Position numbers and translations under genes: made by a program | In this document: one piece after another, positions 1 through 64,000 of the stretch | How positions within the stretch are numbered: the first letter of the stretch is position 1 | How the letters are laid out: each line of letters begins with the position of its first letter | Origin: Nibribacter ruber | GTDB lineage: Bacteria > Bacteroidota > Bacteroidia > Cytophagales > Hymenobacteraceae | Assembly: GCF_009913235.1 (NCBI RefSeq) | Contig: NZ_CP047897.1 | Location: forward strand, 2,355,001 to 2,419,000 | Length of the DNA: 64,000 nt | Direction of reading: 5' to 3' | Notes under the pieces: generated by a model | Seen by the model: only the letters and a program-made list of their open reading frames with translations | Told to the model about the DNA's origin: nothing | The model's database searches: none

Positions 1-62
1 AGATTTTTTTCCTCTCTTTTTCTCCGCCCTTTCGGTTGAGAACCCCTCGCTGGAAGGGAGTG

Positions 63-92
63 CAAAGATAGGGAAAGCTGCCTGCTTTCCAA
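63..92 (-). promoter_or_regulatory. Bacteroidota promoter facing out of the window
   Basis: Read on the minus strand, a TTG (-33 element, 90-92) is followed after 19 nt by TATCTTTG (63-70), which fits the Bacteroidota consensus TTG-N19-21-TAnnTTTG. Transcription would start near 58 and run leftward out of the window, so its gene is not visible. No coding region or other structure was seen in the rest of 1-175. Confidence 0.6.
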
Positions 93-175
93 GCGGCCCG
101 TGCGAAGAATACGGCGAAAAGCCGCCCCTTCCCGTCTAAGGACCTGGCACGCAGGCGGATTCCTTTCCGGGAACT

Positions 176-697
176 CTAAACCTGAGCTCTTTCCTTTGGC
201 TTCTTATATATTGGAACCGTTGAGCAAGGCTCGCCATACATGATACTACTTGCCACAGGCAGCAGCTTCTGCATGATTTCTACATAGGCATAGGTTGGCA
301 CTGGTATCTGGCCGCAGCCTTTAATCACCAGTTTAGCTTCTTTGTATTGCTCTATATCTATAGAGGCAATAGCATCCTGAAGCAAAGCCTGCTCTAATGC
401 GTCTAAATCTCCGAAGACAAATCTGTTCACAAAGGGCTGAAGTTTACTTGCCAGCAGCATATAGGCCCAAGTGGGCACAATGGCATCTGTAGAACAAATG
501 ATGGCTACATTCTTTCCGGCGTACTGAGACCAGTCATGCTCCTTCACAAAAGCCCTGAAATCCTTTTCGCGCAGCATTAAGCCATGGAACAGGTTTTCCT
601 TGATATCATATACTACTCTTTCCCCTGGATGTAAAAGCTCTTCCAGATTGATCGTAATCAACCCGCTGTTAGCTACTCTGTTTACAAACTCTTCCAT
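176..697 (-). CDS. DUF2480 family protein
   Basis: 173-residue soluble protein that I recognise as the Bacteroidota-specific DUF2480 family; its function is not known. There is no signal peptide or membrane segment. The central part carries a Cys-Ser-Thr-Asp stretch and a later KGCGQIPVPTYAY motif that is typical of the family. It starts 4 nt after the tsaB stop, so the two are almost certainly one transcript and probably translationally coupled. Nothing here links it functionally to t6A synthesis beyond this adjacency. Confidence 0.85.
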   Translation of the reverse strand: MEEFVNRVANSGLITINLEELLHPGERVVYDIKENLFHGLMLREKDFRAFVKEHDWSQYAGKNVAIICSTDAIVPTWAYMLLASKLQPFVNRFVFGDLDALEQALLQDAIASIDIEQYKEAKLVIKGCGQIPVPTYAYVEIMQKLLPVASSIMYGEPCSTVPIYKKPKERAQV

Positions 698-701
698 GTT
701 C

Positions 702-1391
702 TTATTTTCCTGATGGCTTTGTAATGTATACTTCCTTTAAATAGAAGGGCTCATAATAGGCCACATCTTCAAACTGCTGGGCTTGCCATTTATCAAAGGC
801 GAGTTTGCCTATGGCTTGCGCTGAAGGTTTAACACTTTCCAGGAAGAATGCGTTCTCATGCGGCGCCAACAATTCCTTGGCCTTTGAAGCCCCGCTCCCT
901 AAAAAGATAACAGCCTGCTTGTCTAAATACTGTTGCAAACTGGTAGATTCTATAATAAGAGGCTTCACTGGCAAAACAACTTCCAATTCATGCGTAACTA
1001 TGCAGGTATAGACTTCAGATCTACGGGCATCTACCATGGGGCAGTATAGATACTTTCCGTTATTCGGTGTGTTTTCTATTACCTGCTGCGCCATAGCCAT
1101 AAGAGTGTCTACCGCTATCAATGGAATGTCAAGAGAATAGCAAAGGCCTTTCGCGGTTCCAGATCCAATGCGCAGCCCGGTATAGGAGCCCGGTCCGCCA
1201 GAAACAGCCACCGCACTTAGCTCTTTTAAAGACACCCCTGCATACTCCAGCACTTGGTTGACCATGATTGTGATGTGAGAGGAGTGAGATTTCTCCAATC
1301 TAAGTTCTGCATAGGTTAACAGCTGCTGGTCCTGGTGGAGTGCCACTGAGCAGACAATTGAGGAAGTTTCCAGGGAAAGGAGATAGGCCAT
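702..1391 (-). CDS. tsaB: tRNA threonylcarbamoyladenosine biosynthesis protein TsaB
   Basis: 229 residues, normal for TsaB, the non-catalytic ASKHA-fold partner that activates TsaD in making t6A37 on ANN-decoding tRNAs. The N-terminus reads MAYLLSLETSS, and the family motif SGGPGSYTGLRIG lies near residues 64-76. As expected for TsaB it lacks the TsaD metal-binding histidines. The ATG at 1391 fits. A TAGCTTTG -7 box lies about 35 nt upstream (1426-1433). DUF2480 follows at 4 nt. The palindrome at 1442-1483 separates it from the S41 protease gene. Confidence 0.93.
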   Translation of the reverse strand: MAYLLSLETSSIVCSVALHQDQQLLTYAELRLEKSHSSHITIMVNQVLEYAGVSLKELSAVAVSGGPGSYTGLRIGSGTAKGLCYSLDIPLIAVDTLMAMAQQVIENTPNNGKYLYCPMVDARRSEVYTCIVTHELEVVLPVKPLIIESTSLQQYLDKQAVIFLGSGASKAKELLAPHENAFFLESVKPSAQAIGKLAFDKWQAQQFEDVAYYEPFYLKEVYITKPSGK

Positions 1392-1425
1392 TCTTTAGTA
1401 TAAGCAGTGCGTCACTTTAATAGTG

Positions 1426-1433
1426 CAAAGCTA
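1426..1433 (-). promoter_or_regulatory. Probable -7 box for tsaB-DUF2480
   Basis: On the minus strand this reads TAGCTTTG, matching TAnnTTTG. No TTG is found 19-21 nt upstream, because the perfect palindrome at 1442-1483 occupies that place. The call rests on one element only. Confidence 0.4.
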
Positions 1434-1441
1434 CAGGTTTT

Positions 1442-1483
1442 GAAACTAAGAAGGGCGATGCATGCATCGCCCTTCTTAGTTTC
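1442..1483. terminator. Perfect 42-bp palindrome downstream of the S41 protease gene
   Basis: The left arm GAAACTAAGAAGGGCGATGCA is mirrored exactly by the right arm, with no unpaired loop at the DNA level. It lies 31 nt after the protease stop and just before the tsaB promoter box. It most likely ends the rpmH-rnpA-protease transcript, although the T-run after the stem is weak. Confidence 0.6.
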
Positions 1484-1514
1484 CTTTGGTACACTATATA
1501 TAATAGAGTGTTGT

Positions 1515-3179
1515 TTACTTTTTAGCCGAAGCCATTAGCAGGCTTTGGTACTTGGTGGTATTGTTTAAAATATCCAGCGCCGCCAGAATATCCTGATCGT
1601 CGTCAAAGGTAGATTCCACTAAGCCTTTCTGCAGATAATACCTGGACACTATCTCCTGCTCCAGCATCTCCATGATCTCCGGCTTAAACCGATTCAGGTC
1701 ATTGCTCTTGTTGGTGGCCACTTTCTTTCTTATCTGTTCAATGTCTGTGCGCACCTCTTCATAATGCTTGTCTTCCTTAGACTTCTTAATCATATTGTCT
1801 AAGGCTTTCTCCACGTCTGTAGAATAAGAAATGTCCTTGCCACTTAAATAAGAAACAAACTTCTGGTACTCGGCGTCAGAGAGTCTAAAGTCCTTGGCTG
1901 CCGCAATGGTGGGGTTGGCCGCTCTAAACCTGGACGCGTAATCAAACAGGTAGTTTTTGGTAATGAGCACCCGTATAATGTCTGGCAGCGGTCTGTCCTT
2001 TACTTCAATGTCTGGGCTAATGCCCCCGCCATCATACACCACCCTTCCGTTGGCAGTTTTAAACGCCACGCGCAATGAGTCTGGCACCTTGTTCAGAGAA
2101 CCGTCACTGTTGCGGTGTGCATAATCAATGGCCTGAATGCAGCGTCCGCTAGGAATGTAGTATTTGGCCGTGGTTACTTTTAATTGTGAGTTATAAGACA
2201 AAGGACGAGTCATCTGGACCAGGCCTTTGCCGTAGGTACGCTCCCCTACCAGCACGGCACGGTCATAGTCCTGCAAAGCACCGGCCACAATCTCTGCCGC
2301 CGAGGCACTGTTTGAACTGGCCAGCACTACCAAGGGCATCTGCACATCTAAAGGCTCATCCAAGGCCTTGTACATTTTATTATACTCCGTCACCTTGCCT
2401 TTGGTACTTACAATGTCCTTGCCGCGGGGTAAGAAAAGGTTGGAGATGTTCACCGCCTCATTCAGTAAACCACCCGGATTGTCTCGCAAATCCAAGATGA
2501 TCTTCTTGGCGCCTTGCTCCTTGAGTTTGGTAACCGCCCGGCGCACTTCAAGCCCGGCGTCTACGGTAAAGCCAGAAAGTTGCAGATACCCTACCTCTGG
2601 GTTCACCATGCCATAATATGGCACATTGCTGATTTGAATGTTGGCACGGGTCACGTCTACCAGCATGGGCTTGTCCTGCCCAAAACGCTTGATTTCCAAT
2701 TTCACCAAGGTACCAGCCTGACCTTTGAGCAGCTTGCTTACCTCACTGTCATTCTTCTTGGCCAGGTCAACCCCGTCAATTTTTAAAATCTCATCGCCAA
2801 TGATCAGACCAGCTTTCTGGGCCGGGGAGCCCTCATGCGGAAGCGAGATGATGGTACGGCCGTCCCGTTTGCCCACCAAGGCACCAATGCCGCCATACTG
2901 ACCGGTAGTCATGGTCCTGAAATCTTCTATATCATCTTCGGGAATGTAGTTGGTATAGGGGTCTAAGGATTTGAGCATGGCATCAATGCCGGTTCTCACC
3001 AGTTTGGTGGGAGCCACGTCATCTACATAATACGTGTTCACCTCTTTGAAGAGCGTCACGAAGATGTCCAGGTTCTTAGCTATGTCAAAATACCGCTCAG
3101 AGGTATCTGAGTTGGTAAAAGAGAAAAGGCCCCATGCCGCACCGGCCACCAGAAGGCCCGCGAAAGATTTCTTCAGCAT
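1515..3179 (-). CDS. S41 family C-terminal processing protease (CtpA/Prc-like)
   Basis: 554 residues from the ATG at 3179; a TTG three codons upstream is less likely because MLKKSFAGLLVAGAAWG forms a clean signal peptide or anchor. A PDZ domain occupies about residues 90-180, followed by the S41 core. The catalytic pair is Ser293 (in NSASAAE) and Lys318 (in ERTYGKG), 25 residues apart as in plant CtpA. It acts in the periplasm and probably trims C-termini of envelope proteins. It follows rnpA by 32 nt in the rpmH-rnpA block, so it is likely co-transcribed. About 170 residues extend beyond the core as a helical charged tail. Confidence 0.92.
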   Translation of the reverse strand: MLKKSFAGLLVAGAAWGLFSFTNSDTSERYFDIAKNLDIFVTLFKEVNTYYVDDVAPTKLVRTGIDAMLKSLDPYTNYIPEDDIEDFRTMTTGQYGGIGALVGKRDGRTIISLPHEGSPAQKAGLIIGDEILKIDGVDLAKKNDSEVSKLLKGQAGTLVKLEIKRFGQDKPMLVDVTRANIQISNVPYYGMVNPEVGYLQLSGFTVDAGLEVRRAVTKLKEQGAKKIILDLRDNPGGLLNEAVNISNLFLPRGKDIVSTKGKVTEYNKMYKALDEPLDVQMPLVVLASSNSASAAEIVAGALQDYDRAVLVGERTYGKGLVQMTRPLSYNSQLKVTTAKYYIPSGRCIQAIDYAHRNSDGSLNKVPDSLRVAFKTANGRVVYDGGGISPDIEVKDRPLPDIIRVLITKNYLFDYASRFRAANPTIAAAKDFRLSDAEYQKFVSYLSGKDISYSTDVEKALDNMIKKSKEDKHYEEVRTDIEQIRKKVATNKSNDLNRFKPEIMEMLEQEIVSRYYLQKGLVESTFDDDQDILAALDILNNTTKYQSLLMASAKK

Positions 3180-3211
3180 ACTACACAATTGGAATAGGGA
3201 AAAATGAGAAG

Positions 3212-3625
3212 CTATTCTAAAATCAAACGCTCCAGCCCTGAATTTAGTTTTTTACTGATAGTATTGAAAGAAGATTTTTCCTTACCGGTATATAGAAAGG
3301 CAATAAGCAGCGTGGTATCTGGGGAAAGGGATGCCGCGAGGGCGTGTTTTTGGAGACGATAGGCTTCTCGAATCTGGCGCTTGAGCCGGTTGCGGTCTAC
3401 CGCTTTCTTGAAATGGCGCTTGGACACAGAGACCAAAACCTGTACCGGCGCGCCCGGGCTAGGCTGCGGCAAACGGAGCACCACAAACCGGATGGGATAT
3501 GAATTGAAAGAAGAACCTTCACGGAAAAGCTGGTCAATCAGCTTTTTGCTCCGTAAACGTTCTTCTCTCTGAAATCTATAAGAAATCGGTTGCTCTTCTG
3601 CAGAATGTTCAGTGAAGGTACCCAT
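3212..3625 (-). CDS. rnpA: Ribonuclease P protein component
   Basis: 137 residues; cofactor protein that helps RNase P RNA mature tRNA 5' ends. The ATG at 3625 is preferred over a TTG two codons upstream. The RNR signature appears as KKAVDRNRLKRQIREAYR near residues 72-89, and the N-terminal hydrophobic/basic face begins at about residue 15. It lies 35 nt downstream of rpmH, the usual bacterial order, and probably shares the rpmH promoter. dnaA and yidD are not next to it here. Confidence 0.95.
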   Translation of the reverse strand: MGTFTEHSAEEQPISYRFQREERLRSKKLIDQLFREGSSFNSYPIRFVVLRLPQPSPGAPVQVLVSVSKRHFKKAVDRNRLKRQIREAYRLQKHALAASLSPDTTLLIAFLYTGKEKSSFNTISKKLNSGLERLILE

Positions 3626-3660
3626 TCGCAAGGTGCCTTGCAGCGAGCTACTCAGAAAAA

Positions 3661-3819
3661 TTAGGCTTTGTGTCTTCTTTCGTCAGAAACGGTCAGTTTG
3701 TGACGGCCTTTAGCTCTTCTGCTAGCTAATACTCTTCTACCATTGGCAGTTTCCATTCTTGAGCGGAAACCATGCTTATTTCTTCTTTTGCGTTGCGAAG
3801 GTTGGAATGTTCTTTTCAT
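3661..3819 (-). CDS. rpmH: 50S ribosomal protein bL34
   Basis: 52 residues starting [19 protein letters not shown], with the invariant L34 core and a short family-typical extension ([15 protein letters not shown]) at the C-terminus. It is the first gene of the leftward rpmH-rnpA-S41 protease block and has a full two-element promoter at 3848-3878. Confidence 0.98.
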
Positions 3820-3847
3820 CTTACACTAAACATTATATTAAGGGTTG

Positions 3848-3878
3848 CAAAATTAGGAAATCAATTCTGATAAATCAA
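3848..3878 (-). promoter_or_regulatory. Promoter of rpmH
   Basis: On the minus strand TTG (3876-3878), 20 nt, then TAATTTTG (3848-3855), an excellent match to the Bacteroidota sigma-A promoter. It lies 29 nt upstream of the rpmH ATG. Confidence 0.8.
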
Positions 3879-3963
3879 CCCTGTTTCCATATTTTAATTT
3901 GATTATTTGCACGTTACCTGTCTCGGCTAAAAGCTGCACTCTATATCAGGCTGTTCCTCAAAG

Positions 3964-4001
3964 CGTTTTTAGGCTATTTTCTGGAAAACAGACCAAAAAC
4001 G
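3964..4001. repeat. R38 palindromic repeat, copy 1
   Basis: 38 nt, centre CTGG. It lies between rpmH (-) and the Pycsar-like gene (-), 47 nt from copy 2; left arm GGCTAT against right arm ACAGACC, so slightly imperfect. Confidence 0.9.
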
Positions 4002-4047
4002 CCACCATCTCTGCAAAGTAACAGGACTCACCTGGCAATACCAACTT

Positions 4048-4085
4048 TGTTTTTAGCTTAACTCCCAGAAAACTGCCCAAAAACG
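4048..4085. repeat. R38 palindromic repeat, copy 2
   Basis: 38 nt, degenerate left arm (AGCTTAACTC), right arm better preserved (AGAAAACTGCCCAAAAACG). With copy 1 it forms a doublet. Nothing else was recognised in 4086-4175. Confidence 0.7.
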
Positions 4086-4175
4086 GTGTCTCTGGCTCAA
4101 TGCCCGAAAGCAAAAGCTTAAAATTGAACGCAGATGGGAGATGTGCCTTAATAGTCTGGAGACCTCTGCCAGGGG

Positions 4176-4826
4176 CTACCTGGTCCAGAAAACAACTATG
4201 AAAAACGCCAGCACGGTTAACACAAAGCCCACCATTAACACATTGTAGCTCAGCCGAAGGTAATGGTACTTGCGCGCCACCGCCAATCCCAGCCCGTGCA
4301 GATCCCGCATGAGGGCGTGCCGCGAGCGGACTCCATTCTCTAGCAATTTGTCCATAGCCAGCTCATACTCCTGGATGGACATCTTGTGGAAGTTCTCAAA
4401 ATGCAGCAGGTTTACTTCTTTGCTAGCCACCTCGTCCAGGGTGTAGTAGCCTCTGGTATGCTCTGGGCGGGTAGAGATGATAGCCAGCACCATGGTAAAG
4501 GTACAGGTCACAATCAAGATGAGGGCGGGAATCAGGTAACTGGTGATGTCTTCAAACTTGCGCAGGAAGACCGTGAACATGACAGAGATGGCCAGCGTGC
4601 AGATACCAATCAAGATGTTGGCCCGGCGGTCTCCAATGGCAATATACGAGACGTGGTTTCTGGCGGCGGTCCGGTACATGTTGGTAAGGCCGCTGGTGCG
4701 CTCCTTGGCCATGAGCGCCTCGCGCTTCTCTTGCTGCTTTTTCTGTTCCTTCAGCTCCTTCTCTTTTTCTTTGGCCAGCTTTTTCAGCCGCTTGCGCGAA
4801 ACATCCTGCTCTTCTGCTGCTCCCAT
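4176..4826 (-). CDS. Pycsar effector-like (PycTM/DUF5706) membrane protein, no adjacent cyclase
   Basis: 216 residues from the ATG at 4826. Residues ~10-45 are a very basic, Lys/Glu-rich coiled coil. They are followed by the family signature NMYRTAARNHVSYIAIGDRR and two closely spaced membrane helices (ANILIGICTLAISVMFTVFL; YLIPALILIVTCTFTMVLAI). After a soluble linker (~110-180) comes a last helix (VLMVGFVLTVLAFFIVVFW). This matches the PycTM domain, which in cCMP/cUMP-signalling phage defence disrupts the membrane. Many Bacteroidota homologues carry an HD phosphohydrolase domain before this region; here it is absent. No uridylate or cytidylate cyclase is in the window, so a defence role is unproven. 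Confidence 0.72.
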   Translation of the reverse strand: MGAAEEQDVSRKRLKKLAKEKEKELKEQKKQQEKREALMAKERTSGLTNMYRTAARNHVSYIAIGDRRANILIGICTLAISVMFTVFLRKFEDITSYLIPALILIVTCTFTMVLAIISTRPEHTRGYYTLDEVASKEVNLLHFENFHKMSIQEYELAMDKLLENGVRSRHALMRDLHGLGLAVARKYHYLRLSYNVLMVGFVLTVLAFFIVVFWTR

Positions 4827-5020
4827 ACCCACTGCTGCACATCAGGCAAGCCTGGCTTGGCCCCCTGTTCCTATCATATTAACGACGCTGGAACCTCTAA
4901 GTTTAGCCAGGCAAACCAGCCTCCCCCTCTTGCACGAGGCTCAAAAGTTGGCAGAGCGCCCAAATTCTTGCAACTTCAAGCTACCATTGCCTTTCTGGCG
5001 ACACCTACGTTTACTTTGTT

Positions 5021-6742
5021 ATGCTACAGTACCACATATCCACACAGAACCCGCTTTCTTCTTACCTGCAGGTGACCACCTACATCACTGACCTTACCCA
5101 GGAAACCACCTATCTACAGCTGCCCGCCTGGCGGCCGGGCCGCTACGAGCTTCAGAACTTTGCGCAGAAACTGCAGGCCCTGGAGGTTTTGGATGAAAAA
5201 GGGCAGGCGATGCCGTTTAAAAAAGTAAGCAAGGACCGCTGGCAGGTAGAAACCAAGGGAGGCAGCACCCTGCAGGTGAAGTATAATTTCTACGCCCGCC
5301 AGATGGACGCCGGCGGCTCTTGGGTAGAGGAGCAGATGCTGTATGTGAACCCCGTCAACTGCCTGCTCACCGCCCAGGGCCAGGAGCACCTCCCCTGTTC
5401 CTTGGTCCTGGATGTACCCGCACACTGGCAGATTGCCTGCGGCTTGCCAATCTCAGAACCCCAAACCTTGCAGGCCCGCGACTTTGACCATCTGGTAGAC
5501 TCACCGTTTATTGCCAGCCCACACCTGCAGCGCCAGACGTATCAAGAGCAGGGCATTCCGTTCCACGTCTGGTTCTATGGAGACTGCCAACCCGACTGGG
5601 AGCAGATACTACCGCAGTTCCAGGCGTTCACAAAGGAGCAGTTGGCGCTGTTTGAGACCTTCCCCGTGCCGGATTACCATTTCATCAACATCATTCTGCC
5701 GTACCAGCACTACCATGGCGTAGAGCACTTGAACTCCACAGTCATTACGCTAGGCCCTTCTGAAGCCTTAATGAGCCCTGCCCTCTACAAAGAACTCTTG
5801 GGAGTGAGCTGCCATGAACTCTTCCACACGTGGAACATCAAGCAGATCCGGCCCAAAGAAATGCTGCCCTATGATTTCACCAAGGAGAATTACTTTAGAA
5901 CCGGCTACGTAGCCGAAGGCGTCACCACCTATTACGGTGATTATCTACTGGCCAGAAGCGGCGTCTTTGCCGCAGACCAGTATTTTGAGGAGCTGAACAC
6001 CGTCATAAAGCGCCACACCTTAGACCAAGGCGAAAAGAACCTGTCCGTGGCAGATTCTTCTTTTGACACCTGGCTGGACGGCTACAAACCAGGTGCCCCA
6101 GACCGGAAGGTGAGCATTTACCACAAAGGCTGTATTTCGGCACTGGTCTTGGACATAGAAATCAGGAAAGCGACCAATAACGCCCAGTCCTTAGACGATG
6201 TCATGCGCCGAATGTGGCAGGACTTTGGGCAGACCGGCATTGGCTACACCGAAGAAGATTATCAGAAGTTGGCTGAGCAAGTGGCCGGCGCCTCTCTACA
6301 AACCTACTTCCAGGAAATGGTGTTTGGAACCGTGCCTTTTGAGAAATGGCTGGCGCCGTTGCTGGCATACGTGGGCTGCCAATTGCAGGTCCTGCCCTCG
6401 CTCCTGGCACATGAAAGCCGATTTGGGTTTAGAATTGTTCCGGGTAGTCAAGGCGTGGTGAGCTACGTGGCCCCGTCTTCGCCGGCCGCGGGTGTATTGT
6501 CTGTAGAAGATGAGCTCATTGCCCTGAACGGTAGAAAATTAGAGAACCAGAACCTGCAGTCATTGCTAACCCTCCAGGACAAGACCGCAGAGTTCACGCT
6601 GTTTCGGCAGAGAAGATTGATGACTGTGACTCTACAGCCAGACGGCCGGGTGTATCTTCCGCAGTACAAAGTCACCAAAGATCCGGCCGCTACGCCAGAG
6701 CAAAAAGAAAACTTTACCGCCTGGCTCAGGCAAGAGTTTTAA
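5021..6742 (+). CDS. M61 family metallopeptidase with PDZ domain
   Basis: 573 residues, typical for M61 glycyl aminopeptidase-like proteins. A beta-rich N-terminal domain spans 1-170. The thermolysin-like catalytic domain carries HELFH at 265-269 (zinc ligands and the catalytic Glu) and a third ligand Glu in YVAEGVTTYYG near 299. A PDZ domain lies at about 470-545. No signal peptide is visible, so it is probably cytoplasmic. Start ATG 5021; a TTACTTTG sequence ends just 2 nt before it and may be a degraded -7 box. It stands alone between R38 copies 2 and 3. Confidence 0.9.
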   Translation: MLQYHISTQNPLSSYLQVTTYITDLTQETTYLQLPAWRPGRYELQNFAQKLQALEVLDEKGQAMPFKKVSKDRWQVETKGGSTLQVKYNFYARQMDAGGSWVEEQMLYVNPVNCLLTAQGQEHLPCSLVLDVPAHWQIACGLPISEPQTLQARDFDHLVDSPFIASPHLQRQTYQEQGIPFHVWFYGDCQPDWEQILPQFQAFTKEQLALFETFPVPDYHFINIILPYQHYHGVEHLNSTVITLGPSEALMSPALYKELLGVSCHELFHTWNIKQIRPKEMLPYDFTKENYFRTGYVAEGVTTYYGDYLLARSGVFAADQYFEELNTVIKRHTLDQGEKNLSVADSSFDTWLDGYKPGAPDRKVSIYHKGCISALVLDIEIRKATNNAQSLDDVMRRMWQDFGQTGIGYTEEDYQKLAEQVAGASLQTYFQEMVFGTVPFEKWLAPLLAYVGCQLQVLPSLLAHESRFGFRIVPGSQGVVSYVAPSSPAAGVLSVEDELIALNGRKLENQNLQSLLTLQDKTAEFTLFRQRRLMTVTLQPDGRVYLPQYKVTKDPAATPEQKENFTAWLRQEF

Positions 6743-6774
6743 ATATATCTCTGAGCCGGTTAGCCTCATTTCTC

Positions 6775-6812
6775 CGTTTTTGGGCTATTTTCCAAGAAAT
6801 AGCCCAAAAACG
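6775..6812. repeat. R38 palindromic repeat, copy 3
   Basis: 38 nt, arms GGGCTATTTT/AAATAGCCC, a paired change from the consensus GGCCTG/CAGGCC. The palindrome is extended by copy-specific TCTC/GAGA on each side (6771-6816). It lies between two rightward genes. Confidence 0.92.
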
Positions 6813-6844
6813 GAGACAATACTTCCTTCAATTCCAAGCAAGCC

Positions 6845-7744
6845 ATGCGCCTTCTCTCCTTCCTTGTTTTTCTTACCATCACATTTTCTGGTTGCACTTT
6901 GAGTAAACCCCAACCAACCATGAGTTCCCTGAAAGATCGTATCTCAGCAGAGTTAAGCCAACAGAAAGGCACCTTTGCCGTGGCGTTCAAAGATGTGCAG
7001 ACTGGTGAAGAAGTGCTGTTGCAGGAACACGAGAATTTTCATGCGGCCAGTACCATGAAAACGCCCGTGCTGGTGGAGGCTTACAAGCAGATAGAGGCCG
7101 GAAAGTTTACCATTGACTCTCCTATTGAGGTAAAGAACAACTTTAAAAGCATAGCAGACAGCAGTACGTTCAGCATTACGCCCACAGACGACGGCGACAC
7201 AGAACTGTACCAGCATTTGGGCAAAACACTCCCCATGTCAGACTTGCTGTACCGCATGATAATCAAAAGCAGCAATCTGGCCACCAACATTATCATAGAA
7301 CTGGTGGGCGCAGAGAACGTGACGGCCACCATGCGGAACCTGGGCGCCCAGGAAATACAGGTGCGCAGAGGCGTGGAGGACGGCAAAGCCTACGCGCTGG
7401 GCCTCAACAATACCACTACGGCTTATGACCTTATGTTATTGTACACTCATCTGGTCCAAGGAAAGGCCGTGAGTCCGGCGGCCTCCCAGGCCATGATCAA
7501 GATTTTACTGGACCAGCAATACAAAGACATCATTCCGGCCAAGCTGCCCAAAGACGTACAAGTGGCTCACAAAACCGGCTGGATCACCGGGGTGCGCCAT
7601 GATTCTGGGATTGTATTTCTGCCCGATGGTCGCAAATATGTACTGGTGCTGCTGTCCAAGCAACTGGAAGACGAGCCCGCCGCCATCTCTGCCATGGCCC
7701 AGGTCTCTTTGCTCGTTTACCAACACATGCTGGCCAACCACTAA
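6845..7744 (+). CDS. Class A beta-lactamase-fold serine hydrolase, lipoprotein
   Basis: 299 residues. The signal peptide has lipobox TFSGC (Cys17), so it is a probable lipoprotein. The class A/penicillin-binding motifs are in order: Ser69-x-x-Lys72 in STMK, SSN at 142-144 (replacing SDN), an omega-loop region with Glu178 in GVED followed by GLNNT, and KTG at 243-245. This fold hydrolyses beta-lactams or acts as a cell-wall peptidase. The changed SDN and the unusual omega loop argue against assuming drug resistance. Monocistronic, ending at the bidirectional terminator 7766-7794. Confidence 0.83.
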   Translation: MRLLSFLVFLTITFSGCTLSKPQPTMSSLKDRISAELSQQKGTFAVAFKDVQTGEEVLLQEHENFHAASTMKTPVLVEAYKQIEAGKFTIDSPIEVKNNFKSIADSSTFSITPTDDGDTELYQHLGKTLPMSDLLYRMIIKSSNLATNIIIELVGAENVTATMRNLGAQEIQVRRGVEDGKAYALGLNNTTTAYDLMLLYTHLVQGKAVSPAASQAMIKILLDQQYKDIIPAKLPKDVQVAHKTGWITGVRHDSGIVFLPDGRKYVLVLLSKQLEDEPAAISAMAQVSLLVYQHMLANH

Positions 7745-7765
7745 TCTAAGTAATAGTCCAAAAGC

Positions 7766-7794
7766 AAAAAGGCCACCCATCTGGGTGGCCTTTT
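7766..7794. terminator. Bidirectional terminator
   Basis: AAAAAGGCCACCC, loop ATCT, GGGTGGCCTTTT: a clean hairpin with A-run and T-run on opposite sides. It separates the convergent serine hydrolase (+) and the small disordered protein gene (-). Confidence 0.9.
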
Positions 7795-7816
7795 ATATAT
7801 AATGCAAACCGAAGGC

Positions 7817-8113
7817 TTATTTGCCTCTGTCTTGCTGGTTGTCGCTTGGGTTGCTTCTTGGGCGGTTCCCATTGTTGCCGTAGCCGGCCGGAATATCCTC
7901 ACGACTTGGGTTGCCCCCTTTGGCCAGGTTTCGGTTAGGGTTCTGCACCTTGGTGTCATCTTCCTGCAAACCTTTGTCTACCGGATCATTCTGCGTTTTG
8001 CCGGTGGGATCAAACTTTTTGCTGTCATGCTGGTTCGTTTGATCTGGCTTACCCTTGGCAATGGCGTCATGTTCGCCGTGCATATTGCTATTGTTTTTTT
8101 TATCGCTGCTCAT
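7817..8113 (-). CDS. Small hydrophilic, probably disordered protein
   Basis: 98 residues (start MSSDKKNNSN), extremely rich in Asn, Asp, Lys, Gln, Gly and Pro, without hydrophobic core, signal or Cys. It is probably intrinsically disordered; I do not recognise the family. The ATG at 8113 is chosen over an in-frame start 20 codons upstream because AAAGGAGG lies 5 nt before it, an unusually strong Shine-Dalgarno sequence for this phylum. The opposite strand carries a long hydrophobic reading frame, which is the expected shadow of such a protein. Disordered stress-type proteins are one possibility. Confidence 0.72.
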   Translation of the reverse strand: MSSDKKNNSNMHGEHDAIAKGKPDQTNQHDSKKFDPTGKTQNDPVDKGLQEDDTKVQNPNRNLAKGGNPSREDIPAGYGNNGNRPRSNPSDNQQDRGK

Positions 8114-8175
8114 ATAATCCTCCTTTTTTTGAGTGTCTCTTCCTATACGCAAGCGCTCAGGAAAAGTATGCACCT

Positions 8176-8490
8176 TTAGTTGAAGGCCACAAACAGCAAC
8201 ACAATCATAGTGGGTAAAGAAAGATAGAACCAGAAGAGCACGTGCCGTCTAAACTGGCGCGGCACCATGGAACTGGCCACTAGTAGAGAAGCAACCAGGA
8301 TGGTCATGTACGCCAGAATAAAATACATCACCTTGTTCCAGTTGCGCACCACGGCCCCACCGGCTGCCTCCACCTCAGGGTCAGTGGGAATAAGCCAGGT
8401 CACCAGCCCGTAATACACCATCACCTCAAGCGCCAGAAACGCCATAGCGCCCATGACAATGGCAAACGCCTCATCATTCTTCTTTCCCAT
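8176..8490 (-). CDS. Small three-helix membrane protein of unknown function
   Basis: 104 residues. Three hydrophobic segments at about 9-33 (AFAIVMGAMAFLALEVMVYYG), 52-73 (VMYFILAYMTILVASLLVASS) and 82-102 (LFWFYLSLPTMIVLLFVAF), with a short polar loop containing PTDPEVEAAGG between the first two. No family recognised. It ends 62 nt upstream of the start of the disordered protein gene and may share its transcript. Confidence 0.7.
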   Translation of the reverse strand: MGKKNDEAFAIVMGAMAFLALEVMVYYGLVTWLIPTDPEVEAAGGAVVRNWNKVMYFILAYMTILVASLLVASSMVPRQFRRHVLFWFYLSLPTMIVLLFVAFN

Positions 8491-8600
8491 GATTCAATAT
8501 GCCTCTAATAGTTAAAGAGCTGCCCACCGGCCAACCCGTACAAACAAAGATGGAGTTTTATCTTCAATCTTCGTCTACCTAGAGCCTGCGCTTTTCACAT

Positions 8601-8637
8601 AAAAAAAGACCCCAGATTTCTCAGGGGCCTCTTTTTA
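8601..8637 (-). terminator. Terminator after the PfkB kinase gene
   Basis: On the minus strand, AGAGGCCCCTGAG pairs with CTGGGGTCT and is followed by seven T. It lies just beyond R38 copy 4 from the kinase stop. Confidence 0.85.
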
Positions 8638-8646
8638 TACTTCCAT

Positions 8647-8684
8647 CGCTTTTAGACTATTTCTCAGAAAACAGGCCAAAAACG
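8647..8684. repeat. R38 palindromic repeat, copy 4
   Basis: 38 nt, centre CTCAG-type. The left arm is worn (CGCTTTTAGACTATTT), the right arm is consensus. It sits between the PfkB stop and its terminator. Confidence 0.85.
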
Positions 8685-8697
8685 ACACTTACTCTTC

Positions 8698-9606
8698 TTA
8701 GAAGTTCACCAACTTGGCGAATTGGGCAACACGCTCTTCTAATTCATTAGCCTTCAAATCTACCAGACGCTCTGTGCCAAACTGCTCTACGCAGAAAGAC
8801 GCCATAGCCGAACCATGAATGACCGCCCGCTTCATGTTGTCAAAGCTGATGTCATCTGTGCTGGCCAAGTAACCAATGAAACCACCGGCAAACGTGTCAC
8901 CGGCGCCGGTTGGGTCAAACACTTCCTCCAACGGCAAAGCCGGCGCGTAGAAAATCTCATCCTGGTGGAACAGCAATGCGCCGTGCTCACCTTTCTTGAT
9001 GATCAGATACTTTGGTCCCATGGCCATGATCTTCTTGGCCGCTTTTACCAGAGAATATTCTTTGCTCAGCTGGCGGGCTTCCTCATCGTTGATGCTTAGC
9101 ACGTCTACCATGCCAATGGTCTGGATTAAGTCATCATAGGCAATGTCCATCCAAAAGTTCATGGTGTCCATTACCACCAACTTAGGACGGTTGGTCAGGC
9201 GCTCAATCACCTGGCGCTGTACCTGCGGGGCCAGATTGCCCAGCATCAAATATTTGCAGTCTTGGTAGCTCTCCGGGATAATCGGGTCGAAGTCGCCTAA
9301 CACGTTCAACTCCGTGGCCAGCGTCTCACGGCTGTTCATGTCATTGAAGTAACGGCCAGACCAGAAGAACGATTTCTCATTCTCTTTGATCTGCAGACCG
9401 TCTGTGTTGATGCCTTTGCCTTTCATCATTTCAATGTCTGACTTTAAAAAGTCGCCACCCACCACAGACACCAGGTTTACTGGCTTCACGAAGTTGGCCG
9501 CCGATAGAGAAATGAACGTTCCGGCACCGCCAATGATCTTGTCACGCTTTCCGAAGGGGGTTTCCAGGGCATCAAACGCCACGGATCCAATCACCAATAG
9601 ACTCAT
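8698..9606 (-). CDS. PfkB family carbohydrate/nucleoside kinase
   Basis: 302 residues from ATG 9606 (MSLLVIGSVAFDALETPFG); a start 14 codons upstream gives a non-conserved extension. Ribokinase-fold features: the N-terminal strand with GSVAFD, the Gly-Gly motif IIGGAGTF near residues 23-30, and the C-terminal catalytic DPTGAGDTFAGGF near 240 with the base Asp in GAGD. The substrate cannot be told from sequence; ribose, adenosine or fructose-type sugars are all possible. Monocistronic and flanked by R38 copies 4 and 5. Confidence 0.88.
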   Translation of the reverse strand: MSLLVIGSVAFDALETPFGKRDKIIGGAGTFISLSAANFVKPVNLVSVVGGDFLKSDIEMMKGKGINTDGLQIKENEKSFFWSGRYFNDMNSRETLATELNVLGDFDPIIPESYQDCKYLMLGNLAPQVQRQVIERLTNRPKLVVMDTMNFWMDIAYDDLIQTIGMVDVLSINDEEARQLSKEYSLVKAAKKIMAMGPKYLIIKKGEHGALLFHQDEIFYAPALPLEEVFDPTGAGDTFAGGFIGYLASTDDISFDNMKRAVIHGSAMASFCVEQFGTERLVDLKANELEERVAQFAKLVNF

Positions 9607-9723
9607 ATTTTTCTTTAGTATATATGCGATGCGCTCCTCAAACAGCAACCACCGCGTAGCTTAATTATAACTCTTCTCTACTTTAAGGCATTGGCGGCAA
9701 GCGCTTTCGCCTGTCCTCTCTTT

Positions 9724-9761
9724 CGTTTTTAGGCTAATTTCCAGGAAACAGGCCAAAAACA
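9724..9761. repeat. R38 palindromic repeat, copy 5
   Basis: 38 nt, centre CCAG. It ends ...AAAAACAAA instead of ACG and runs directly into the A-rich flank of the tRNA-His terminator. Confidence 0.85.
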
Positions 9762-9792
9762 AAAAAAGCCCCTGATCTCTCAGGAGCTTTTT
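9761..9792 (-). terminator. Terminator of tRNA-His
   Basis: On the minus strand AAAAAGCTCCTGAGAG...CAGGGGCTTTTTTT follows the tRNA 3' end directly. Its T-run merges with R38 copy 5. Confidence 0.85.
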
Positions 9793-9793
9793 G

Positions 9794-9868
9794 GGTGATC
9801 GATGGGGTTCGAACCCACGACTTCCAGAATCACAATCTGGTGCTCTAACCAGCTGAACTACGACCACC
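9794..9868 (-). tRNA. tRNA-His (anticodon GTG)
   Basis: 75-nt cloverleaf. The acceptor arm GGTGGTCG pairs with CGATCACC over 8 bp, including the G-1:C73 pair that identifies tRNA-His. The anticodon arm CCAGA-TTGTGAT-TCTGG gives GTG, and the T-arm contains GGTTCGAACC. The CCA end is not encoded. It has its own full promoter (9883-9913) and terminator, so it is a single-gene unit. Confidence 0.97.
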
Positions 9869-9882
9869 GTGTAATTGGAGAG

Positions 9883-9913
9883 CAAAAGTAGCGCCTTTGG
9901 CTATTCAACGCAA
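9883..9913 (-). promoter_or_regulatory. Promoter of tRNA-His
   Basis: Minus strand: TTG (9911-9913), 20 nt, TACTTTTG (9883-9890). The tRNA 5' end lies 14 nt downstream of the -7 box. Confidence 0.8.
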
Positions 9914-10023
9914 GTATTTTACTTAAATTTTTCTGTAAAGTTATGTTAAGCATTTAGGCATACTACCTGAATCACTGATAACCAACACCTTTATTTAGGC
10001 AGTTAGCAAAGCCTTTTATCTTT

Positions 10024-10194
10024 TTATTTAGCAGATAAATCCTTCGCTTTTATAATAACTACTTCCCCGTTAAGAGAGAAAACGAGCTCACCATCTTCCT
10101 TCTGCTTTTTGCGTATCAATCTCTCTACAGCCAAGTCAAGGCCTTTTAAAATCTTGCTTCGCAGATCAGTTGCATTTACTTTATCGTTATTCAT
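10024..10194 (-). CDS. 56-residue protein overlapping the zeta-like kinase; candidate antitoxin
   Basis: Small protein MNNDKVNATDLRSKILKGLD..., 56 residues. The N-terminal ~35 residues look helical and basic (AVERLIRKKQKEDG), ending in two predicted strands (GELVFSLNGEVVIIKA). Its ATG overlaps the last 8 nt of the zeta-like kinase gene, so translation is coupled and it is the second gene of a two-gene unit. Size, overlap and partner suggest an antitoxin or accessory protein, but it does not look like the canonical epsilon antitoxin and the toxin-first order is the reverse of many systems. The region is visibly AT-richer than its neighbours. Confidence 0.68.
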   Translation of the reverse strand: MNNDKVNATDLRSKILKGLDLAVERLIRKKQKEDGELVFSLNGEVVIIKAKDLSAK

Positions 10195-10762
10195 TAGTCA
10201 GCTTCTTTAAAGTGTTCCAAATCTGTTCATCCAGAAGATTTAACTTCTTGTCTTCTCGCCCTTCAGCAACTACTATATATGGCTTCTGTGAATTATCTAT
10301 AAGTAGCCAATAGTCGCAAATGGGGATAAACAGATCAAAAAGGTTTTGAATTCCTTTCTTATATCTTCTACGGATAACATCCTCAGGAATGTTATGACCT
10401 CCTTCTGTTACTCTTGTTCTAACTCTGGCAATTGCTAATTCTGGAGAATTCAACCAAAAATAAACTAACGTCACATTATATCCAGCTTGCTTGGCTTTCT
10501 TTATTGTTTGCACATAGCTTCTGGTAGAAAGCGTTGTCTCAATGGCAAAATCCTCTGGCCTTATAAGAAGCTCTTCAATACGGGACAACATAATTCTGCC
10601 TGCTTCAATGGCAACTTTTTCTGGCTGGAAGGGAGAAAGCCCACGAGCTATCTCATCTGCATTCACAAACTCTTGGCAATCCAACATTTCGGGCAGAACA
10701 GTAAAGGATGCAGTTGTCTTACCTGCTCCATTACAGCCAGCTATGATATATAAATTTGGCAC
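10187..10762 (-). CDS. Zeta-toxin-like P-loop kinase
   Basis: 191 residues from a GTG (MPNLYIIAGCNGAGKTTAS); no ATG is available in frame. The Walker A GCNGAGKTT lies at residues 9-17. VNADEIARGLSP near 34-45 resembles the zeta-toxin substrate/catalytic region, and IETTLSTRSY (~74) the substrate-binding loop. RVRTRVTEGGHNIPEDVIRRRY (~113-134) carries the arginine-rich part that contacts phosphates. Zeta toxins phosphorylate UDP-N-acetylglucosamine and block wall synthesis; solitary relatives act on other small molecules. It forms an overlapping pair with the 56-residue protein. Confidence 0.8.
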   Translation of the reverse strand: MPNLYIIAGCNGAGKTTASFTVLPEMLDCQEFVNADEIARGLSPFQPEKVAIEAGRIMLSRIEELLIRPEDFAIETTLSTRSYVQTIKKAKQAGYNVTLVYFWLNSPELAIARVRTRVTEGGHNIPEDVIRRRYKKGIQNLFDLFIPICDYWLLIDNSQKPYIVVAEGREDKKLNLLDEQIWNTLKKLTNE

Positions 10763-10827
10763 CCTATTGTTATAAATCTTCTATTGAACAACCAACGCCT
10801 TTAAATTACCCAAAGGATATTTTTCAC

Positions 10828-12168
10828 CTACCTACTAAACAACACCCGCTCCCCTCTCTTACTCTCATCAAAAGCCCCGTGCTTGTAAGCCAAATGCCCA
10901 GAGACAATGGTATGCGTCACCACGCCCGGCAGGGTCTGGCCTTCTAGCGGAGACCAACCGCATTTGTACAGGACGTTGTCTTTGGCCACCGTTAAGTTCT
11001 GCTCTAAGTCTACCAAGACCAAGTCGGCCCAGTAGCCTTCGCGCACGAAACCGCGTTTCTCTACTTGGAAGCAGATGGCGGGCGCATGGCACATTTTCTC
11101 CACTATGCGCTCCAAAGAAATCTTGCCCTGTTGGTAAAAAGCCAGCATCACTTGCAAAGAATGCTGTACCAACGGCAATCCCGAAGGCGCTCCTTTATAA
11201 GTACCGGCCTGCTTCTCTTCCCAGGTATGCGGGGCATGGTCGGTGGCGATGATGTCAAGTCTGTTGTCTAGCAAGCCTTGGAACAGCGCCTGTTTGTGAC
11301 GGGCCTCCTTAATGGCGGGATTGCATTTAATCTGCGAACCCAGCGTGTCATACTGTGAAGCGTCAAACCAGAGATGGTGCACGCAGACCTCGGCGGTGAT
11401 GCGCTTCTGCTCCAAAGGCACGTCATTGGCAAACAGGGCCAACTCTTCTTCTGTACTGATGTGCAGGATGTGCAGACGCGTATTGTGCTTTTTAGCCAGT
11501 TCCACCGCCATGCTAGAAGACTTGTAGCAAGCCTCCACGCTTCTAATCAAAGGATGCGCGCTCATGGGAATGTTTTCTTCGCCGTATTGCTCTACGTAGT
11601 GCTGGGTGTTGGCCCTGATGGTGGCCTCGTCTTCGCAGTGCGTGGCAATGAGCATGGGGCTTTGCTTGAAAATCTCCTCCAGTGTGTGCACGTTGTCTAC
11701 CAGCATATTGCCCGTGCTGGAACCCATAAATAGCTTAATTCCGCAGACAGAACGCGTATCGGTTTTCAGAATCTCCTCCAGGTTGTCATTGGTACCGCCC
11801 ATAAAGAAGGAGTAGTTGGCCAAGGACTTCTGCGCTGCGGTGTCATACTTGTCCTGCAAGAGCTGTTGCGTGGTGGCGTTGGGTACCGTATTGGGCATCT
11901 CCATGAACGTGGTCACCCCGCCCGCCACCGCGGCTCTGGGCTCTGAGTACAAATCACCCTTGTGCGTAAGGCCCGGGTCTCTAAAGTGCACTTGGTCATC
12001 AATCACGCCTGGCATAAGGTACTGGCCTCTGGCGTCAATGACCGTGTCTGCCACTTCGTTCAGGTTCTGGCCAATGCGCGAGATAAGGCCGTTTTTGACG
12101 AAGACATCTGTTTCCTGGATTTGGCCTTCATTGACCAGGCGGGCGTTTTTGATGAGGATGCTGTTCAT
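10828..12168 (-). CDS. pyrC: Dihydroorotase (class I amidohydrolase)
   Basis: 446 residues from ATG 12168; upstream in-frame sequence is R38 copy 6 and is not conserved. Third step of pyrimidine synthesis, closing carbamoyl-aspartate to dihydroorotate. Amidohydrolase features: PGVIDDQVHFRDPG near residues 48-61, the substrate loop MEMPNTVPN, metal histidines in IATHCEDEA and LHILHISTEEE, and the catalytic Asp in IATDHAPHTWEEK. The usual HxH of the first strand reads QVH, so one metal ligand is replaced; I recall this from other Bacteroidota dihydroorotases. Allantoinase is the main alternative. Monocistronic. Confidence 0.85.
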   Translation of the reverse strand: MNSILIKNARLVNEGQIQETDVFVKNGLISRIGQNLNEVADTVIDARGQYLMPGVIDDQVHFRDPGLTHKGDLYSEPRAAVAGGVTTFMEMPNTVPNATTQQLLQDKYDTAAQKSLANYSFFMGGTNDNLEEILKTDTRSVCGIKLFMGSSTGNMLVDNVHTLEEIFKQSPMLIATHCEDEATIRANTQHYVEQYGEENIPMSAHPLIRSVEACYKSSSMAVELAKKHNTRLHILHISTEEELALFANDVPLEQKRITAEVCVHHLWFDASQYDTLGSQIKCNPAIKEARHKQALFQGLLDNRLDIIATDHAPHTWEEKQAGTYKGAPSGLPLVQHSLQVMLAFYQQGKISLERIVEKMCHAPAICFQVEKRGFVREGYWADLVLVDLEQNLTVAKDNVLYKCGWSPLEGQTLPGVVTHTIVSGHLAYKHGAFDESKRGERVLFSR

Positions 12169-12202
12169 GTTGCTAAGATAACCGCCCTTCTTAAAACAAA
12201 AT

Positions 12203-12240
12203 CGTTTTTGGCCTATTTTCTGGAAATCAGGCCAAAAACG
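12203..12240. repeat. R38 palindromic repeat, copy 6
   Basis: 38 nt, centre CTGG. It lies between the divergently transcribed pyrC and helicase genes, so this copy cannot be a 3'-end element of either. Confidence 0.92.
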
Positions 12241-12367
12241 GTTTTTGATGAGACACTGGTAGGACCTCCGTACACTACGAGGTCTTTCTAGTTCTGCATT
12301 TTTCATTCTCTCAATCAATCCATCACTCCATCATTCACTAAGTCAGAGACATCAAAATTCAAATCCG

Positions 12368-12375
12368 TACCTTTG
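12368..12375 (+). promoter_or_regulatory. -7 box abutting the helicase start (possible leaderless mRNA)
   Basis: TACCTTTG ends 5 nt before the ATG at 12381, so transcription would begin at or next to the start codon. No TTG at the proper -33 distance. Confidence 0.45.
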
Positions 12376-12380
12376 CATTG

Positions 12381-13877
12381 ATGATAGAAGAAGAGAACAA
12401 GAATTCTGCCCCTGAGCAGGACGAGAATATAGACGCCCAGCAGGAGAATGCGCCGTCAGAAGGACTTTCCCTGGAGGGAGAAGAAACAGAGGAAACCTTA
12501 GGGCAAGAGGAAGAGGAGGAAGTGCCTAGCTTCGAGGATTTCAAGCTGAACAAACAGTTACTGAACGCCGTGGCCGAACAGGGTTTTAGCAAGCCTACGC
12601 CAGTGCAGGTACAGACCATTCCCTTGGCCTTGGCGGGTCATGACGTGATGGGCATTGCGCAGACGGGTACCGGTAAAACCGCCGCCTATACCCTGCCTTT
12701 GCTTATGAAAGTGAAATACGCGCAGGGCAAACACCCGCGTGCGTTGATTCTAGCGCCTACCCGCGAGCTGGTTATCCAGATAGAGGAGCACATCAAAAAC
12801 CTGAGCGTGTACACGGACATCAGGACAGTGGGCATTTACGGTGGCGTGGGTCCTAAGCAACAGATAGAGCGCATTCAGGCGGGTGTAGATTTGCTGGTCG
12901 CCACCCCTGGCCGACTCATGGACATTTACCACAAAGGCGAATTGGTGCTCAAAGAACTGAAGACGCTGGTGCTGGATGAGGCCGACAAGATGATGGACAT
13001 GGGCTTTATGCCACAGATACGTCAGATTCTGGAGATTATTCCGCGCAAACGCCAGAACCTGCTGTTTTCTGCCACCATGCATGAGCGCGTGCACATTCTG
13101 TCTGAGGAGTTCCTGGAGTTCCCGATGGTGGTAGCCGTAACCCCGCAGGCCACGCCGGTAGAAACCGTGACGCAGGTTCTGTACCAAGTGCCCAACCTCC
13201 GGACCAAGATTGCCTTACTGGAGCATCTGTTCCAGGACCGCGACACGTTTAACCGCGTCATGATTTTCACACGCAGTAAAGCCAACGCCGATAATATCAC
13301 CTCATTCCTGGACCGTAAAGGCGATGGCGGGGTACGCGTAGTGCACGGCAACAAAGGCCAGAACACCCGCATTAACGCCGTAGAAACGTTCAGAGCCGGT
13401 GAAGTTCGTTACCTGGTCGCCACGGACGTAGCCGCTCGCGGCATTGACATCAATGACGTTAGCCACGTGATTAATTTTGACGTGCCTATCATCTACGAGG
13501 ACTACGTGCACCGCATTGGCCGCACCGGTAGAGCAGAGCAGAAGGGCGCGTCTATTACCTTCGCCAATGAGGCCGAGATGCACCACATCCAGCGCATTGA
13601 GAAGCTCATCAAGATGCAGATTCCTATGGAGCCTATGCCCGAGGAAGTGCATGTGTATGAGACGCCGTTTGAGGAGAAGCAGGAAATTGACCGCGAGCTA
13701 GACCATCACAAACGCCAAGCCGACCCAGACTTTAAAGGCGCCTTCCACGAAAAGAAAGCCCACTCCCACGGCGAGAACATTGGCAAAGGGGCCAAAGTGA
13801 GAGACCAAAAGAAAGCCGGCTGGAAGAAAACCAAGTCAGGCGGCGCCAGCAAGCGCAAAAGCAGTAAGAGACGGTAG
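12381..13877 (+). CDS. DEAD-box RNA helicase
   Basis: 498 residues. The N-terminus (~1-50) is strongly acidic (runs of Glu) and the C-terminus (~430-498) strongly basic (KKTKSGGASKRKSSKRR). Between them is a complete helicase core: Q-motif FSKPTPVQVQT, Walker A AQTGTGKT, PTRELV, VLDEADKM (DEAD), SATM, and HRIGRTGR. It remodels RNA, probably in ribosome assembly or mRNA decay as RhlE/CshA-type proteins do. ATG 12381 is preferred to the TTG just before it. The -7 box TACCTTTG leaves essentially no leader. Confidence 0.95.
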   Translation: MIEEENKNSAPEQDENIDAQQENAPSEGLSLEGEETEETLGQEEEEEVPSFEDFKLNKQLLNAVAEQGFSKPTPVQVQTIPLALAGHDVMGIAQTGTGKTAAYTLPLLMKVKYAQGKHPRALILAPTRELVIQIEEHIKNLSVYTDIRTVGIYGGVGPKQQIERIQAGVDLLVATPGRLMDIYHKGELVLKELKTLVLDEADKMMDMGFMPQIRQILEIIPRKRQNLLFSATMHERVHILSEEFLEFPMVVAVTPQATPVETVTQVLYQVPNLRTKIALLEHLFQDRDTFNRVMIFTRSKANADNITSFLDRKGDGGVRVVHGNKGQNTRINAVETFRAGEVRYLVATDVAARGIDINDVSHVINFDVPIIYEDYVHRIGRTGRAEQKGASITFANEAEMHHIQRIEKLIKMQIPMEPMPEEVHVYETPFEEKQEIDRELDHHKRQADPDFKGAFHEKKAHSHGENIGKGAKVRDQKKAGWKKTKSGGASKRKSSKRR

Positions 13878-13924
13878 CGGATTGTTATTGGTTGCTCGTT
13901 ATTCGAATTCAGAAAAACTGGTAA

Positions 13925-14043
13925 TTCTCTCGCTCGCCTCTGGCGAGTGTGAGTGACCTACGGCCTCTGGCCGCTACAGTATATGCATTAAAAGCGGCGG
14001 GACGCCGCCCGGGCCTCACACTATCCAGAGGCGAGCGAGAGGA
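13925..14043. repeat. 119-bp inverted-repeat element
   Basis: Left arm 13925-13953 and right arm 14015-14043 are near-perfect inverted copies over 29 nt (core CTCTCGCTCGCCTCTGG; four or so mismatches towards the centre). The interior contains two smaller GC-rich hairpins (CGGCCTCTGGCCG; GGCGGGACGCCGCC). It has the form of a MITE or a large structured RNA. It sits downstream of the helicase, with no coding potential. Confidence 0.75.
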
Positions 14044-14099
14044 TTGGCTCTGATTACGGGCTTTTTCTTCATTGTTTAAATTCCTATCAGACTCCTAAT

Positions 14100-14137
14100 C
14101 ATTTTTGGCCTCTTTTGGTCAAAACAGCCTAAAAACG
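14100..14137. repeat. R38 palindromic repeat, copy 7
   Basis: 38 nt, centre GGTC. Convergent gene context. Its final CG is also the first CG of the terminator stem at 14136-14173. Confidence 0.88.
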
Positions 14138-14173
14138 AAAAAGCCGCTTAGAGAAATCTAGGCGGCTTTTTCG
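14136..14173. terminator. Bidirectional terminator fused to R38 copy 7
   Basis: CGAAAAAGCCGC(T)TAGA, loop GAAA, TCTAGGCGGCTTTTTCG: 17-bp stem with one wobble. It ends the helicase transcript and the convergent AT-rich gene. Confidence 0.9.
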
Positions 14174-14247
14174 TTTCTATAAAGAGATTCTTTTACCCAA
14201 CCTCCAAAACACCAGGTTAGACTTTGATTCTATCGCAGATTGACTTG

Positions 14248-14808
14248 CTACTCACTTATTAAATCATCAGAACCAATCTTGACTCTGCTTATCCCATTTT
14301 CTTCCAAAGAATCGATTAATTCAATAAAACAATCAACAGGTGCTGTTCCAAAATCAACTGTAAACTTGAGGCAATCCGTTTCTTGTTCTGGAACTGTTAC
14401 ACTATGTATAGCCCCTGAAATGTCTTCACTGCTTGACGCAAAGCTATCATCTTCATCAATCCATTTTGTTGCCCAGTCCACTAACCAACTATACCCAGCC
14501 TCCTTTTGCGCAACTGTGAATTGCACACCATGCCAAAACAGCGGATTCAGTTCCACAATTAAATCACCATACTCAAACTCAAGAAGGGAATGGTTATTAT
14601 ATGAATCTGGAGATAGCTCTTCTATTTTCCATTCATCATCTACCTTAACTAAGTAATCCATCCTAGATAAATTGAAAAGAAGTCCACTTTCCTCATTATC
14701 TAATTTTAGGAGCGCTTCTTTTATCCCTTCACTGCGGTCTGAATAAAACTCTGCAAGCTGTCTAACATAGCTATTCCTATGGCTTTCAATAATCTCATTC
14801 AAATACAT
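14248..14808 (-). CDS. Hypothetical acidic protein
   Basis: 186 residues from ATG 14808 (MYLNEIIESHRNSYV). Soluble and acidic, with no signal peptide and no family I recognise. Aromatic residues cluster in the middle (LNPLFWHGVQF...YSWLVDWATKWIDEDD), and the C-terminal half reads like alternating strands with an Asp/Glu-rich end. By eye it is clearly AT-richer than the neighbours, which suggests acquisition; immunity-type proteins often look like this, but no toxin gene is beside it. Confidence 0.65.
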   Translation of the reverse strand: MYLNEIIESHRNSYVRQLAEFYSDRSEGIKEALLKLDNEESGLLFNLSRMDYLVKVDDEWKIEELSPDSYNNHSLLEFEYGDLIVELNPLFWHGVQFTVAQKEAGYSWLVDWATKWIDEDDSFASSSEDISGAIHSVTVPEQETDCLKFTVDFGTAPVDCFIELIDSLEENGISRVKIGSDDLISE

Positions 14809-14875
14809 TAGACAGCATTGTAAAAGGGTCAAATTGGTTTTCCAGTTTACTTTTAATATTAGTAAGCCTTATAAA

Positions 14876-15337
14876 CTACTTATGCAGAAACTGAAGGAAC
14901 GGCAGGTGACTCAGCTCAAACATGGTGAGGGTAATGGCCGTGCCCCAGAAAACGGCGCTCCAGAGCATATGCAATAAAATACGGCCTTGCGAGACACCAA
15001 GAACAGTGGCTAAGACGGTGCCTACTATAGGACTGAGTAAGATAGGGGTTAAGAAGGCGATGCCCCACATGCCGGTGCGCTTCCAGACGGTGACAATGCG
15101 GCGGTTCTTTTTGCTGAACATGGGTTTGTTCTTGAGGCGCTGGCGGGCCACGTATCGGTTATGCACGGCGTTGCCAATCACAGAAAACAAGAAGACGCTG
15201 GTCATCATACCGGCCACGGTCAGGGCTAAAGTGGCCCCAAAAGAAAGGCCCATGGTGACCCCGGCCACTGGTCCGCCCAAGAATTTGACGGAGCTCAACA
15301 AGAAGACAGAGATATATTTTACAAATGCCGCAATCAT
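14876..15337 (-). CDS. Polytopic membrane protein, possibly small multidrug-export family
   Basis: 153 residues from ATG 15337, with four likely membrane helices. They are about 4-22 (AFVKYISVFLLSSVKFLGG), 26-56 (AGVTMGLSFGATLALTVAGMM and continuing), 93-113 (GIAFLTPILLSPIVGTVLATV) and 122-140. A basic cytoplasmic loop lies between helices two and three (RQRLKNKPMFSKKNRRIV). The layout with a FLTPILLSP helix resembles PF06695 small multidrug-export proteins, but this is a weak match by eye. A full promoter lies at 15432-15463. Confidence 0.6.
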   Translation of the reverse strand: MIAAFVKYISVFLLSSVKFLGGPVAGVTMGLSFGATLALTVAGMMTSVFLFSVIGNAVHNRYVARQRLKNKPMFSKKNRRIVTVWKRTGMWGIAFLTPILLSPIVGTVLATVLGVSQGRILLHMLWSAVFWGTAITLTMFELSHLPFLQFLHK

Positions 15338-15431
15338 AAACAACTACCCCCCAGTAGTACTAAAGAAACAACTCATTCAGGTATACGAACACCAGACGAG
15401 AAGATTAAGTGCATTACTTATTCAAAGCGGT

Positions 15432-15463
15432 CAAATATAAATTAAACCTCTCTAAACTAGCAA
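15432..15463 (-). promoter_or_regulatory. Promoter of the small membrane protein gene
   Basis: Minus strand: TTG (15461-15463), 21 nt, TATATTTG (15432-15439), giving a leader of about 90 nt. Confidence 0.65.
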
Positions 15464-15497
15464 ATTACCCACTAAAATATTTTTGTATTGTATTATT

Positions 15498-16151
15498 CTA
15501 CTTTTTAGCGCCAAAAGCCAAATCTCCGGCATCGCCTAGGCCCGGCACTATGTAAGAGTGCTCATTCAGCTTTTCGTCTAACGCGCCTACCCAGATTTCT
15601 ACATTGGGAAGCTCTTGGTGCAGGAATTCTACACCTGCTGGGCTGGCAATAGCGGCGGCAATGATAAAGCGCTTAGGCGTTCCGAAGCGGAGTAAAGCAT
15701 TGTAAGTCTGCACCAATGATTTGCCGGTAGCTAGCATCGGGTCTACTAATACCAAGACTTGGTCCTGCAGATGCGGCGAAGCCAGGTAGTCCACGTGCAC
15801 CGTCAACTCTCTACCCCCTTCCACTCGGTACGCGGCTACAAAGGCACAGTTAGAGCGATCAAAGTAATTTAAGAAGCCCTGATGGAACGGCAAGCCAGCG
15901 CGCAAAACCGTGGCCAGCACCGGAAACTCCTGCAACAAGGTCTGTTGAGTTTGAGCCAAGGGCGTCTGAATGGTCTGTGACGCAAATTCCAAGGTCTCAG
16001 AAATGCGGTAGGCCATCACCTCGGCTAGACGCTCCAAGTTCTTTCTAAACCGCATGGTGTCCGTTTGGATGGTCACATCGCGCAACTCAGAAATGAAATG
16101 GTTGGCTATGGAAGGCGTTTGGCTAAGGATGCGAAGACGGTTCTGGTCCAT
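15498..16151 (-). CDS. upp: Uracil phosphoribosyltransferase
   Basis: 217 residues; pyrimidine salvage enzyme making UMP from uracil and PRPP. The family pattern is complete: RNxxRL-type N-terminus (MRFRKNLERLAEVMAYRIS), VLRAGLPFHQG, PRPP loop VLVDPMLATGKS near residues 131-142, and the uracil-binding GLGDAGDLAFG at the C-terminus. Its ATG lies inside the end of the upstream acyltransferase gene (46-nt overlap), so the two are co-transcribed and probably coupled. Confidence 0.95.
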   Translation of the reverse strand: MDQNRLRILSQTPSIANHFISELRDVTIQTDTMRFRKNLERLAEVMAYRISETLEFASQTIQTPLAQTQQTLLQEFPVLATVLRAGLPFHQGFLNYFDRSNCAFVAAYRVEGGRELTVHVDYLASPHLQDQVLVLVDPMLATGKSLVQTYNALLRFGTPKRFIIAAAIASPAGVEFLHQELPNVEIWVGALDEKLNEHSYIVPGLGDAGDLAFGAKK

Positions 16152-17068
16152 GACGGGCTTGTGTTTGAACGTTGGAAGCTTAAAGATAGGTAAGAGACCG
16201 GCTCTGCACCAAAACCCGCGTAGAAATTAGCAACGCCCGGCACTTCGCTACCCTCAAAATCAAATACAATGTCTTGATTGGATACCTGCTCAATTAAGTG
16301 GTTTAGTAAAAAGCCCATGGCGCCTAGCTTTCTTCCCTGCGCAGAACTAGCCCCAAATAAAAACGTGATTCTGTGAGCGTCTCTTAAGATAATGGCACCG
16401 ATTAACAACTCGCCGGCCTGTCGTATTTCCCAGACTTCGCCCGCGCTGTGTTTTTGAGCTTGTGCGACAAGTTTCTTTAAGATGGCATAGTGACGAGCTT
16501 GCAGATTAGGCAGTTCTTTGCCCTTGGTTTGGCTGAATAAGTGGATGACTGCGTCCGGCGAGGAAACGAGTGTAGAATGCAGACTCGCTTGCGCCCCCTT
16601 CTTCAGGCTTCTTTTTAGGTTTTGGGAATAGTCTTTGTAGATAGACTCATACGAAGCAGCCAGAGACAATTCATAGTTAGGCCGAAGCCGCATTTGCCAA
16701 CCTTTCTGAGTTGGCAGTGAAAAGCTTGCTGTTGAAGGCAATTGGTACTGCACTTGTTGGAAGTGTTGCGCCAGCACCTCAAGATATTCTTCTACTGCCG
16801 TGTGGGTACTATCTGATGTGGTAAACAAGCCGAGCTGTTGCGTGAACAGTGGCTGGTACACCTGCTTGTGCCCTATCCATTTCTTCAGGGGTAAAGGAAA
16901 CACAGACACGTACTTGCCATCTTTCATTTCTACCAAGGCCTGCCAAGAGTTTTTGGTCACCACGTTCAGGTACCAGGCATGGGCGTACACTAAAGAATGG
17001 CTGCAAGAAGCCAGACAGGCCTCCCATTGGGCAAGGTCAATTTCTTGGTGTGACAGCAGTTGAATCAT
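16106..17068 (-). CDS. GNAT-fold / FemAB-like acyltransferase
   Basis: 320 residues from ATG 17068 (MIQLLSHQEIDLAQWEACL). An upstream in-frame extension would be translated R38 copy 8 and is rejected. Two GNAT-like halves: an N-terminal one to ~150 and a C-terminal one with GELLIGAIILRDAHRITFLFGAS and GAMGFLLNHLIEQ. The pattern resembles the FemAB/BioF2-like acetyltransferase group (peptidoglycan or lipid aminoacylation and related work). Substrate unknown. Downstream upp overlaps by 46 nt. Confidence 0.72.
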   Translation of the reverse strand: MIQLLSHQEIDLAQWEACLASCSHSLVYAHAWYLNVVTKNSWQALVEMKDGKYVSVFPLPLKKWIGHKQVYQPLFTQQLGLFTTSDSTHTAVEEYLEVLAQHFQQVQYQLPSTASFSLPTQKGWQMRLRPNYELSLAASYESIYKDYSQNLKRSLKKGAQASLHSTLVSSPDAVIHLFSQTKGKELPNLQARHYAILKKLVAQAQKHSAGEVWEIRQAGELLIGAIILRDAHRITFLFGASSAQGRKLGAMGFLLNHLIEQVSNQDIVFDFEGSEVPGVANFYAGFGAEPVSYLSLSFQRSNTSPSWTRTVFASLAKRLP

Positions 17069-17083
17069 GCACCGGCAAGATAC

Positions 17084-17121
17084 GGTTTTTGGCCTGTTTT
17101 CCGGAAAAGAGGCCAAAAACG
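17084..17121. repeat. R38 palindromic repeat, copy 8
   Basis: 38 nt, centre CCGG. It lies 15 nt upstream of the acyltransferase start and between divergent genes, close to or within the promoter region of both. Confidence 0.92.
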
Positions 17122-17221
17122 AGGGCTCGCCAAGAAGTCCGTACAAACCACACAACCTCTTGGGCGGTTTAAGAGTACACGCACAAAATTTAGTACCTTC
17201 GCCTGTCTATCTATTCAATAA

Positions 17222-18913
17222 ATGAGATATTTATACTTCCTCCTACTTTTCGCGGTAACAGCTACAGTGTCCAGTCCCGCCCAGGCGCAGGACGCCGAGG
17301 TGCCTTTGAACGCTGACGTCTACCGCCTCATTGACCGCTACCACATCAAGTACAACACCGAAGGCCTGCACACCTCCTTCAAGCCCTACGGCCGCCTGCG
17401 CGTGGCAGACCTAGCCGAGAAAGCCGACCAGGACATGAGCCAGCAGTCGGCGGCAGACGAGTACAACGTCAACTACCTGCTCAACGACAACTGGAACTAC
17501 ACGCGCTATGACCGCGACAACGCCAACAGCAGGAGCATTCTCAACCACTTCTTCGAGAACAAAACCGACTTCTACCACTATGAGAGCCCTGAGTTCACGC
17601 TCAGAGTAAACCCCGTGATTGGCTTACAGGCCGGCACGGACAGTGAAACCGATGGCCTGCGCTACGTGAACACCCGCGGTATTCAGGTGGAAGGCTCTCT
17701 GGACGAGAAGCTGGGCTTTTACACCTTCCTGACGGATAACCAGGTCAAGTTTCCGGGGTACGTGAACAACCGCATTGTGCGCGACACCATTGTGCCGCAT
17801 GAAGGCTACTGGAAGGATTTTAAAGGCGACGGCTATGACTTCTTCACCGCCCGTGGCTACATCCGGTATGCCGCCACCAAGCACATCAGCGTGATGCTGG
17901 GCCACGACAGAAACTTCATCGGGAACGGGCACCGTTCCTTGATTCTGTCTGATTACTCGGCGCCGTACTTCTTCCTGAAATTGCAGACCCAGGTCTGGAA
18001 ACTGCAGTACACCAACCTCTACGCAGAACTCACCGCAGATCATGAGCGCAGTGACCAACTGTACCCTAAAAAGTACATGACCCTGCACCATTTGAGCCTC
18101 AACCTGTTACCCAACCTGAACATTGGCGTGTTTGAATCTACCATTTTTGGAAGGGACAAAGGCCGGTTTGAACTGCAGTACCTGAACCCGCTTATCTTCT
18201 ACCGCGCCGTGGAGCAGGGTCTGGGTTCTTCTGACAATGCCTTGCTGGGGATGGACGCCAAATGGAACATCTTCAATCGTGTGCAACTGTACGGCCAATT
18301 GGTACTGGATGAGTTCCTGCTAAGCGAAATCAAAGCAGGCAACGGCTGGTGGGCGAACAAGTACGCCTTGCAAGGCGGCGCGAAGTATATTGACGCCTTC
18401 GGGATTTCTAACTTGGATCTGCAGGGCGAGTTAAACTACGTGCGTCCGTTCACCTACCAGCACGAGGCGGCCTACACCAACTACCAGCATTACCAACAGC
18501 CATTGGCCCACCCCATGGGCGCCAACCTGGCAGAGGCTATTGGCATCATCCGGTACCAGCCCATTCCTAGACTAACCATGGTGGCCAAAGCCATTGCCAC
18601 TCAATATGGTCAAGACCCGCCCAACACCACCGATGAATTTGGCAACAGAGTAGAGCCCAACTACGGCGGCAACGTGTTAAAACCCTACAACACACGTCCT
18701 GGCAACTACGGCTTTGAGGTAGGAAGCGGCATAAAAACCAACCAGTTTTACGGCGAATTCAACCTATCCTACCAGATTCTTTACAACATGTTTGTGGACG
18801 TGACGCAGGTAGTGAGACGCGCCAATGCAGAAGATTCTGCCTATGATCAGAAAACTTCTTTCTCCTCAATATCGTTTAGATGGAATATTCCACAACGCAC
18901 ACATGAGTTTTAA
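17222..18913 (+). CDS. Outer-membrane beta-barrel protein, Wzi/RemB-like
   Basis: 563 residues. Signal peptide 1-22 (ending PAQAQ). The rest alternates short amphipathic strands with many Tyr, Asn and Trp residues and ends in F (RTHEF), as outer-membrane barrels do. Sections such as YIRYAATKHISVMLGHDRNF and the long strand-rich C-half resemble capsule-assembly Wzi-type barrels and the gliding protein RemB; the assignment is from memory of the pattern only. gldB at 60 kb makes a motility-related role conceivable. Monocistronic. Confidence 0.65.
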   Translation: MRYLYFLLLFAVTATVSSPAQAQDAEVPLNADVYRLIDRYHIKYNTEGLHTSFKPYGRLRVADLAEKADQDMSQQSAADEYNVNYLLNDNWNYTRYDRDNANSRSILNHFFENKTDFYHYESPEFTLRVNPVIGLQAGTDSETDGLRYVNTRGIQVEGSLDEKLGFYTFLTDNQVKFPGYVNNRIVRDTIVPHEGYWKDFKGDGYDFFTARGYIRYAATKHISVMLGHDRNFIGNGHRSLILSDYSAPYFFLKLQTQVWKLQYTNLYAELTADHERSDQLYPKKYMTLHHLSLNLLPNLNIGVFESTIFGRDKGRFELQYLNPLIFYRAVEQGLGSSDNALLGMDAKWNIFNRVQLYGQLVLDEFLLSEIKAGNGWWANKYALQGGAKYIDAFGISNLDLQGELNYVRPFTYQHEAAYTNYQHYQQPLAHPMGANLAEAIGIIRYQPIPRLTMVAKAIATQYGQDPPNTTDEFGNRVEPNYGGNVLKPYNTRPGNYGFEVGSGIKTNQFYGEFNLSYQILYNMFVDVTQVVRRANAEDSAYDQKTSFSSISFRWNIPQRTHEF

Positions 18914-18939
18914 ATAATTAGCTTTCAATTTTCACGCCG

Positions 18940-18971
18940 AGGCCTTCTGTACCTAGTATGGAAGGCCTTTT
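18940..18971 (+). terminator. Terminator after the Wzi-like gene
   Basis: AGGCCTTC, 13-nt loop, GAAGGCCT, TTTTCG; the T-run continues into R38 copy 9. Confidence 0.8.
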
Positions 18972-19009
18972 CGTTTTTAGTCTGTTTTGGTGAAAAGAAG
19001 TTAAAAACG
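18972..19009. repeat. R38 palindromic repeat, copy 9
   Basis: 38 nt, centre GGTG. It is joined to the preceding terminator, whose T-tract is extended by the CGTTTTT of the repeat. Confidence 0.9.
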
Positions 19010-19028
19010 AAAAATCATTTACAATATT

Positions 19029-19354
19029 CACGCGTTTCGTCCCCCTTTGAAGGGGGTAGGGGGATGACTTTCGAGTCCTGAGTTGTGAACCTTGAGTTGT
19101 GCGCCTAATTTCCTGTTGTCATCCTGAAAGGATCTTGGTTGCAAACTAGACAGGCATTAGCAATGAAACGGGGCACTTCTTTTTATAGCTTAGCTCACGT
19201 AATCCCTTTTAGTAAACGCTACTACAGCTTGCCCACAAGATCCTTTCAGGATGACAAAGAGGAGAAGAGAAGTAGATAGGAGACAATAGAGAAGGGAATA
19301 TCATCAGCCTGAGTAAATCATCCCTACCCCCTTCAAAGGGGGACGAAACGCGTG
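19029..19354. repeat. 326-bp nested inverted-repeat element
   Basis: Outer arms: CACGCGTTTCGTCCCCCTTT... (19029-19067) and its inverted copy (19318-19354), each also carrying its own CCCCCTTTGAAGGGGG or CCCCCTTCAAAGGGGG hairpin. Inner arms: 22 nt TTGTCATCCTGAAAGGATCT.. at 19116-19137 and the exact inverse at 19236-19257. The middle ~100 bp is unique and non-coding. It fills the gap between the Wzi-like and ABC exporter genes and is a MITE-like candidate. Confidence 0.8.
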
Positions 19355-19389
19355 TTCTAATAAGAATAACTTCAAGAAAGTACCTCAAT

Positions 19390-19427
19390 CGTTTTCAGCC
19401 TGTTTTGGTCAAAATACACCAAAAACG
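19390..19427. repeat. R38 palindromic repeat, copy 10
   Basis: 38 nt, centre GGTC; it lies between the nested element and the ABC exporter promoter box. Arms CAGCCTG/TACACC are imperfect. Confidence 0.82.
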
Positions 19428-19466
19428 GCAGGTCTGGGGTATGCGCTATCTTTCAAGGCTATAGCG

Positions 19467-19474
19467 TACCTTTG
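19467..19474 (+). promoter_or_regulatory. -7 box abutting the ABC exporter start (possible leaderless mRNA)
   Basis: TACCTTTG ends 5 nt before ATG 19480, the same geometry as at the helicase gene (12368). Confidence 0.45.
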
Positions 19475-19479
19475 CGGCA

Positions 19480-21312
19480 ATGAAAACGTATTTCCGTATC
19501 CTCAATTTCGCGCGGCCCTTTAATCAATATGTTCCTGCATATGCGTTCGCCACCTTGCTGGCAACGGTGTTCGGGATTATGAACTTCAGCTTGTTGATGC
19601 CGCTTTTGTCGGTGCTGTTTGACCAGGTGACGCCCGCTGAGGCTGCTCAGATGACCCGCAAGCCGGAGTTCTCCTTCACGTTGGGGTTCATCAAGCAATT
19701 CTTCTACTATAACTTCGGGAGCATGATTCAGGAGCAGGGCAAGTTGGGAGCCTTGAAGTTTATCTGCCTTATCTTGATATCTTCTGTGTTTCTGGCCAAC
19801 GTGTTCAGGTATCTGGGACTTAGGATTGAAGGCGTGGTGCGGGCGAAGGTCATCAAGCGTCTGCGCATGGCGGTGTATGAGCGCTTGACGCAGTTGCAAC
19901 TAGGTTTCTTCTCTAACCAGCGCAAAGGCCACGTCATGTCCATCCTTACCAATGACGTGCAGGAAGTAGAGAACTCGGTGGTGAGCACTTTGAATGTGTT
20001 GTTCAGAGAGCCGTTCCTGCTGATTGGGTACTTTGTAGTGCTGTTCTACCTGTCGCCTAGCATGACCTTTTTCAGCTTGCTGGTATTGCCCATCTCTGGG
20101 GGCATCATTGCCTTGATTTCTAAGAAACTACGCAAGCAGTCTAGCAGCGGCCAAGACGCCTTGGGCTCCATTTTGAGCATTATTGACGAGACCTTGGGCG
20201 GCATGCGGGTCATCAAAGGCTTCAATGCGCAGCCCTACGTGATTCATAAATTTGAGCAAAGTAATAACTGGTACGCCCGCGTAGCCACGGCCATCTTTAA
20301 CCGCCGCGGACTAGCCTCGCCGGTGTCAGAGTTCTTGGGCGTGACGGTGGTGGCCTGTATTCTCTATTATGGCGGTTCTTTGGTGTTAGGCGGCACGTCT
20401 GACCTGGAGGCCTCTGAACTGATTGGCTACCTTATCATCTTTTCCCAGGTTCTATCGCCGGTGAAGGCCATGTCCAATGCATTCAGCAACATTCAGCGTG
20501 GTTTGGTGGCCGGGGAACGCGTCTTGGAACTCATTGACACGCAGCCCCAGATCAGAGACAAACCCGATGCCCGTCAACTACCCGCCTTCACGCAGTCCAT
20601 TCAATTCAAGAACGTAGGCTTCAAATACGGCGCCGAACCCATCCTACAAGACATCAACCTGACCATTGAGAAAGGGAAGACCATCGCTTTGGTGGGCCCA
20701 TCGGGTGGCGGAAAATCTACGTTAGCCGACTTGCTACCGCGCTTTTATGACCCCACCGAAGGCACCATTTCCATTGACGGCGTAGACCTGCGCGACTGTA
20801 GCCTCTTTTCTATCAGAGAGCAGATGGGCATTGTGACGCAAGAGTCTATTCTATTCAATGATACCATCTTCAACAACATCGCCTTTAACAAAACAGATGC
20901 TACTGAGGAAGAGGTGATGGCCGCTGCCAAAATCGCCAACGCCCATGAGTTCATCATGCAGAGCCCGGACGGTTACCAAACCGTGATTGGCGACCGTGGC
21001 GGAAAACTATCTGGTGGTCAGCGCCAGCGCTTGAGCATTGCCCGCGCCATCTTAAAAAACCCGCCCATCTTGATCATGGATGAGGCCACCTCGGCGCTGG
21101 ACACCGAGTCTGAGAAGCTGGTGCAGGAAGCCTTGACCAACCTCATGAAAAACCGGACTTCCCTGGTCATTGCCCACCGCCTAAGCACCATTCAGCACGC
21201 AGACGAGATCATTGTCTTACAGGCCGGCCGGATTGTAGAGCGCGGCAACCATGCCGCTCTGGTACAACAAGGCGGTCTCTACTTCAAACTCACCCAGATG
21301 CAGCATACCTAA
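19480..21312 (+). CDS. MsbA-like ABC exporter (permease-ATPase half transporter)
   Basis: 610 residues: an N-terminal six-helix exporter domain (~1-335) and a C-terminal ATPase. Walker A GPSGGGKS is near 405-412, signature LSGGQRQR near 509, Walker B ILIMDEATSALD near 530, and the H-loop in VIAHRLSTIQ. Works as a homodimer in the inner membrane; lipid A/phospholipid flipping (MsbA) is the most likely role, multidrug export the alternative. Nearby gmhA concerns LPS core heptose synthesis, which fits an envelope role. Confidence 0.88.
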   Translation: MKTYFRILNFARPFNQYVPAYAFATLLATVFGIMNFSLLMPLLSVLFDQVTPAEAAQMTRKPEFSFTLGFIKQFFYYNFGSMIQEQGKLGALKFICLILISSVFLANVFRYLGLRIEGVVRAKVIKRLRMAVYERLTQLQLGFFSNQRKGHVMSILTNDVQEVENSVVSTLNVLFREPFLLIGYFVVLFYLSPSMTFFSLLVLPISGGIIALISKKLRKQSSSGQDALGSILSIIDETLGGMRVIKGFNAQPYVIHKFEQSNNWYARVATAIFNRRGLASPVSEFLGVTVVACILYYGGSLVLGGTSDLEASELIGYLIIFSQVLSPVKAMSNAFSNIQRGLVAGERVLELIDTQPQIRDKPDARQLPAFTQSIQFKNVGFKYGAEPILQDINLTIEKGKTIALVGPSGGGKSTLADLLPRFYDPTEGTISIDGVDLRDCSLFSIREQMGIVTQESILFNDTIFNNIAFNKTDATEEEVMAAAKIANAHEFIMQSPDGYQTVIGDRGGKLSGGQRQRLSIARAILKNPPILIMDEATSALDTESEKLVQEALTNLMKNRTSLVIAHRLSTIQHADEIIVLQAGRIVERGNHAALVQQGGLYFKLTQMQHT

Positions 21313-21313
21313 A

Positions 21314-21375
21314 TTGGTTGGATATTGTTGATTGCTAGTTGTTGGACAACAATGGACAATCAGCAACCAACAATT
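21314..21375. repeat. TTGTTGATTG-type degenerate hairpin
   Basis: ATTGGTTG...ATTGTTGATTG is mirrored by CAATCAGCAACCAACAAT. The motif ATTGTTGATTGCTAGTTGTT (21324-21343) recurs at 46341. It may help end the ABC exporter transcript, together with the extended R38 copy 11. Confidence 0.6.
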
Positions 21376-21387
21376 AAAACAAAGAAC

Positions 21388-21425
21388 CGTTTTTAGCCTA
21401 CTTTCCAGAAAAGAGGTCAAAAACG
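21388..21425. repeat. R38 palindromic repeat, copy 11 (extended)
   Basis: Core 38 nt, centre CCAG. The palindrome continues for 12 nt on each side (AAAACAAAGAAC / GTTCTTTGTTTT; 21376-21437) with sequence not found at other copies, and ends in a T-run, so this copy could work as a terminator. Confidence 0.9.
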
Positions 21426-21497
21426 GTTCTTTGTTTTTGCAGGATTTGCGTACAGGAGAATATTCAATGAATCTAATCTTTGTAAAGACTATATAGT

Positions 21498-21977
21498 ATG
21501 GAACCTGTAAAGAAATTTCTCAATGTGTTGGTGATGGTGTACCTGGTCATCACCTTCTTATTTTTGCTGCACATCTTAAGCGTGTCTAAGTTTGTGATGC
21601 TGTTTGACATGGCAGACAACGCCTCTTTCTATTACAGCCTGCTGTGGGCGGGCGCCCTCCTGCTCTTCACCTTGCTCTTGGTAGAAAACGCGTATATTGC
21701 CACCTTAAAGCGAGGCCTGGAACGGGAGCGCCGCCAATTGACCGAGGCCAAGGCCCAGCTGTTTGACCAACGGTTGAAAGCCGCCTCTGAGGCGCCCCTT
21801 GTGCCCAGAGCCCCTAAAACCGACACCGGCACTACCACCGCCTCTGGCAGAGAAATAGAGATAGAACAGAATCAGCGTCACGGCAACAGCCCAACAGACT
21901 CGCCTACCACTCACCCCAATGATGCGGCAGATGACACCTGGCGGCCGTTGCCAGACCATGAGAGACCTTTACCTTAA
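21498..21977 (+). CDS. Hypothetical membrane protein with two helices and disordered tail
   Basis: 159 residues. Two membrane segments at about 8-32 (VLVMVYLVITFLFLLHILSV...) and 48-66 (LLWAGALLLFTLLLVENAY), then a charged helix (ERERRQLTEAKAQLFDQRLKAA), then a Ser/Thr/Pro/Asp-rich disordered tail to the end. No family recognised. The stop TAA is followed immediately by the gmhA ATG, so the two are one operon with coupled translation. Confidence 0.72.
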   Translation: MEPVKKFLNVLVMVYLVITFLFLLHILSVSKFVMLFDMADNASFYYSLLWAGALLLFTLLLVENAYIATLKRGLERERRQLTEAKAQLFDQRLKAASEAPLVPRAPKTDTGTTTASGREIEIEQNQRHGNSPTDSPTTHPNDAADDTWRPLPDHERPLP

Positions 21978-22559
21978 ATGAGCGCACACAGCCAAACCAT
22001 CATCACCGAACTGCTAGAGGCCCAACAGGTCCTCACCAACTTTCTGGCCCAGCCAGAAACCATCACGTCTATTGAGGCAGCAGCGCAAGTAATGGCCCAG
22101 AGCCTGAAGAGCGGCGGCAAGATCCTGTCCTGCGGCAACGGTGGCTCCATGTGTGATGCCATGCACTTCGCCGAGGAGCTGACCGGCCGCTACCGCGAGA
22201 ACCGCCCGCCCATGGCCGCTATCTCCATCTCTGACCCAAGTCACCTGAGTTGCGTGTCCAATGACTACGGCTATGAGCACGTCTTCTCCCGCTACGTAGA
22301 GGCGCTGGCCAATTCCAATGACGTGGTGTTGGCCATTAGCACCAGCGGCAACTCGGGCAATGCCCTCAAAGCCGCCCAGGCCGCCAAGCAAAAAGGCGCC
22401 AAAGTGGTGAGCCTCACCGGCAAAGACGGAGGTCAGTTGGCGGCAGTGAGTGATGTAGAAATCAGAGTGCCGCACTTCGGCTACGCCGATAGAATCCAGG
22501 AAATCCATATCAAGGTCATTCATATTCTGATCTTACTGCTGGAGAAAGAGATGGCGTAG
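21978..22559 (+). CDS. gmhA: Phosphoheptose isomerase (sedoheptulose 7-phosphate isomerase)
   Basis: 193 residues, normal for GmhA, a SIS-domain enzyme opening the heptose pathway for LPS core or S-layer sugars. Motifs: [24 protein letters not shown] near residues 48-71, [11 protein letters not shown] (phosphosugar-binding loop, 115-125), and the C-terminal His/Glu in [11 protein letters not shown]. DnaA-initiator-associating DiaA is the look-alike; the catalytic Glu and His positions favour GmhA. Second gene after the membrane protein at zero spacing; a strong hairpin follows at 22647. Confidence 0.88.
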
Positions 22560-22562
22560 AGT

Positions 22563-22600
22563 CGTTTTTGGCTTGTTTTGACGAAAACAAGCCAAAAACG
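22563..22600. repeat. R38 palindromic repeat, copy 12
   Basis: 38 nt, centre GACG, arms GGCTTG/CAAGCC: a perfectly compensated change relative to consensus. It starts 3 nt after the gmhA stop. Confidence 0.93.
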
Positions 22601-22646
22601 AGATGCTGCCTGCACCCAGCATACAACATAAGCGCCTGTAGATAGT

Positions 22647-22682
22647 AAAAGGAGACCATGAAAACACATGGTCTCCTTTTTT
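22647..22682 (+). promoter_or_regulatory. Terminator-like hairpin containing the RBS and start codon of the next gene
   Basis: AAAAGGAGACCATG pairs perfectly (14 bp) with CATGGTCTCCTTTT across the loop AAAACA, and six T follow. The GGAGA and the ATG (22658) of the lipoprotein gene lie in the left arm. The structure could end gmhA transcription, hide the start site, or both, like an attenuator or thermometer. Confidence 0.7.
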
Positions 22683-23323
22683 GCTTCCTGCTGTTGGCGG
22701 GTCTCTCGGCTTGCAACACATCTACGCAAGACACAACCGTTGGTGCTTCAGTACCCGTTGCTACCAATGACGCAGAAACCGTAACCAAACCGGAAGAGCC
22801 CAAAAGCCCAGACACGGCCTTTCAAATCATTCCGGGGCACCGCGCGGGACAGATTTATTTAGGTCAGAATCCGGATGAAGTGGTGAAAGCCTTGGGCAAA
22901 CCTGATGCCTCCAACGCTGCCATGGGCAAAGCCTTGCTCACCTGGGTTAGCGCTGCAGATAAACCCGAAAAGCAATCAGTGACGGTGTACACGGTGAGGA
23001 AAAACACCGGCATGCCTGATGAAAAAGTAGAAGTACGGCAGGTGCGGGTTACGTCTCCTACGTTTTCTATTGTAGCCAACAACCTGCATGCGGGCAGCGC
23101 GCTCTCTCAAATAAAACAAGCCTACCCTTCTATTCAAGCCATGGCCTATTATCTAGCCGAAGACAAAAGCCGGGTATATGTCTATGACGTACCGCCGCAA
23201 GGAATAGCCTTTGAAGTGACCGGACCCGACAGCGTGTGCATAGCCATGACCATCCACCCGAAAAACAAAGGCGTGCAGGAAGAATATTTACCGCTTCACC
23301 CAGACATGAAACCGCTTCATTAA
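22658..23323 (+). CDS. Hypothetical lipoprotein
   Basis: 221 residues. Signal peptide MKTHGLLFCFLLLAGLSAC with lipobox LSAC (Cys19). Then a Thr/Pro/Glu-rich linker to about 50 and a soluble domain that begins IIPGHRAGQIYLGQNPDEVVKALGKP, a pattern like SmpA/BamE-type or other small repeats where a Gly-x-x-x-Asp-V-x-x-x-LG-x-P helix-strand unit occurs; a second such unit is NNLHAGSALSQIKQAYP (~143-159). Function unknown. Its start codon is in a hairpin (22647-22682), and no later Met would keep the signal peptide, so the start is firm. Confidence 0.75.
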   Translation: MKTHGLLFCFLLLAGLSACNTSTQDTTVGASVPVATNDAETVTKPEEPKSPDTAFQIIPGHRAGQIYLGQNPDEVVKALGKPDASNAAMGKALLTWVSAADKPEKQSVTVYTVRKNTGMPDEKVEVRQVRVTSPTFSIVANNLHAGSALSQIKQAYPSIQAMAYYLAEDKSRVYVYDVPPQGIAFEVTGPDSVCIAMTIHPKNKGVQEEYLPLHPDMKPLH

Positions 23324-23337
23324 TAGAGTGATAGCGT

Positions 23338-23375
23338 CGTTTTTGGCCTGTTTCTCAGAAAATAAGCCAAAAACG
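23338..23375. repeat. R38 palindromic repeat, copy 13
   Basis: 38 nt, centre CTCA, right arm ATAAGCC slightly diverged; between two rightward genes, 14 nt after the lipoprotein stop. Confidence 0.88.
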
Positions 23376-23464
23376 GATTTGCTAAGGTGGCTTCGGAATT
23401 TATTGGCCTTTGCGTATGTTGGCCCTCACAATATAAAATCAGTGAAAAACCATCTGTTGCTCCT

Positions 23465-25003
23465 ATGCTAGTTAAAACCTTCGGCAGTGCGGTGCAGGGC
23501 GTGCATGCCTACACCATTACCATTGAAGTAAACGTCACACCCGGTACCAAGTACTTTTTAGTAGGCCTACCAGACAATGCTATCAAGGAAAGCGAGCAAC
23601 GCATAGAATCTGCTCTCAAGCACCACGGCTACCGCATGCCGCGCCAAAAAGTGGTCATCAACATGGCCCCCGCCGACGTGCGCAAAGAAGGCTCGGCGTA
23701 TGATTTGCCCATTGCCCTGGGCATCTTGGCTGCCTCAGACCAGTTGGTCGCAGAGCGTTTGAGTGAGTATGTGATCATGGGCGAGTTGGCTTTGGGCGGC
23801 GAATTGCGACCTATCAAAGGTGTGTTGCCCATTGCCATTCAGGCCAGAAAAGAAGGCTTTAAAGGCATCATCCTCCCCATCCAAAACGCGCAAGAAGCGG
23901 CCATTGTCAATAACCTGGACGTGATTGGCGTCTCTACGCTAAAAGAAGCCATTGATTTCTTGAACGATGAGGTAGAGATAAAGCCCATCACCATTGACAC
24001 CAGAGACATCTTCCAGGCCACCGTGCACCAATACACCGCCGACTTTGCCGATGTGCAGGGTCAGGAAAACATTAAGCGGGCCTTGGAGATTGCCGCCGCC
24101 GGTGGCCATAATGTGATCATGATAGGTCCGCCGGGTGCCGGCAAGACCATGCTGGCCAAGCGCCTGCCTTCTATTCTGCCTCCGCTTACCTTGCATGAGG
24201 CGCTGGAGACCACCAAGATTCATTCGGTAGTTGGCAAGCTGGGCAAACAGGCTTCGCTCTTGGCGCAACGTCCTTTCAGGGCGCCGCATCATACCATTTC
24301 AGATGTTGCTTTGGTAGGCGGTGGAGGCAATCCCCAGCCCGGCGAAATCTCCCTCGCCCACAACGGTGTCCTCTTCCTAGATGAGTTGCCTGAGTTTAAA
24401 CGCACGGTGCTGGAAGTAATGCGCCAACCCCTGGAGGAACGCAGAGTGACCATCTCCCGCGCCAAAGTGAGCATAGATTTCCCAGCGAATTTTATGTTGG
24501 TGGCCAGCATGAACCCCTGCCCCTGCGGTTACTACAACCATCCCGAGAAAGAATGTGTCTGCGGCCCGGGCGTGGTACAGCGGTATTTGAACAAGGTGAG
24601 CGGTCCATTATTAGACCGCATAGACCTGCACGTAGAGGTCACGCCTGTCTCTTTTGACCAGATGACCGAGGTACGCCGTACCGAAAGCAGCGGCGACATT
24701 CGCGAGCGCGTGGAGAGAGCCAGAAAATGGCAGGCCGTGCGCTTCGCGGATTTCCCCGAGATTCATTCCAACTCCATGATGCCGCCCCAGATGGTGAAAG
24801 ACCTCTGCCCTATTAATGAGGCTGGCCGTCTGTTATTGAAGGCCGCCATGGAAAAGCTGGGCCTTTCTGCCCGCGCCTATGACCGCATCTTAAAAGTAAG
24901 CCGCACTATTGCTGACCTGTCTGGTTCAGAAAACATTAAGATTGAGCACTTGGCAGAAGCCATCCAATACCGCAGCCTGGACCGCGAAGGCTGGGCAGGC
25001 TAA
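23465..25003 (+). CDS. comM: YifB/ComM family Mg-chelatase-like AAA+ ATPase
   Basis: 512 residues from ATG 23465, the family's usual length; a GTG 26 codons upstream is rejected. The N-terminal Lon-like/ChlI domain starts MLVKTFGSAVQGVHA. AAA+ core: Walker A GPPGAGKT near 220, Walker B VLFLDELPEF near 300, sensor LVASMNPCPCG, and a Cys cluster (CPCGYYNHPEKECVCGPG), ending with the C-terminal Mg-chelatase helical part. ComM is a hexameric branch-migration helicase that integrates incoming DNA during natural transformation. No other competence gene lies in the window. Confidence 0.92.
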   Translation: MLVKTFGSAVQGVHAYTITIEVNVTPGTKYFLVGLPDNAIKESEQRIESALKHHGYRMPRQKVVINMAPADVRKEGSAYDLPIALGILAASDQLVAERLSEYVIMGELALGGELRPIKGVLPIAIQARKEGFKGIILPIQNAQEAAIVNNLDVIGVSTLKEAIDFLNDEVEIKPITIDTRDIFQATVHQYTADFADVQGQENIKRALEIAAAGGHNVIMIGPPGAGKTMLAKRLPSILPPLTLHEALETTKIHSVVGKLGKQASLLAQRPFRAPHHTISDVALVGGGGNPQPGEISLAHNGVLFLDELPEFKRTVLEVMRQPLEERRVTISRAKVSIDFPANFMLVASMNPCPCGYYNHPEKECVCGPGVVQRYLNKVSGPLLDRIDLHVEVTPVSFDQMTEVRRTESSGDIRERVERARKWQAVRFADFPEIHSNSMMPPQMVKDLCPINEAGRLLLKAAMEKLGLSARAYDRILKVSRTIADLSGSENIKIEHLAEAIQYRSLDREGWAG

Positions 25004-25008
25004 CCTTC

Positions 25009-25045
25009 TGTTTTTTAGCTAATTCCAGCAAAACAAGCCAAAACG
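25009..25045. repeat. R38 palindromic repeat, copy 14 (degenerate)
   Basis: 37 nt, centre CCAGC. Its AAAACGG end doubles as the start of the terminator stem 25041-25086. Confidence 0.7.
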
Positions 25046-25086
25046 GCTGGTCTCTTCTTTACTGGAATAGGCCAGCCGTTTTTTTT
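25041..25086 (+). terminator. Terminator after comM
   Basis: AAACGGCTGG, a 21-nt loop, CCAGCCGTTT and a T-run of eight; overlaps the end of R38 copy 14. Confidence 0.8.
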
Positions 25087-25259
25087 ATTAAAAATATATG
25101 GTTTGTATATAGGGGTAAACATATGTTTCTTTGTCTTTTAGAAGGTAGCCGCTAGCGCAAGAATACTTCTGCCTTAGTTTTTACCTTTTTATTATTGCTT
25201 TAAAAAGCACTACAAAAACCATCTTAAACCCTTATAACAATTAAGCTTACCCAATTATT

Positions 25260-25832
25260 ATGAAAAAATTAATCCTTTTAGTTGCTGCAGTATTCACAGT
25301 TTCTTTTGCCCAAGCCCAGGGCGGTATCAAATTAGGTTTGAAAGCCGGTGCTAACTTGGCTTCGTTCTCTGGTGAAGATGCCGATGACGCTAAAAACAAG
25401 TTCGGTTTCCATGTTGGTGGTTTTCTGGACTATGGCATCTCAGAGATGGTTTCTATCCGTCCAGAGGTGTTGTACTCTATGAAAGGTGCTAAATACAAAG
25501 AGGATGGCGATGAAGGTAGCTTTAATCTGAATTATATTGATGTGCCAGTACTTGTTAGAATTAATGCTGACCAACTGTTCTTCGAGTTTGGTCCTACTCT
25601 GTCATTCTTAGTTAAGTCTGAAGCAGAAATGGGTGATTTCAAGGTTGACATGGGTGATGCAATGAAAAAAACTGACTTCGGGTATGCTGCTGGCTTAGGC
25701 TACAACTTCACTGAGAAAGTTGGTCTTGGTCTTCGTTACAACGGTGGTTTGTCCAACATCTTTGAAGATGAAGACAACGGCAAGCTTCGCAACTCAGTTT
25801 TCATGTTGTCTTTGGCTTATACTATTAAATAG
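25260..25832 (+). CDS. Outer-membrane beta-barrel (porin) family protein, paralogue 1
   Basis: 190 residues. Signal peptide MKKLILLVAAVFTVSFAQAQ. The mature part follows the PF13568-type small barrel pattern: GIKLGLKAGANLASFSG, FGFHVGGFLDYGISEMVSIRPEVLYS, NYIDVPVLVRI, FFEFGPTLSFL, DFGYAAGLGYNF, GLGLRYNGGL, ending in a hydrophobic strand with AYTIK. Exact role unknown. First of four tandem paralogues, all rightward and each with its own terminator; closest by eye to paralogue 2 (shared HVGGFLDYGISEMVSIRPE). Confidence 0.88.
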   Translation: MKKLILLVAAVFTVSFAQAQGGIKLGLKAGANLASFSGEDADDAKNKFGFHVGGFLDYGISEMVSIRPEVLYSMKGAKYKEDGDEGSFNLNYIDVPVLVRINADQLFFEFGPTLSFLVKSEAEMGDFKVDMGDAMKKTDFGYAAGLGYNFTEKVGLGLRYNGGLSNIFEDEDNGKLRNSVFMLSLAYTIK

Positions 25833-25851
25833 TCTTAACTCACATTTCTAT

Positions 25852-25887
25852 AAAAAAAGAGGCCTGTCTTAGACAGGCCTCTTTTTT
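25852..25887 (+). terminator. Terminator after paralogue 1
   Basis: GAGGCCTGTCT, loop TA-type, AGACAGGCCTC, TTTTTT. Nearly identical to the terminator after paralogue 2 (26607). Confidence 0.92.
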
Positions 25888-26020
25888 GTGCCCACTAATA
25901 ACACAAGTCAGTGTTTAACTTACTATATCTCAGTTTTTTACACCACAAAACAAGGCTAAGTATGTATTTTTTGTATATTTACTAAAGTCAAATAAATCTT
26001 GCCATTTAACCATTTAAGCT

Positions 26021-26584
26021 ATGAAAAAATTAGTATTCGTTTTTGCAGTGCTTTTAAGCTTCTCTTTTGCGGCTCAAGCCCAGGAAGGCATTAAACTAGG
26101 CTTGAAAGCCGGTGTGAACTACAGCTCCCTCAGCGGAGATGGCACAGATGAACTAGACTCTCAGTTTGGTTTCCATGTGGGTGGTTTCCTGGACTATGGC
26201 ATTTCAGAGATGGTGTCTATTCGTCCAGAGTTGTTGTTCTCTACCAAAGGCTTTGCCGTAAGCGGAGACGGTGATAATGACTTCAACCAAACCTTAAGCT
26301 ACATTGACTTGCCAATCATGGTAAGAGTAAACGCTGGTGGCTTGTATTTTGAAGGTGGTCCTACGTTGGGTTACCTGGTGTCTGTAAAAGAAGGCGAAAC
26401 CGACGATTACAAGAAATTTGAGTTTGGTTACGCAGCTGGCCTGGGTTACCAAATGCCAAGCGGCTTAGGCATTGGCCTACGCTACCAAGGTGGTTTGACC
26501 AGCATCATTGACAATGATGACGCTGATAAAATCACTAACTCTGTATTCCAGTTAGGCTTAAGCTATACCTTGGGCACTAAATAA
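26021..26584 (+). CDS. Outer-membrane beta-barrel family protein, paralogue 2
   Basis: 187 residues; signal peptide MKKLVFVFAVLLSFSFAAQAQ. Same architecture as paralogue 1, with a long stretch (FGFHVGGFLDYGISEMVSIRPE) shared almost unchanged while extracellular-type loops differ (KGFAVSGDGDNDFNQTL; KEGETDDYKKF). C-terminus YTLGTK. The following terminator matches that of paralogue 1, so the duplicated unit included the 3' flank. Confidence 0.88.
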   Translation: MKKLVFVFAVLLSFSFAAQAQEGIKLGLKAGVNYSSLSGDGTDELDSQFGFHVGGFLDYGISEMVSIRPELLFSTKGFAVSGDGDNDFNQTLSYIDLPIMVRVNAGGLYFEGGPTLGYLVSVKEGETDDYKKFEFGYAAGLGYQMPSGLGIGLRYQGGLTSIIDNDDADKITNSVFQLGLSYTLGTK

Positions 26585-26606
26585 TATTTACTGCTATTAA
26601 TACTAG

Positions 26607-26637
26607 AGAGGCCTGTCTTAGACGGGCCTCTTTTTTT
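26607..26637 (+). terminator. Terminator after paralogue 2
   Basis: AGAGGCCTGTCTTAGACGGGCCTCTTTTTTT; one base pair changed to wobble relative to the copy at 25852. Confidence 0.92.
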
Positions 26638-26880
26638 GTGCCCTCTCCTAAGGTCTCACTTGAAAAAACTGAGTCCCAAACCTTTAACGGCTGGTGGTTT
26701 TGACAAGACATACACGCCCGGCGAATTATGTTAAGTATTAGATTTTTTATAGGAGTCCTTCCTTTCCGTTTTCCCTGCTGCTCCAGACAATTTTCACAAC
26801 CTTTTACGTTATAGCCGTATAACACCCACAATTAAGGCAGGCAGAAGTGCCTTCCTACTTTTTACAAACCAAACAAGATT

Positions 26881-27543
26881 ATGAAAAAGATTGTATTATT
26901 TGTAGCTGCCGCACTTTCCTTCTCTTTCGCGAACGCTCAATCTGGACCACGTATTGGCTTAAAGGCTGGGGTTACTTATTCTAACCTGTCCGGCGACTTA
27001 GAAAACGAAGACCTCTATAAAAACAAGTTTGGATTCACGGGTGGTTTAACTGCCAACTTTGACTTGTCTGGAGATGGTTTCCTTTCCTTGCAGCCAGAAT
27101 TGCTCTACTCGCAGAAAGGATATCAGTACAGTGATGAGAAGTTCACCGTGACCACGCCACAAGGCACCTATGACTACAAACTGAAAGGCGACATGAACTT
27201 CAATTACCTGGAGTTGCCAGTGATGTTGCGCGTGAATGCCGGTGGCCTGTTCTTTGAAGCTGGTCCGCAGGTGGCTTACTTGCTTTCTGTCAAAGACAAC
27301 AGTGAGCTAAAGATCAATGACCAAAGCTATGAAGACATTGAGAAAAGAGACAAGGACCAGTTCTCTGAGATTGAGATTGGTTACGCCGCCGGTGTTGGGT
27401 ACCAATTGAACAACGGTCTTAGCCTTGGCGTAAGGTACAACGGTGGTATCAACAGCCTGGCCAAAGAAGACAATGATGAACTGACCAACGCGCGTCATTC
27501 TGCCGTAGTGGCCACCATTGGGTTCACGCTTCCACGTAAATAA
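26881..27543 (+). CDS. Outer-membrane beta-barrel family protein, paralogue 3
   Basis: 220 residues; signal peptide MKKIVLFVAAALSFSFANAQ. Same barrel motifs (GPRIGLKAGVTYSNLSGDLE, FLSLQPELLYSQKGYQYS, NYLELPVMLRVNAGGLFFEAGPQVAYLLSVKD, EIGYAAGVGYQL, GLSLGVRYNGGI), with longer loops than paralogues 1-2. Closest by eye to paralogue 4. Nothing recognisable in 26640-26880 upstream. Confidence 0.88.
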   Translation: MKKIVLFVAAALSFSFANAQSGPRIGLKAGVTYSNLSGDLENEDLYKNKFGFTGGLTANFDLSGDGFLSLQPELLYSQKGYQYSDEKFTVTTPQGTYDYKLKGDMNFNYLELPVMLRVNAGGLFFEAGPQVAYLLSVKDNSELKINDQSYEDIEKRDKDQFSEIEIGYAAGVGYQLNNGLSLGVRYNGGINSLAKEDNDELTNARHSAVVATIGFTLPRK

Positions 27544-27566
27544 GGAACGGGACAGACTTTAATTTT

Positions 27567-27603
27567 CACACAGAATGCCTTGTTATGCAAGGCATTCTGT
27601 GTG
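27567..27603 (+). terminator. Terminator-like hairpin after paralogue 3
   Basis: CACACAGAATGCCTTG...CAAGGCATTCTGTGTG: 15- to 16-bp stem with a short TTATG-type loop. The T-run after it is poor. Confidence 0.75.
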
Positions 27604-27700
27604 TTATACCCTGGCAAGGATCAGTCTTTCCTGAATTTGGCACAGAACTTGAAAAGGAAAGTTCTACACAACGGAACCATTCTCCCAAAAACTGAAACCC

Positions 27701-28348
27701 ATGAAAAAAGCATTCATTCTTTTAGCTGCAGTAGTAGGATCTTTTGCAGCTCAAGCCCAGACAATTGGTATCAAAGCGGGGGCCAACTACTCCAACCTTT
27801 CCGGCGATCTGAAAGACGAGGAGCGCTTCAATAACAAAGTAGGCTTTCACGGCGGCTTGTACGCCAACATACCCGTCATCAGTGAATTGTTGTCTATTCA
27901 GCCAGAATTCCTGTATTCTAACAAAGGCTACAAGTATGATGACAAAGTGGAGACCACCCTGTTAGGCAAAGAATACCGCTATGAGGGCAGTGCCAACTTC
28001 AACTACATTGACGTACCGGTTTTGGCTAGAGTAAAAGCCGGCGGATTCTTCTTTGAGGCTGGCCCGCAAGTCTCTTACCTGCTTAACGTGAATGACAAGA
28101 CCAAAACCTATGTAGACGGCCAGTTACAGGACAGATCTACCAGTGAGAAAAGCAAAGAAGGCTATTCAGACTTTGAGGTAGGCTACGCCGCTGGTTTAGG
28201 TTTTGCTACCTCGGGTGGTGTGAGCTTGGGCTTGCGTTACAACGGCGCCTTCACAGACCTGTCTGATGACTCTCCGGCCCGCGGCGACTTTAAAGATGCC
28301 CGTCACTCTGTCTTCCAGTTGTCCCTTGGCTTCCCGCTGAGCAAGTAA
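27701..28348 (+). CDS. Outer-membrane beta-barrel family protein, paralogue 4
   Basis: 215 residues; signal peptide MKKAFILLAAVVGSFAAQAQ. Barrel motifs as in paralogue 3 (GIKAGANYSNLSGDLKDEER, LLSIQPEFLYSNKGYKYDD, FNYIDVPVLARVKAGGFFFEAGPQVSYLL, FEVGYAAGLGF, GLRYNGAFTDL), ending SLGFPLSK. Last member of the tandem array; followed by a strong terminator and R38 copy 15. Confidence 0.88.
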   Translation: MKKAFILLAAVVGSFAAQAQTIGIKAGANYSNLSGDLKDEERFNNKVGFHGGLYANIPVISELLSIQPEFLYSNKGYKYDDKVETTLLGKEYRYEGSANFNYIDVPVLARVKAGGFFFEAGPQVSYLLNVNDKTKTYVDGQLQDRSTSEKSKEGYSDFEVGYAAGLGFATSGGVSLGLRYNGAFTDLSDDSPARGDFKDARHSVFQLSLGFPLSK

Positions 28349-28376
28349 TTTTGAGACACAGGACATGTGCACGCAT

Positions 28377-28413
28377 AAAAAATCCCGCCTTCTTTAAAGA
28401 AGGCGGGATTTTT
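28377..28413. terminator. Bidirectional terminator after paralogue 4
   Basis: AAAAATCCCGCCTTCTTTAA / AGAAGGCGGGATTTTT: 14-bp stem with A-run and T-run. The T-run continues directly into the CGTTTTT of R38 copy 15. Convergent gene context. Confidence 0.92.
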
Positions 28414-28451
28414 CGTTTTTGGCCTGTTTTCCAGAAAATAGCCCAAAAACG
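28414..28451. repeat. R38 palindromic repeat, copy 15
   Basis: 38 nt, centre CCAG, almost pure consensus; directly joined to the terminator 28377-28413. Confidence 0.93.
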
Positions 28452-28545
28452 CTTTCGTTCTATCAAAACAATTCCCCACAAAGATTCTAACCAGATACTA
28501 GGTCTTAAATCTTATGTCCTATGACTTGCGTCTTGTGTCTCAAAT

Positions 28546-29907
28546 CTACTTTTGCAGCTCCGCGAAGTGCTTGTAGAACAACGGAATGGTCTCAATGCCC
28601 TTCATAAAGTTGAAGATGCCAAAATGCTCGTTGGGTGAGTGGATGGCATCTGAGTCCAGCCCGAAGCCCATCAACACCGTGTCTACGCCCAGCACAGACT
28701 TGAACATGGCCACAATCGGAATGCTTCCGCCGCTGCGTACCGGCACAGGCTTCTTCCCGAAGGTGTCTTCCATGGCCTTAGCCGCCGCCTGGTAACCCGC
28801 CGAATTGGTAGGCGTTACCACCGGCTCTCCGCCGTGGTGCGGTTTTACTACCACTTTCACGCTAGGCGGAGCGATTGATTCAAAGTGCTTCTGGAACAGT
28901 TCTGTGATTTCTTCTGAGGTTTGGTGCGGCACCAGGCGCATGGATATCTTAGCGAACGCCTTGGAAGGAATCACCGTTTTGGCGCCTTCGCCGGTGTAGC
29001 CGCCCCAGATGCCGTTCACGTCTAGCGTGGGCCTGATGGAATTGCGCTCCATGGTGCTGTACCCCGCCTCGCCGTGAATGTCTGACAAGTCCAGTGCTTT
29101 TTTATAATCGTCTAAGCTGAAAGGGGCACGGGCCATCTCGGCGCGCTCTTCTTTGCTCAACTCGTCTACGTTGTCATAGAAACCCGGAATGGTGATGTGG
29201 TTGTTCTCATCATGCAGAGAGGCAATCATCTTGCAGAGTACGTTGATGGGATTAGCCACGGCGCCGCCGTATAAGCCAGAGTGCAGGTCGCGGTTAGGGC
29301 CGGTCACTTCCACTTCATGGTAGCTGAGACCGCGCAGACCCGTGGTCACAGACGGTACGTCATTGGCCAGCATGCCCGTGTCTGAAATCACAATCACATC
29401 TGACTGGAGAAGTTCTGTGTTGGCTTTCACAAAGGTGGCCAGGTTCACAGAGCCTACTTCTTCTTCGCCCTCAATCATGAACTTGACGTTGCAGGGCATC
29501 TGGTTTTGCTGCATCATGGTCTCAAAGGCCTTCACGTGCATGTAGGTCTGGCCTTTGTCATCACAAGCGCCGCGCGCGTAAATCTTTTCATCCTTAATGA
29601 CCGGCTCAAACGGTGGCGAATCCCAGAGTTCATACGGGTCTGCCGGTTGCACGTCATAGTGGCCGTACACCAGCACGGTGGGCAGGCTAGGATCGATGAT
29701 TTTTTCGGCGTACACAATGGGATTACCGGCGGTTTCAAACAGCTGGGCCTTGTCTGCGCCGGCCTCTTGTAGCTTCTGCTTCAGGAACTCGGCGGCCTTG
29801 AGCACATCGCCTTTAAAGGCCGGGTCTGCACTCACAGACGGAATACGCAAAAGGTCCAGGAGCTCATTGATGAAACGGTCTTTATTCTGGTTGATATAGT
29901 CTTTCAT
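28546..29907 (-). CDS. M20 family metallo-dipeptidase
   Basis: 453 residues from ATG 29907 (MKDYINQNKDRFINELLDLLRIPSVSADP). M20 motifs: VYGHYDVQPADP (metal His and Asp) near 84-95, RGACDDKGQTYMHV near 115-128 (bridging Asp), MIEGEEEVGS near 148-157 (catalytic and metal Glu), and the dimerisation lid domain in the middle. Its pattern matches CNDP/DUG1-type dipeptidases, which cleave short peptides in the cytoplasm. No signal peptide. Likely monocistronic. Confidence 0.93.
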   Translation of the reverse strand: MKDYINQNKDRFINELLDLLRIPSVSADPAFKGDVLKAAEFLKQKLQEAGADKAQLFETAGNPIVYAEKIIDPSLPTVLVYGHYDVQPADPYELWDSPPFEPVIKDEKIYARGACDDKGQTYMHVKAFETMMQQNQMPCNVKFMIEGEEEVGSVNLATFVKANTELLQSDVIVISDTGMLANDVPSVTTGLRGLSYHEVEVTGPNRDLHSGLYGGAVANPINVLCKMIASLHDENNHITIPGFYDNVDELSKEERAEMARAPFSLDDYKKALDLSDIHGEAGYSTMERNSIRPTLDVNGIWGGYTGEGAKTVIPSKAFAKISMRLVPHQTSEEITELFQKHFESIAPPSVKVVVKPHHGGEPVVTPTNSAGYQAAAKAMEDTFGKKPVPVRSGGSIPIVAMFKSVLGVDTVLMGFGLDSDAIHSPNEHFGIFNFMKGIETIPLFYKHFAELQK

Positions 29908-30028
29908 AGAAGATGGATTACGAAGGTTTAAATTAAAAAGAAAAGCCACTCTCTCCTAAAGAATGGCTTTCTGGCTTGTGAGTAGTTTCAAATACTTAAT
30001 GCAAAAAATGTTGTCATTGGTGTGTATG

Positions 30029-30445
30029 TTATATGCCGAAAGCCATGACTCTCCAAGCAGGGACAAATTCTAATTCATCGACAGCAATAGAGTTGTTATC
30101 AATCTCTATAATTTCTTTAGAATTAATATCATAGACATCATTTTTAAACAATGGGATTTTCTTATATAGATAAATCCCAGTATTAGCCGCTTCACTCCTT
30201 GTATAAAGGCATTTCCTTTTTTTGTCAAAAAATAAATCTTCTACCACTATATAGTCGGGTTCTTCTGGTGAATCTTTCATACCCTCCCTGTAAATAACAT
30301 ACCCTGCCTCTGAATGTGTAGCCAAGTACCAGAAGCTTGATAATTGCCTCGCTTGGGAACTATCTAGTTTAAAAAATAAATAGCTTAGAAAGCTGACACC
30401 TATTAATAGAGCAACAAAAAGAAGCTTTTTAGCATAATTCCACAT
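30029..30445 (-). CDS. Hypothetical single-pass membrane protein
   Basis: 138 residues from ATG 30445 (MWNYAKKLLFVALLIGVSFLSYLFF). One N-terminal membrane helix or uncleaved signal (5-26), then a soluble domain rich in acidic and aromatic residues (EPDYIVVEDLFFDKKRKCLYTRSEAANTGIYLYKK). Family not recognised. AT-rich compared with its neighbours. It starts 28 nt after the plsY stop, so it may be the second gene of that transcript. Confidence 0.62.
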   Translation of the reverse strand: MWNYAKKLLFVALLIGVSFLSYLFFKLDSSQARQLSSFWYLATHSEAGYVIYREGMKDSPEEPDYIVVEDLFFDKKRKCLYTRSEAANTGIYLYKKIPLFKNDVYDINSKEIIEIDNNSIAVDELEFVPAWRVMAFGI

Positions 30446-30473
30446 AGATATAAAAGATAGAATTATGTCTGGC

Positions 30474-31115
30474 TCAGGACTTCCTCCCGCTAAAGCTGAT
30501 TTTGCTTTCCACGCCATGCATCAGGCGCCCAATGTTCTTGCGGTGCGTAAAAATGACCAGCAGGGCAATCAAGACGCCAAAGACCATGAGCAAGGGTTCT
30601 TCTGGATGAAACTGCGGCAATAACAACAGCAGTGGGAACGCAACGGCCGCTAGCATGGAGCCCAGAGACACGTACTTAAAGGCAATGAGCACCACAATGA
30701 AAATGGCCAGACAGATAAGCGCCACCTCGGTTTGCACGGCCAGCACCATACCCATGAGCGTGGCCACGCCTTTGCCGCCCTTAAAGCCCACGTACACCGG
30801 AAACACGTGCCCAATCACGGCCAGCGTGCCCAGAATGATTTTATAGATGACTACCTGGTCTGCCGGTATGGCCTCAAAAATAAGCAGGAACCCCGCCAGC
30901 GAAGTAGCCGTCCAGCCTTTGAAAATATCTACCAGCATCACCACCGCGCCCGGCTTTTTACCCAGCACCCTAAAGGTGTTGGTAGCGCCCGCGTTGCCGC
31001 TGCCATGTTCGCGCACGTCTATGCCATAATAGGCCTGGCCCACCCAAACCGCGGTAGGCAGTGCACCAATCAGGTAAGCGGCCAAAAACATCCCTCCAAT
31101 GATAATTCCTTCCAT
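30474..31115 (-). CDS. plsY: Glycerol-3-phosphate acyltransferase PlsY
   Basis: 213 residues from ATG 31115 (MEGIIIGGMFLAAYLIGALPTAVWVG). Integral membrane enzyme that acylates glycerol-3-phosphate with acyl-phosphate, the first step of phospholipid synthesis. The three PlsY active-site motifs are present: GSGNAGATNTFRVLGKKPG (~39-57), GHVFPVYVGFKGGKGVAT (~104-121) and THRKNIGRLM near the C-terminus. It has a two-element promoter at 31178-31209. Confidence 0.95.
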   Translation of the reverse strand: MEGIIIGGMFLAAYLIGALPTAVWVGQAYYGIDVREHGSGNAGATNTFRVLGKKPGAVVMLVDIFKGWTATSLAGFLLIFEAIPADQVVIYKIILGTLAVIGHVFPVYVGFKGGKGVATLMGMVLAVQTEVALICLAIFIVVLIAFKYVSLGSMLAAVAFPLLLLLPQFHPEEPLLMVFGVLIALLVIFTHRKNIGRLMHGVESKISFSGRKS

Positions 31116-31177
31116 GCTTCTTCTTGTCAATACAGACGTTGTCTCTGTACCTTCTACGTTGTTGTTATTTAATTCTC

Positions 31178-31209
31178 CAAATATAGAGAAAGCCTATTGC
31201 ATTGCCCAA
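31178..31209 (-). promoter_or_regulatory. Promoter of plsY
   Basis: Minus strand: TTG (31207-31209), 21 nt, TATATTTG (31178-31185); predicted leader about 60 nt. Confidence 0.7.
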
Positions 31210-31242
31210 GCGCCAAGCTCAAGGCGGCAAAATGCAGCATCC

Positions 31243-31280
31243 CGTTTTTGGCCTGTTTCCTGGGAATCTGGCCAAAAACG
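31243..31280. repeat. R38 palindromic repeat, copy 16 (extended)
   Basis: 38 nt, centre CTGG-type (CCTGGG). Copy-specific extension GCATCC/GGATGC makes a 50-nt palindrome (31237-31286). Lies between the giant-protein gene and plsY, just upstream of the plsY promoter. Confidence 0.92.
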
Positions 31281-31338
31281 GGATGCTATAAAATACTGTC
31301 TCTAAGACAGAAAGTTGTGAATAGTAGAAGTTGCCTTC

Positions 31339-34300
31339 TTAGTTGCCCACCGGGTCAATGTCTGGCGGCGGCGTGCCTTCTTCTTTTTTCTTCTTCTTTT
31401 TGTCTTTTTTAGAGTCCTCTTTCACGGGGTCAGCCACCGGAATGTCTGGTGCTGGTTCTACCTCTGCGTCCTTCTTCTTTTTCTCTTTCTTAGACTTGGC
31501 CGGGGCCTCTTCCTGCGTTTTGGCCGGAGGAGTTTCAAAGCCCGGAGGCGCGGCATCAGTTACCTCTTCGGTCTTTTCTTTCTTCTTTTTCTTAGACTTC
31601 TTGCCGCTTTCTTCTTCTGGGGCGGTATCAAAGGTGTTATAGACTGGTTGGGCCGGAGCAGCTTTCAATGGTTCTTTGCCCAGGTAGTTCTTCCTGAAGT
31701 AATTCACGAACTCCATCTTCTCAATCTGCTCTACCGGGTAGAAGTTGTAAGAACCAGCACCTGGCCCGCCCCCCTTGGCCTTGTCTGAGATGATGCCATT
31801 GAAGCCTTCATCAGAAGAGGCCAAGCCTAAGGCGCCTTCATAGAAATTCAGGAAGTACCAGGCATACGGCGTAGGCTCCAGGAAAATGGCCACCGCGTCA
31901 CCAGAGGCACCGCGCTTGATCTCTATGTACCCGTTAATCTTGGCGTTGATGTCTTTCTTGTCCACGCCAGCCAGGCTGATGGGTCCTACGCTGTACCAGG
32001 CATTGGTTTTAGGAGACCATTTCAACTGCACTTGGTTCAATACCAGACTATGCAGCAGCTTAGACGAAATCTTGGAGAAAGGAACATAGCCAGCGGCCGT
32101 CTGCTTCTTGAACTCTTCTACGCCCTTGTCTCCCAGGAACGCTGCCAGTTTATATGGCAGCGTCTCATCATTGAGGTCAACGGCCTCTGGCGCACCCTCC
32201 ACGTTTTTAGCCAAGGTATTGCCCATGCTTTCAATGGCCTGTGAAGGAATGTCAAAGTCAAACGCCATGAAGGTGTTCAGGTTATAGGAGCTGCTGTCCG
32301 TGCGGCCGCTGCCCGTACCCACTGCCTGAAGCTCAAATCCTTTCACGGGCTCTATCAGTTTGAACTTACCGTCATAAAACACTTGCTTGGTAGCGTCATT
32401 GTACTGCAGCATGTTTCCCGTGTAGGATTTGCCATACGCTCTTCCTTCATCGCCTAGCTTAAAGCTCTTGGTGGCTTTGTCAAAAGACAGGAAACCTTCC
32501 ACTTCAAACACGTCCAGATCAGTGAGGTCTTGTTTTTGAGACACGAAGGTGTTGTAAATCTTGCCCGTGCCGTTGTTGATGTGGATACCGGTTTTCAGGG
32601 GCGTTCCGTCTGCCAGGGCCGGCTTCTTGATCTCCAGGCGCACGTCTTCTGGGTTGAGGCCTTCGCGCTTGTACGGGAACCAGTCAGACTTCTCCATGCC
32701 GCTGAAGTTCAGTTTGGCGTAGCCGTCAAAGTTCATGAATTTCTTATTGGACTGGAGTTTCACGTCTCCGTAGTACCGCACCTTAGGCAGGATGAAGAGC
32801 GTATCTTTCTCATTCACGGTAGCGGAGGCCAGAAAGAACTGCGACCCGGCTTTGTCATCTTTCTTACGCTCCTTCTTCTCCCCAGCATCACTGTTCCACT
32901 CAAACTTGTTGAACTTGATGTTATAGGTATCTGTGGCGGCATTGGCGAATTGGTAGATGGCGTTTCCGGTTATACCAGCGTTGTTGTCTATGTGAATCTC
33001 GCCTCGTACCAACTGATGGTGTTTGGCCAGGGAGTCCATGGACAGACCGGCGTTCTTAAAGGTCTTGAGTTTGGCGTTCTCCAGGATATTCACCCGGTTG
33101 CTGTCTGGAATCACGTAGCTGTCGCCTACCGGAATGTATGGCACGCCCGTAGCAATCAAGTTAGATTTGCTGAGGTCATACACAGCCCCGGTGGCTTTGA
33201 ACTGCAGAGAGTCTGCGCCGGGTTTCATGGAGTAGAAGTAAGAACTGTTCTTTTCTGTCTCGCCGGTGGTAAGGGTTAGTTTCTTGTCTTTAAAGTCCCA
33301 GCGGCCCGCGCCCAGTGAAGATTTATATTGTGCAAACGGGAACACGGTACTGGCAAAGCCTCTGCGTTCTGGCGCGTATTGGGCGTAGCCTTCGTCCAGG
33401 TAGAAATCCAGGAAGATGTCATAGGTAGAAAGTGCGGGGCGTTTGGCATCTGTAGAAGCTATCTCCATAGAAGCCTTGTTGCCGTGTATAAGGCCTTTCT
33501 TGAACACAAACAGCGGTGATTTGATGGCGACGTCCTTGCTCTCCGCCACTCCGTCTCCAAACAGGGCCGCCGGCGTAAAGCCCAGCATGCCTTTGTAGGT
33601 AAAGCGGTCATTGAACATGCTCATCACTTCCTTGCCTTTGGTTTGAACCTCTAAGGTGTCTTTGTACGGCCACCACTGCATGGTAAAGCCCTTAAAGCTA
33701 CCCGCCGGATAAGAGCCCTGGGCTACAGAACCGGCTACAAAGCTGCCTTTCACCCCTTTGTCTGTATGCGCAGAATCTACGAAGAAGGTAAAGTTAGGCG
33801 AGTACATGCTGGCCGTCTGGTAAGAAAGCGTGCCCCTTCCTCTCAGGCCCTTGCCGTCCATGGTGAGCGTGTCTGTGAATCTGCCTTTGCCCCCATAGGC
33901 ATTGAATCCTGCCTTGGGAATGATGTACCTGAAACCCAGCGTACCGTCTGGCTGCACGCTCAACTTGGTAGGAAAATCAGGAAAAATGCCCCCCGAGGTG
34001 AAGGTACCGTTAAAGCTGATGGCACTGGCCTTGTTACTGGTCATGCTGTCAATCTTAAACGGTGGCACCGTAAAGTATACCGTAGTATCATACACCCCGC
34101 CCAGAATTTCAGGCTTGTTGAAATAGACTGTAGCTCCAGAAACGGCATCCAGTGACGGATAACCAGGCACTTTCTTCCGGCCAGATTTATTGTCTGGTCT
34201 ATTGAGGTAGAGCTTAGCCGCCCCTTTGTCCCCGCGGCTTACCATGGCGAAGTTAGACTGCTTGGGCTTCCCGTCTTTGTCGGTGGCTTTGGTGGTGACA

Positions 34301-36519
34301 ATGGTAGAGTCAATCTTGGCCATGTCAATAAAGAACCCGTCATAGTCAAAGAAGAACTCCTTGCCCTTAAAGCTGAAGTTAGGCGATACCACCTTGCCGT
34401 TGAAGGATATGTTGCGGTTCTTCTGGATGCGTACTATCTGGCTGTCTGGCAGTGCGTACACGGTGGAGTCTGCATTGAACGGAAACTTCTTCACGCCGCG
34501 CAGAATCAAGTCACCGGTGGTTAGATCCAATGTGGCATTCTTGCCCGCCGGCGACAAGGCGTTGAGTTGAATGTAGTCAAAGTCCTTCTTGTTGCGGGAG
34601 GCTTCTACGTAATGAAAAGCTTTATCCAGCACCTGTACGTTGCCAGAGGCCACGTCATAGTCCACAAAGTTTCCCTGCATCAAGGTATTTAGCGTACCGT
34701 GGGCCGTCTCTGGCTTCATCTTAAACTCCTCAATCATCTCTGAGATATGGAAACCCTTGGCTCCTTGCTTCTGCGCAAATCCCACCACTAAATACAGCGG
34801 ATGAAAATTAGAAATGTTCTGAATCTGCTGAAAGACGGTTTCTGTGAAGTACTCTTTAGAGGCCACCTGCGCCGGCACCTGATTTTTGGCCGTCACAATA
34901 CCAAAGTCAATCTGCGGCTTCTGCAGATCCCAGACCGACATCTCAGAAGTGAGTTCTATCTTATGGTAGGAGTTGGAATACGGCGTGTTTTTGTACAGAC
35001 CATCTGGGTTCATGAGCAACAGGCGCTTGGAGTTCTTGTTGTATTTGAACTGCACGCCTGGGTGCGTGATGGAGTCCTTGCCCTGGTACATGGCTATCCC
35101 CGACTCAGGCGCCGAGATCAAGCTGTCTGTAATGGTGTAGTTGCGGGCCCAGGACCTGAATTTCTTCTCGCCGTTGTGGCTTACCCAGATGGTAGAAGGG
35201 CTTTGGTCCAAAGAGGCACTCATGAGCTTGTTGCCCATCAAGGACATACCTCCCACGTACTGCACATCAGCTCCAAAGCGCTTGATCTTGGCATCATTGG
35301 TATGCGAGATAAAGCGTGGGTAGGCTTTCTGGCCGTTGGCCGGCGTGCGCACTAGTCTATATTCTAGGTTCCCTTGGATGTCATTCTCCAGCACCGCCGG
35401 AAATTTAAGGGTCACGTCTTCGGCTTTGAAGGCGGCTTTGTTCACCTCAATGGCCAATCCTTTGAAGGTAGCCGTAGCATCACCGCCCATGCTGTTCCAC
35501 GTGAACGTACCGCCCTGACCCACAAACATACCGCCGCCCATAGACACCGCCCCCGAGGTTTTTTTGATGGTAACCGAGTCAAACGGAGCCGTCAACAACA
35601 AGTCAACGTCTTTCAAAACTACCACCGGACCTTTGATTTCTGGCAAGGGCGCAGCCACATAGGCAAAACGCATGGGCTCTGGCTGCGCCACTTCTTTTAG
35701 CGGGGCAGGCTCTTCCTTCTTAGGCGCGGCTGCGGTAGACTTAGCTTTGCTGGCCGTTGATTTCTTAGCCGGAGACTTCTTTTTGGGAGCGTCCCAACTG
35801 GCCCAGGGGTCATCTTCAGCGGGCTTAGCGGCTTTAGGCGGATCCCAGCTTGCCCATGGGTCATCTTCTACTTTCTTAACCGGTTTCTTGGCTGGAGCCG
35901 GCGTTTTTGGTTTGGCAGCAGCGGGTTTGGCCGCCGCCACAGGTGCTGGCTTGGCGGCCGGCTTTTCTACAACTGGCTCTTCTCCCCAACCGCCGTCTGG
36001 CCCGGCCGGTGCTGCTCCGTCTCTATACTCAAAGGCGAACGTTCCGCCCAAGACTCTCAACCCGTTGGTAGGGCCTTTGTAAAGGGTTTTGGTACCCAAA
36101 AACGCGTAAGAATTGTTCAGGAACTTCTCATACGTCTTAAAGTCCTGCTTCTGAAGGGTCTGCTCAATCACGTTTAAGAACTGGTCCAGGTTGGCGCCGG
36201 TGTACTGGTGCACGTTCACGGCGCTGCTCACCGCTCCCCAGAAACTCTCAAAGTGCGGCCGGGACTTCATTTTCTTTTTGAGCATCTGCTGAGACAGCTC
36301 CATGACCTTGGTTTTCTGGCCGGCGCTCAGTTTGCCGCTGTTCCAAGCGGTCTCCAGCGCGGTGGCCACCTCCAGGGCGGCGGCGTTCTTGGTACCGGCC
36401 ATGATGGCGCGGGCGTCTATCAGAAACTTCTGCGGGTCTTCTCCTGACAGCGTATAGCTCTGCCCATATCCAACTACGCTACCCAAAAACAGAAAGAGAA
36501 AGAGAGTAAAATGCTTCAT
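31339..36519 (-). CDS. 1726-residue exported protein of unknown function
   Basis: Signal peptide 1-20 (MKHFTLFLFLFLGSVVGYGQ). Residues ~25-155 form a helical domain. Residues 180-280 are Pro/Ala/Lys-rich and contain DDPWASWD twice (219-226, 236-243). About 290-1640 is a long strand-rich region with many short Gly/Asn/Asp-turned segments, such as FSFKGKEFFFDYDGFFIDMAK, that suggest stacked beta units of the kind seen in LptA/OstA or beta-helix proteins. The last ~75 residues are extremely Lys/Glu/Pro-rich (KKSKKKKKEKTEE). I know no function; homologues are probably confined to Cytophagales. prmA lies upstream at 20 nt. Confidence 0.85.
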   Translation of the reverse strand: MKHFTLFLFLFLGSVVGYGQSYTLSGEDPQKFLIDARAIMAGTKNAAALEVATALETAWNSGKLSAGQKTKVMELSQQMLKKKMKSRPHFESFWGAVSSAVNVHQYTGANLDQFLNVIEQTLQKQDFKTYEKFLNNSYAFLGTKTLYKGPTNGLRVLGGTFAFEYRDGAAPAGPDGGWGEEPVVEKPAAKPAPVAAAKPAAAKPKTPAPAKKPVKKVEDDPWASWDPPKAAKPAEDDPWASWDAPKKKSPAKKSTASKAKSTAAAPKKEEPAPLKEVAQPEPMRFAYVAAPLPEIKGPVVVLKDVDLLLTAPFDSVTIKKTSGAVSMGGGMFVGQGGTFTWNSMGGDATATFKGLAIEVNKAAFKAEDVTLKFPAVLENDIQGNLEYRLVRTPANGQKAYPRFISHTNDAKIKRFGADVQYVGGMSLMGNKLMSASLDQSPSTIWVSHNGEKKFRSWARNYTITDSLISAPESGIAMYQGKDSITHPGVQFKYNKNSKRLLLMNPDGLYKNTPYSNSYHKIELTSEMSVWDLQKPQIDFGIVTAKNQVPAQVASKEYFTETVFQQIQNISNFHPLYLVVGFAQKQGAKGFHISEMIEEFKMKPETAHGTLNTLMQGNFVDYDVASGNVQVLDKAFHYVEASRNKKDFDYIQLNALSPAGKNATLDLTTGDLILRGVKKFPFNADSTVYALPDSQIVRIQKNRNISFNGKVVSPNFSFKGKEFFFDYDGFFIDMAKIDSTIVTTKATDKDGKPKQSNFAMVSRGDKGAAKLYLNRPDNKSGRKKVPGYPSLDAVSGATVYFNKPEILGGVYDTTVYFTVPPFKIDSMTSNKASAISFNGTFTSGGIFPDFPTKLSVQPDGTLGFRYIIPKAGFNAYGGKGRFTDTLTMDGKGLRGRGTLSYQTASMYSPNFTFFVDSAHTDKGVKGSFVAGSVAQGSYPAGSFKGFTMQWWPYKDTLEVQTKGKEVMSMFNDRFTYKGMLGFTPAALFGDGVAESKDVAIKSPLFVFKKGLIHGNKASMEIASTDAKRPALSTYDIFLDFYLDEGYAQYAPERRGFASTVFPFAQYKSSLGAGRWDFKDKKLTLTTGETEKNSSYFYSMKPGADSLQFKATGAVYDLSKSNLIATGVPYIPVGDSYVIPDSNRVNILENAKLKTFKNAGLSMDSLAKHHQLVRGEIHIDNNAGITGNAIYQFANAATDTYNIKFNKFEWNSDAGEKKERKKDDKAGSQFFLASATVNEKDTLFILPKVRYYGDVKLQSNKKFMNFDGYAKLNFSGMEKSDWFPYKREGLNPEDVRLEIKKPALADGTPLKTGIHINNGTGKIYNTFVSQKQDLTDLDVFEVEGFLSFDKATKSFKLGDEGRAYGKSYTGNMLQYNDATKQVFYDGKFKLIEPVKGFELQAVGTGSGRTDSSSYNLNTFMAFDFDIPSQAIESMGNTLAKNVEGAPEAVDLNDETLPYKLAAFLGDKGVEEFKKQTAAGYVPFSKISSKLLHSLVLNQVQLKWSPKTNAWYSVGPISLAGVDKKDINAKINGYIEIKRGASGDAVAIFLEPTPYAWYFLNFYEGALGLASSDEGFNGIISDKAKGGGPGAGSYNFYPVEQIEKMEFVNYFRKNYLGKEPLKAAPAQPVYNTFDTAPEEESGKKSKKKKKEKTEEVTDAAPPGFETPPAKTQEEAPAKSKKEKKKKDAEVEPAPDIPVADPVKEDSKKDKKKKKKEEGTPPPDIDPVGN

Positions 36520-36539
36520 AAGAAGAAGGGAATTGCTGA

Positions 36540-37373
36540 TTATTGATTCTTCCGGAAAATGGCCGAAACCCAGTTGTTCTTGCTGCGCGAAGTCTCAAAC
36601 GTAAGGCCGCAGGCAGCAGCCTTTTCCTGCAACAGAGGCAGGTCTTCGGTGTAAAAACCGCTGAGTACCAGCGGTCCTTGCGGTTGGAGCAAGTTGCTGT
36701 AACCGGGCATGTCTTCCAGCAGAACGTTTCTATTGATGTTGGCCAAGATCATGTCAAAAGGGGCTTCGCCGGCCAGCACAGAGGCATCACCCAGGCGTAC
36801 CTCCAGCGTTTGGCAGTGGTTGCGCTCGGCGTTCTCTTGGGCGTTCTCCACGGTCCAGTCTTCTATGTCCACGCCCAGTACCTGGCGGGCGCCCAGCTGT
36901 TCTGCCATGATGGCCAGAATGCCGGTGCCGCAGCCCATGTCTAATACGCGCTTGCCTACGTGACTGAGGGTCAATTGGTTCTCAATCATGAGGGTGGTGG
37001 TTTCATGGTGACCCGTCCCGAACGACATTTTAGGCGTGATCACCACATCATACTGCACGCCTTCTGGCTTAGGGTGGAAATCTGCGCGCACTGACACTTG
37101 GTTGGCGATGAAGAGCGGCTCAAAGTTCTTTTCCCACTCTTCGTTCCAGTTCTGCTTGGCAATGCGCTTGACCTCATACGGAAAGCTGCCCGCAAAACTG
37201 TACCGCTCCACTACCTCCTGCAAGGCCTCTTCAGAAAACTGATCCTCGGGCGCATAGGCCTGAAAACCGTTCTCGGTTTCCTGAAACGTGTCATAGCCCA
37301 ATTCGCCCAATTCCGCGATGAGGATGTCTGTATAGTCTGGAGAGCTGGTAAACGTTACTTCAATATAATCCAT
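36540..37373 (-). CDS. prmA: Ribosomal protein L11 methyltransferase
   Basis: 277 residues. Class I SAM methyltransferase that trimethylates ribosomal protein uL11. N-terminal substrate-recognition domain to ~85, linker with NWNEEWEKNFEPL, then the Rossmann core: FGTGHHETT (~130-138), motif I VLDMGCGTGILAI (~155-167), acidic motif GVDIEDW, and the NPPY-like LANINRN. It is shorter at the N-terminus than the E. coli enzyme, as in other Bacteroidota. Reads into the giant-protein gene after only 20 nt, so the two are probably one transcript. Confidence 0.93.
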   Translation of the reverse strand: MDYIEVTFTSSPDYTDILIAELGELGYDTFQETENGFQAYAPEDQFSEEALQEVVERYSFAGSFPYEVKRIAKQNWNEEWEKNFEPLFIANQVSVRADFHPKPEGVQYDVVITPKMSFGTGHHETTTLMIENQLTLSHVGKRVLDMGCGTGILAIMAEQLGARQVLGVDIEDWTVENAQENAERNHCQTLEVRLGDASVLAGEAPFDMILANINRNVLLEDMPGYSNLLQPQGPLVLSGFYTEDLPLLQEKAAACGLTFETSRSKNNWVSAIFRKNQ

Positions 37374-37446
37374 TGGAAAGCGTGTAAAAGATAGACCGAT
37401 CCCGGTCTGGTTATGATAATTAACGAAGATACAGCTTCTTCCCGTC

Positions 37447-37484
37447 TGTTTTTGTCTTATTTTCTGGAAAACAGTCCAAAAACG
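37447..37484. repeat. R38 palindromic repeat, copy 17
   Basis: 38 nt, centre CTGG; arms GTCTTA/ACAGTCC partly diverged. Forms a doublet with copy 18 in the prmA-tpiA gap. Confidence 0.85.
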
Positions 37485-37553
37485 AAGCGCCCATGAGCAT
37501 TTTAGTCTTCTTAAAATATCCTTATTCTAATATATTCCTCTGATGACAAAGAC

Positions 37554-37591
37554 CGTTTTTGGCCAGTTTCCACTAAAACAGGCCAAAAACG
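37554..37591. repeat. R38 palindromic repeat, copy 18
   Basis: 38 nt, centre CACT. Its last CG is also the first CG of the terminator stem 37590-37628, the same fusion as at copy 7. Confidence 0.9.
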
Positions 37592-37628
37592 AAACAGCCG
37601 CGCCCTACAAGAGGGAACGGCTGTTTCG
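37590..37628. terminator. Terminator of tpiA, fused to R38 copy 18
   Basis: CGAAACAGCCG...CGGCTGTTTCG, an 11-bp outer stem with an inner CCCT...AGGG pairing in the loop. Confidence 0.85.
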
Positions 37629-37673
37629 TTTATTGCTTGATTCGCGACTCAAGACTCAGAACTCGCGACTCCT

Positions 37674-38438
37674 TTAGAAGGACTTGATGATGTCTGTGAA
37701 GTCTCTTGATTTCAAAGAAGCACCACCAATTAGACCGCCGTCCACGTCTGGCTGCGCGAACAGTTCTTTGGCGTTTCCTGGGTTGGCGCTACCGCCGTAC
37801 AAGATGGTTTTGTTGAAGGCAGCTTCAGCATCAAACAGTCTAGACAGTTCTTCTCTGATGTACGCGTGCATATCCTGCGCCTGCTGGCTGCTGGCCGTGC
37901 GTCCGGTGCCAATCGCCCAGATAGGTTCATAGGCGACTACAATCTGATCGAACTCTTCGTTGCTCAAGTGCGCTACGGTGTCTCTCAATTGCTGGCCCAC
38001 GTACTCAAAGTGCTTCTCAGACTCACGTACTTCCAAAGGCTCACCGCAACAGAAAATTGGCTTGATGCCTTGGCCTAAAGCGGCTTTCATTTTCTTCAAC
38101 AGTAAATCGGCGTCTTCATTGTGGTACTGACGACGCTCAGAGTGGCCTACCAACACGTACTCCACACCCACCGACTGCAGCATAGAAGCAGAGACCTCGC
38201 CGGTATAGGCACCGCTCTCATGGGCGCTCACATCTTGCGCGGCCAAATGAATGCGGTCGTTGCCTTGGATCAACTTACCAATGGACTGAAGGAACGGGAA
38301 CGGAGGAGTGATAATCACTTCCACATTGTCTGTGGTGACTTCATCGCGTACCATGTTCTCAATCTCGCTTACCAGCGCCAACGCGTCTTGGTAGGTCTTG
38401 TTCATTTTCCAGTTGCCGGCAACAATGTTCTTTCTCAT
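37674..38438 (-). CDS. tpiA: Triosephosphate isomerase
   Basis: 254 residues, a standard TIM barrel interconverting dihydroxyacetone phosphate and glyceraldehyde 3-phosphate in glycolysis. Active-site residues: Asn and Lys in GNWKMNK (9-15), catalytic His in VLVGHSERRQY (~96-106), catalytic Glu in AYEPIWAIGTGRTA (~168-181), and the phosphate-binding YGGSANPGNA and GLIGGASL near the C-terminus. Monocistronic; downstream hairpin at 37590. Confidence 0.98.
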   Translation of the reverse strand: MRKNIVAGNWKMNKTYQDALALVSEIENMVRDEVTTDNVEVIITPPFPFLQSIGKLIQGNDRIHLAAQDVSAHESGAYTGEVSASMLQSVGVEYVLVGHSERRQYHNEDADLLLKKMKAALGQGIKPIFCCGEPLEVRESEKHFEYVGQQLRDTVAHLSNEEFDQIVVAYEPIWAIGTGRTASSQQAQDMHAYIREELSRLFDAEAAFNKTILYGGSANPGNAKELFAQPDVDGGLIGGASLKSRDFTDIIKSF

Positions 38439-38480
38439 AGTTTCTTATGTGTAAATGGAAACGCCTCATTTGACCAAAGG

Positions 38481-38518
38481 CGTTTTTAGGTTCTTTTCTG
38501 GAAAACAGGCCAAAAACG
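38481..38518. repeat. R38 palindromic repeat, copy 19
   Basis: 38 nt, centre CTGG; 42 nt upstream of the tpiA start, i.e. in its probable promoter/leader region. Confidence 0.9.
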
Positions 38519-38614
38519 GCTTGCTCTCTTCAAGTGCTAAGTTAGTGATTTGGCAGGAAGTAGGATTAGTTAGCAGGCAGGATTCTTACTTAGGGATTGC
38601 CCCTACCCGCAAAC

Positions 38615-38652
38615 AAAAAAGACCTGTTAGGTTTCAAAAACCTCACAGGTCT
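38615..38652 (-). terminator. Terminator of uvrA
   Basis: Minus strand AGACCTGTGAGG...CCTAACAGGTCT followed by a six-T run; it lies just past R38 copy 20. Confidence 0.85.
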
Positions 38653-38661
38653 GAAATATTT

Positions 38662-38699
38662 CATTTTCGGGCTGTTTTTCAGAAAACAGCCCGACAACG
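38662..38699. repeat. R38 palindromic repeat, copy 20 (diverged)
   Basis: 38 nt. The outer flanks have drifted (CATTTTC; CGACAACG), but the core arms GGGCTGTTTT/AAAACAGCCC pair perfectly. Ends 3 nt before the uvrA stop codon. Confidence 0.82.
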
Positions 38700-38701
38700 G
38701 T

Positions 38702-41521
38702 TTAGGATAGCAACTTCGCCTTTAGGTACTTGGCAGTGTGGTTGTCTTCTAGCTTAATCATGTCTTCTGGTGTGCCCTCAAACAGCAGGTGACCACCGTT
38801 GGTACCGCCTTCGGGACCGAGGTCAATAATCCAGTCCGCGCATTTAATGATGTCCATGTTGTGCTCAATGATGAGGACGGTGTTGCCATTTTCTACCAGG
38901 GCGTTCAGGGCGGTTAAGAGCTTGCTGATGTCATGGAAGTGCAGACCCGTGCTGGGCTCATCAAAAATGAACAGGATGTTGCCGTTATGTGGGGTGGCGC
39001 CTTTGGTTAAGAAGGATGCCAGTTTCACGCGCTGAGCCTCGCCACCCGACAAGGTATTGCTGGACTGGCCCAAGCGGATATAACCCAAGCCCACGTCTTG
39101 CAAAGGCTTCAGTTTCTCCAGAATCTTAGGCTGGTCTTCAAAGAAAATCAAGCTGTCGTCAATGGTCATGTCCAGCACCTGCGAGATGTTACGCTCACGG
39201 TAGGTGATGTCCAGAATGTCTTGCTTGAACTTCTGTCCTTCGCAGGCCTCACAGGTTAGGTAGATATCAGCCATGAACTGCATCTCAATCTTCACCTGGC
39301 CTTCGCCCTGGCAGACTTCGCAACGACCGCCTTCAATGTTGAAGGAGAAATGCGATGGTTTGAATCCGCGCGCTTTGGCCAATGGCTGGTCAGCGTACAT
39401 GGTCCTGATGGCATCGTAGGCTTTCACGTAAGTTACCGGGTTAGAGCGCGACGACTTTCCAATCGGGTTCTGGTCCACAAACTCCACGTGGGCCACGCGG
39501 TTCATATCTCCGGCCAGCTTGTCAAATTTACCGGTGGCATCTGCGTGCCCGCCCAAAGACTTGATAAGCGCAGGCGCCAGAATCTTTTTAATCAAAGTAG
39601 ACTTACCCGAGCCACTCACACCCGTCACCACCGTCATCACATTCAGCGGAAACTTCGCGCTCACGTTTTTGAGGTTGTTTTCGCGGGCACCGTGTACTTC
39701 AATGCTGTTACGCCAAGGACGGCGTTGCGCCGGAACCGGAACCTCCATACGTCCGCTCAGGTAACGACCCGTGTAGGTATCACTCTTCAGCAAGTCCTGA
39801 AACGTGCCTTGGAACATGAGATTACCTCCGCCCGAGCCTGCCTCGGGGCCTATGTCTAGAACCTGGTCTGCTACTTCCATCATGCCTTCTTCGTGCTCCA
39901 CCACAATCACGGTATTGCCCATTTCCTGCAGAGAACGCAACACGCCAATCAATTGGTCGGCATCTTTGGGGTGCAAGCCAATGCTAGGCTCATCCAAAAT
40001 ATACATAGAACCCACCAAGGCACTACCCAAAGAAGTGGCCAGGTTGATGCGCTGGCTCTCGCCACCAGATAAGGTGTTGGAAAGTCTATTCAAGGTAAGG
40101 TAGCCCAAGCCTACGCGCGTTAAGTAGCTCAAGCGGTTGGTCACTTCGGTGACTAGTCTATCTGCTATGGCTTGGTCATGTTCGCTTAGTTGTAAGCCTT
40201 CAAAAAACTCCAGCGTTTTGGTCACCGGCATCAAGACCAAGTCTGTAATGCTTTTGCCGTCTACCTTCACGTAGCCGGCATCTTTGCGCAGGCGTGAGCC
40301 TTTGCAGTCTGGACAAACCGTGCGACCGCGGTAACGGGACAACAACACGCGGTACTGAATCTTATGCGTCTGCCCTGAGATGTGCTTGAAGAAATCTGTC
40401 AGACCTCCGAAGTACTTATTACCTTTCCAGAGCAGTTCCTGCTGTTCCTCAGTAAGCTCATTGTAAGGTCTATGAATAGGGAAATCAAACCGAATGCCGT
40501 TTTTGACCAAAGGCTGTAGCCACTCGTTCTGCTTTTCGGTGCGCCAAGGTGCGATGGCTCCTTCAAAAACCGTGAGGCTTTTATCTGGGATGACCAGGTC
40601 TGGGTCAATGCCGAGGACGCTTCCCCAGCCTTCGCAGGTTTGGCAGGCGCCGTACGGGTTGTTGAAGGAGAAGAAATTGACGTTAGGCTCTTCAAACACC
40701 ATTCCGTCCAACTCAAAACGGTTGGAGAAAACGCGCGTCTCGTCACCTATGCGTACGTGGCATTCGTCATGGCCTTCATAGAACGCCGTCTGCACCGAGT
40801 CCGCCAAGCGCATCTGCAGGCTTTCGTCTTCCTCGTCCTGTTTGATGACGGTACGGTCAATGAGTACAAAGACATCGCCCTTCGGTTCTGGTTTGTCATC
40901 GCCAATGAGTTCCTCAATAAAGAAGGCCTCTCCGTTCAGCAATACCCTGGAATAGCCTTTCTGCAAGAGCAGGTCCAGTTCTTTGCTGAGTTTGCGGTCT
41001 TTGTTCTGCTGGAGCGGGGCCAGAATCATGATGCGCGTGTCGTTGGGCAGGGTCATCAGATTGTCCACCACGCTAGACACGGTATCTTTCTTCACCTCAT
41101 TGCCAGACACCGGCGAAATGGTCTTGCCAATGCGGGCGTACAACAGCTTGAGGTAATCGTAAATCTCGGTGCTTGTGCCCACGGTGGAGCGGTTGTTGCG
41201 GATGCTCACCTTCTGCTCAATGGCAATGGCTGGACTGATGCCCCTAATGTAATCCACATCGGGCTTGTCCATGCGGCCCAGGAACTGGCGGGCGTAGGAG
41301 CTCAAGCTCTCCACGTACATGCGCTGGCCTTCGGCGTAGAGGGTGTCAAACGCGAGGGAGGATTTGCCCGAGCCAGAAAGGCCCGTTACCACGATGAACT
41401 GGTTGCGCGGCAGGGCCACGCTCAGGTTCTTTAAATTATGAACGCGGGCCCGCTTGATGATGATGTTCTCACGGGCGTCTAATGCGTCTATTTCTGAGTC
41501 TTGGATGAGATCTTCTGTCAT
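38702..41521 (-). CDS. uvrA: Excinuclease ABC subunit A
   Basis: 939 residues, full-length UvrA, the damage-recognition ATPase of nucleotide excision repair. Two ABC ATPase modules: first Walker A GLSGSGKSS near 48-56, second GVSGSGKST near 635; LSGGE signatures in both (NTLSGGESQRINLA; NTLSGGEAQRVKLA); Walker B ILDEPSIGLH and IFDEPSTGLH. Zinc modules CQTCEGWG, CPDCKGS and CEVCQGEGQVKI...CEACEG. An ordinary single gene with TACCTTTG (41604-41611) as a possible -7 box. Confidence 0.98.
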   Translation of the reverse strand: MTEDLIQDSEIDALDARENIIIKRARVHNLKNLSVALPRNQFIVVTGLSGSGKSSLAFDTLYAEGQRMYVESLSSYARQFLGRMDKPDVDYIRGISPAIAIEQKVSIRNNRSTVGTSTEIYDYLKLLYARIGKTISPVSGNEVKKDTVSSVVDNLMTLPNDTRIMILAPLQQNKDRKLSKELDLLLQKGYSRVLLNGEAFFIEELIGDDKPEPKGDVFVLIDRTVIKQDEEDESLQMRLADSVQTAFYEGHDECHVRIGDETRVFSNRFELDGMVFEEPNVNFFSFNNPYGACQTCEGWGSVLGIDPDLVIPDKSLTVFEGAIAPWRTEKQNEWLQPLVKNGIRFDFPIHRPYNELTEEQQELLWKGNKYFGGLTDFFKHISGQTHKIQYRVLLSRYRGRTVCPDCKGSRLRKDAGYVKVDGKSITDLVLMPVTKTLEFFEGLQLSEHDQAIADRLVTEVTNRLSYLTRVGLGYLTLNRLSNTLSGGESQRINLATSLGSALVGSMYILDEPSIGLHPKDADQLIGVLRSLQEMGNTVIVVEHEEGMMEVADQVLDIGPEAGSGGGNLMFQGTFQDLLKSDTYTGRYLSGRMEVPVPAQRRPWRNSIEVHGARENNLKNVSAKFPLNVMTVVTGVSGSGKSTLIKKILAPALIKSLGGHADATGKFDKLAGDMNRVAHVEFVDQNPIGKSSRSNPVTYVKAYDAIRTMYADQPLAKARGFKPSHFSFNIEGGRCEVCQGEGQVKIEMQFMADIYLTCEACEGQKFKQDILDITYRERNISQVLDMTIDDSLIFFEDQPKILEKLKPLQDVGLGYIRLGQSSNTLSGGEAQRVKLASFLTKGATPHNGNILFIFDEPSTGLHFHDISKLLTALNALVENGNTVLIIEHNMDIIKCADWIIDLGPEGGTNGGHLLFEGTPEDMIKLEDNHTAKYLKAKLLS

Positions 41522-41650
41522 AAGAATTTATAGCCTCTCTAGAACATTAACCGCGGCAGAATAATTCTGTTTACCGGAATTTAAACAGCCTGAGACTAAA
41601 CCGCAAAGGTAGACATACGCATTGGTATTTAGAAGTGATGAGCTTGGATG

Positions 41651-41688
41651 CGTTTTTAGCTTGTTTCAACCAAAACAGCCCAAAAACG
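41651..41688. repeat. R38 palindromic repeat, copy 21
   Basis: 38 nt, centre AACC. It lies between divergent uvrA and bTHX genes, upstream of both. Confidence 0.9.
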
Positions 41689-41796
41689 AAAACAGAAACT
41701 TGCGCTTATTTCACAGACTTTGTAACTTTCTTACTTCCGCTCTCGGATGAGAGAACCTGTCACGTCATGTTTCACTTATAAATAAACACTACCATT

Positions 41797-41949
41797 ATGG
41801 GAAGAGGAGATCTTAAAAGCAAAAAAGGAAAGATTAGCAAAGGATCATTTGGCAACAGCCGCCCTAAAAAAGCCAAGAACGAACTGACCAAAGCCGAAAA
41901 ACTAGGCGGCAAGAAAGAAACCAAAGCTCCCGCTGCCACCGCTGAATAA
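41797..41949 (+). CDS. 30S ribosomal protein bTHX
   Basis: 50 residues starting MGRGDLKSKKGKISKGSFG, which matches the Bacteroidota bTHX family. This tiny basic protein sits in the head of the small ribosomal subunit. The conserved part ends at about residue 26; the rest (KAEKLGGKKETKAPAATAE) is a lysine/alanine tail. Start ATG 41797 and stop 41949 are followed at once by a terminator. Confidence 0.9.
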   Translation: MGRGDLKSKKGKISKGSFGNSRPKKAKNELTKAEKLGGKKETKAPAATAE

Positions 41950-41971
41950 GCGGCAATTTGATTTAACAAGA

Positions 41972-42002
41972 AAGAGCCCGATCCTTCCAAGATCGGGCTC
42001 TT
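41972..42002 (+). terminator. Terminator after the bTHX gene
   Basis: AAGAGCCCGATC, CTTCCAA loop, GATCGGGCTCTT; the T-run that follows belongs to R38 copy 22. Convergent context. Confidence 0.9.
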
Positions 42003-42003
42003 C

Positions 42004-42041
42004 TGTTTTTGGCCTTTTTTCCAGAAAATACGCTAAAAACG
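42004..42041. repeat. R38 palindromic repeat, copy 22
   Basis: 38 nt, centre CCAG. It begins 2 nt after the terminator stem and supplies its T-tract; ends 16 nt from the MFS stop. Confidence 0.9.
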
Positions 42042-42056
42042 GCATGGCCTTTTTTC

Positions 42057-43325
42057 CTAAAAACTCAATTTCCGCAATTGATCTGCCTTCCAGGCGGTGA
42101 AGCTCACAATGAGAATGGTCATGGTGCCACCAAACACCACAGACGGTACCACGCCCATCAGTTTTGCCGCCAGACCACTTTCAAAAGAGCCAATCTCATT
42201 GCTGGAGCCTACAAAAATATTGTTTACAGAAGAGACGCGGCCTTTCATGTACTCGGGCGTGAAGGTGTGAATGAGCGTGGACCGGATGATCATGGAAACG
42301 CTGTCCAGCAAACCGCTCATCATCAACAGAAAGAACGACAGCCAGAACAGGTTAGACAAGCCAAACCCAATAATGCACGCCCCAAAACCAGCCACGCACC
42401 AAAGCATTTTCTTGCCCGCGTCTTTGGTAATGGGATGGTAGGCCAAATACAGCGCCATGCCCACAGAACCAATAGCCGGCGCCGACCGCAAGGCACCCAA
42501 ACCCTGCGGCCCAATCTGGAGAATATCTGAGGCGAAGACCGGCAGCAGAATCACGGCTCCACCAAACAGCACGGCAAACATGTCTAAAGCCAGGGCGCTC
42601 AAGATGATCTGGTTGCCAAACACAAACTTGAGGCCCGTCTGCAGGCTTTCCTTGATGTTGAGTTTGGGCCCCTGGCTTTCGGGGAGAGGACGGCCGGCAA
42701 TGAACCCGTAAAACAGCAGAGACAACAGCACCAGCGCGGCATCTACGGAGAAGGCCATGGTCACACCGCCAAAGGCGTACAGCAACCCGCCAATGGCCGG
42801 CCCAGCCACTGAGGCCGCCTGCCAGGTAGTACTGCTCCAGGTAATGGCGTTGGCGTACAGGCGCTTGTCTTTCACCAGTTGAGGCATGAACGAGAACACC
42901 GCCGGCCCCATAAAGCCCCGGGCTATGCCGCTCAAGAAGATGATTCCGTAAATAGGCACCGTTCCCCATGTCCGCAGGAATTCGCCCACGCCCATGGTGT
43001 AGACCAGCAAGGCCAGTGAACAGAAAAGCAGCACGCTCAGCACGGTAATGATGATGCGCTTGCGCGGCACAATGTCGGCCACGTGCCCGGCGTACAAGGC
43101 CACCGTGATGGAGGGAATGGCCTCGGCTAAGCCTATCAGGCCCAGGGAGAAAGGGTCTTTGGTGATGTCATAGATCTGCCAGCCCACCACCACCGCCTGT
43201 ATCTGCATGGCCAGCGTAATGCAGAAACGCGCAGAGACAAACAACCTGAATTCGGGGAGCCGCAGCACCGCGTACGGGTCATGGCGCTCAGCATTGGGCA
43301 AGGGAGAAGAAGTAGACACAGGCAA
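42057..43325 (-). CDS. MFS transporter (EntS-like group)
   Basis: 422 residues with 12 likely membrane helices. Motifs typical of the MFS_3/EntS-like exporters: YAVLRLPEFRLFVSARF before helix 1, GLIGLAEAIPSITVALYAGHVADIVPRKRII (motif A region, ~70-100), GIARGFMGPAVFSFMPQLV, and SVNNIFVGSSNEIGSFESG. Substrate unknown; siderophores, macrolides or other small molecules are common for the group. Start is uncertain: no ATG is available, and TTG 43325 or GTG 43319 are the choices. A TAGCTTTG box lies just upstream (43339-43346). Confidence 0.85.
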   Translation of the reverse strand: MPVSTSSPLPNAERHDPYAVLRLPEFRLFVSARFCITLAMQIQAVVVGWQIYDITKDPFSLGLIGLAEAIPSITVALYAGHVADIVPRKRIIITVLSVLLFCSLALLVYTMGVGEFLRTWGTVPIYGIIFLSGIARGFMGPAVFSFMPQLVKDKRLYANAITWSSTTWQAASVAGPAIGGLLYAFGGVTMAFSVDAALVLLSLLFYGFIAGRPLPESQGPKLNIKESLQTGLKFVFGNQIILSALALDMFAVLFGGAVILLPVFASDILQIGPQGLGALRSAPAIGSVGMALYLAYHPITKDAGKKMLWCVAGFGACIIGFGLSNLFWLSFFLLMMSGLLDSVSMIIRSTLIHTFTPEYMKGRVSSVNNIFVGSSNEIGSFESGLAAKLMGVVPSVVFGGTMTILIVSFTAWKADQLRKLSF

Positions 43326-43338
43326 ATAGGTTAGAGTG

Positions 43339-43346
43339 CAAAGCTA
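43339..43346 (-). promoter_or_regulatory. Probable -7 box of the MFS gene
   Basis: Minus strand TAGCTTTG, 13 nt before the TTG start; no -33 TTG found. Gives a very short leader. Confidence 0.4.
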
Positions 43347-43496
43347 CTGGTTTTTGAGGCGACTGGTTTTAATTTACCGCCCAAGGAACCAATAAATAAT
43401 ATAGGTGTTTGCTATATACCGCTTGCTAATATTTTTTGAGCCGAAGCAAGAGATTGCCTGTTTTGTTAGTAAGTTTACCCCCTATTCCTTTCGCCT

Positions 43497-43931
43497 ATGT
43501 CTCCAACGTTTTTAGATGCCATTGCCTTGACGCACCGCCCAGACATGGACGTGTTGTTTTTGCGTTGGCCCCAGCCGGTCTATGCTTTCACTCCGCGGGA
43601 AGTCTACACGCAGGTATTGGAGCTTGCCCAGGAGACCAAGGTCCGCTACTGGCTTTTTGACATCAGAAGCCGGGGCCCGCTTTCTCTGGAAGACGCCCAA
43701 TGGGTGAAAGAGGTCTTCTACCCTACTTTGCACGAGCAGATAAACCGGCACATTTACGTGGCCTACCTGCTTACCCCGGGCCACGCCGAAGACCCGACCA
43801 CCGTAGCCCACGCCGAAGAACTTAGACAGCAGGAATGGTTTGGCCAGACGGCCTCCTTTGAAGGATTCACCTCAGAGACAGACGCCATGCTCTGGTTGAA
43901 GAAATGCCAGCTGCAAGAAGTACTAACTTAA
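43497..43931 (+). CDS. Hypothetical protein
   Basis: 144 residues, soluble, no signal peptide. It reads as alternating strands and helices: MDVLFLRWPQPVYAF, VRYWLFDIRSRGPLSLEDAQWV, HIYVAYLLTPGHAEDP, and TSETDAMLWLKKCQLQ. The order is like a SpoIIAA/STAS-type or similar small alpha/beta domain, seen in many Bacteroidota as unannotated proteins; I cannot name a family. Single gene ended by the 28-bp hairpin 43941-44000. Confidence 0.72.
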   Translation: MSPTFLDAIALTHRPDMDVLFLRWPQPVYAFTPREVYTQVLELAQETKVRYWLFDIRSRGPLSLEDAQWVKEVFYPTLHEQINRHIYVAYLLTPGHAEDPTTVAHAEELRQQEWFGQTASFEGFTSETDAMLWLKKCQLQEVLT

Positions 43932-43940
43932 GCCTTTCCC

Positions 43941-44000
43941 ACGCATCATAAAAAGAAGAGGCCCTCTGGTTGCAGAGGGCCTCTTCTTTTTATGATGCGT
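43941..44000. terminator. Perfect 28-bp-stem bidirectional terminator
   Basis: ACGCATCATAAAAAGAAGAG GCCCTCTG (left arm, 43941-43968), loop GTTG, exact inverse to 44000. An A-run and a T-run occur inside the stem on either side of the GC-rich part. Convergent genes. Confidence 0.92.
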
Positions 44001-44010
44001 TTTGCCTCTC

Positions 44011-44048
44011 CGTTTTTGGCCTGTTTTCACCAAAACAAGCCAAAAACG
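44011..44048. repeat. R38 palindromic repeat, copy 23 (extended)
   Basis: 38 nt, centre CACC, extended by GCCTCTC/GAGAGGC to 52 nt (44004-44055). Sits between the hairpin 43941-44000 and the POT stop. Confidence 0.93.
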
Positions 44049-44060
44049 GAGAGGCTGGAT

Positions 44061-45716
44061 TTATGCCTCGTCCCCGGTGGGGTTTTCCATGATCTGACGC
44101 AGCCATTTGAGCATGAACAACAGCACGGCGGCGGCGGTCACCGTCACGGCAAAGTTCACCCAGAAGAAATACTGCTTGTCATCATACGTATCCCAGAGGC
44201 TGGCCAAAATACCAGAGAGCTTGTTGCCAATAGACGTGGCCATAAACCAACCGCCCATCAACAAGGCCGTCAGGCGCGGCGGGCTCACCTTTGACACCAA
44301 AGACAAGCCCATGGGACTGAGACAGAGTTCACCAATGGTCACCACAAAATAGGTACCCACCAGCCACATGCTGCTCACCTTGTCCTGGCCGTTATCTCCG
44401 GCCCAGACGGCGCCTACCATCACCAGCGTAGACAAACCGGTAATGAACAAGCCCCAGGCCATCTTGGCCGGCGTGCTGGGCTCTTTGCCCCTTCGGCGCA
44501 TGAAGCCCCAGAAAGACACTACCAGCGGCGTTAAGATGATCACGAAGAACGGGTTGATGGACTGGAAGAGCTCCGTGGATATCAAGGATAGCGGTTTGCC
44601 CTCAGAGGGCCATTCTTCCCTGGCCAGGTTGTTCACATAGGGCTCCATGCCTTCCTTGGTCACCACCTTGCCCGCAGCGTCTGTGCGGGTTCTAAAGGCG
44701 TTGTCAAAGTCTGGCACCGTTTTAATGGAGGCGTCAATGCTCTGCACCATGCCCAGGTTGGCCGCCGGTTTCTCTAAAGGCGCCGGCATGCTTCTATCCG
44801 TGTAATACTCGGCCCAGATGGTGAGCGCGGTTCCGTTTTGCTTGAACACGGCCCAGAACACAATCACCACCGCAAAGATGGAAAGCAAGGCAGCAATAGG
44901 ACGCTTGTCTTCCTTAGAGGCGCGGGCCCACAAGCTCACGTAAAACAAGATGATAGGAATGGACCCGAAGATGAACGCATCTGTAGAGTCTGACCCAAAC
45001 ACGCTCCCCGGTATCAAAACCCAGCTCAAGATACCCACAATGGCCGCCGGAAAAATAACCGTGCCCACAATCTTAAGCAGGGACATGTCATGCGGCTGCG
45101 CCGGCTTTCTAATGTCTGCGTGCTGGTGCGTACTGTTGCCCACCCAGAAGATGATCAGGCCAATGAACATACCAATACCGGCCGCCACAAACGCGAAGCT
45201 CCAGCCATAGGTATTGCGCAGGTAGGCCGCCACAAAGTTGCAGATGAACGCGCCCACGTTAATGCCCATGTAGAAGATGTTGTAGCCGGCGTCTTTCTGC
45301 GGCAGGTACTGCTTCTCTGAGTATAAATTGCCCAACAAAGTGGAAATGTTCGCTTTAAAGAACCCGTTGCCAATGACAATGAGTGCCAGCGACAGGTAGA
45401 AGAAAGAATCGCCGGGAAGGCCCAGGCCGCAGTAACCCAAGCCCATGAGCAAGCCGCCCAGCGTAATGGAAAGGCGGTAGCCCAGCAATCTGTCTGCCAG
45501 CAAGCCCCCAATGAACGGCGTTAGGAACACCAGCGCAATGAAGGTGCCGTAAATGTCTGAGGCCTGGTCTTTGGGCATTCCCATACCGCCGCTCTGGGCG
45601 TCTGTCATGTACAGGAAGAAGATACCAATCATGAGGTAATAGCCGAAGCGTTCCCACATTTCTGCCAGGAAAAGGAAGTACAGCCCCTTGGGGTGTTTAG
45701 CCGTGGATTGAGACAT
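44061..45716 (-). CDS. POT family proton-dependent oligopeptide transporter
   Basis: 551 residues from ATG 45716 (MSQSTAKHPKGLYFLFLAEMWERFGYY). The first-helix motif EMWERFGYYLMIG is the ExxERFxYY-type proton-coupling site of POT/PTR transporters. GGLLADRLLGYR follows helix 2, and GNGFFKANISTLLGNLY plus NIFYMGINVGAFI are the second POT signature. There are about 14 helices, with a large periplasmic loop (~320-400) as in other Bacteroidota members. Imports di- and tripeptides. Monocistronic. Confidence 0.92.
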   Translation of the reverse strand: MSQSTAKHPKGLYFLFLAEMWERFGYYLMIGIFFLYMTDAQSGGMGMPKDQASDIYGTFIALVFLTPFIGGLLADRLLGYRLSITLGGLLMGLGYCGLGLPGDSFFYLSLALIVIGNGFFKANISTLLGNLYSEKQYLPQKDAGYNIFYMGINVGAFICNFVAAYLRNTYGWSFAFVAAGIGMFIGLIIFWVGNSTHQHADIRKPAQPHDMSLLKIVGTVIFPAAIVGILSWVLIPGSVFGSDSTDAFIFGSIPIILFYVSLWARASKEDKRPIAALLSIFAVVIVFWAVFKQNGTALTIWAEYYTDRSMPAPLEKPAANLGMVQSIDASIKTVPDFDNAFRTRTDAAGKVVTKEGMEPYVNNLAREEWPSEGKPLSLISTELFQSINPFFVIILTPLVVSFWGFMRRRGKEPSTPAKMAWGLFITGLSTLVMVGAVWAGDNGQDKVSSMWLVGTYFVVTIGELCLSPMGLSLVSKVSPPRLTALLMGGWFMATSIGNKLSGILASLWDTYDDKQYFFWVNFAVTVTAAAVLLFMLKWLRQIMENPTGDEA

Positions 45717-45796
45717 GCTGTGTTGTTTGCTGTGGAATAAGCTTTGAAAATAGGTATTTCTACGCACCTAGCCAACTACCCCAATGCCCAAGCCGC

Positions 45797-45834
45797 CGTT
45801 TTTGACCTGATTTCCAGAAAACAAGCAAAAAACG
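45797..45834. repeat. R38 palindromic repeat, copy 24
   Basis: 38 nt, centre CCAG, with arm changes TGACCTG / CAAGCAA unpaired. Divergent context (POT and truncated haemoglobin). Confidence 0.87.
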
Positions 45835-45921
45835 AGGCAAGGTGATGAAAGTCATTTCAGGGACGGGCACGTTTCAGTAACCTTGCATTGTTGTAGAGGC
45901 AGAGAAGATTTTCAGAAGACA

Positions 45922-46317
45922 ATGACCGCGTTCCCCAAACCAGACATCACCACAGAAGAAGACATCAAACACCTGGTGGATACTTTCTATGACCACGTTA
46001 ACCTGGACGAGTTGCTGGGACCCGTCTTCAATGACTTCGCCCAGGTAGACTGGGACCATCACCTGCCCACCATGTACAAATTCTGGAGCACCGTCTTGTT
46101 CGGGTCCATGGCGTACAAGGGGCAGCCGTTTCCCAAGCACCTGGCCATGCCCATTGAACGCCCCCATTTCACCCGCTGGATTCATTTGTTTACCCAGACC
46201 GTAGATGAACTCTTCTCAGGCGAGATGGCAGACCAGGCCAAACAAAAGGCAGCCAGCATTGCTAACATCTTTCAGATGAAGATGGGGCTTTTTTCATCGC
46301 CGCTGGTAAAACCGTAA
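45922..46317 (+). CDS. Group III truncated haemoglobin
   Basis: 131 residues from ATG 45922. Truncated 2-over-2 globin: DIKHLVDTFYDHVNLDELLGPVFND at the N-terminus, MYKFWSTVLFG (helix E region), and the proximal haem-binding His in MPIERPHFTRWIHLFTQTVDELF, with Trp after it. Group III globins bind O2 or NO; proposed roles are NO detoxification or ligand sensing. A start 13 codons upstream is possible but not conserved-looking. Confidence 0.85.
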   Translation: MTAFPKPDITTEEDIKHLVDTFYDHVNLDELLGPVFNDFAQVDWDHHLPTMYKFWSTVLFGSMAYKGQPFPKHLAMPIERPHFTRWIHLFTQTVDELFSGEMADQAKQKAASIANIFQMKMGLFSSPLVKP

Positions 46318-46505
46318 GGGTTCGTTGGTCGTTATTCGAGATTGTTGATTGTCAATTGTTGATTGTTAGGAAAGTGAGTGATTCAGGTTTGCTGCTGCCT
46401 AAACTAATAAAGTAGATCACAGCCAAAGCTTTTGTTTACTGTTGGCTGTTCACTTTTTACTGCTTCCTGATTACTGTTTGTTGTATTTGCTTAATTTTCA
46501 TAGAG

Positions 46506-46540
46506 ACGCCTGACGGAGATTTTTTTTCTGTCAGGCGTTT
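46506..46540. terminator. Hairpin upstream of arsR
   Basis: ACGCCTGAC, then GGAGATTTTTTTTCT, then GTCAGGCGT. The T-run is in the loop, not after the stem. It may end the globin transcript; its role is not certain. Confidence 0.65.
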
Positions 46541-46555
46541 CAATTTCTAAAACCA

Positions 46556-46571
46556 ATCGTATATTTACGAT
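46556..46571 (+). promoter_or_regulatory. Probable ArsR operator overlapping the arsR promoter
   Basis: ATCGTA-TATT-TACGAT, a perfect inverted repeat 17 nt before the arsR start. TATATTTA inside it is one base from a TAnnTTTG -7 box, so a bound repressor would block the promoter. Confidence 0.65.
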
Positions 46572-46588
46572 ATAAAATAAGCAGACCC

Positions 46589-46921
46589 ATGGCCTATCAC
46601 AAAAAAGAAGCCTTTGACCAGGAGAGCGTAGAGCTGGCCAACATTGCCAAGGCGCTCAGCCATCCGGCCCGCATTGCCATCCTTCGGCTGCTGGCCCAGC
46701 GCAAAAGCTGCATCTGCGGTGATCTGGTCGTTGAACTACCCTTAAGCCAGAGCACCGTCTCGCAGCACTTGAAAGAGTTGAAACAGGCCGGCTTGATTAA
46801 GGGAGACATTGACGGCCCTAGGGTCTGCTACTGCCTCAACGGCCCCCAATGGCAAGTGGCCCGCGCGTTTTTTGAGAAGTTCTTTACTGATGTAGATGCT
46901 TGTACCCCAAACTGTTGCTAA
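46589..46921 (+). CDS. arsR: ArsR family metalloregulator
   Basis: 110 residues. Winged-helix repressor: NIAKALSHPARIAILRLLAQRKSCICGDLVVELPLSQSTVSQHLKELKQAG, with a Cys pair in SCICGD (metal/metalloid site of the ELCVCDL type) and a Cys-rich tail CTPNCC that could add ligands. It would release DNA on binding As(III). The first gene of the arsenic cluster, 1 nt before arsI; operator at 46556-46571. Confidence 0.9.
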   Translation: MAYHKKEAFDQESVELANIAKALSHPARIAILRLLAQRKSCICGDLVVELPLSQSTVSQHLKELKQAGLIKGDIDGPRVCYCLNGPQWQVARAFFEKFFTDVDACTPNCC

Positions 46922-46922
46922 C

Positions 46923-47483
46923 ATGAACACTACCGCCGTTTTCCCCAGAATGCACGTGAGCTATTACGTGTCTGATATCACAAAAACCGTGGCCTTTTAT
47001 AATGCCTTCTTCGGGCAGGAGCCGGCCAAACAAAAGCCCGACTACGCCAAGTATGTGCTAGATTCTCCAAGCCTGATCATCTCCTTCGTGCAGAACCCAG
47101 AGCGCGTGCAGGCAAACTTCGGGCATCTGGGCTTTCAGGTGGAGACCGTAGACCAACTGCACCAGCGCCTGGAGGCTATTAAGGCCAACGGCTTGCCCAT
47201 CCTGGAAGAAATTGGCACCAACTGCTGCTATGCCATGCAAGACAAATTCTGGGTAACAGACCCAGACGGCGTACAGTGGGAGGTCTACTACTTTCACGCA
47301 GACGCCGAGTTCAACGACCCGCATTACCAAACCCAGGAGGCCAGCGCCTGCTGCATGCCGCCGGCCCAGGCAGACATTTCCTTCGCGGCAGAAGAGCCCG
47401 CCAAGCCGTTTGTCTCCCTTTCCTCCCTAGGCATTAGCGCCCAGGAAGGCGAAACCTGCACGCCCGGCAGTGGCTGCTGCTAG
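46923..47483 (+). CDS. arsI: ArsI/CadI-type VOC protein (C-As lyase candidate)
   Basis: 186 residues from ATG 46923, immediately after arsR. One VOC (glyoxalase-fold) domain, residues ~10-125, with metal ligands His11, His68 and Glu120. The vicinal pair Cys101-Cys102 (TNCCYAMQDKFW) corresponds to the arsenical-binding Cys pair of ArsI, the iron-dependent lyase that removes methyl or aryl groups from trivalent organoarsenicals. CadI is the close look-alike. The C-terminal tail has two more Cys clusters (SACCMPP and the final GSGCC), perhaps for metal binding. Confidence 0.75.
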   Translation: MNTTAVFPRMHVSYYVSDITKTVAFYNAFFGQEPAKQKPDYAKYVLDSPSLIISFVQNPERVQANFGHLGFQVETVDQLHQRLEAIKANGLPILEEIGTNCCYAMQDKFWVTDPDGVQWEVYYFHADAEFNDPHYQTQEASACCMPPAQADISFAAEEPAKPFVSLSSLGISAQEGETCTPGSGCC

Positions 47484-47580
47484 GTTTAATGAGTGATTGA
47501 ATGAATGGGAGATGCGGTGTTTACGCGTACTTGTGCTCCATGCAGACGTGGTTCCTTCTTATCCCAGATTCCTCAATTAC

Positions 47581-47616
47581 CGTTTTGGGCTGTTTTCTGG
47601 AAAACAGCCCAAAACG
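47581..47616. repeat. R38 palindromic repeat, copy 25
   Basis: 36 nt (one T and one A fewer per arm), perfect palindrome with arms GGGCTG/CAGCCC and centre CTGG, flanked by AATTAC/GTTAATT. It is within the arsenic cluster, between arsI and the phosphoesterase gene. Confidence 0.92.
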
Positions 47617-47673
47617 GTTAATTCGCTTCCTATTTGCATTGCTTTATCGGCTTTGCTCCTGAAAAAATAAGAT

Positions 47674-48444
47674 ATGAAAATAGCTTTCTTCTCAGACGTA
47701 CACGCAAATTTACCGGCCCTGCAAGCCGTCCTAGCTGACATTGACGCCCAGAACCCAGACGTCATTTATTGCCTAGGTGATTTGGTGGGCTACGCTACCC
47801 AGCCCAATGAAGTAGTGGACCTCATCAAAGCCCGCAAGATTCCTACCATTGCCGGAAACTATGACGAAGGCATTGGCCTGGCCAACGGCGACTGTGGCTG
47901 TGCCTACAAAACAGACGGAGACAAAGACCTGGGCGCCCAGTCCATTGCCTACACAGATGCGGCCATCAGCCCAGAGAACCGCTCCTTTTTGCGCATGCTG
48001 CCCCGCCACATCAGGCTGGAGTTTCAGAATCCGGCGCTGAACCTGATGTTGGTGCACGGTAGTCCGCGCAAGATTAATGAGTACCTGTTTGAAGACCGGC
48101 CAGAAGAAAGTCTGCTGAGAATTCTGAGGGACGCCCAAACAGACGTGCTGCTCTTCGGGCACACGCACCAGCCCTACCACCGCGCATTGGCTTATGCCCA
48201 CAATGGCCAGACGCGCTATGGCCATGCCATTAATATTGGATCGGTGGGCAAGCCCAAAGACGGAAACCCGAAGGCCGGCTACATGCTCCTGCACCTACAC
48301 GAGCACACCAGTCTTAGCCAGCCAGACAGCTTACAGGTAGAATTCCGCCGCGCGGCCTATGACGTAGAACGTGCCGCTCAAGCCATTGAAGCCAGCCCCC
48401 TCCCCAATGAATTCGCGCAAATGCTCAGAACCGGAGGCAAGTAA
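47674..48444 (+). CDS. Metallophosphoesterase
   Basis: 256 residues; calcineurin-like fold. Motifs in order: FSDVHANLPAL (7-17; Asp and His ligands), CLGDLVGYATQPNEVV (~33-48), GNYDEG (~62; the usual GNHD with His replaced by Tyr), LVHGSPRKINEYL (~126), and LFGHTHQPY (~156). Members of this YfcE-like group are phosphatases or cyclic-nucleotide esterases. Placed between arsI and acr3, so perhaps part of the arsenic response; no direct evidence. Confidence 0.85.
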   Translation: MKIAFFSDVHANLPALQAVLADIDAQNPDVIYCLGDLVGYATQPNEVVDLIKARKIPTIAGNYDEGIGLANGDCGCAYKTDGDKDLGAQSIAYTDAAISPENRSFLRMLPRHIRLEFQNPALNLMLVHGSPRKINEYLFEDRPEESLLRILRDAQTDVLLFGHTHQPYHRALAYAHNGQTRYGHAINIGSVGKPKDGNPKAGYMLLHLHEHTSLSQPDSLQVEFRRAAYDVERAAQAIEASPLPNEFAQMLRTGGK

Positions 48445-48445
48445 A

Positions 48446-48656
48446 TTTGGAGATGTGAAGATTTGGGAGATGTGAAAATTTGGAAATGAGCGGATGATCT
48501 ATATTGGTACTTCCTACTTTCTTGCGCTATAGCTTTCCACCTTCATATTCCTAATCCCTGATTCTGATTATTTCCTAATCTTCTACTCCCAAAACCACCC
48601 CCATTTTCACATCTTCAAATCTGCACATCTCCAAATTTTCACATCTTCACATTCAA
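48446..48656. repeat. Inverted pair of GATGTGAA-rich repeats
   Basis: Left block 48446-48486 (AAATTTGGAGATGTGAAGAT... units) and right block 48603-48656 are inverted copies of the same 10- to 16-nt phrase, each repeated two to three times. They frame about 115 bp of unique AT-rich DNA between the phosphoesterase and acr3. Confidence 0.7.
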
Positions 48657-48661
48657 AAACC

Positions 48662-49720
48662 ATGTCTCCTCGTCTTTCCTTTTTAGACCGCCATCTTACC
48701 CTTTGGATTTTTCTGGCCATGGCCGTGGGGGTGGGAATTGGATATTTCTTTCCTTCGGCACCGGGCTTGTTGAACCACTTCCAGAGCGGAAGCACCAATT
48801 GGCTCATTGCAGCAGGGCTTATTTTAATGATGTATCCGCCGCTGGCCAAGGTGCGGTATGAGCAGTTGGGACGGGTGTTCAGAGACGTGAAGATTTTACT
48901 GCTGTCTTTGGTGCAGAACTGGCTCTTGGGGCCTTTGCTCATGTTCTTGCTGGCCATTGCGCTGCTACCAGACAAGCCCGAGTTCATGGTAGGTTTGATT
49001 CTGATTGGCCTGGCCCGCTGCATTGCCATGGTGCTGGTCTGGAATGACCTGGCCAAAGGCGATCCAGATTACGTGGCCGGGCTGGTGGCGTTCAACAGCA
49101 TTTTCCAGATCCTGTTTTACAGTGCCTACGCTTACTTGTTTATCACGGTGCTGCCGCCGCTTTTCGGGTTGGAGGGAAGTCTGGTGAACATTAGCATAGG
49201 TGAGGTGGCGCAGAGCGTCTTAGTGTACCTGGGCATACCCTTTGCCGCCGGCGCTTTGACCCGGTTCATTCTATTGCCACTCAAAGGCAAAGAATGGTAT
49301 GAGCAGAAGTTCATTCCGGCCATAAGTCCCCTTACGCTGGTTTCATTGCTGTTTACCATTGTGGTCATGTTCAGCCTGAAGGGCGATTTGATGGTGCACC
49401 TTCCTCTGGATGTGCTGCGGGTGGCCATTCCTTTGTTCATCTACTTTATTATCATGTTTTTTCTGGCCTTCTGGATGGGTCGCAAGGCCGGTGCCAACTA
49501 TGAGAAGACCGTGTCTCTGGCTTTTACGGCTGCCAGCAACAACTTTGAGCTGGGCATTGCCGTGGCCATTGCCGTTTTTGGCATTGAGTCTGGCGTGGCC
49601 TTCGCTACGGTCATTGGCCCGCTGGTAGAGGTGCCTGTACTCATAAGCCTGGTCAACGTAGCACTGCGCCGGAAAAACGAATTCGCGCCGCAAGCCCAGG
49701 AAACTTCTGACCCGGTTTAA
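48662..49720 (+). CDS. acr3: ACR3 family arsenite efflux transporter
   Basis: 352 residues with ten likely membrane helices. The ACR3 signature includes the essential Cys in [19 protein letters not shown] (~115-133), with [16 protein letters not shown] after it, and the second half [21 protein letters not shown] (~282-302) with the conserved Glu. Exports As(III) using the proton gradient. It closes the cluster arsR-arsI-phosphoesterase-acr3. No arsenate reductase (arsC) is present nearby. Confidence 0.92.
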
Positions 49721-49733
49721 TAAGCCCTGCCCT

Positions 49734-49771
49734 TGTTTTTAGGCTGTTTTCTGGAAAACAGGCCAAAAACG
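49734..49771. repeat. R38 palindromic repeat, copy 26
   Basis: 38 nt, centre CTGG; first base T. It lies 14 nt after the acr3 stop, before the terminator at 49797; convergent context. Confidence 0.92.
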
Positions 49772-49796
49772 GTTGGCAACAGACGTGGTATTCAAG

Positions 49797-49832
49797 CAAA
49801 GAGCGGGCACCTTTTCAGGCGTCCGCTCTTTG
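49797..49832 (+). terminator. Terminator after acr3
   Basis: CAAAGAGCGG(GC)ACC...GG(CG)TCCGCTCTTTG, about 12 bp of stem. No gene was recognised in the remaining 49833-50015. Confidence 0.78.
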
Positions 49833-50015
49833 TAATACAATTTGGTTGTCATGGGGGAAGAAAGCGGCTAGGCTGCTTTTCACTGGTCCGTCAATATGTA
49901 CACGAGTTACTTAAAAAAAAGGGAAATGGGCGGCTTGTCCTTTCAACATCACAATCTCCACAACACCGCGCCATTTCCTACTGTCTGGGCAAGTGAACAG
50001 GCCAGCGCCTATTCC

Positions 50016-50408
50016 TTACGCCTTATGTTTCTTTTCCTGCGCTTTTTCAGCTTTTAAGAGGGCCAGCATCTGTTTGGCCGGCACATAAGCCTCGCGCTTG
50101 CGCTTGATGAACGCGCGCTTTTTCACAAACTTCAGGTAGCCTTTGTACCCAATGTACAGGCCCGTTGGAATAAGAATGCACGCCAGCCACACAGAAATCT
50201 CAGACTTGAAGAACTGGTGCAGCGAGAACCCGGCAATGATCAGGGACAGGGCCGTGCGCAGGTACGCCAGGAAGGTGCGCTCGTTGGCGAAGGAAGTCCG
50301 CTCAATGGCTAGAGCATCTTTGATCTCTCCATTTGCCTTCTCCTTTATCTTGAGGTCCCTTCTTACCTCATCCATCATCTCTGGGCTCATGTAAGCGTCA
50401 TATTCCAT
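50016..50408 (-). CDS. DUF202 (YidH-type) membrane protein
   Basis: 130 residues. The family motif ALAIERTSFANERTFLAYLRTALSLIIAG spans ~34-62 and leads into the first helix. A second helix is VWLACILIPTGLYIGYKGYL (~73-92). The tail (KKRAFIKRKREAYVPAKQMLALLKAEKAQEKKHKA) is strongly basic and cytoplasmic. Function of DUF202 is not established. Single gene, R38 copy 26 downstream. Confidence 0.85.
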   Translation of the reverse strand: MEYDAYMSPEMMDEVRRDLKIKEKANGEIKDALAIERTSFANERTFLAYLRTALSLIIAGFSLHQFFKSEISVWLACILIPTGLYIGYKGYLKFVKKRAFIKRKREAYVPAKQMLALLKAEKAQEKKHKA

Positions 50409-50575
50409 AATACCTTTGTATACGCTTGATTTTTTGCTTAGATACAGATACTCATGGAATTACATGGTATTTTTAATATACTTTTGCTATTATTTTTCTG
50501 ACCCCGTAGTAATATTGTAATTTGGGCCGTATGGCAAAGAAAATACGGTAGCAGAAAGTACGTAAACCACTCACT

Positions 50576-51214
50576 ATGAAAGCTGTTTTTTACCTGTTGG
50601 CGCTGCTTTTGGCCGCTGTCTCCTTAAGCCCGGCCACGGCGCTGGCGCAGGATTCCTCCACGCCGCAAGACACGGTGCTCACCCGCCAGAACATCAAAGA
50701 CAACACCATCTTCTGGAACCAGAACCGCCTGGTGCGCCACAATAAAGGGGAACTGGAGCCTTTAGATACCCCAGCCAAGTACCCCAACGGCACCACCGTC
50801 TCGCCAGAAGGAAAGGTACGCCTGCCCAACGGCAGAACCATCACCTTGCAGCTTAAGCAGGCTGTGAACCCGCAGGGCAAGATTGTGCTGGCCGCAGATG
50901 ACCTGTTCACCTACACGGCCATACAGGAGCAGGAACGCCAGGTGGCCGGCGACACCGAAACCAGGATTGTGGTCATCAACGGCCAAATCTCGTCCATCAA
51001 ACAATCTGGCAAAGTCACAGCGTCTAATATTGGTTTGCAAAAGCAGGTAGAGCTCACCCAGCAGCTGGTGTCTTTGCTGGAGCAGCGCTCCCAACTACTG
51101 GAGGCCGCCATGGCTCCCGCAGACAAGGAGAAGGCCGCCAGCCAGACCAGATACTTAACCAATCGCATTGCCGCCGTAGAGAGGGACCTCAAGCAAAACG
51201 CCGGTAATCAATAA
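50576..51214 (+). CDS. Secreted protein with DUF6799-like repeats
   Basis: 212 residues; signal peptide 1-24 (ending TALAQ). The mature part has NGTTVSPEGKVRLPNGRTITLQLKQAVNPQGKIVL at ~80-115, the pattern I recall for DUF6799 domains. From ~150 it forms a long charged helix likely to be a coiled coil (LQKQVELTQQLVSLLEQRSQLLEAA). Function unknown; periplasmic. A TACTTTTG sequence at 50479-50486 is a possible -7 box. Confidence 0.72.
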   Translation: MKAVFYLLALLLAAVSLSPATALAQDSSTPQDTVLTRQNIKDNTIFWNQNRLVRHNKGELEPLDTPAKYPNGTTVSPEGKVRLPNGRTITLQLKQAVNPQGKIVLAADDLFTYTAIQEQERQVAGDTETRIVVINGQISSIKQSGKVTASNIGLQKQVELTQQLVSLLEQRSQLLEAAMAPADKEKAASQTRYLTNRIAAVERDLKQNAGNQ

Positions 51215-51310
51215 TTTCAAGGCTGCTTTCTCTCAGGGAGTTGCCGCAACGGCCGGTTTGTTTTTAGGGCGTGCGGTTTAAACCTTTTGCATGAATTTCC
51301 ATCTTACTTC

Positions 51311-51348
51311 TGTTTTTCGGCTATTTTTGAGGAATTAGCCGAAAAACA
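51311..51348. repeat. R38 palindromic repeat, copy 27
   Basis: 38 nt, arms TCGGCTA/TAGCCGA, fully compensated changes; ends are T and A instead of C and G, and remain paired. Next to a T-run of nine. Centre is TGAG-type. Confidence 0.9.
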
Positions 51349-51379
51349 GATTTTTTTTTGAATAAAAGAAAAGCACCCG

Positions 51380-51410
51380 TTGCATAATCATAGGAGACTG
51401 TTTATATTTG
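51380..51410 (+). promoter_or_regulatory. Promoter of the ECF sigma factor gene (51491)
   Basis: TTG (51380-51382), 20 nt, TATATTTG (51403-51410), a perfect Bacteroidota housekeeping promoter, with a leader of about 75 nt. Confidence 0.8.
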
Positions 51411-51490
51411 ATATATAAGTTATTCCTTTCAATTCACGCTAACCTCACAATATGGCCTAGACCTCTACGTTACCTTACATGTAGATTTAG

Positions 51491-52090
51491 ATGAATACAG
51501 TACAGCTCAACGATTCGGCGCTAGTAACGTCGTATATCGGTGGTAACGAGAGTGCGTTCGAGGAATTGGTGAACCGTCATAAAAGCAAGGTGTTCACCAC
51601 CATTCTGCTTATTGTAAAAGATACCTATACAGCCGAAGACCTTTTGCAGGAAACGTTTGTAAAGGCCATTCACACCATGAAGAGTGGTCGTTACAATGAG
51701 GAAGGCAAATTTTCATCCTGGATCTGCCGTATCGCCCATAACATGGCCATTGACTATTTCCGGAAGGAGAAGCGGAGCCCTATGATCACCCTGGAAGACG
51801 GCAGCAACGTGTTTAACACATTGAGCTTCTCTGAGGAGTCTGTGGAGACGGTCCGCATCAAAGAGGAAACCCATGCCCGGTTAAGAGAGCTGATTCAGCT
51901 GTTGCCGCCGGCCCAGAAAGAGGTGCTCATCATGCGCCACTACGCTGACATGAGTTTTCAGGAGATTGCAGAGGCTACCGGGGTTAGCATTAACACGGCT
52001 TTGGGCAGAATGAGATACGCATTAATCAATTTGCGGAAAAAAATGTCCCTTGATAAAACAGCCTATGATCAAAACCTTTACTCAAAATGA
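51491..52090 (+). CDS. ECF-type RNA polymerase sigma factor
   Basis: 199 residues. Region 2: ESAFEELVNRHKSKVFTTILLIVKDTYTAEDLLQETFVKAIHTM (~15-60). Region 4: LPPAQKEVLIMRHYADMSFQEIAEATGVSINTALGRMRYALINLRK (~137-182), with a clear helix-turn-helix. It has a housekeeping promoter (51380) and therefore seems constitutively made. Its last 26 nt overlap the start of a 76-residue protein gene, which is the likely co-regulated partner; a classical membrane anti-sigma factor is not present. Confidence 0.92.
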   Translation: MNTVQLNDSALVTSYIGGNESAFEELVNRHKSKVFTTILLIVKDTYTAEDLLQETFVKAIHTMKSGRYNEEGKFSSWICRIAHNMAIDYFRKEKRSPMITLEDGSNVFNTLSFSEESVETVRIKEETHARLRELIQLLPPAQKEVLIMRHYADMSFQEIAEATGVSINTALGRMRYALINLRKKMSLDKTAYDQNLYSK

Positions 52091-52295
52091 TCTAGTACAG
52101 TATCTTTATAACGAGTTGCCCACGCGGCAGCGCCTTTTGCTGGAAGACGCCATGATGGCCGACCAGGACCTGGCCGAAGACTGTGCAGATTTGCTTCTGG
52201 CCCACGCACGCCTACAAGAAGCCTACGCCCAGCCGAGTGACCGGGTCACCAACGCCATCATGCAGTACTCCAAAAGCCTGAGTTTGCATCCTTAA
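52065..52295 (+). CDS. 76-residue helical protein overlapping the sigma factor gene
   Basis: Start ATG 52065 (MIKTFTQNDLVQYLYNELPTRQRLLLEDAMMADQDLAEDC), 26 nt inside the sigma gene end. All-helical, acidic, no membrane segment. The N-terminal part (DLVQYLYNEL...LLEDAMMADQDLAED) resembles the zinc-finger-less N-terminal helix unit of anti-sigma-type proteins found next to ECF genes, including residues 1-50 of the protein at 54695. It could be a soluble anti-sigma or a regulator of the sigma factor; not proven. Confidence 0.72.
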   Translation: MIKTFTQNDLVQYLYNELPTRQRLLLEDAMMADQDLAEDCADLLLAHARLQEAYAQPSDRVTNAIMQYSKSLSLHP

Positions 52296-52312
52296 CTGAA
52301 AAGCATTTTTAC

Positions 52313-52357
52313 CAGACAGGCCCCGTCTATGAAAGTAGACGGGGCCTGTCTGTTTTT
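52313..52357. terminator. Perfect 17-bp terminator with R38 half-copy as T-tract
   Basis: CAGACAGGCCCCGTCTA, loop TGAAAG, exact inverse, then TTTTTAG. The T-run belongs to a half R38 copy (52351-52373, CTGTTTTTAGTCTGTTCTGGTGA without a right arm). Convergent genes. Confidence 0.88.
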
Positions 52358-52919
52358 AGTCTGTTCTGGTGATGGATTTGCCGTTGGAATATAACAATTG
52401 AATAAGCCCGTACTCGCGGTTCCAAAACACGGTGGCAGAATCCTTTTTGTACCCACCACTTGTAGGATAAGCCGTGAAAGTATAGACGTTCTGGTAGGTC
52501 TGCCCATTGATGACCGTTGGAACAGGAGAGGCCACTTCTTCTTCAGGCGTTAAGTCCCTCCAGAAATTATTTACCATTAGTGAAAAGCCATAGCCGCTTG
52601 TTAGGCTACCGGCCTCCAGGCTCACATCTAGAGAAATACCTTGTCCTGAAGAATACCTTACCTCATATTGTTCCAAAAACTCTCGTCCACCCCAAAGACT
52701 CCAGTAGGTCACATCTACCATCTCTCTTCTATACACAAGCTGGGGCACAGTCTGTACCTGACCTAGCGTGTCTAAGAATTTTAAGGTTTGGCCCTGACTG
52801 TAGCTCACAAAGTCCAGTTCTTTCTCTGAGAAACGGTAGTATTTGTCTTTCTTGGTGCAGCCCGCCACACTTCCCAAGAATAGCATAGTCCCTAATAGCC
52901 TAGTAAAAATCTTCCTCAT
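52356..52919 (-). CDS. Hypothetical lipoprotein
   Basis: 187 residues; signal peptide with lipobox SVAGC (Cys21), so an envelope lipoprotein. The mature part is strand-rich with many aromatic residues (YYRFSEKELDFVSYSQGQTLKFLD, EQYEVRYSSGQGISLDVSL, TYQNVYTFTAYPTSGG, YGLIQLLYSNGKS), like small periplasmic barrel or lipocalin-type Bacteroidota lipoproteins. No family recognised. Its last codons and stop (...SITRTD) are formed by the half R38 copy, so the gene end may have been reshaped by the repeat. Confidence 0.8.
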   Translation of the reverse strand: MRKIFTRLLGTMLFLGSVAGCTKKDKYYRFSEKELDFVSYSQGQTLKFLDTLGQVQTVPQLVYRREMVDVTYWSLWGGREFLEQYEVRYSSGQGISLDVSLEAGSLTSGYGFSLMVNNFWRDLTPEEEVASPVPTVINGQTYQNVYTFTAYPTSGGYKKDSATVFWNREYGLIQLLYSNGKSITRTD

Positions 52920-53074
52920 TATATATGCCTGCTATGTTCACCTTTCCCCAAGGTAGTTATTCTTGACGCCAGCCCGTAAAAAAAATGTAAAAAGCAGGCT
53001 GGGATTGCGTTCTACTCTAAGTGGCAACAGAGCTTCTTTTTTTATAATTTGCAGGATTAGAACCTCTTTCACCT

Positions 53075-53752
53075 ATGCGCAAGCCAGAACGGTACCGTCA
53101 CCTTATCTCTTATTTTACAGAGCACTTTCCAGAGCCTGAGACCGAGTTGGACTACCGCACGCCCTATGAGCTGCTCATTGCCGTGGTCTTGAGCGCCCAG
53201 TGCACAGACAAGCGCGTGAACCTGGTGACGCCTGCCCTATTTGAGGCCTACCCTACCGCAGAGGTGTTGGCAACTGCCAGTTCTGAGGATATTTTCCCCT
53301 ATATCAAGAGCATCTCCTACCCTAACAACAAGGCCAAGCATCTGGCGGGGCTGGGCAAGATGCTGGTAGAGCGTTTTGGCGGCGAGGTGCCCAGTACCAT
53401 AGAAGAACTGCAGCAACTGCCCGGCGTAGGCCGCAAAACCGCCAATGTGATTTCATCGGTTATTTTCAACATGCCGGCCATGGCCGTAGACACGCACGTG
53501 TTCAGGGTCTCCAAGCGTCTGGGCTTGGTCAGTGCCACGGCTAAAACCCCGCTGGAGGTAGAAAAGGAGCTCTTACAATACATCCCGCTGGACCTGGTGC
53601 CCAAGGCCCACCACTGGCTCATTTTGCACGGCCGCTACATCTGCCTGGCCCGTACTCCCCAGTGCGAGCGGTGCCCCCTCACCCACTTCTGTGCCTACTT
53701 CCAGAAAAACTGGCCCAACAAGCCAGACGATCCCCAGAACAAGCTCGGTTAA
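53075..53752 (+). CDS. nth: Endonuclease III
   Basis: 225 residues. Base-excision repair glycosylase/AP lyase for oxidised pyrimidines. Helix-hairpin-helix LPGVGRKTANVIS (~115-127) with the catalytic Lys, catalytic Asp in AVDTHVFRVSKRLGL (~136-150), and the 4Fe-4S cluster C-x6-C-x2-C-x5-C at CLARTPQCERCPLTHFC (~190-206). All key residues are present. Monocistronic; R38 copy 28 follows after 6 nt. Confidence 0.97.
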   Translation: MRKPERYRHLISYFTEHFPEPETELDYRTPYELLIAVVLSAQCTDKRVNLVTPALFEAYPTAEVLATASSEDIFPYIKSISYPNNKAKHLAGLGKMLVERFGGEVPSTIEELQQLPGVGRKTANVISSVIFNMPAMAVDTHVFRVSKRLGLVSATAKTPLEVEKELLQYIPLDLVPKAHHWLILHGRYICLARTPQCERCPLTHFCAYFQKNWPNKPDDPQNKLG

Positions 53753-53758
53753 CCGCCG

Positions 53759-53796
53759 CGTTTTTGGCCTGTTTTCTGGAAAACTGCCCAAAAACG
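53759..53796. repeat. R38 palindromic repeat, copy 28
   Basis: 38 nt, centre CTGG, right arm ACTGCCC mismatched once. 6 nt after the nth stop; no other copy occurs until 59558. Confidence 0.9.
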
Positions 53797-54100
53797 ACAC
53801 TTTCATGAAAAAGGTTATCCACTATAACCAGTCTCCAAGGCAGCCAAACACCTTAAGTCCTTCAGCACTACGTACTAAGAAGTTAAACACACAAGAGTAG
53901 AATTACAGAAAATAAGTATTTATTACCAGTAAATCGAGTTTAATACGTAGTGGCGCTACTTTAATATTTCGTAAACTAGCAGTTGGAAACTCTGTCTCTT
54001 TTTCTTCTCCTCTAACTGCCTGCCTTGTCCTGTGCAAAGCCTGAGTAGACGCTAGAAACACAGGCACCGCATATATATACCATATTTAATACAATAGGCT
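53797..54100. other. Intergenic stretch without recognised genes
   Basis: AT-rich non-coding DNA before the second sigma factor. It holds one TTATCCACT (53813-53821), 8 of 9 bases of a DnaA box, but a single box is not evidence of an origin. No two-element housekeeping promoter is visible, which would fit a sigma gene that controls its own promoter. Confidence 0.5.
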
Positions 54101-54667
54101 TTGATACGAGGGGAAGATAAAGTTCTGAGCAGGCTGAGGGCCGGCGATGAGACTTGTTTACGGGAGCTGTACCAGCAACACCGAGATGATTTTGTGCACT
54201 GGGCCTGCCGGCAGTACCAGTTGGAGCAAGAAGAGGCCAAGGATATCTTTCAGGTGACCATGGTGGCCTTCTATGAAAACGCCGCCTCTGGCAAATTAAC
54301 CCATCTTTCCTGTGAGTTGAAGACCTACCTTTTTGCGGTAGCCAAAAACCACATCCATAATTTTTTAAGAAATAAGGCGTCTGCCACTAACTTTGTTGAT
54401 GTTTCTGACATTAAGATAGAAGACAACACGCTAGAAGAAGAAGAGGCACAGGCTCACCAGAAGACACTGGTACACCAAGCCATTGCCCAATTACCGCCAG
54501 ACAACAGGCGGGTGCTGGAACTCTACTACTTCCATGACTATGACATGGCGTCTATTGCCCGCGAGATGGGGTACAAGAACGAGAATGTGGCCAAGGTAAA
54601 GAAATTGCAATGCCTGCGTAAGTTGTCCGTTATCTTAAGAGAAAAAGTTGAACAGTTAAACATTTAG
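54101..54667 (+). CDS. ECF-type RNA polymerase sigma factor next to CHAT locus
   Basis: 188 residues from TTG 54101 (no ATG in frame). Region 2: DETCLRELYQQHRDDFVHWACRQYQLEQEEAKDIFQVTMVAFYENA. Region 4: LPPDNRRVLELYYFHDYDMASIAREMGYKNENVAKVKKLQCLRKL, whose recognition helix (ENVAKVKKLQCLRKL) matches the group in which sigma genes sit beside TM-TPR and CHAT genes. It is followed at 27 nt by the membrane TPR gene, so these form one transcript. Likely directs expression of a small regulon, perhaps the locus itself. Confidence 0.9.
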   Translation: MIRGEDKVLSRLRAGDETCLRELYQQHRDDFVHWACRQYQLEQEEAKDIFQVTMVAFYENAASGKLTHLSCELKTYLFAVAKNHIHNFLRNKASATNFVDVSDIKIEDNTLEEEEAQAHQKTLVHQAIAQLPPDNRRVLELYYFHDYDMASIAREMGYKNENVAKVKKLQCLRKLSVILREKVEQLNI

Positions 54668-54694
54668 GCGCTGTGTTAGGCGTCTGCTCAGGCA

Positions 54695-55408
54695 TTGTTA
54701 GAAGAAGAAGCAACCCAACAGGCTTTTGAAGCATACCGCAGACAAGAAATGTCTGCCCCAGAGAGACAGGCGTTTGAAACAGCCCTGACCCGCGACCCTG
54801 CCTTGCGCCTGCTGTATGAGCAGTACTTGACTTTGGTAGAGGGCATAAAGGAAAGCAAGCGCCAGGAGCTTAACTACAAGCTGGAGGCCTGGGATGCCCA
54901 GATGCCCCCAGTGGCACAGAGAAAGATGCCCCTCTGGAAGATTGCTGCCAGCATTGTGCTGCTAATCACACTGTCTGTCACGCTCTTCCTGTACAAGACA
55001 GCCCACACGCAAGAACTCACCGCCCACACGTATGTTGAAGAACCGGGCCTGCCCGTATTAATGGGCGCTTCACAGGCTTGGGCACCGGCTATGAACGCCT
55101 ACAGGTCCAACCAGTTTGAGAAGGCTTTGCATGAGATTCCCGCGCAAGCCGGCGAAGACACCACCGCGTTCTTCAAGGGTATTCTCTACCTAAAACTCCA
55201 ACAACCCGCCGCTGCGTTAGCCAAGTTCACTGACATGGCCCTTACTACTTCTGCCTATTCAGAAAAAGCGGCCTATTACCGTGCCTACGCGCTTTGGCAG
55301 TCAGACCAAAAGAAGGAGGCTAAAGCGGTATTCCAGGAGATTGCTCAGCAGCCAGGGCACGTGTTCCAGAAAGAGGCAAGGCAGGTGTTAGCGTCTGGTT
55401 CTCTGTAG
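54695..55408 (+). CDS. Single-pass membrane protein with anti-sigma-like N-terminus and TPR-like C-terminus
   Basis: 237 residues from TTG 54695; a stop codon lies six codons upstream, so the start is well bounded. The cytoplasmic part ~1-75 is acidic and helical (QQAFEAYRRQEMSAPERQAFETALTRDPALR), resembling anti-sigma or peptidase-inhibitor-type segments. A membrane helix follows at ~87-107 (IAASIVLLITLSVTLFLYKTA). The periplasmic part 130-237 contains TPR-like pairs (AMNAYRSNQFEKALHEIPA, AFFKGILYLKLQQPAAALAKFTDMA, AAYYRAYALWQSDQKKEAKAVFQEIA). It would hold the sigma factor and sense something across the membrane. Its end overlaps the CHAT gene end by 21 nt, convergently. Confidence 0.82.
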   Translation: MLEEEATQQAFEAYRRQEMSAPERQAFETALTRDPALRLLYEQYLTLVEGIKESKRQELNYKLEAWDAQMPPVAQRKMPLWKIAASIVLLITLSVTLFLYKTAHTQELTAHTYVEEPGLPVLMGASQAWAPAMNAYRSNQFEKALHEIPAQAGEDTTAFFKGILYLKLQQPAAALAKFTDMALTTSAYSEKAAYYRAYALWQSDQKKEAKAVFQEIAQQPGHVFQKEARQVLASGSL

Positions 55409-58234
55409 AAAGACCTGGCGTGCCCCAAACAAGAGCAACAACAGCAGATAAGCCGCCAGCGCGAGTTTCAGCCATTTACCTAGCTCAAAAGAAGTTTCAA
55501 ATGCTTGTTCCTGCCCATTGAGTACCAGCCCTGCCCAGTAGAATGGGTGGGCCTCTTCTGCGGTGCGCACTTGGGTGATATATCTGCGCTTGGCGTCTGA
55601 CAGCGCAATGGACTTGTCTTCGCCGGATAAAATACCTTCATAGAATCCTTTCAAGAGTGCTGCGGTGCTGCGGTCATCTACCTTCCAGAGAGTGGCTACG
55701 GTGCTTTGGGCACCAATGAACTTAAAACTCCAGCTCAGGCTGTGCACCTTGGCCCGGTTCCTATGCGCAGACACGCCCAGTTCGGTCTCGCAGGCGCTTA
55801 GAATTGCCAAAGCCGGACGCAGGTTCAATTGCAGCAACTCCTCCAAATACAAAGCCCCGTCTTCCCCGCCGCCTTTGGCCAACTGAAACTTTGACAATGC
55901 CGGATCTTCTGCGTTTGCCTCTGCGTGCGTGGCCAGGTGTAAAATAGAATATTTATGGGCGTGTTGCTTAAAAAAGGCCTCGGTGGCTCTGCTGTCTACC
56001 AAATAAGTGCCGGGGGTACGTTGTTGCAGAAAATCTAGCAAAGAAGCCGTGAACGGCAGCTGCAAGAAAGAAGCACCCTTACCTGACAGGGCATAGGGCG
56101 CCAGGGCGAGGATGGAAGGCCGTTGCGGCAGTTTGCTGAAGGCCCGTCCCTTCCGGAGCACGTACCAATATGCCGAAGAATGCCCGTAACTGATATCATA
56201 TTGCTGCAACAGATACGGATACTCCCTGAAATTGAAATGGCCCACGGGCTTGGTGAGCAAAGCGCCAAACGGAATCCGCCAGTACTCGCTGTCTGGCAGC
56301 ACAATCAGCTTTTTGATTTGCCCAGGCAGGTGACGTAGTATTGGGGCCGCTACTTTTGCATACACCTGGTAGGCAGATTGACGGTAAGGCTCATTCTGCC
56401 GCAGCGCCAACGCTTGGTGCAACGCCGGAATGGTCGTCAACAAAGTGCTATCCATGTCTGCCAACTTCAGGAAAGTCACCTTCTCTTTGGTAATGACAAA
56501 GGCGAAGAGCTTGTTCCTCTGCGGAGTGATTCCCCGGTCAAAATGTACCAGTTCCAGCAAAGCTTCTTCGCCTGAAAGCTCTTTTTGCAGTTGTTGCAGC
56601 GTGGGGATGTTTTGTCCTTTGGGTATGGTTAACATTGATGGCCCTTTGCCGCGTTGGACCTCTAACTGAGCCTTGGTATTCTGCCATTGGACTTCCACTC
56701 CTTTAAAAGTGGAGGCCTGCCCCAGCTCGGGGTACAGATCCAGCAGGGCTTTCTTCTCTTCCAGTTCTTTCCAGCGCTCCTCTAACTGCTGTGACGCAAT
56801 TTCAGAAGCTGACTTTCCTCCCTCCACCGGGCCATTCTGGTACTTTACTTCATTGTGGAGCAGGCTGTAGCTTTTAAACCGGTTGGTAATGTCCAGGGCT
56901 TGCTGCAGATAGCGCTCCTGGCCGGTAGTCTCATAAAGCAAATAACTGGAATTGATGCCCCAGCCATACCCTTCAGACGCTCCTTCATAGTCAATGTTGG
57001 CGGTGCTGCCGGCTAATGAGGTGGCCTCGCGCTTCGCTTCTTCCAGAAAGGAAATGTACTGCACCACGTGCTGATGGTAGGAGTTTAGATAGGCCGGGTT
57101 CTTATTCGCCTCATAGAGTTTAAGGAGAGACTTGATTTTCCCGGTCAGTAGCAAAAGGTATTCTCGTTGTGGAATGCCTCTGGGCACGATTGGTACCTGC
57201 AGCGCGTCTTTGATGTGCTCACGGGGCATAAGCCGGCGCATACCCTGCGTGTACAACTCTAGGCTGTTGTGCCAATCGTCTTTTAATTGCAACAGAATAG
57301 CCTTTGTCACCAGCGTAAGCGTAGCGCTGCCCGGGTGCACCTTGTTCTTCTCAAACAGAGCAATGGCCTTGTCATAGTTGGCATTTGCCGAGGCAAAATA
57401 GCTATCTGCTCCCTTCTGAAGCGCCGGTGCCAAATCATTCCGGAAGCCATACAGGTTGTTATACGAGTTGCCTATGTTGTGGTAGACCATGGCTGTGGAG
57501 GCCTTCTGGTTGCCCCTTCTGCTTTTCTCGGCTAAGAGGGCGCTGTCATAATAAGCCAGGGCGGCGTGCAGGTTGCTGGCATGGTGCTTTCCTTCTAACG
57601 TATAGCCCGCTTTCTGGTAAGCTTCCTCATGAATGGCATAGCCCAGAATATTATAATACACCAAGGCTTCTTTATGTTGCAGATGCTGGGGCTGGTGCCT
57701 TAGAATTTGTACGGCTTTGAGGGCATACGAGACCGCCAAACCAGCTTCCCCGATGAAGAAGCGACCCAGTTGGCGGTAGGTTCTGGCCGTTTGCATATGC
57801 GCCGGGCCGTACAATTCCAAGGCCAGTTGGTTGGCCTTCTTCCAGTAGGCTAAGGCAGGATCAGCTACCAGACGCTTGTAATACAACTCGCCCATGAGGT
57901 CATACCATTCCAGCATCTGGGGACTTTTCTCCCCAAACCGGCGCTGGATTACCTTCTGGGTGGCACTCAATAGTTCCTGGGCAGCTTCGGGCGCATTCAA
58001 TCTGATTAGGCAGGAAGCCAGGCCATGTTTCACGGCAATCCATTGGACAGAATCTGAGGGAGAAAGAAGGGTCATCGCCTTCTCATAGGTAAGATAGGCG
58101 GGCACGTATTGCATAGTGAGCCGGTCTTCCTCTGCGGCGGCCAACAGTTGCTGTACCTGGCTCACCGGACGCTTAACAGCCTGAGCATTTGTCTGATAGG
58201 CAGTCAGGGCAAGAAACAGTCCTACAAGAAACAT
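55388..58234 (-). CDS. TPR-CHAT domain protein (caspase-like protease candidate)
   Basis: 948 residues from ATG 58234, which gives a clean signal peptide (MFLVGLFLALTAYQTNAQ); an ATG 20 codons upstream (58294) is possible. Residues ~20-480 are TPR-like helical repeats. A charged linker follows, and the C-terminal CHAT domain spans ~600-920 with the catalytic dyad His in LHLATHAE (~766) and Cys in LSACETELG (~813). A membrane helix near the C-terminus (LALAAYLLLLLLFGARQVF) ends in Arg residues. CHAT proteases are caspase relatives; the partner or substrate is unknown. Faces the sigma-TM-TPR pair and overlaps its end by 21 nt. Confidence 0.9.
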   Translation of the reverse strand: MFLVGLFLALTAYQTNAQAVKRPVSQVQQLLAAAEEDRLTMQYVPAYLTYEKAMTLLSPSDSVQWIAVKHGLASCLIRLNAPEAAQELLSATQKVIQRRFGEKSPQMLEWYDLMGELYYKRLVADPALAYWKKANQLALELYGPAHMQTARTYRQLGRFFIGEAGLAVSYALKAVQILRHQPQHLQHKEALVYYNILGYAIHEEAYQKAGYTLEGKHHASNLHAALAYYDSALLAEKSRRGNQKASTAMVYHNIGNSYNNLYGFRNDLAPALQKGADSYFASANANYDKAIALFEKNKVHPGSATLTLVTKAILLQLKDDWHNSLELYTQGMRRLMPREHIKDALQVPIVPRGIPQREYLLLLTGKIKSLLKLYEANKNPAYLNSYHQHVVQYISFLEEAKREATSLAGSTANIDYEGASEGYGWGINSSYLLYETTGQERYLQQALDITNRFKSYSLLHNEVKYQNGPVEGGKSASEIASQQLEERWKELEEKKALLDLYPELGQASTFKGVEVQWQNTKAQLEVQRGKGPSMLTIPKGQNIPTLQQLQKELSGEEALLELVHFDRGITPQRNKLFAFVITKEKVTFLKLADMDSTLLTTIPALHQALALRQNEPYRQSAYQVYAKVAAPILRHLPGQIKKLIVLPDSEYWRIPFGALLTKPVGHFNFREYPYLLQQYDISYGHSSAYWYVLRKGRAFSKLPQRPSILALAPYALSGKGASFLQLPFTASLLDFLQQRTPGTYLVDSRATEAFFKQHAHKYSILHLATHAEANAEDPALSKFQLAKGGGEDGALYLEELLQLNLRPALAILSACETELGVSAHRNRAKVHSLSWSFKFIGAQSTVATLWKVDDRSTAALLKGFYEGILSGEDKSIALSDAKRRYITQVRTAEEAHPFYWAGLVLNGQEQAFETSFELGKWLKLALAAYLLLLLLFGARQVFLQRTRR

Positions 58235-58339
58235 AATCCGCTGGACGGGGAACACGCAAAAGGGGAAGGAGTGCCTTAAATGCAGTACATACATATGTCC
58301 TCTAAGCTAACTATTTTTCATCAGAACGCCAGTGGCTGG

Positions 58340-59542
58340 CTACCTTGCCCCGTGCACTGCCCTATTGAAAATGGCTTCCAGGTGAGGCACCATCTGGCCT
58401 CGGTCAAACTGGGCGGCGGCTACCTGCCCGGCGTTTTGGCTCATGGTTTGCAAAGTGGTCTTGTCAGAGAGGAGGCGTTCTAAGGAATGAGCTAATTGAG
58501 CACTGTCCCCAGACGGCACATACCAGCCGCACTGGTGCTGCTCCACCAGGTCTTTGGTCCAACCAGGATTGGTCACTACCACGGGCGTTCCGGCCGCCAA
58601 ACTGTCGAAGAACTTTCCGGGGGAGTTGGCCTGCAGCACCGGCAGATCTATAAACGAAACCACAGATACTGCTGCCAAAGCAAACAAGGCAAAAACCTGA
58701 TGGCGGGGCAAGGGTGGCAACAAAAGTATATTGGAAAGCTCTTGGGCCGCCTTTTGTAGCAGAGGCTCATCATAACCTTGCCCCGTGAACACAAACACTA
58801 TATCTGGGTGGTGCTGCAACCGTTTGGCTGTTTCTAACAGCAAGGGCATATCATTGGCGCGGCCATAAGTGCCCGCGTATAAAACCACCTGCTTTCCCTG
58901 CACGCCAATAGACTGCCTAAGCGCTTCCTGTGCTTGCGTAGACACATGGGCCAACTCTACCTCCGTGCCGTTCACCAGGGTAGTCACTTTGTCTGCCGGC
59001 ACGCCTTTGCCCAGCACATACTGCTCCATGCCCGGTGACAGCGTGATGATGTGACTAGCCGATTGGTACAAGTTATTTTCAAGCTCATACAGCGGACGTT
59101 GCAGCGGCTTAAACGGCAAGGCGCCCATCTCAATGGGAAAAGAAGGCCACAAATCCTGCACTTCAAATATCCAGGGCACCTTTTTGAAACTGGCTACTCT
59201 GGCAGCAGCCCAGGCGGTGGTCAAAGGCGTAGACACGCCCCAGATGACATCTGGCTTAACAAGTTTCAGACCTTGGGTGAAGGCATGCAGACCGAAGGAG
59301 GCAAAGGCTTGCAGCCTCCGCAGTTTTCCCATCTTGTTATGGTAAGGCACATGTACAGACACCAACTCCACTCCTTCAGGCACCCACGGAAACTGGTGCG
59401 TGAGGCGCTTGCTTTCCCAGGCATCTGAAGTGATCAAGGTAACCTGGTGCCGTTTTACCAACTCCTCCATAAACGTATAATGCCGGCACGTGGCAGGGCA
59501 GTCTGGATTATGATGGTACTGATGAAACAGGGCGATGTGCAT
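58340..59542 (-). CDS. Glycosyltransferase family 4 (WbuB-like)
   Basis: 400 residues with a two-Rossmann GT-B fold. N-terminal domain: HIALFHQYHHNPDCPATCRHYTFMEELVKRH, then VSTPLTTAWAAARVASFKKVPWIFEVQDLWPS, a stretch typical of WbuB/WcaI-type enzymes of O-antigen or capsule synthesis. C-terminal domain: VVLYAGTYGRANDMPLLLETAKRL and the sugar-nucleotide site VVSFIDLPVLQANSPGKFFDSLAAGTPVV, with the Glu of the common E-x7-E replaced by Gln and Lys as usual in this group. Single gene. Confidence 0.9.
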   Translation of the reverse strand: MHIALFHQYHHNPDCPATCRHYTFMEELVKRHQVTLITSDAWESKRLTHQFPWVPEGVELVSVHVPYHNKMGKLRRLQAFASFGLHAFTQGLKLVKPDVIWGVSTPLTTAWAAARVASFKKVPWIFEVQDLWPSFPIEMGALPFKPLQRPLYELENNLYQSASHIITLSPGMEQYVLGKGVPADKVTTLVNGTEVELAHVSTQAQEALRQSIGVQGKQVVLYAGTYGRANDMPLLLETAKRLQHHPDIVFVFTGQGYDEPLLQKAAQELSNILLLPPLPRHQVFALFALAAVSVVSFIDLPVLQANSPGKFFDSLAAGTPVVVTNPGWTKDLVEQHQCGWYVPSGDSAQLAHSLERLLSDKTTLQTMSQNAGQVAAAQFDRGQMVPHLEAIFNRAVHGAR

Positions 59543-59557
59543 GCAGGAATGATAAAC

Positions 59558-59595
59558 CGTTTTTGGGCTGTTTTCTGGAAATCAGGCTAAAAACG
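59558..59595. repeat. R38 palindromic repeat, copy 29
   Basis: 38 nt, centre CTGG, right arm TCAGGCT with changes; 15 nt upstream of the glycosyltransferase start. Confidence 0.88.
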
Positions 59596-59938
59596 AAGGA
59601 AATAAGTAATGAGTTGGTTAATGGAAACTGTCTCGCTATGATACGATTACCTTTCAAAAACTAACAACCATGCGCCAAATGACTTCTTCGTTTAAGGTAC
59701 AACAAGGCACATAAAAGCAAGCGGATGCCTGCCACTTGTAGACCAATCTGCCGCCAAGTGTTTTATCAGAAAGCTATAATACCCCATGCTGCCTTTTTTC
59801 TTGAACCTAGACTATGAGTGATAACACCAACCATGACAAGGACCCTAGGTATGGCAGCGTGTATAGGCTAGAATTTGGTAATTCTCGGCTGTAAGCCGGA
59901 AATTGATATTAGCAAAGATCCAGACTTGAGGTAGATAT
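59596..59938. other. Intergenic stretch without recognised genes
   Basis: About 340 bp of AT-rich DNA with no convincing coding region, terminator or tRNA. It lies between R38 copies 29 and 30. Whether it holds a non-coding RNA cannot be told by eye. Confidence 0.5.
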
Positions 59939-59976
59939 CGTTTTTGGGCTGTTTTGGTGAAAACAGCCCAAAAACG
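59939..59976. repeat. R38 palindromic repeat, copy 30
   Basis: 38 nt, centre GGTG, arms GGGCTG/CAGCCC perfectly paired. Just downstream of the gldB stop, separated by the phrase GTCTTGTGTCTC. Confidence 0.93.
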
Positions 59977-60022
59977 GAGTATCAAACTCGTCTTGAATCT
60001 AATGTCTTGTGTCTCGAAAAAT

Positions 60023-61015
60023 CTATTTCTTCTGAGGCTTGTACTTGGACTGGTCCAGGATTTTGCGTGCGTCTTTCTCATTCATAAGCTGCGGCAGGGT
60101 CACGTTTGGATTCTTTTCCATGTATTGGCGCACAATCTGCCAACCCACCCAGGCACCCACGCGGCCCGGACAGCGGGCACTAATCTCTGGGATGTTGGGC
60201 CGCTCGCCAATGTACTTTCTTATGGTGAACTGGCTGGTCTCATACAATAGGCCCTTCTCAATAAAGTGGGCCCAGATTTTCCCTTCGTTGTGCTGCACAT
60301 CGGCCACGGCTTGGCCGGTGTACCCAATAATGAGCGAGTCTGGCGTGCAGGGCACCATGCGTTCCACAAAATAAAAAGACTTGCCGTAGTCAATCATCTC
60401 TTCCAGCATGGTGCTGTTCACAAAGTCTGTCTTATTAAACTTGTTGGACACCAGCAGCATGACAGACGGCGCCAGGTTCTCCTTTTCATAGCGCTCCAGA
60501 ATGTACTGCGGCGCCTGCGGACGGAACGCGGCCTTTCTGCCAATGAAGAAGTCCAGCCCCAGCACAATCAGGCTGTCAGACACCAGCAAGTCGCGGCTCA
60601 GGCCAGAGACGAAGGATTTTACCGGCGGCACGTAAAAATTGGGGTAGTAATGTTTCACGTGCTTGAAGCCGTTCTCCAGCTCCTTCTCCACTTCGGTCAA
60701 ATCCCCGAAGGCGGCGTCTGACTGCTTGACCAAGCGGGCCAGGCTGGTGTCTGTGGCCATGCGCAGAAGGTTCTGGGCCAGCAGTTGGTCATTGGGATAG
60801 CTTTTGCGCTGCAGGAAACGGTCTGCAAACAAGGGCTCCTGCTGCAGAAACTGCTGCATCTGGGGCAGGCCGTTGATGGCGTAGAAGCGCTTCTCCAGTT
60901 GCTCCACTTCTATCTTTACCGGTACATTGGCAATCTCCTCTGGTATCTGGCAGCCTTTCTTTTGGCAACCAAACCACAGCAGTGCAGTAAAAAGCAACAG
61001 CAGACGTCCTTTCAT
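60023..61015 (-). CDS. gldB: Gliding motility lipoprotein GldB
   Basis: 330 residues, normal for GldB. Lipobox LWFGC (Cys17). Conserved stretches seen: DLTEVEKELENGFKHVKHYYPNF, LIVLGLDFFIGRKAAFRPQAPQYIL, and WAHFIEKGLLYETS...KYIGERPNIPEIS, ending in AWVGWQIVRQYMEKNPNVTLPQLM. GldB is one of the proteins required for gliding/type IX secretion-linked motility in Flavobacterium; in Cytophagales it also occurs in non-gliding species. The other gld genes are not in this window. A -7-like box (61039-61046) lies about 25 nt upstream. Confidence 0.92.
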   Translation of the reverse strand: MKGRLLLLFTALLWFGCQKKGCQIPEEIANVPVKIEVEQLEKRFYAINGLPQMQQFLQQEPLFADRFLQRKSYPNDQLLAQNLLRMATDTSLARLVKQSDAAFGDLTEVEKELENGFKHVKHYYPNFYVPPVKSFVSGLSRDLLVSDSLIVLGLDFFIGRKAAFRPQAPQYILERYEKENLAPSVMLLVSNKFNKTDFVNSTMLEEMIDYGKSFYFVERMVPCTPDSLIIGYTGQAVADVQHNEGKIWAHFIEKGLLYETSQFTIRKYIGERPNIPEISARCPGRVGAWVGWQIVRQYMEKNPNVTLPQLMNEKDARKILDQSKYKPQKK

Positions 61016-61028
61016 GGGTTTCCTTCTT

Positions 61029-61046
61029 TATCTTTGGTCAAATTTA
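61029..61046. promoter_or_regulatory. Divergent -7 boxes between gldB and the barrel gene
   Basis: Plus-strand TATCTTTG (61029-61036) points to the barrel gene and minus-strand TAAATTTG (61039-61046) to gldB. They are back to back, 2 nt apart. Neither has a TTG at standard distance, so each call rests on one element. Confidence 0.4.
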
Positions 61047-61080
61047 CTTAACATTCACCAATACCTTCTTATTCTTAAAC

Positions 61081-61782
61081 ATGAAGATGATTCGTTGTAT
61101 CACAGCCACCGCGTTTGCGCTGGCCTTGGTGTTCAGTTCACATAACGCAAGTGCCCAGGTAGAAATTGGCGTGAAGATCTCCCCTTCTCTGGCCTTTAGC
61201 CGAACCATTGCCCAGGACAAGTATAAGTTTGACGGCGAAGGCGCAAAACCAGGCTTTGGGATTGGCGTGATAGCCGACTACTTCTTTGGCGCCAACTACG
61301 CCGTGTCTTCTGGCTTGATCTATAACATCAAAGGCGGCAACGTGGCCTATAACTACTCGTACCCAGACCCGGCTTCTGTGGGCGGCACCATCACCAAAAG
61401 CGGCAAGGACGAGCTGAGCCTGCAGTACCTGGAGATTCCAGTGGCCCTCAAGTTGTTCACCAATGAAATCACGCCAGAGACGCGGTTTTACTTTCAGGCG
61501 GGTACTTCTTTGAACACCATGCTCAACGCCAAGGTGAACGAGAAGAAAGTAGACCCAGACGGCGACAAGTACACCAAGCGCTTCAACACCTTTGAGATTG
61601 ACGTGCTCATTGGCATTGGGGCAGAAAGAAACCTGGGCCAGAGCACCAAGCTGTTTGGCGGCATCACCTACCACCGCGGCCTCACAGACGCAGATGACAG
61701 CTACTACTCAGACCTGTTTGGCGACGACAAGGTAGAGCTCAAGAACAATTCCTTCTCCCTGGATCTAGGCATTAAATTCTAA
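61081..61782 (+). CDS. Outer-membrane beta-barrel family protein
   Basis: 233 residues; signal peptide MKMIRCITATAFALALVFSSHNASAQ. Small-barrel pattern: VEIGVKISPSLAFSR, GFGIGVIADYFFGANYAVSSGLIYNIKG, LSLQYLEIPVALKLFT, RFYFQAGTSLNTMLNAK, EIDVLIGIGAERNLG, and final strand FSLDLGIKF ending in Phe. Related in fold to the four paralogues at 25-28 kb, but clearly more distant. Role unknown. Single gene. Confidence 0.85.
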   Translation: MKMIRCITATAFALALVFSSHNASAQVEIGVKISPSLAFSRTIAQDKYKFDGEGAKPGFGIGVIADYFFGANYAVSSGLIYNIKGGNVAYNYSYPDPASVGGTITKSGKDELSLQYLEIPVALKLFTNEITPETRFYFQAGTSLNTMLNAKVNEKKVDPDGDKYTKRFNTFEIDVLIGIGAERNLGQSTKLFGGITYHRGLTDADDSYYSDLFGDDKVELKNNSFSLDLGIKF

Positions 61783-61784
61783 GT

Positions 61785-61822
61785 CGTTTTTGGCCTGTTT
61801 TCCAGAAAACAGGCCAAAAACG
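61785..61822. repeat. R38 palindromic repeat, copy 31
   Basis: 38 nt and identical to the consensus (CGTTTTTGGCCTGTTTT, CCAG, AAAACAGGCCAAAAACG). 2 nt after the barrel gene stop; convergent context. A useful reference copy. Confidence 0.95.
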
Positions 61823-61834
61823 GAAGTCCTTGAA

Positions 61835-61877
61835 AAGAAGAAGCCCCTGTCTCTGTTGAGGCAGGGGCTTCTTCTTG
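61835..61877. terminator. Bidirectional terminator
   Basis: AAGAAGAAGCCCCTG, loop about 13 nt, CAGGGGCTTCTTCTT. It ends RNase E/G (-) and the barrel gene (+). Confidence 0.88.
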
Positions 61878-61898
61878 TATTATAAGGCGCAGCAGATG

Positions 61899-63503
61899 TT
61901 ATTCTTCTACCACGTCTCTGTCTTGTAAACTATTCACTTCTGAGTAAGCCGATTTCAGCTCAATCTCATCGCCGTGCTCGTCCATCACTTTGAAATCTGT
62001 GAGGGCCATGGCCGTATCCTTCATCACGGTCACCCACTTCATGTGCTTCAGGAACCATCTCCGTTGCTTGGAGAGTAATCCCTTGGTGTAGTAGGCGTGC
62101 AAGAACGGATGCACGTACAGCGTAATGTTTTTCTGATTCTGGCGGGTTAACAGATCTTCAATGGTCTGATCAATGTCATCCGTTACCAGAATGCTGGCCG
62201 AGATCTTGCCGCTTCCCTGACAGGTGGGGCAGACTTCACCGGTTACAATGTTTTGCTCAGGCCGTACGCGCTGGCGGGTAATCTGCATGAGTCCGAATTT
62301 GGAGATGGGCAGCACCGTGTACTTAGACCGGTCTTTTTTCATCTCTTCCTTTACTACATCCTGCACTTTTTGCCGGTTCTCGGCAGACTTCATATCAATA
62401 AAGTCTACTACAATGATTCCGCCCAGGTCCCGGAGGCGCAGCTGACGCGCTACCTCTTTGGCCGCAGTAAGATTCACATTCAGAGCGGTGGCCTCCTGGT
62501 CTGTCTCAGAGTTGGATTTGTTGCCGCTGTTCACATCTACCACGTGCAGGGCCTCTGTGTGTTCAATCACAAGGTAGCCGCCGCCTGGTATGCTCACTGT
62601 CTTCCCAAACAGGGACTTCAGCTGCTTTTCAATGTTAAAGTGTTCAAAGGTTTTCACCTTGCCCGTGTAATGCTTCAGAATCTTCAGCTTATCCGGGGCG
62701 ATGGTCTCAATGTAAGTTTTGATCTCGTCGTATAACTTGGCATCATCTACCACGATGTTGTCAAAACTTTCATTCAATATGTCTCTCAACATGGAGGAGG
62801 AGCGTCCTAGCTCCCCAATCACTTTGTCGCGCTCTTTGGCGGTCTTCAAAGTGTTAATCCCTTCTTCCCAGGTGGCCACCATGCCACGCAGGTCCTTGTC
62901 TAGTTCTGCTACTTCCCGGCCTTCGGCCACGGTCCTGATAATGACGCCAAAGTTCTCCGGCTTAATGGAGGTGATGAGGCGTTTCAGGCGGGTGCGTTCC
63001 TCTTTGCTGACAATCTTCTTAGACACGCTTACCGTGTTTGAGAAGGGTACCAGCACCAGGTAACGGCCGGCCAGGGAAATCTCACAAGAAAGACGCGGGC
63101 CTTTGGTGGAGATAGGCTCTTTGACAATCTGTACCAAGATCTGCTGTCCTTTTTTGAGGACGTCTGCCATCTTGCCCAGCTTTTCTATCTCGGGCTCAAA
63201 CTTGACTTGGTTTAGCTTGGCAGAGGCGTTTCTCTGGTTCTGCACCACTTTCACAAACTTGTTGAGAGTCTTAATGTTCTCTCCCAAATCATGGTAGTGC
63301 AGAAACGCGTCTTTGGAGTACCCAATGTCTACGAACGCTGCGTTCAGACCGGGCATTACCTTTTTGACGGTTCCCAGGAAAATATCTCCCACTGAGTAGT
63401 TGGTGTCATTTCTATCAAAATGATACTCTACCAGTCGCTTATCCTGCAGAAGGGCTATTCGTTCTCCATCTTGAGTAGAATTAATAATTAATTCGTTACT
63501 CAA
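61899..63503 (-). CDS. rng: Ribonuclease E/G
   Basis: 534 residues from TTG 63503 (MSNELIINSTQDGERIAL), the family's usual N-terminus; no suitable ATG. S1 RNA-binding domain ~35-125 (SVGDIFLGTVKKVMPGLNAAFVDIGYSKDAFL). The RNase H-like catalytic part carries HVVDVNSGNKS (~320) and GGIIVVDFIDM (~364), the two magnesium-binding Asp. Zinc-link CPTCQGSG lies near 428. Endonuclease of mRNA decay and rRNA processing. It lacks the long E. coli RNase E scaffold. Confidence 0.95.
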   Translation of the reverse strand: MSNELIINSTQDGERIALLQDKRLVEYHFDRNDTNYSVGDIFLGTVKKVMPGLNAAFVDIGYSKDAFLHYHDLGENIKTLNKFVKVVQNQRNASAKLNQVKFEPEIEKLGKMADVLKKGQQILVQIVKEPISTKGPRLSCEISLAGRYLVLVPFSNTVSVSKKIVSKEERTRLKRLITSIKPENFGVIIRTVAEGREVAELDKDLRGMVATWEEGINTLKTAKERDKVIGELGRSSSMLRDILNESFDNIVVDDAKLYDEIKTYIETIAPDKLKILKHYTGKVKTFEHFNIEKQLKSLFGKTVSIPGGGYLVIEHTEALHVVDVNSGNKSNSETDQEATALNVNLTAAKEVARQLRLRDLGGIIVVDFIDMKSAENRQKVQDVVKEEMKKDRSKYTVLPISKFGLMQITRQRVRPEQNIVTGEVCPTCQGSGKISASILVTDDIDQTIEDLLTRQNQKNITLYVHPFLHAYYTKGLLSKQRRWFLKHMKWVTVMKDTAMALTDFKVMDEHGDEIELKSAYSEVNSLQDRDVVEE

Positions 63504-63594
63504 TGTGTTTGATGCTTAGATGAAAGAATATACCAAAAGCCCATCATTACCAAATACTTGGCAATGTGGGCTTTTAAGATCAAAGGACTATGCC

Positions 63595-63684
63595 TTATTT
63601 CTTCTTATGTCTGTTTTTGCGCAGACGCTTCTTTCTCTTGTGGGTAGCAATCTTATGTCTTTTTCTTTTTTTACCGCAAGGCAT
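63595..63684 (-). CDS. 29-residue basic protein, COX24/AURKAIP1 (mS38)-like
   Basis: MPCGKKRKRHKIATHKRKKR followed by LRKNRHKKK: 29 residues, over half Lys/Arg/His. This is the highly conserved Bacteroidota family annotated as AURKAIP1/COX24-domain protein, related to the C-terminus of mitochondrial ribosomal protein mS38, so a small-subunit ribosomal protein is likely. Located between RNase E/G and the TPR gene, all leftward. The ATG (63684) and stop are unambiguous. Confidence 0.85.
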   Translation of the reverse strand: MPCGKKRKRHKIATHKRKKRLRKNRHKKK

Positions 63685-63727
63685 AGTCTTGATCTTTTTA
63701 TAAGTGAAAAATATTTTAACTCTTGTG

Positions 63728-64000
63728 TTACTGGGCGTTGTTCATCTTCTGCAGATAGCTGTCTACAGAAGCCAACACCTCTGGGTCTTTGCTTAACTCC
63801 TTTACTCTGGCAAACGCCTTCTGGGCTTCTCCCTTCTGCTTGGTCTCTGCCAGCGACACGCCCAGGTAGAAATTGCCGTCTACGTGGCTAGGGTTCACCA
63901 TCACCAGCTCCCTGAAACGCTCCACCGCCTTGTCATATTGATTAGACTGCATGGAAAGTACGCCCAGGTTAAAGAGCGCCTTTTCGTTTTTAGGGTCTGT
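63728..64000 (-). CDS. TPR protein, 5' end beyond the window
   Basis: C-terminal 90 residues, in frame to the window edge (first visible residues TDPKNEKALFNLGVL; the gene starts outside). At least two TPR units: KALFNLGVLSMQSNQYDKAVERFRELV and NFYLGVSLAETKQKGEAQKAFARV. Ends DSYLQKMNNAQ. A TPR gene next to RNase E/G is common in this phylum. Function unknown. Confidence 0.85.
   Translation of the reverse strand, partial: TDPKNEKALFNLGVLSMQSNQYDKAVERFRELVMVNPSHVDGNFYLGVSLAETKQKGEAQKAFARVKELSKDPEVLASVDSYLQKMNNAQ

Follow-up and report, generated by a model that had tools for sequence, protein, structure and literature searches.

The window analysed here is a stretch of 64,000 nucleotides of the Nibribacter ruber genome, and all positions are counted from its first letter. 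At the locus under study, the gene of an ECF sigma factor is followed by that of a single-pass membrane protein (hereafter the TM protein), and the gene of a predicted exported TPR-CHAT protein converges on this pair. The three genes and the slot in which they lie are the following:

54101..54667, + strand: ECF sigma factor, 188 aa, TTG start (Sigma70_r2 6e-7, Sigma70_r4_2 4e-9, sigma70-ECF 2e-24)
54695..55408, + strand: single-pass TPR protein, by sequence of an anti-sigma family (family anti-sigma matches, hydrophobic stretch, TPR structure match)
55388..58294, - strand: predicted exported TPR-CHAT cysteine-protease-like protein, 968 aa (CHAT 3.6e-48; Csx29 closest fold)
53753..58339, no strand: variable slot from nth (endonuclease III) to a glycosyltransferase gene (neighbours in 16 congeners)

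A 27-nt spacer (54668-54694) separates the sigma and TM genes, and the 3' ends of the convergent TM and CHAT genes overlap by 21 nt (55388-55408). The open reading frames, strands, gap and convergent overlap given in an earlier note, made from the letters of this DNA, were all reproduced. The ECF sigma call of that note was likewise recovered, with both the Sigma70_r2/r4_2 and the sigma70-ECF models above cut-off. The sigma factor is 90% identical to its homologue in the congener G007 and 43% identical to the one in G016. The TTG start is supported by G007, in which the codon and the frame are kept and nucleotide conservation is continuous from the same TTG on. The absence of a housekeeping promoter, also claimed in the note, holds for the E. 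coli type only: no sensible site of this type was found for the sigma gene, which is a weak test since Bacteroidota promoters follow another consensus.

In the window, the trio makes up the whole cargo of the slot. The nth and glycosyltransferase neighbours were found in all 16 genomes of the genus; homologues of the CHAT and TM proteins were restricted to two of them (G000 and G007), and close sigma homologues to the same two. G009 has almost nothing in the slot (58 bp separate both ORFs in L166), and the remaining congeners that lack the trio have other genes there. At this one site the three genes thus come or go together, and the trio is retained or lost as a unit.

Family and topology of the TM and CHAT proteins

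Three parts of the TM protein were delimited:

54695..54919, + strand: anti-sigma-like domain, about residues 1-75, predicted cytosolic (alignment with the L155 homologue; family profile matches)
54935..54991, + strand: TM helix, about residues 80-98 (hydropathy 2.1 at residue 81)
55043..55069, + strand: juxtamembrane motif PGLPVLMGA, residues 117-125, with Met123-Gly124 as candidate cleavage site ([RM][GS] enrichment)

The anti-sigma-like N-terminus described in the earlier note was not visible from the window protein alone, which matched no model above cut-off and reached only E 0.027 with the NCBI anti-sigma model, but it emerged from the family. Of 39 TM family members, 19 matched the NCBI anti-sigma model NF052375 at E <= 0.01 (best 5.5e-9), with further matches to the LIMLP_03685 anti-sigma family (seven members) and, in a few cases, to zf-HC2 and RseA_N. 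In the homologue from locus L155, the zinc anti-sigma cysteines (HxxxCxxC) stand where the window protein aligns ETALTRDPAL, and by this alignment the domain in the window is without zinc ligands. Judged by its sequence relatives, the TM protein of the window is a member of an anti-sigma family.

The hydrophobic stretch is present in all close homologues of the TM protein. Its TPR region matched the periplasmic YbgF TPR structure (TMt 0.76), and TPR is absent from some CHAT-linked TM proteins (L043, L044 and L048). The sigma factor and the TM protein were also modelled as one chain, in which two in-frame TAG stops were read as Gln. The parts folded (pLDDT 88.8), and the top structural matches were ECF sigma chains, many of them from sigma/anti-sigma complexes, together with the periplasmic YbgF TPR. 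The pTM of 0.38 makes domain placement unreliable; the docking is hence untrustworthy and was set aside as evidence of binding.

Among 57 TM proteins linked to CHAT, 39 have an [RM][GS] motif, spotted post hoc, within 35 aa past the TM helix, against 11.8 expected from shuffled segments. The motif is also found in 10/16 unlinked TM proteins from CHAT-containing genomes and, being non-specific, was dropped as a marker of CHAT linkage. Five CHAT-free representatives lack it at the place after PGLP, which is weak evidence because all belong to one lineage. Met123-Gly124 is retained as a candidate CHAT cut site only.

The CHAT gene of the window is the sole CHAT gene in the 4.35-Mb genome. Its product carries the following features:

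55925..55927, - strand: codon of catalytic His790 (invariant in alignment A1; aligned to the Csx29 His)
55790..55792, - strand: codon of catalytic Cys835 (invariant in alignment A1; aligned to the Csx29 Cys)
55391..55490, - strand: predicted C-terminal TM anchor and positively charged tail, LALAAYLLLLLLFGARQVFLQRTRR (hydropathy 2.27, tail net charge +4)

The earlier note had described an exported TPR-CHAT protein with a His/Cys dyad, and our analysis agrees (CHAT E 3.6e-48 plus TPR_12; His790 and Cys835 intact). Both residues are invariant in A1, which comprises ten linked homologues, and the His and Cys motifs were found in every complete CHAT aligned. A dead dyad in homologues, which the note would have held against its reading, was looked for, and the dyad was intact in those aligned. 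The start of the CHAT gene is uncertain, a signal peptide being more natural from Met21 (about 58234).

The topology of the CHAT proteins was evaluated by a simple hydropathy scan. A C-terminal hydrophobic helix was detected in 36/50 sigma-linked versus 15/31 unlinked CHATs with complete ends (Fisher P 0.04), and the tail that follows is net positive in each anchored sigma-linked CHAT. The N-terminus is hydrophobic in 44 of the 50 proteins of the sigma-linked set. According to the positive-inside rule, the positive tail suggests that the CHAT domain faces the periplasm, and a signal peptide combined with a C-terminal anchor would put CHAT and the anti-sigma TPR in the same compartment. As predicted from sequence, both are likely periplasmic.

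The structure model of the CHAT protein is of moderate quality (pLDDT 70.8, pTM 0.59). Its best fold match in the PDB was Csx29 of Craspase (E 5e-16), followed by separase, and DdvA was also matched. Sequence profiles gave a similar picture (Csx29 2.5e-10, DdvA 4e-10). The CHAT domain of DdvA spans residues 836-977 of 991, with its two catalytic residues aligned.

Association of sigma, TM and CHAT genes across genomes

The neighbourhood survey advised in the earlier note was performed, and sigma/TM and CHAT genes were found to co-occur in other genomes; the lack of co-occurrence, which the note had named as a refuting outcome, was thus not observed. When 59 related genomes were searched with the CHAT protein, relatives were detected in 25. 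An ECF sigma gene followed by a single-pass membrane protein gene lay near CHAT, mostly convergent to it, in 10 of the 20 neighbourhoods read. In a second survey, a CHAT alignment was used against GTDB genomes and 80 loci were picked by CHAT similarity alone. Neighbouring sigma genes were counted at the 53 loci whose flanks each reach 4.5 kb or more; at 28 of them an ECF sigma gene lies no further than 4.5 kb away. The ECF density of 0.0053 per kb, taken from seven related genomes, leads one to expect about 5% of CHAT loci with a sigma gene (binomial P 1e-23, the loci being taken as independent though they are related and about ten are flavobacterial). The sigma-linked loci span several Bacteroidota families and two outgroups, Balneolaceae (L102) and Thermodesulfovibrionia (L155). 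Barring three outliers, the spacing between the sigma and TM genes ranges from -7 to +38 nt across loci and is operonic; in genus g5 both are fused into one ORF.

The association was also tested from the TM side, in 149 genomes of the class. There, strong TM homologues of full length pair with a strong CHAT (15/17 vs 15/132; Fisher 1e-10), in a test that is biased toward association because most of the members that went into the TM profile are CHAT-linked. Sigma and CHAT paralogues co-diverge in G059 (7 loci, r 0.51, P 0.017) and give no such signal in G141 (4 loci), both sets being too small to rely on. A nearby sigma gene was absent from 25 of the 53 CHAT loci, and sigma-TM pairs occur in genomes that have no CHAT at all, indicating that neither part strictly requires the other. 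The grouping of sigma, TM and CHAT genes is not due to chance, and we consider it very probable that the sigma factor, the anti-sigma and the CHAT protein form a joint regulatory unit. The recurrent companion genes of the flavobacterial loci encode exported PKD and DUF7849 proteins, as well as a retropepsin-like protein.

Comparison with known systems and a proposed switch

In Craspase (type III-E CRISPR), Csx29 cuts Csx30, which is an inhibitor of an ECF sigma factor (PMC10028731). The cut falls between residues 427 and 429, deletion of Met427 abolishes it and no tested residue is essential. The window shares with the Csx29/Csx30/CASP-sigma set a TPR-CHAT protein with His/Cys, an ECF sigma factor and a putative sigma-binding inhibitor, encoded together. 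It differs in that its CHAT protein is predicted to be exported and membrane-anchored whereas Csx29 is cytosolic, and in that its inhibitor would be a transmembrane protein and not Csx30. The window CHAT scored 28.6 bits with the Csx29 NCBIfam model, far under the 300-bit cut-off. RAMPs (PF03787)/Cas7-11 gave no match in G000, G007, G016, G035 or G040, and no CRISPR-like array was seen between positions 44000 and 64000 of the window.

In Myxococcus xanthus, the ECF factor DdvS has DdvA as its anti-sigma; the signal of DdvA was described as unknown in 2015 (PMC4374960). As in the DdvS-DdvA pair (PDB 8ROT, 8RW5), the sigma gene of the window lies beside that of its presumed cognate transmembrane anti-sigma, and the CHAT His/Cys are kept. 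The CHAT domain of DdvA is however C-terminal within the anti-sigma polypeptide, while the window and the linked loci have separate genes, and the window CHAT has its own predicted signal peptide and anchor.

The RseA/DegS/RseP (sigma-E) and RsiW systems of regulated intramembrane proteolysis provide an analogue of the layout proposed below: a single-pass anti-sigma with a cytosolic sigma-binding N-terminus and a periplasmic sensing part, and a site-2 protease of family M50, which is also present in the genome of the window. In the window, the site-1 protease would be a caspase-like CHAT protein instead of DegS/PrsW, the anti-sigma carries TPR on the periplasmic side and its N-terminal domain shows no zinc ligands. 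A review places CHAT proteins near ECF54 sigma factors, which lack an anti-sigma (PMC8999054). Proteolytic control has been proposed for ECF54, with a subtilase or carboxypeptidase in context in addition to CHAT (PMC8999054). Common to ECF54 and the window is a CHAT gene in the neighbourhood of an ECF sigma gene, and the description of ECF54 as being without anti-sigma sets it apart from the window, which has one. No subtilase or carboxypeptidase was seen among the eight locus genes scanned with Pfam.

A tie between the CHAT domain and the inhibition of a sigma factor is thus known twice, from DdvA, with its fused CHAT, and from Csx29, a protease. The trio of the window looks like a split, membrane-anchored relative of this CHAT-anti-sigma theme and a non-CRISPR cousin of the Craspase circuit. 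No described sigma-TPR-CHAT system of Bacteroidota was found in the literature searched, which took in few subscription papers.

We propose that the locus encodes a sigma/anti-sigma switch that senses the envelope and that a membrane-anchored CHAT protease controls it, probably through cleavage of the anti-sigma, and we regard this reading as equally apt to prove right or wrong. It draws on the gene association, the anti-sigma family identity, the likely shared topology, the kept dyad and the Csx29-like fold; sigma binding, the cut and where it falls, as well as the signal and the regulon, are inferred. The TM protein would use its N-terminal domain to hold the ECF sigma factor, in inactive form, at the inner membrane. 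The exported CHAT protein would be fixed in the inner membrane through its C-terminal helix and would face the TPR and the juxtamembrane linker of the anti-sigma in the periplasm. An envelope signal that either of the TPR domains could perceive may activate the CHAT protease, which would then cut the linker just outside the membrane, possibly between Met123 and Gly124. A site-2 protease would complete the cleavage and free the sigma factor, in the manner of DegS and RseP on RseA. An envelope switch had been put forward in the earlier note; it fits the topology, the anti-sigma identity, the Csx29-like fold and the DdvA precedent, and its cutting step, that the CHAT protein cleaves the anti-sigma, is one to which we would give an even chance.

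On a wider scale, and more tentatively, CHAT proteins acting as periplasmic membrane-anchored site-1 proteases might constitute a widespread undescribed signalling class of Bacteroidota, split in the window and fused in DdvA, from whose kind the sigma circuit of Craspase was possibly recruited. If so, CHAT proteases of the caspase/separase type would have an ordinary envelope-signalling role, related neither to CRISPR nor to cell death, in a large bacterial phylum, and the Csx29-Csx30-sigma circuit would gain a plausible wider background. The signal of CHAT-bearing anti-sigmas such as DdvA would also become testable in split systems, in which the protease and the anti-sigma can be mutated separately.

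The switch itself could be real and the CHAT protein still not be its releasing protease: CHAT might bind, sense or cut another envelope protein, as a partner, or be a target of the sigma factor. We hold this to be possible, if somewhat doubtful. In DdvA the CHAT domain belongs to the anti-sigma itself, so that CHAT may there sense rather than cut; yet the dyad is invariant, in DdvA too, and a pure scaffold would not need it. The flavobacterial CHAT genes lie within a divergent run of genes whose exported products (PKD/DUF7849) could make up the regulon of the sigma factor, although the convergent layout in the window speaks against simple co-transcription as a target. The control might conversely be inverted, CHAT blocking the switch by degrading an activator of the sigma factor or by preserving the anti-sigma, so that loss of CHAT would turn the regulon on. 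The direction of control is fixed by no finding, and proteolysis has been described as keeping some ECF systems inactive (PMC8999054). We nevertheless find such an inversion improbable, as the sigma factor is cytosolic and CHAT is predicted to be periplasmic, and as the Csx29/Csx30 precedent runs in the opposite direction.

A mere juxtaposition of an unrelated TPR-CHAT gene and a sigma/anti-sigma pair is the least credible explanation. It would agree with the convergent orientation, with its separate transcripts, and with the frequency of CHAT loci without sigma (25/53), but it is at odds with an association that, in several families, greatly exceeds what the density of ECF genes would give, and with the presence or absence of the trio as a block in the genus. 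The earlier note had offered a defence module as its alternative, and a phage-defence system of the CHAT/caspase kind would suit both the patchy occurrence in one variable slot within the genus and the action of CHAT proteases in defence elsewhere. We judge it very unlikely: none of the three proteins had a PADLOC match, the genome has no RAMP gene, the predicted CHAT topology is that of an exported protein and no defence genes were recognised in the slot cargo of the other congeners. With both the PADLOC and RAMP searches negative, and the companions being exported repeat proteins, the defence alternative of the note received no support. The exported companions of the flavobacterial loci would point to surface homeostasis rather than to phage defence.

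The nth-glycosyltransferase interval and its upstream flank

The interval between the endonuclease III gene nth and the glycosyltransferase gene, which holds the sigma, anti-sigma-like and CHAT genes in the window, was compared among the congeners (loci L163-L176). Its gene content differs in nearly every one of them. The neighbourhood is otherwise conserved, and the interval is a slot for variable cargo. Upstream of nth, a second ECF sigma gene is conserved in the window and in congeners. The next gene in the congeners encodes an 81-aa protein, which may be a small anti-sigma dedicated to this second sigma factor.

51491-52090: second ECF sigma gene
53753-58339: nth-glycosyltransferase interval

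A dispersed palindrome

A palindrome with the core CTGTTTTCnnGAAAACAG, about 38 nt long, is dispersed through the window at a spacing of a few kb, and one copy lies directly 3' of the nth stop codon.

44011-44050, 45797, 47580, 49734, 51311, 53759, 59558, 59939 and 61785: palindrome copies

Exact-pattern counts gave 56 copies in the window's genome, 25 in G007 (a congener carrying the trio) and zero in G009 (a congener with a nearly empty slot), the control pattern read backward giving zero matches. Genome G006 has 28 copies whose outer arms are altered on both sides (GTTTTGGG...CCCAAAAC). The element is terminator-like or REP-like.

Variants of the module in other genomes

A single continuous ORF encodes both the ECF sigma factor and the transmembrane TPR anti-sigma in genus g5; a CHAT match was absent from three of the four genomes with this fusion.

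L067 8256-9695, L070 7491-8861, L073 7773-9116, L074 8040-9458: fused sigma-anti-sigma ORF

The module has undergone a large paralogous expansion in G059 and G141, two genomes of one family. Each of the two has at least 12-14 CHAT genes, and the anti-sigma-like TM homologues number up to 19 per genome. In flavobacteria, a 145-aa protein is encoded directly 3' of CHAT.

L137 9918-10355, L109 9927-10364, L157 10152-10589, L093 10465-10902: 145-aa protein

By the matches of its L137 copy to retropepsin-like aspartyl protease families, this protein is a putative second protease of the same operon.
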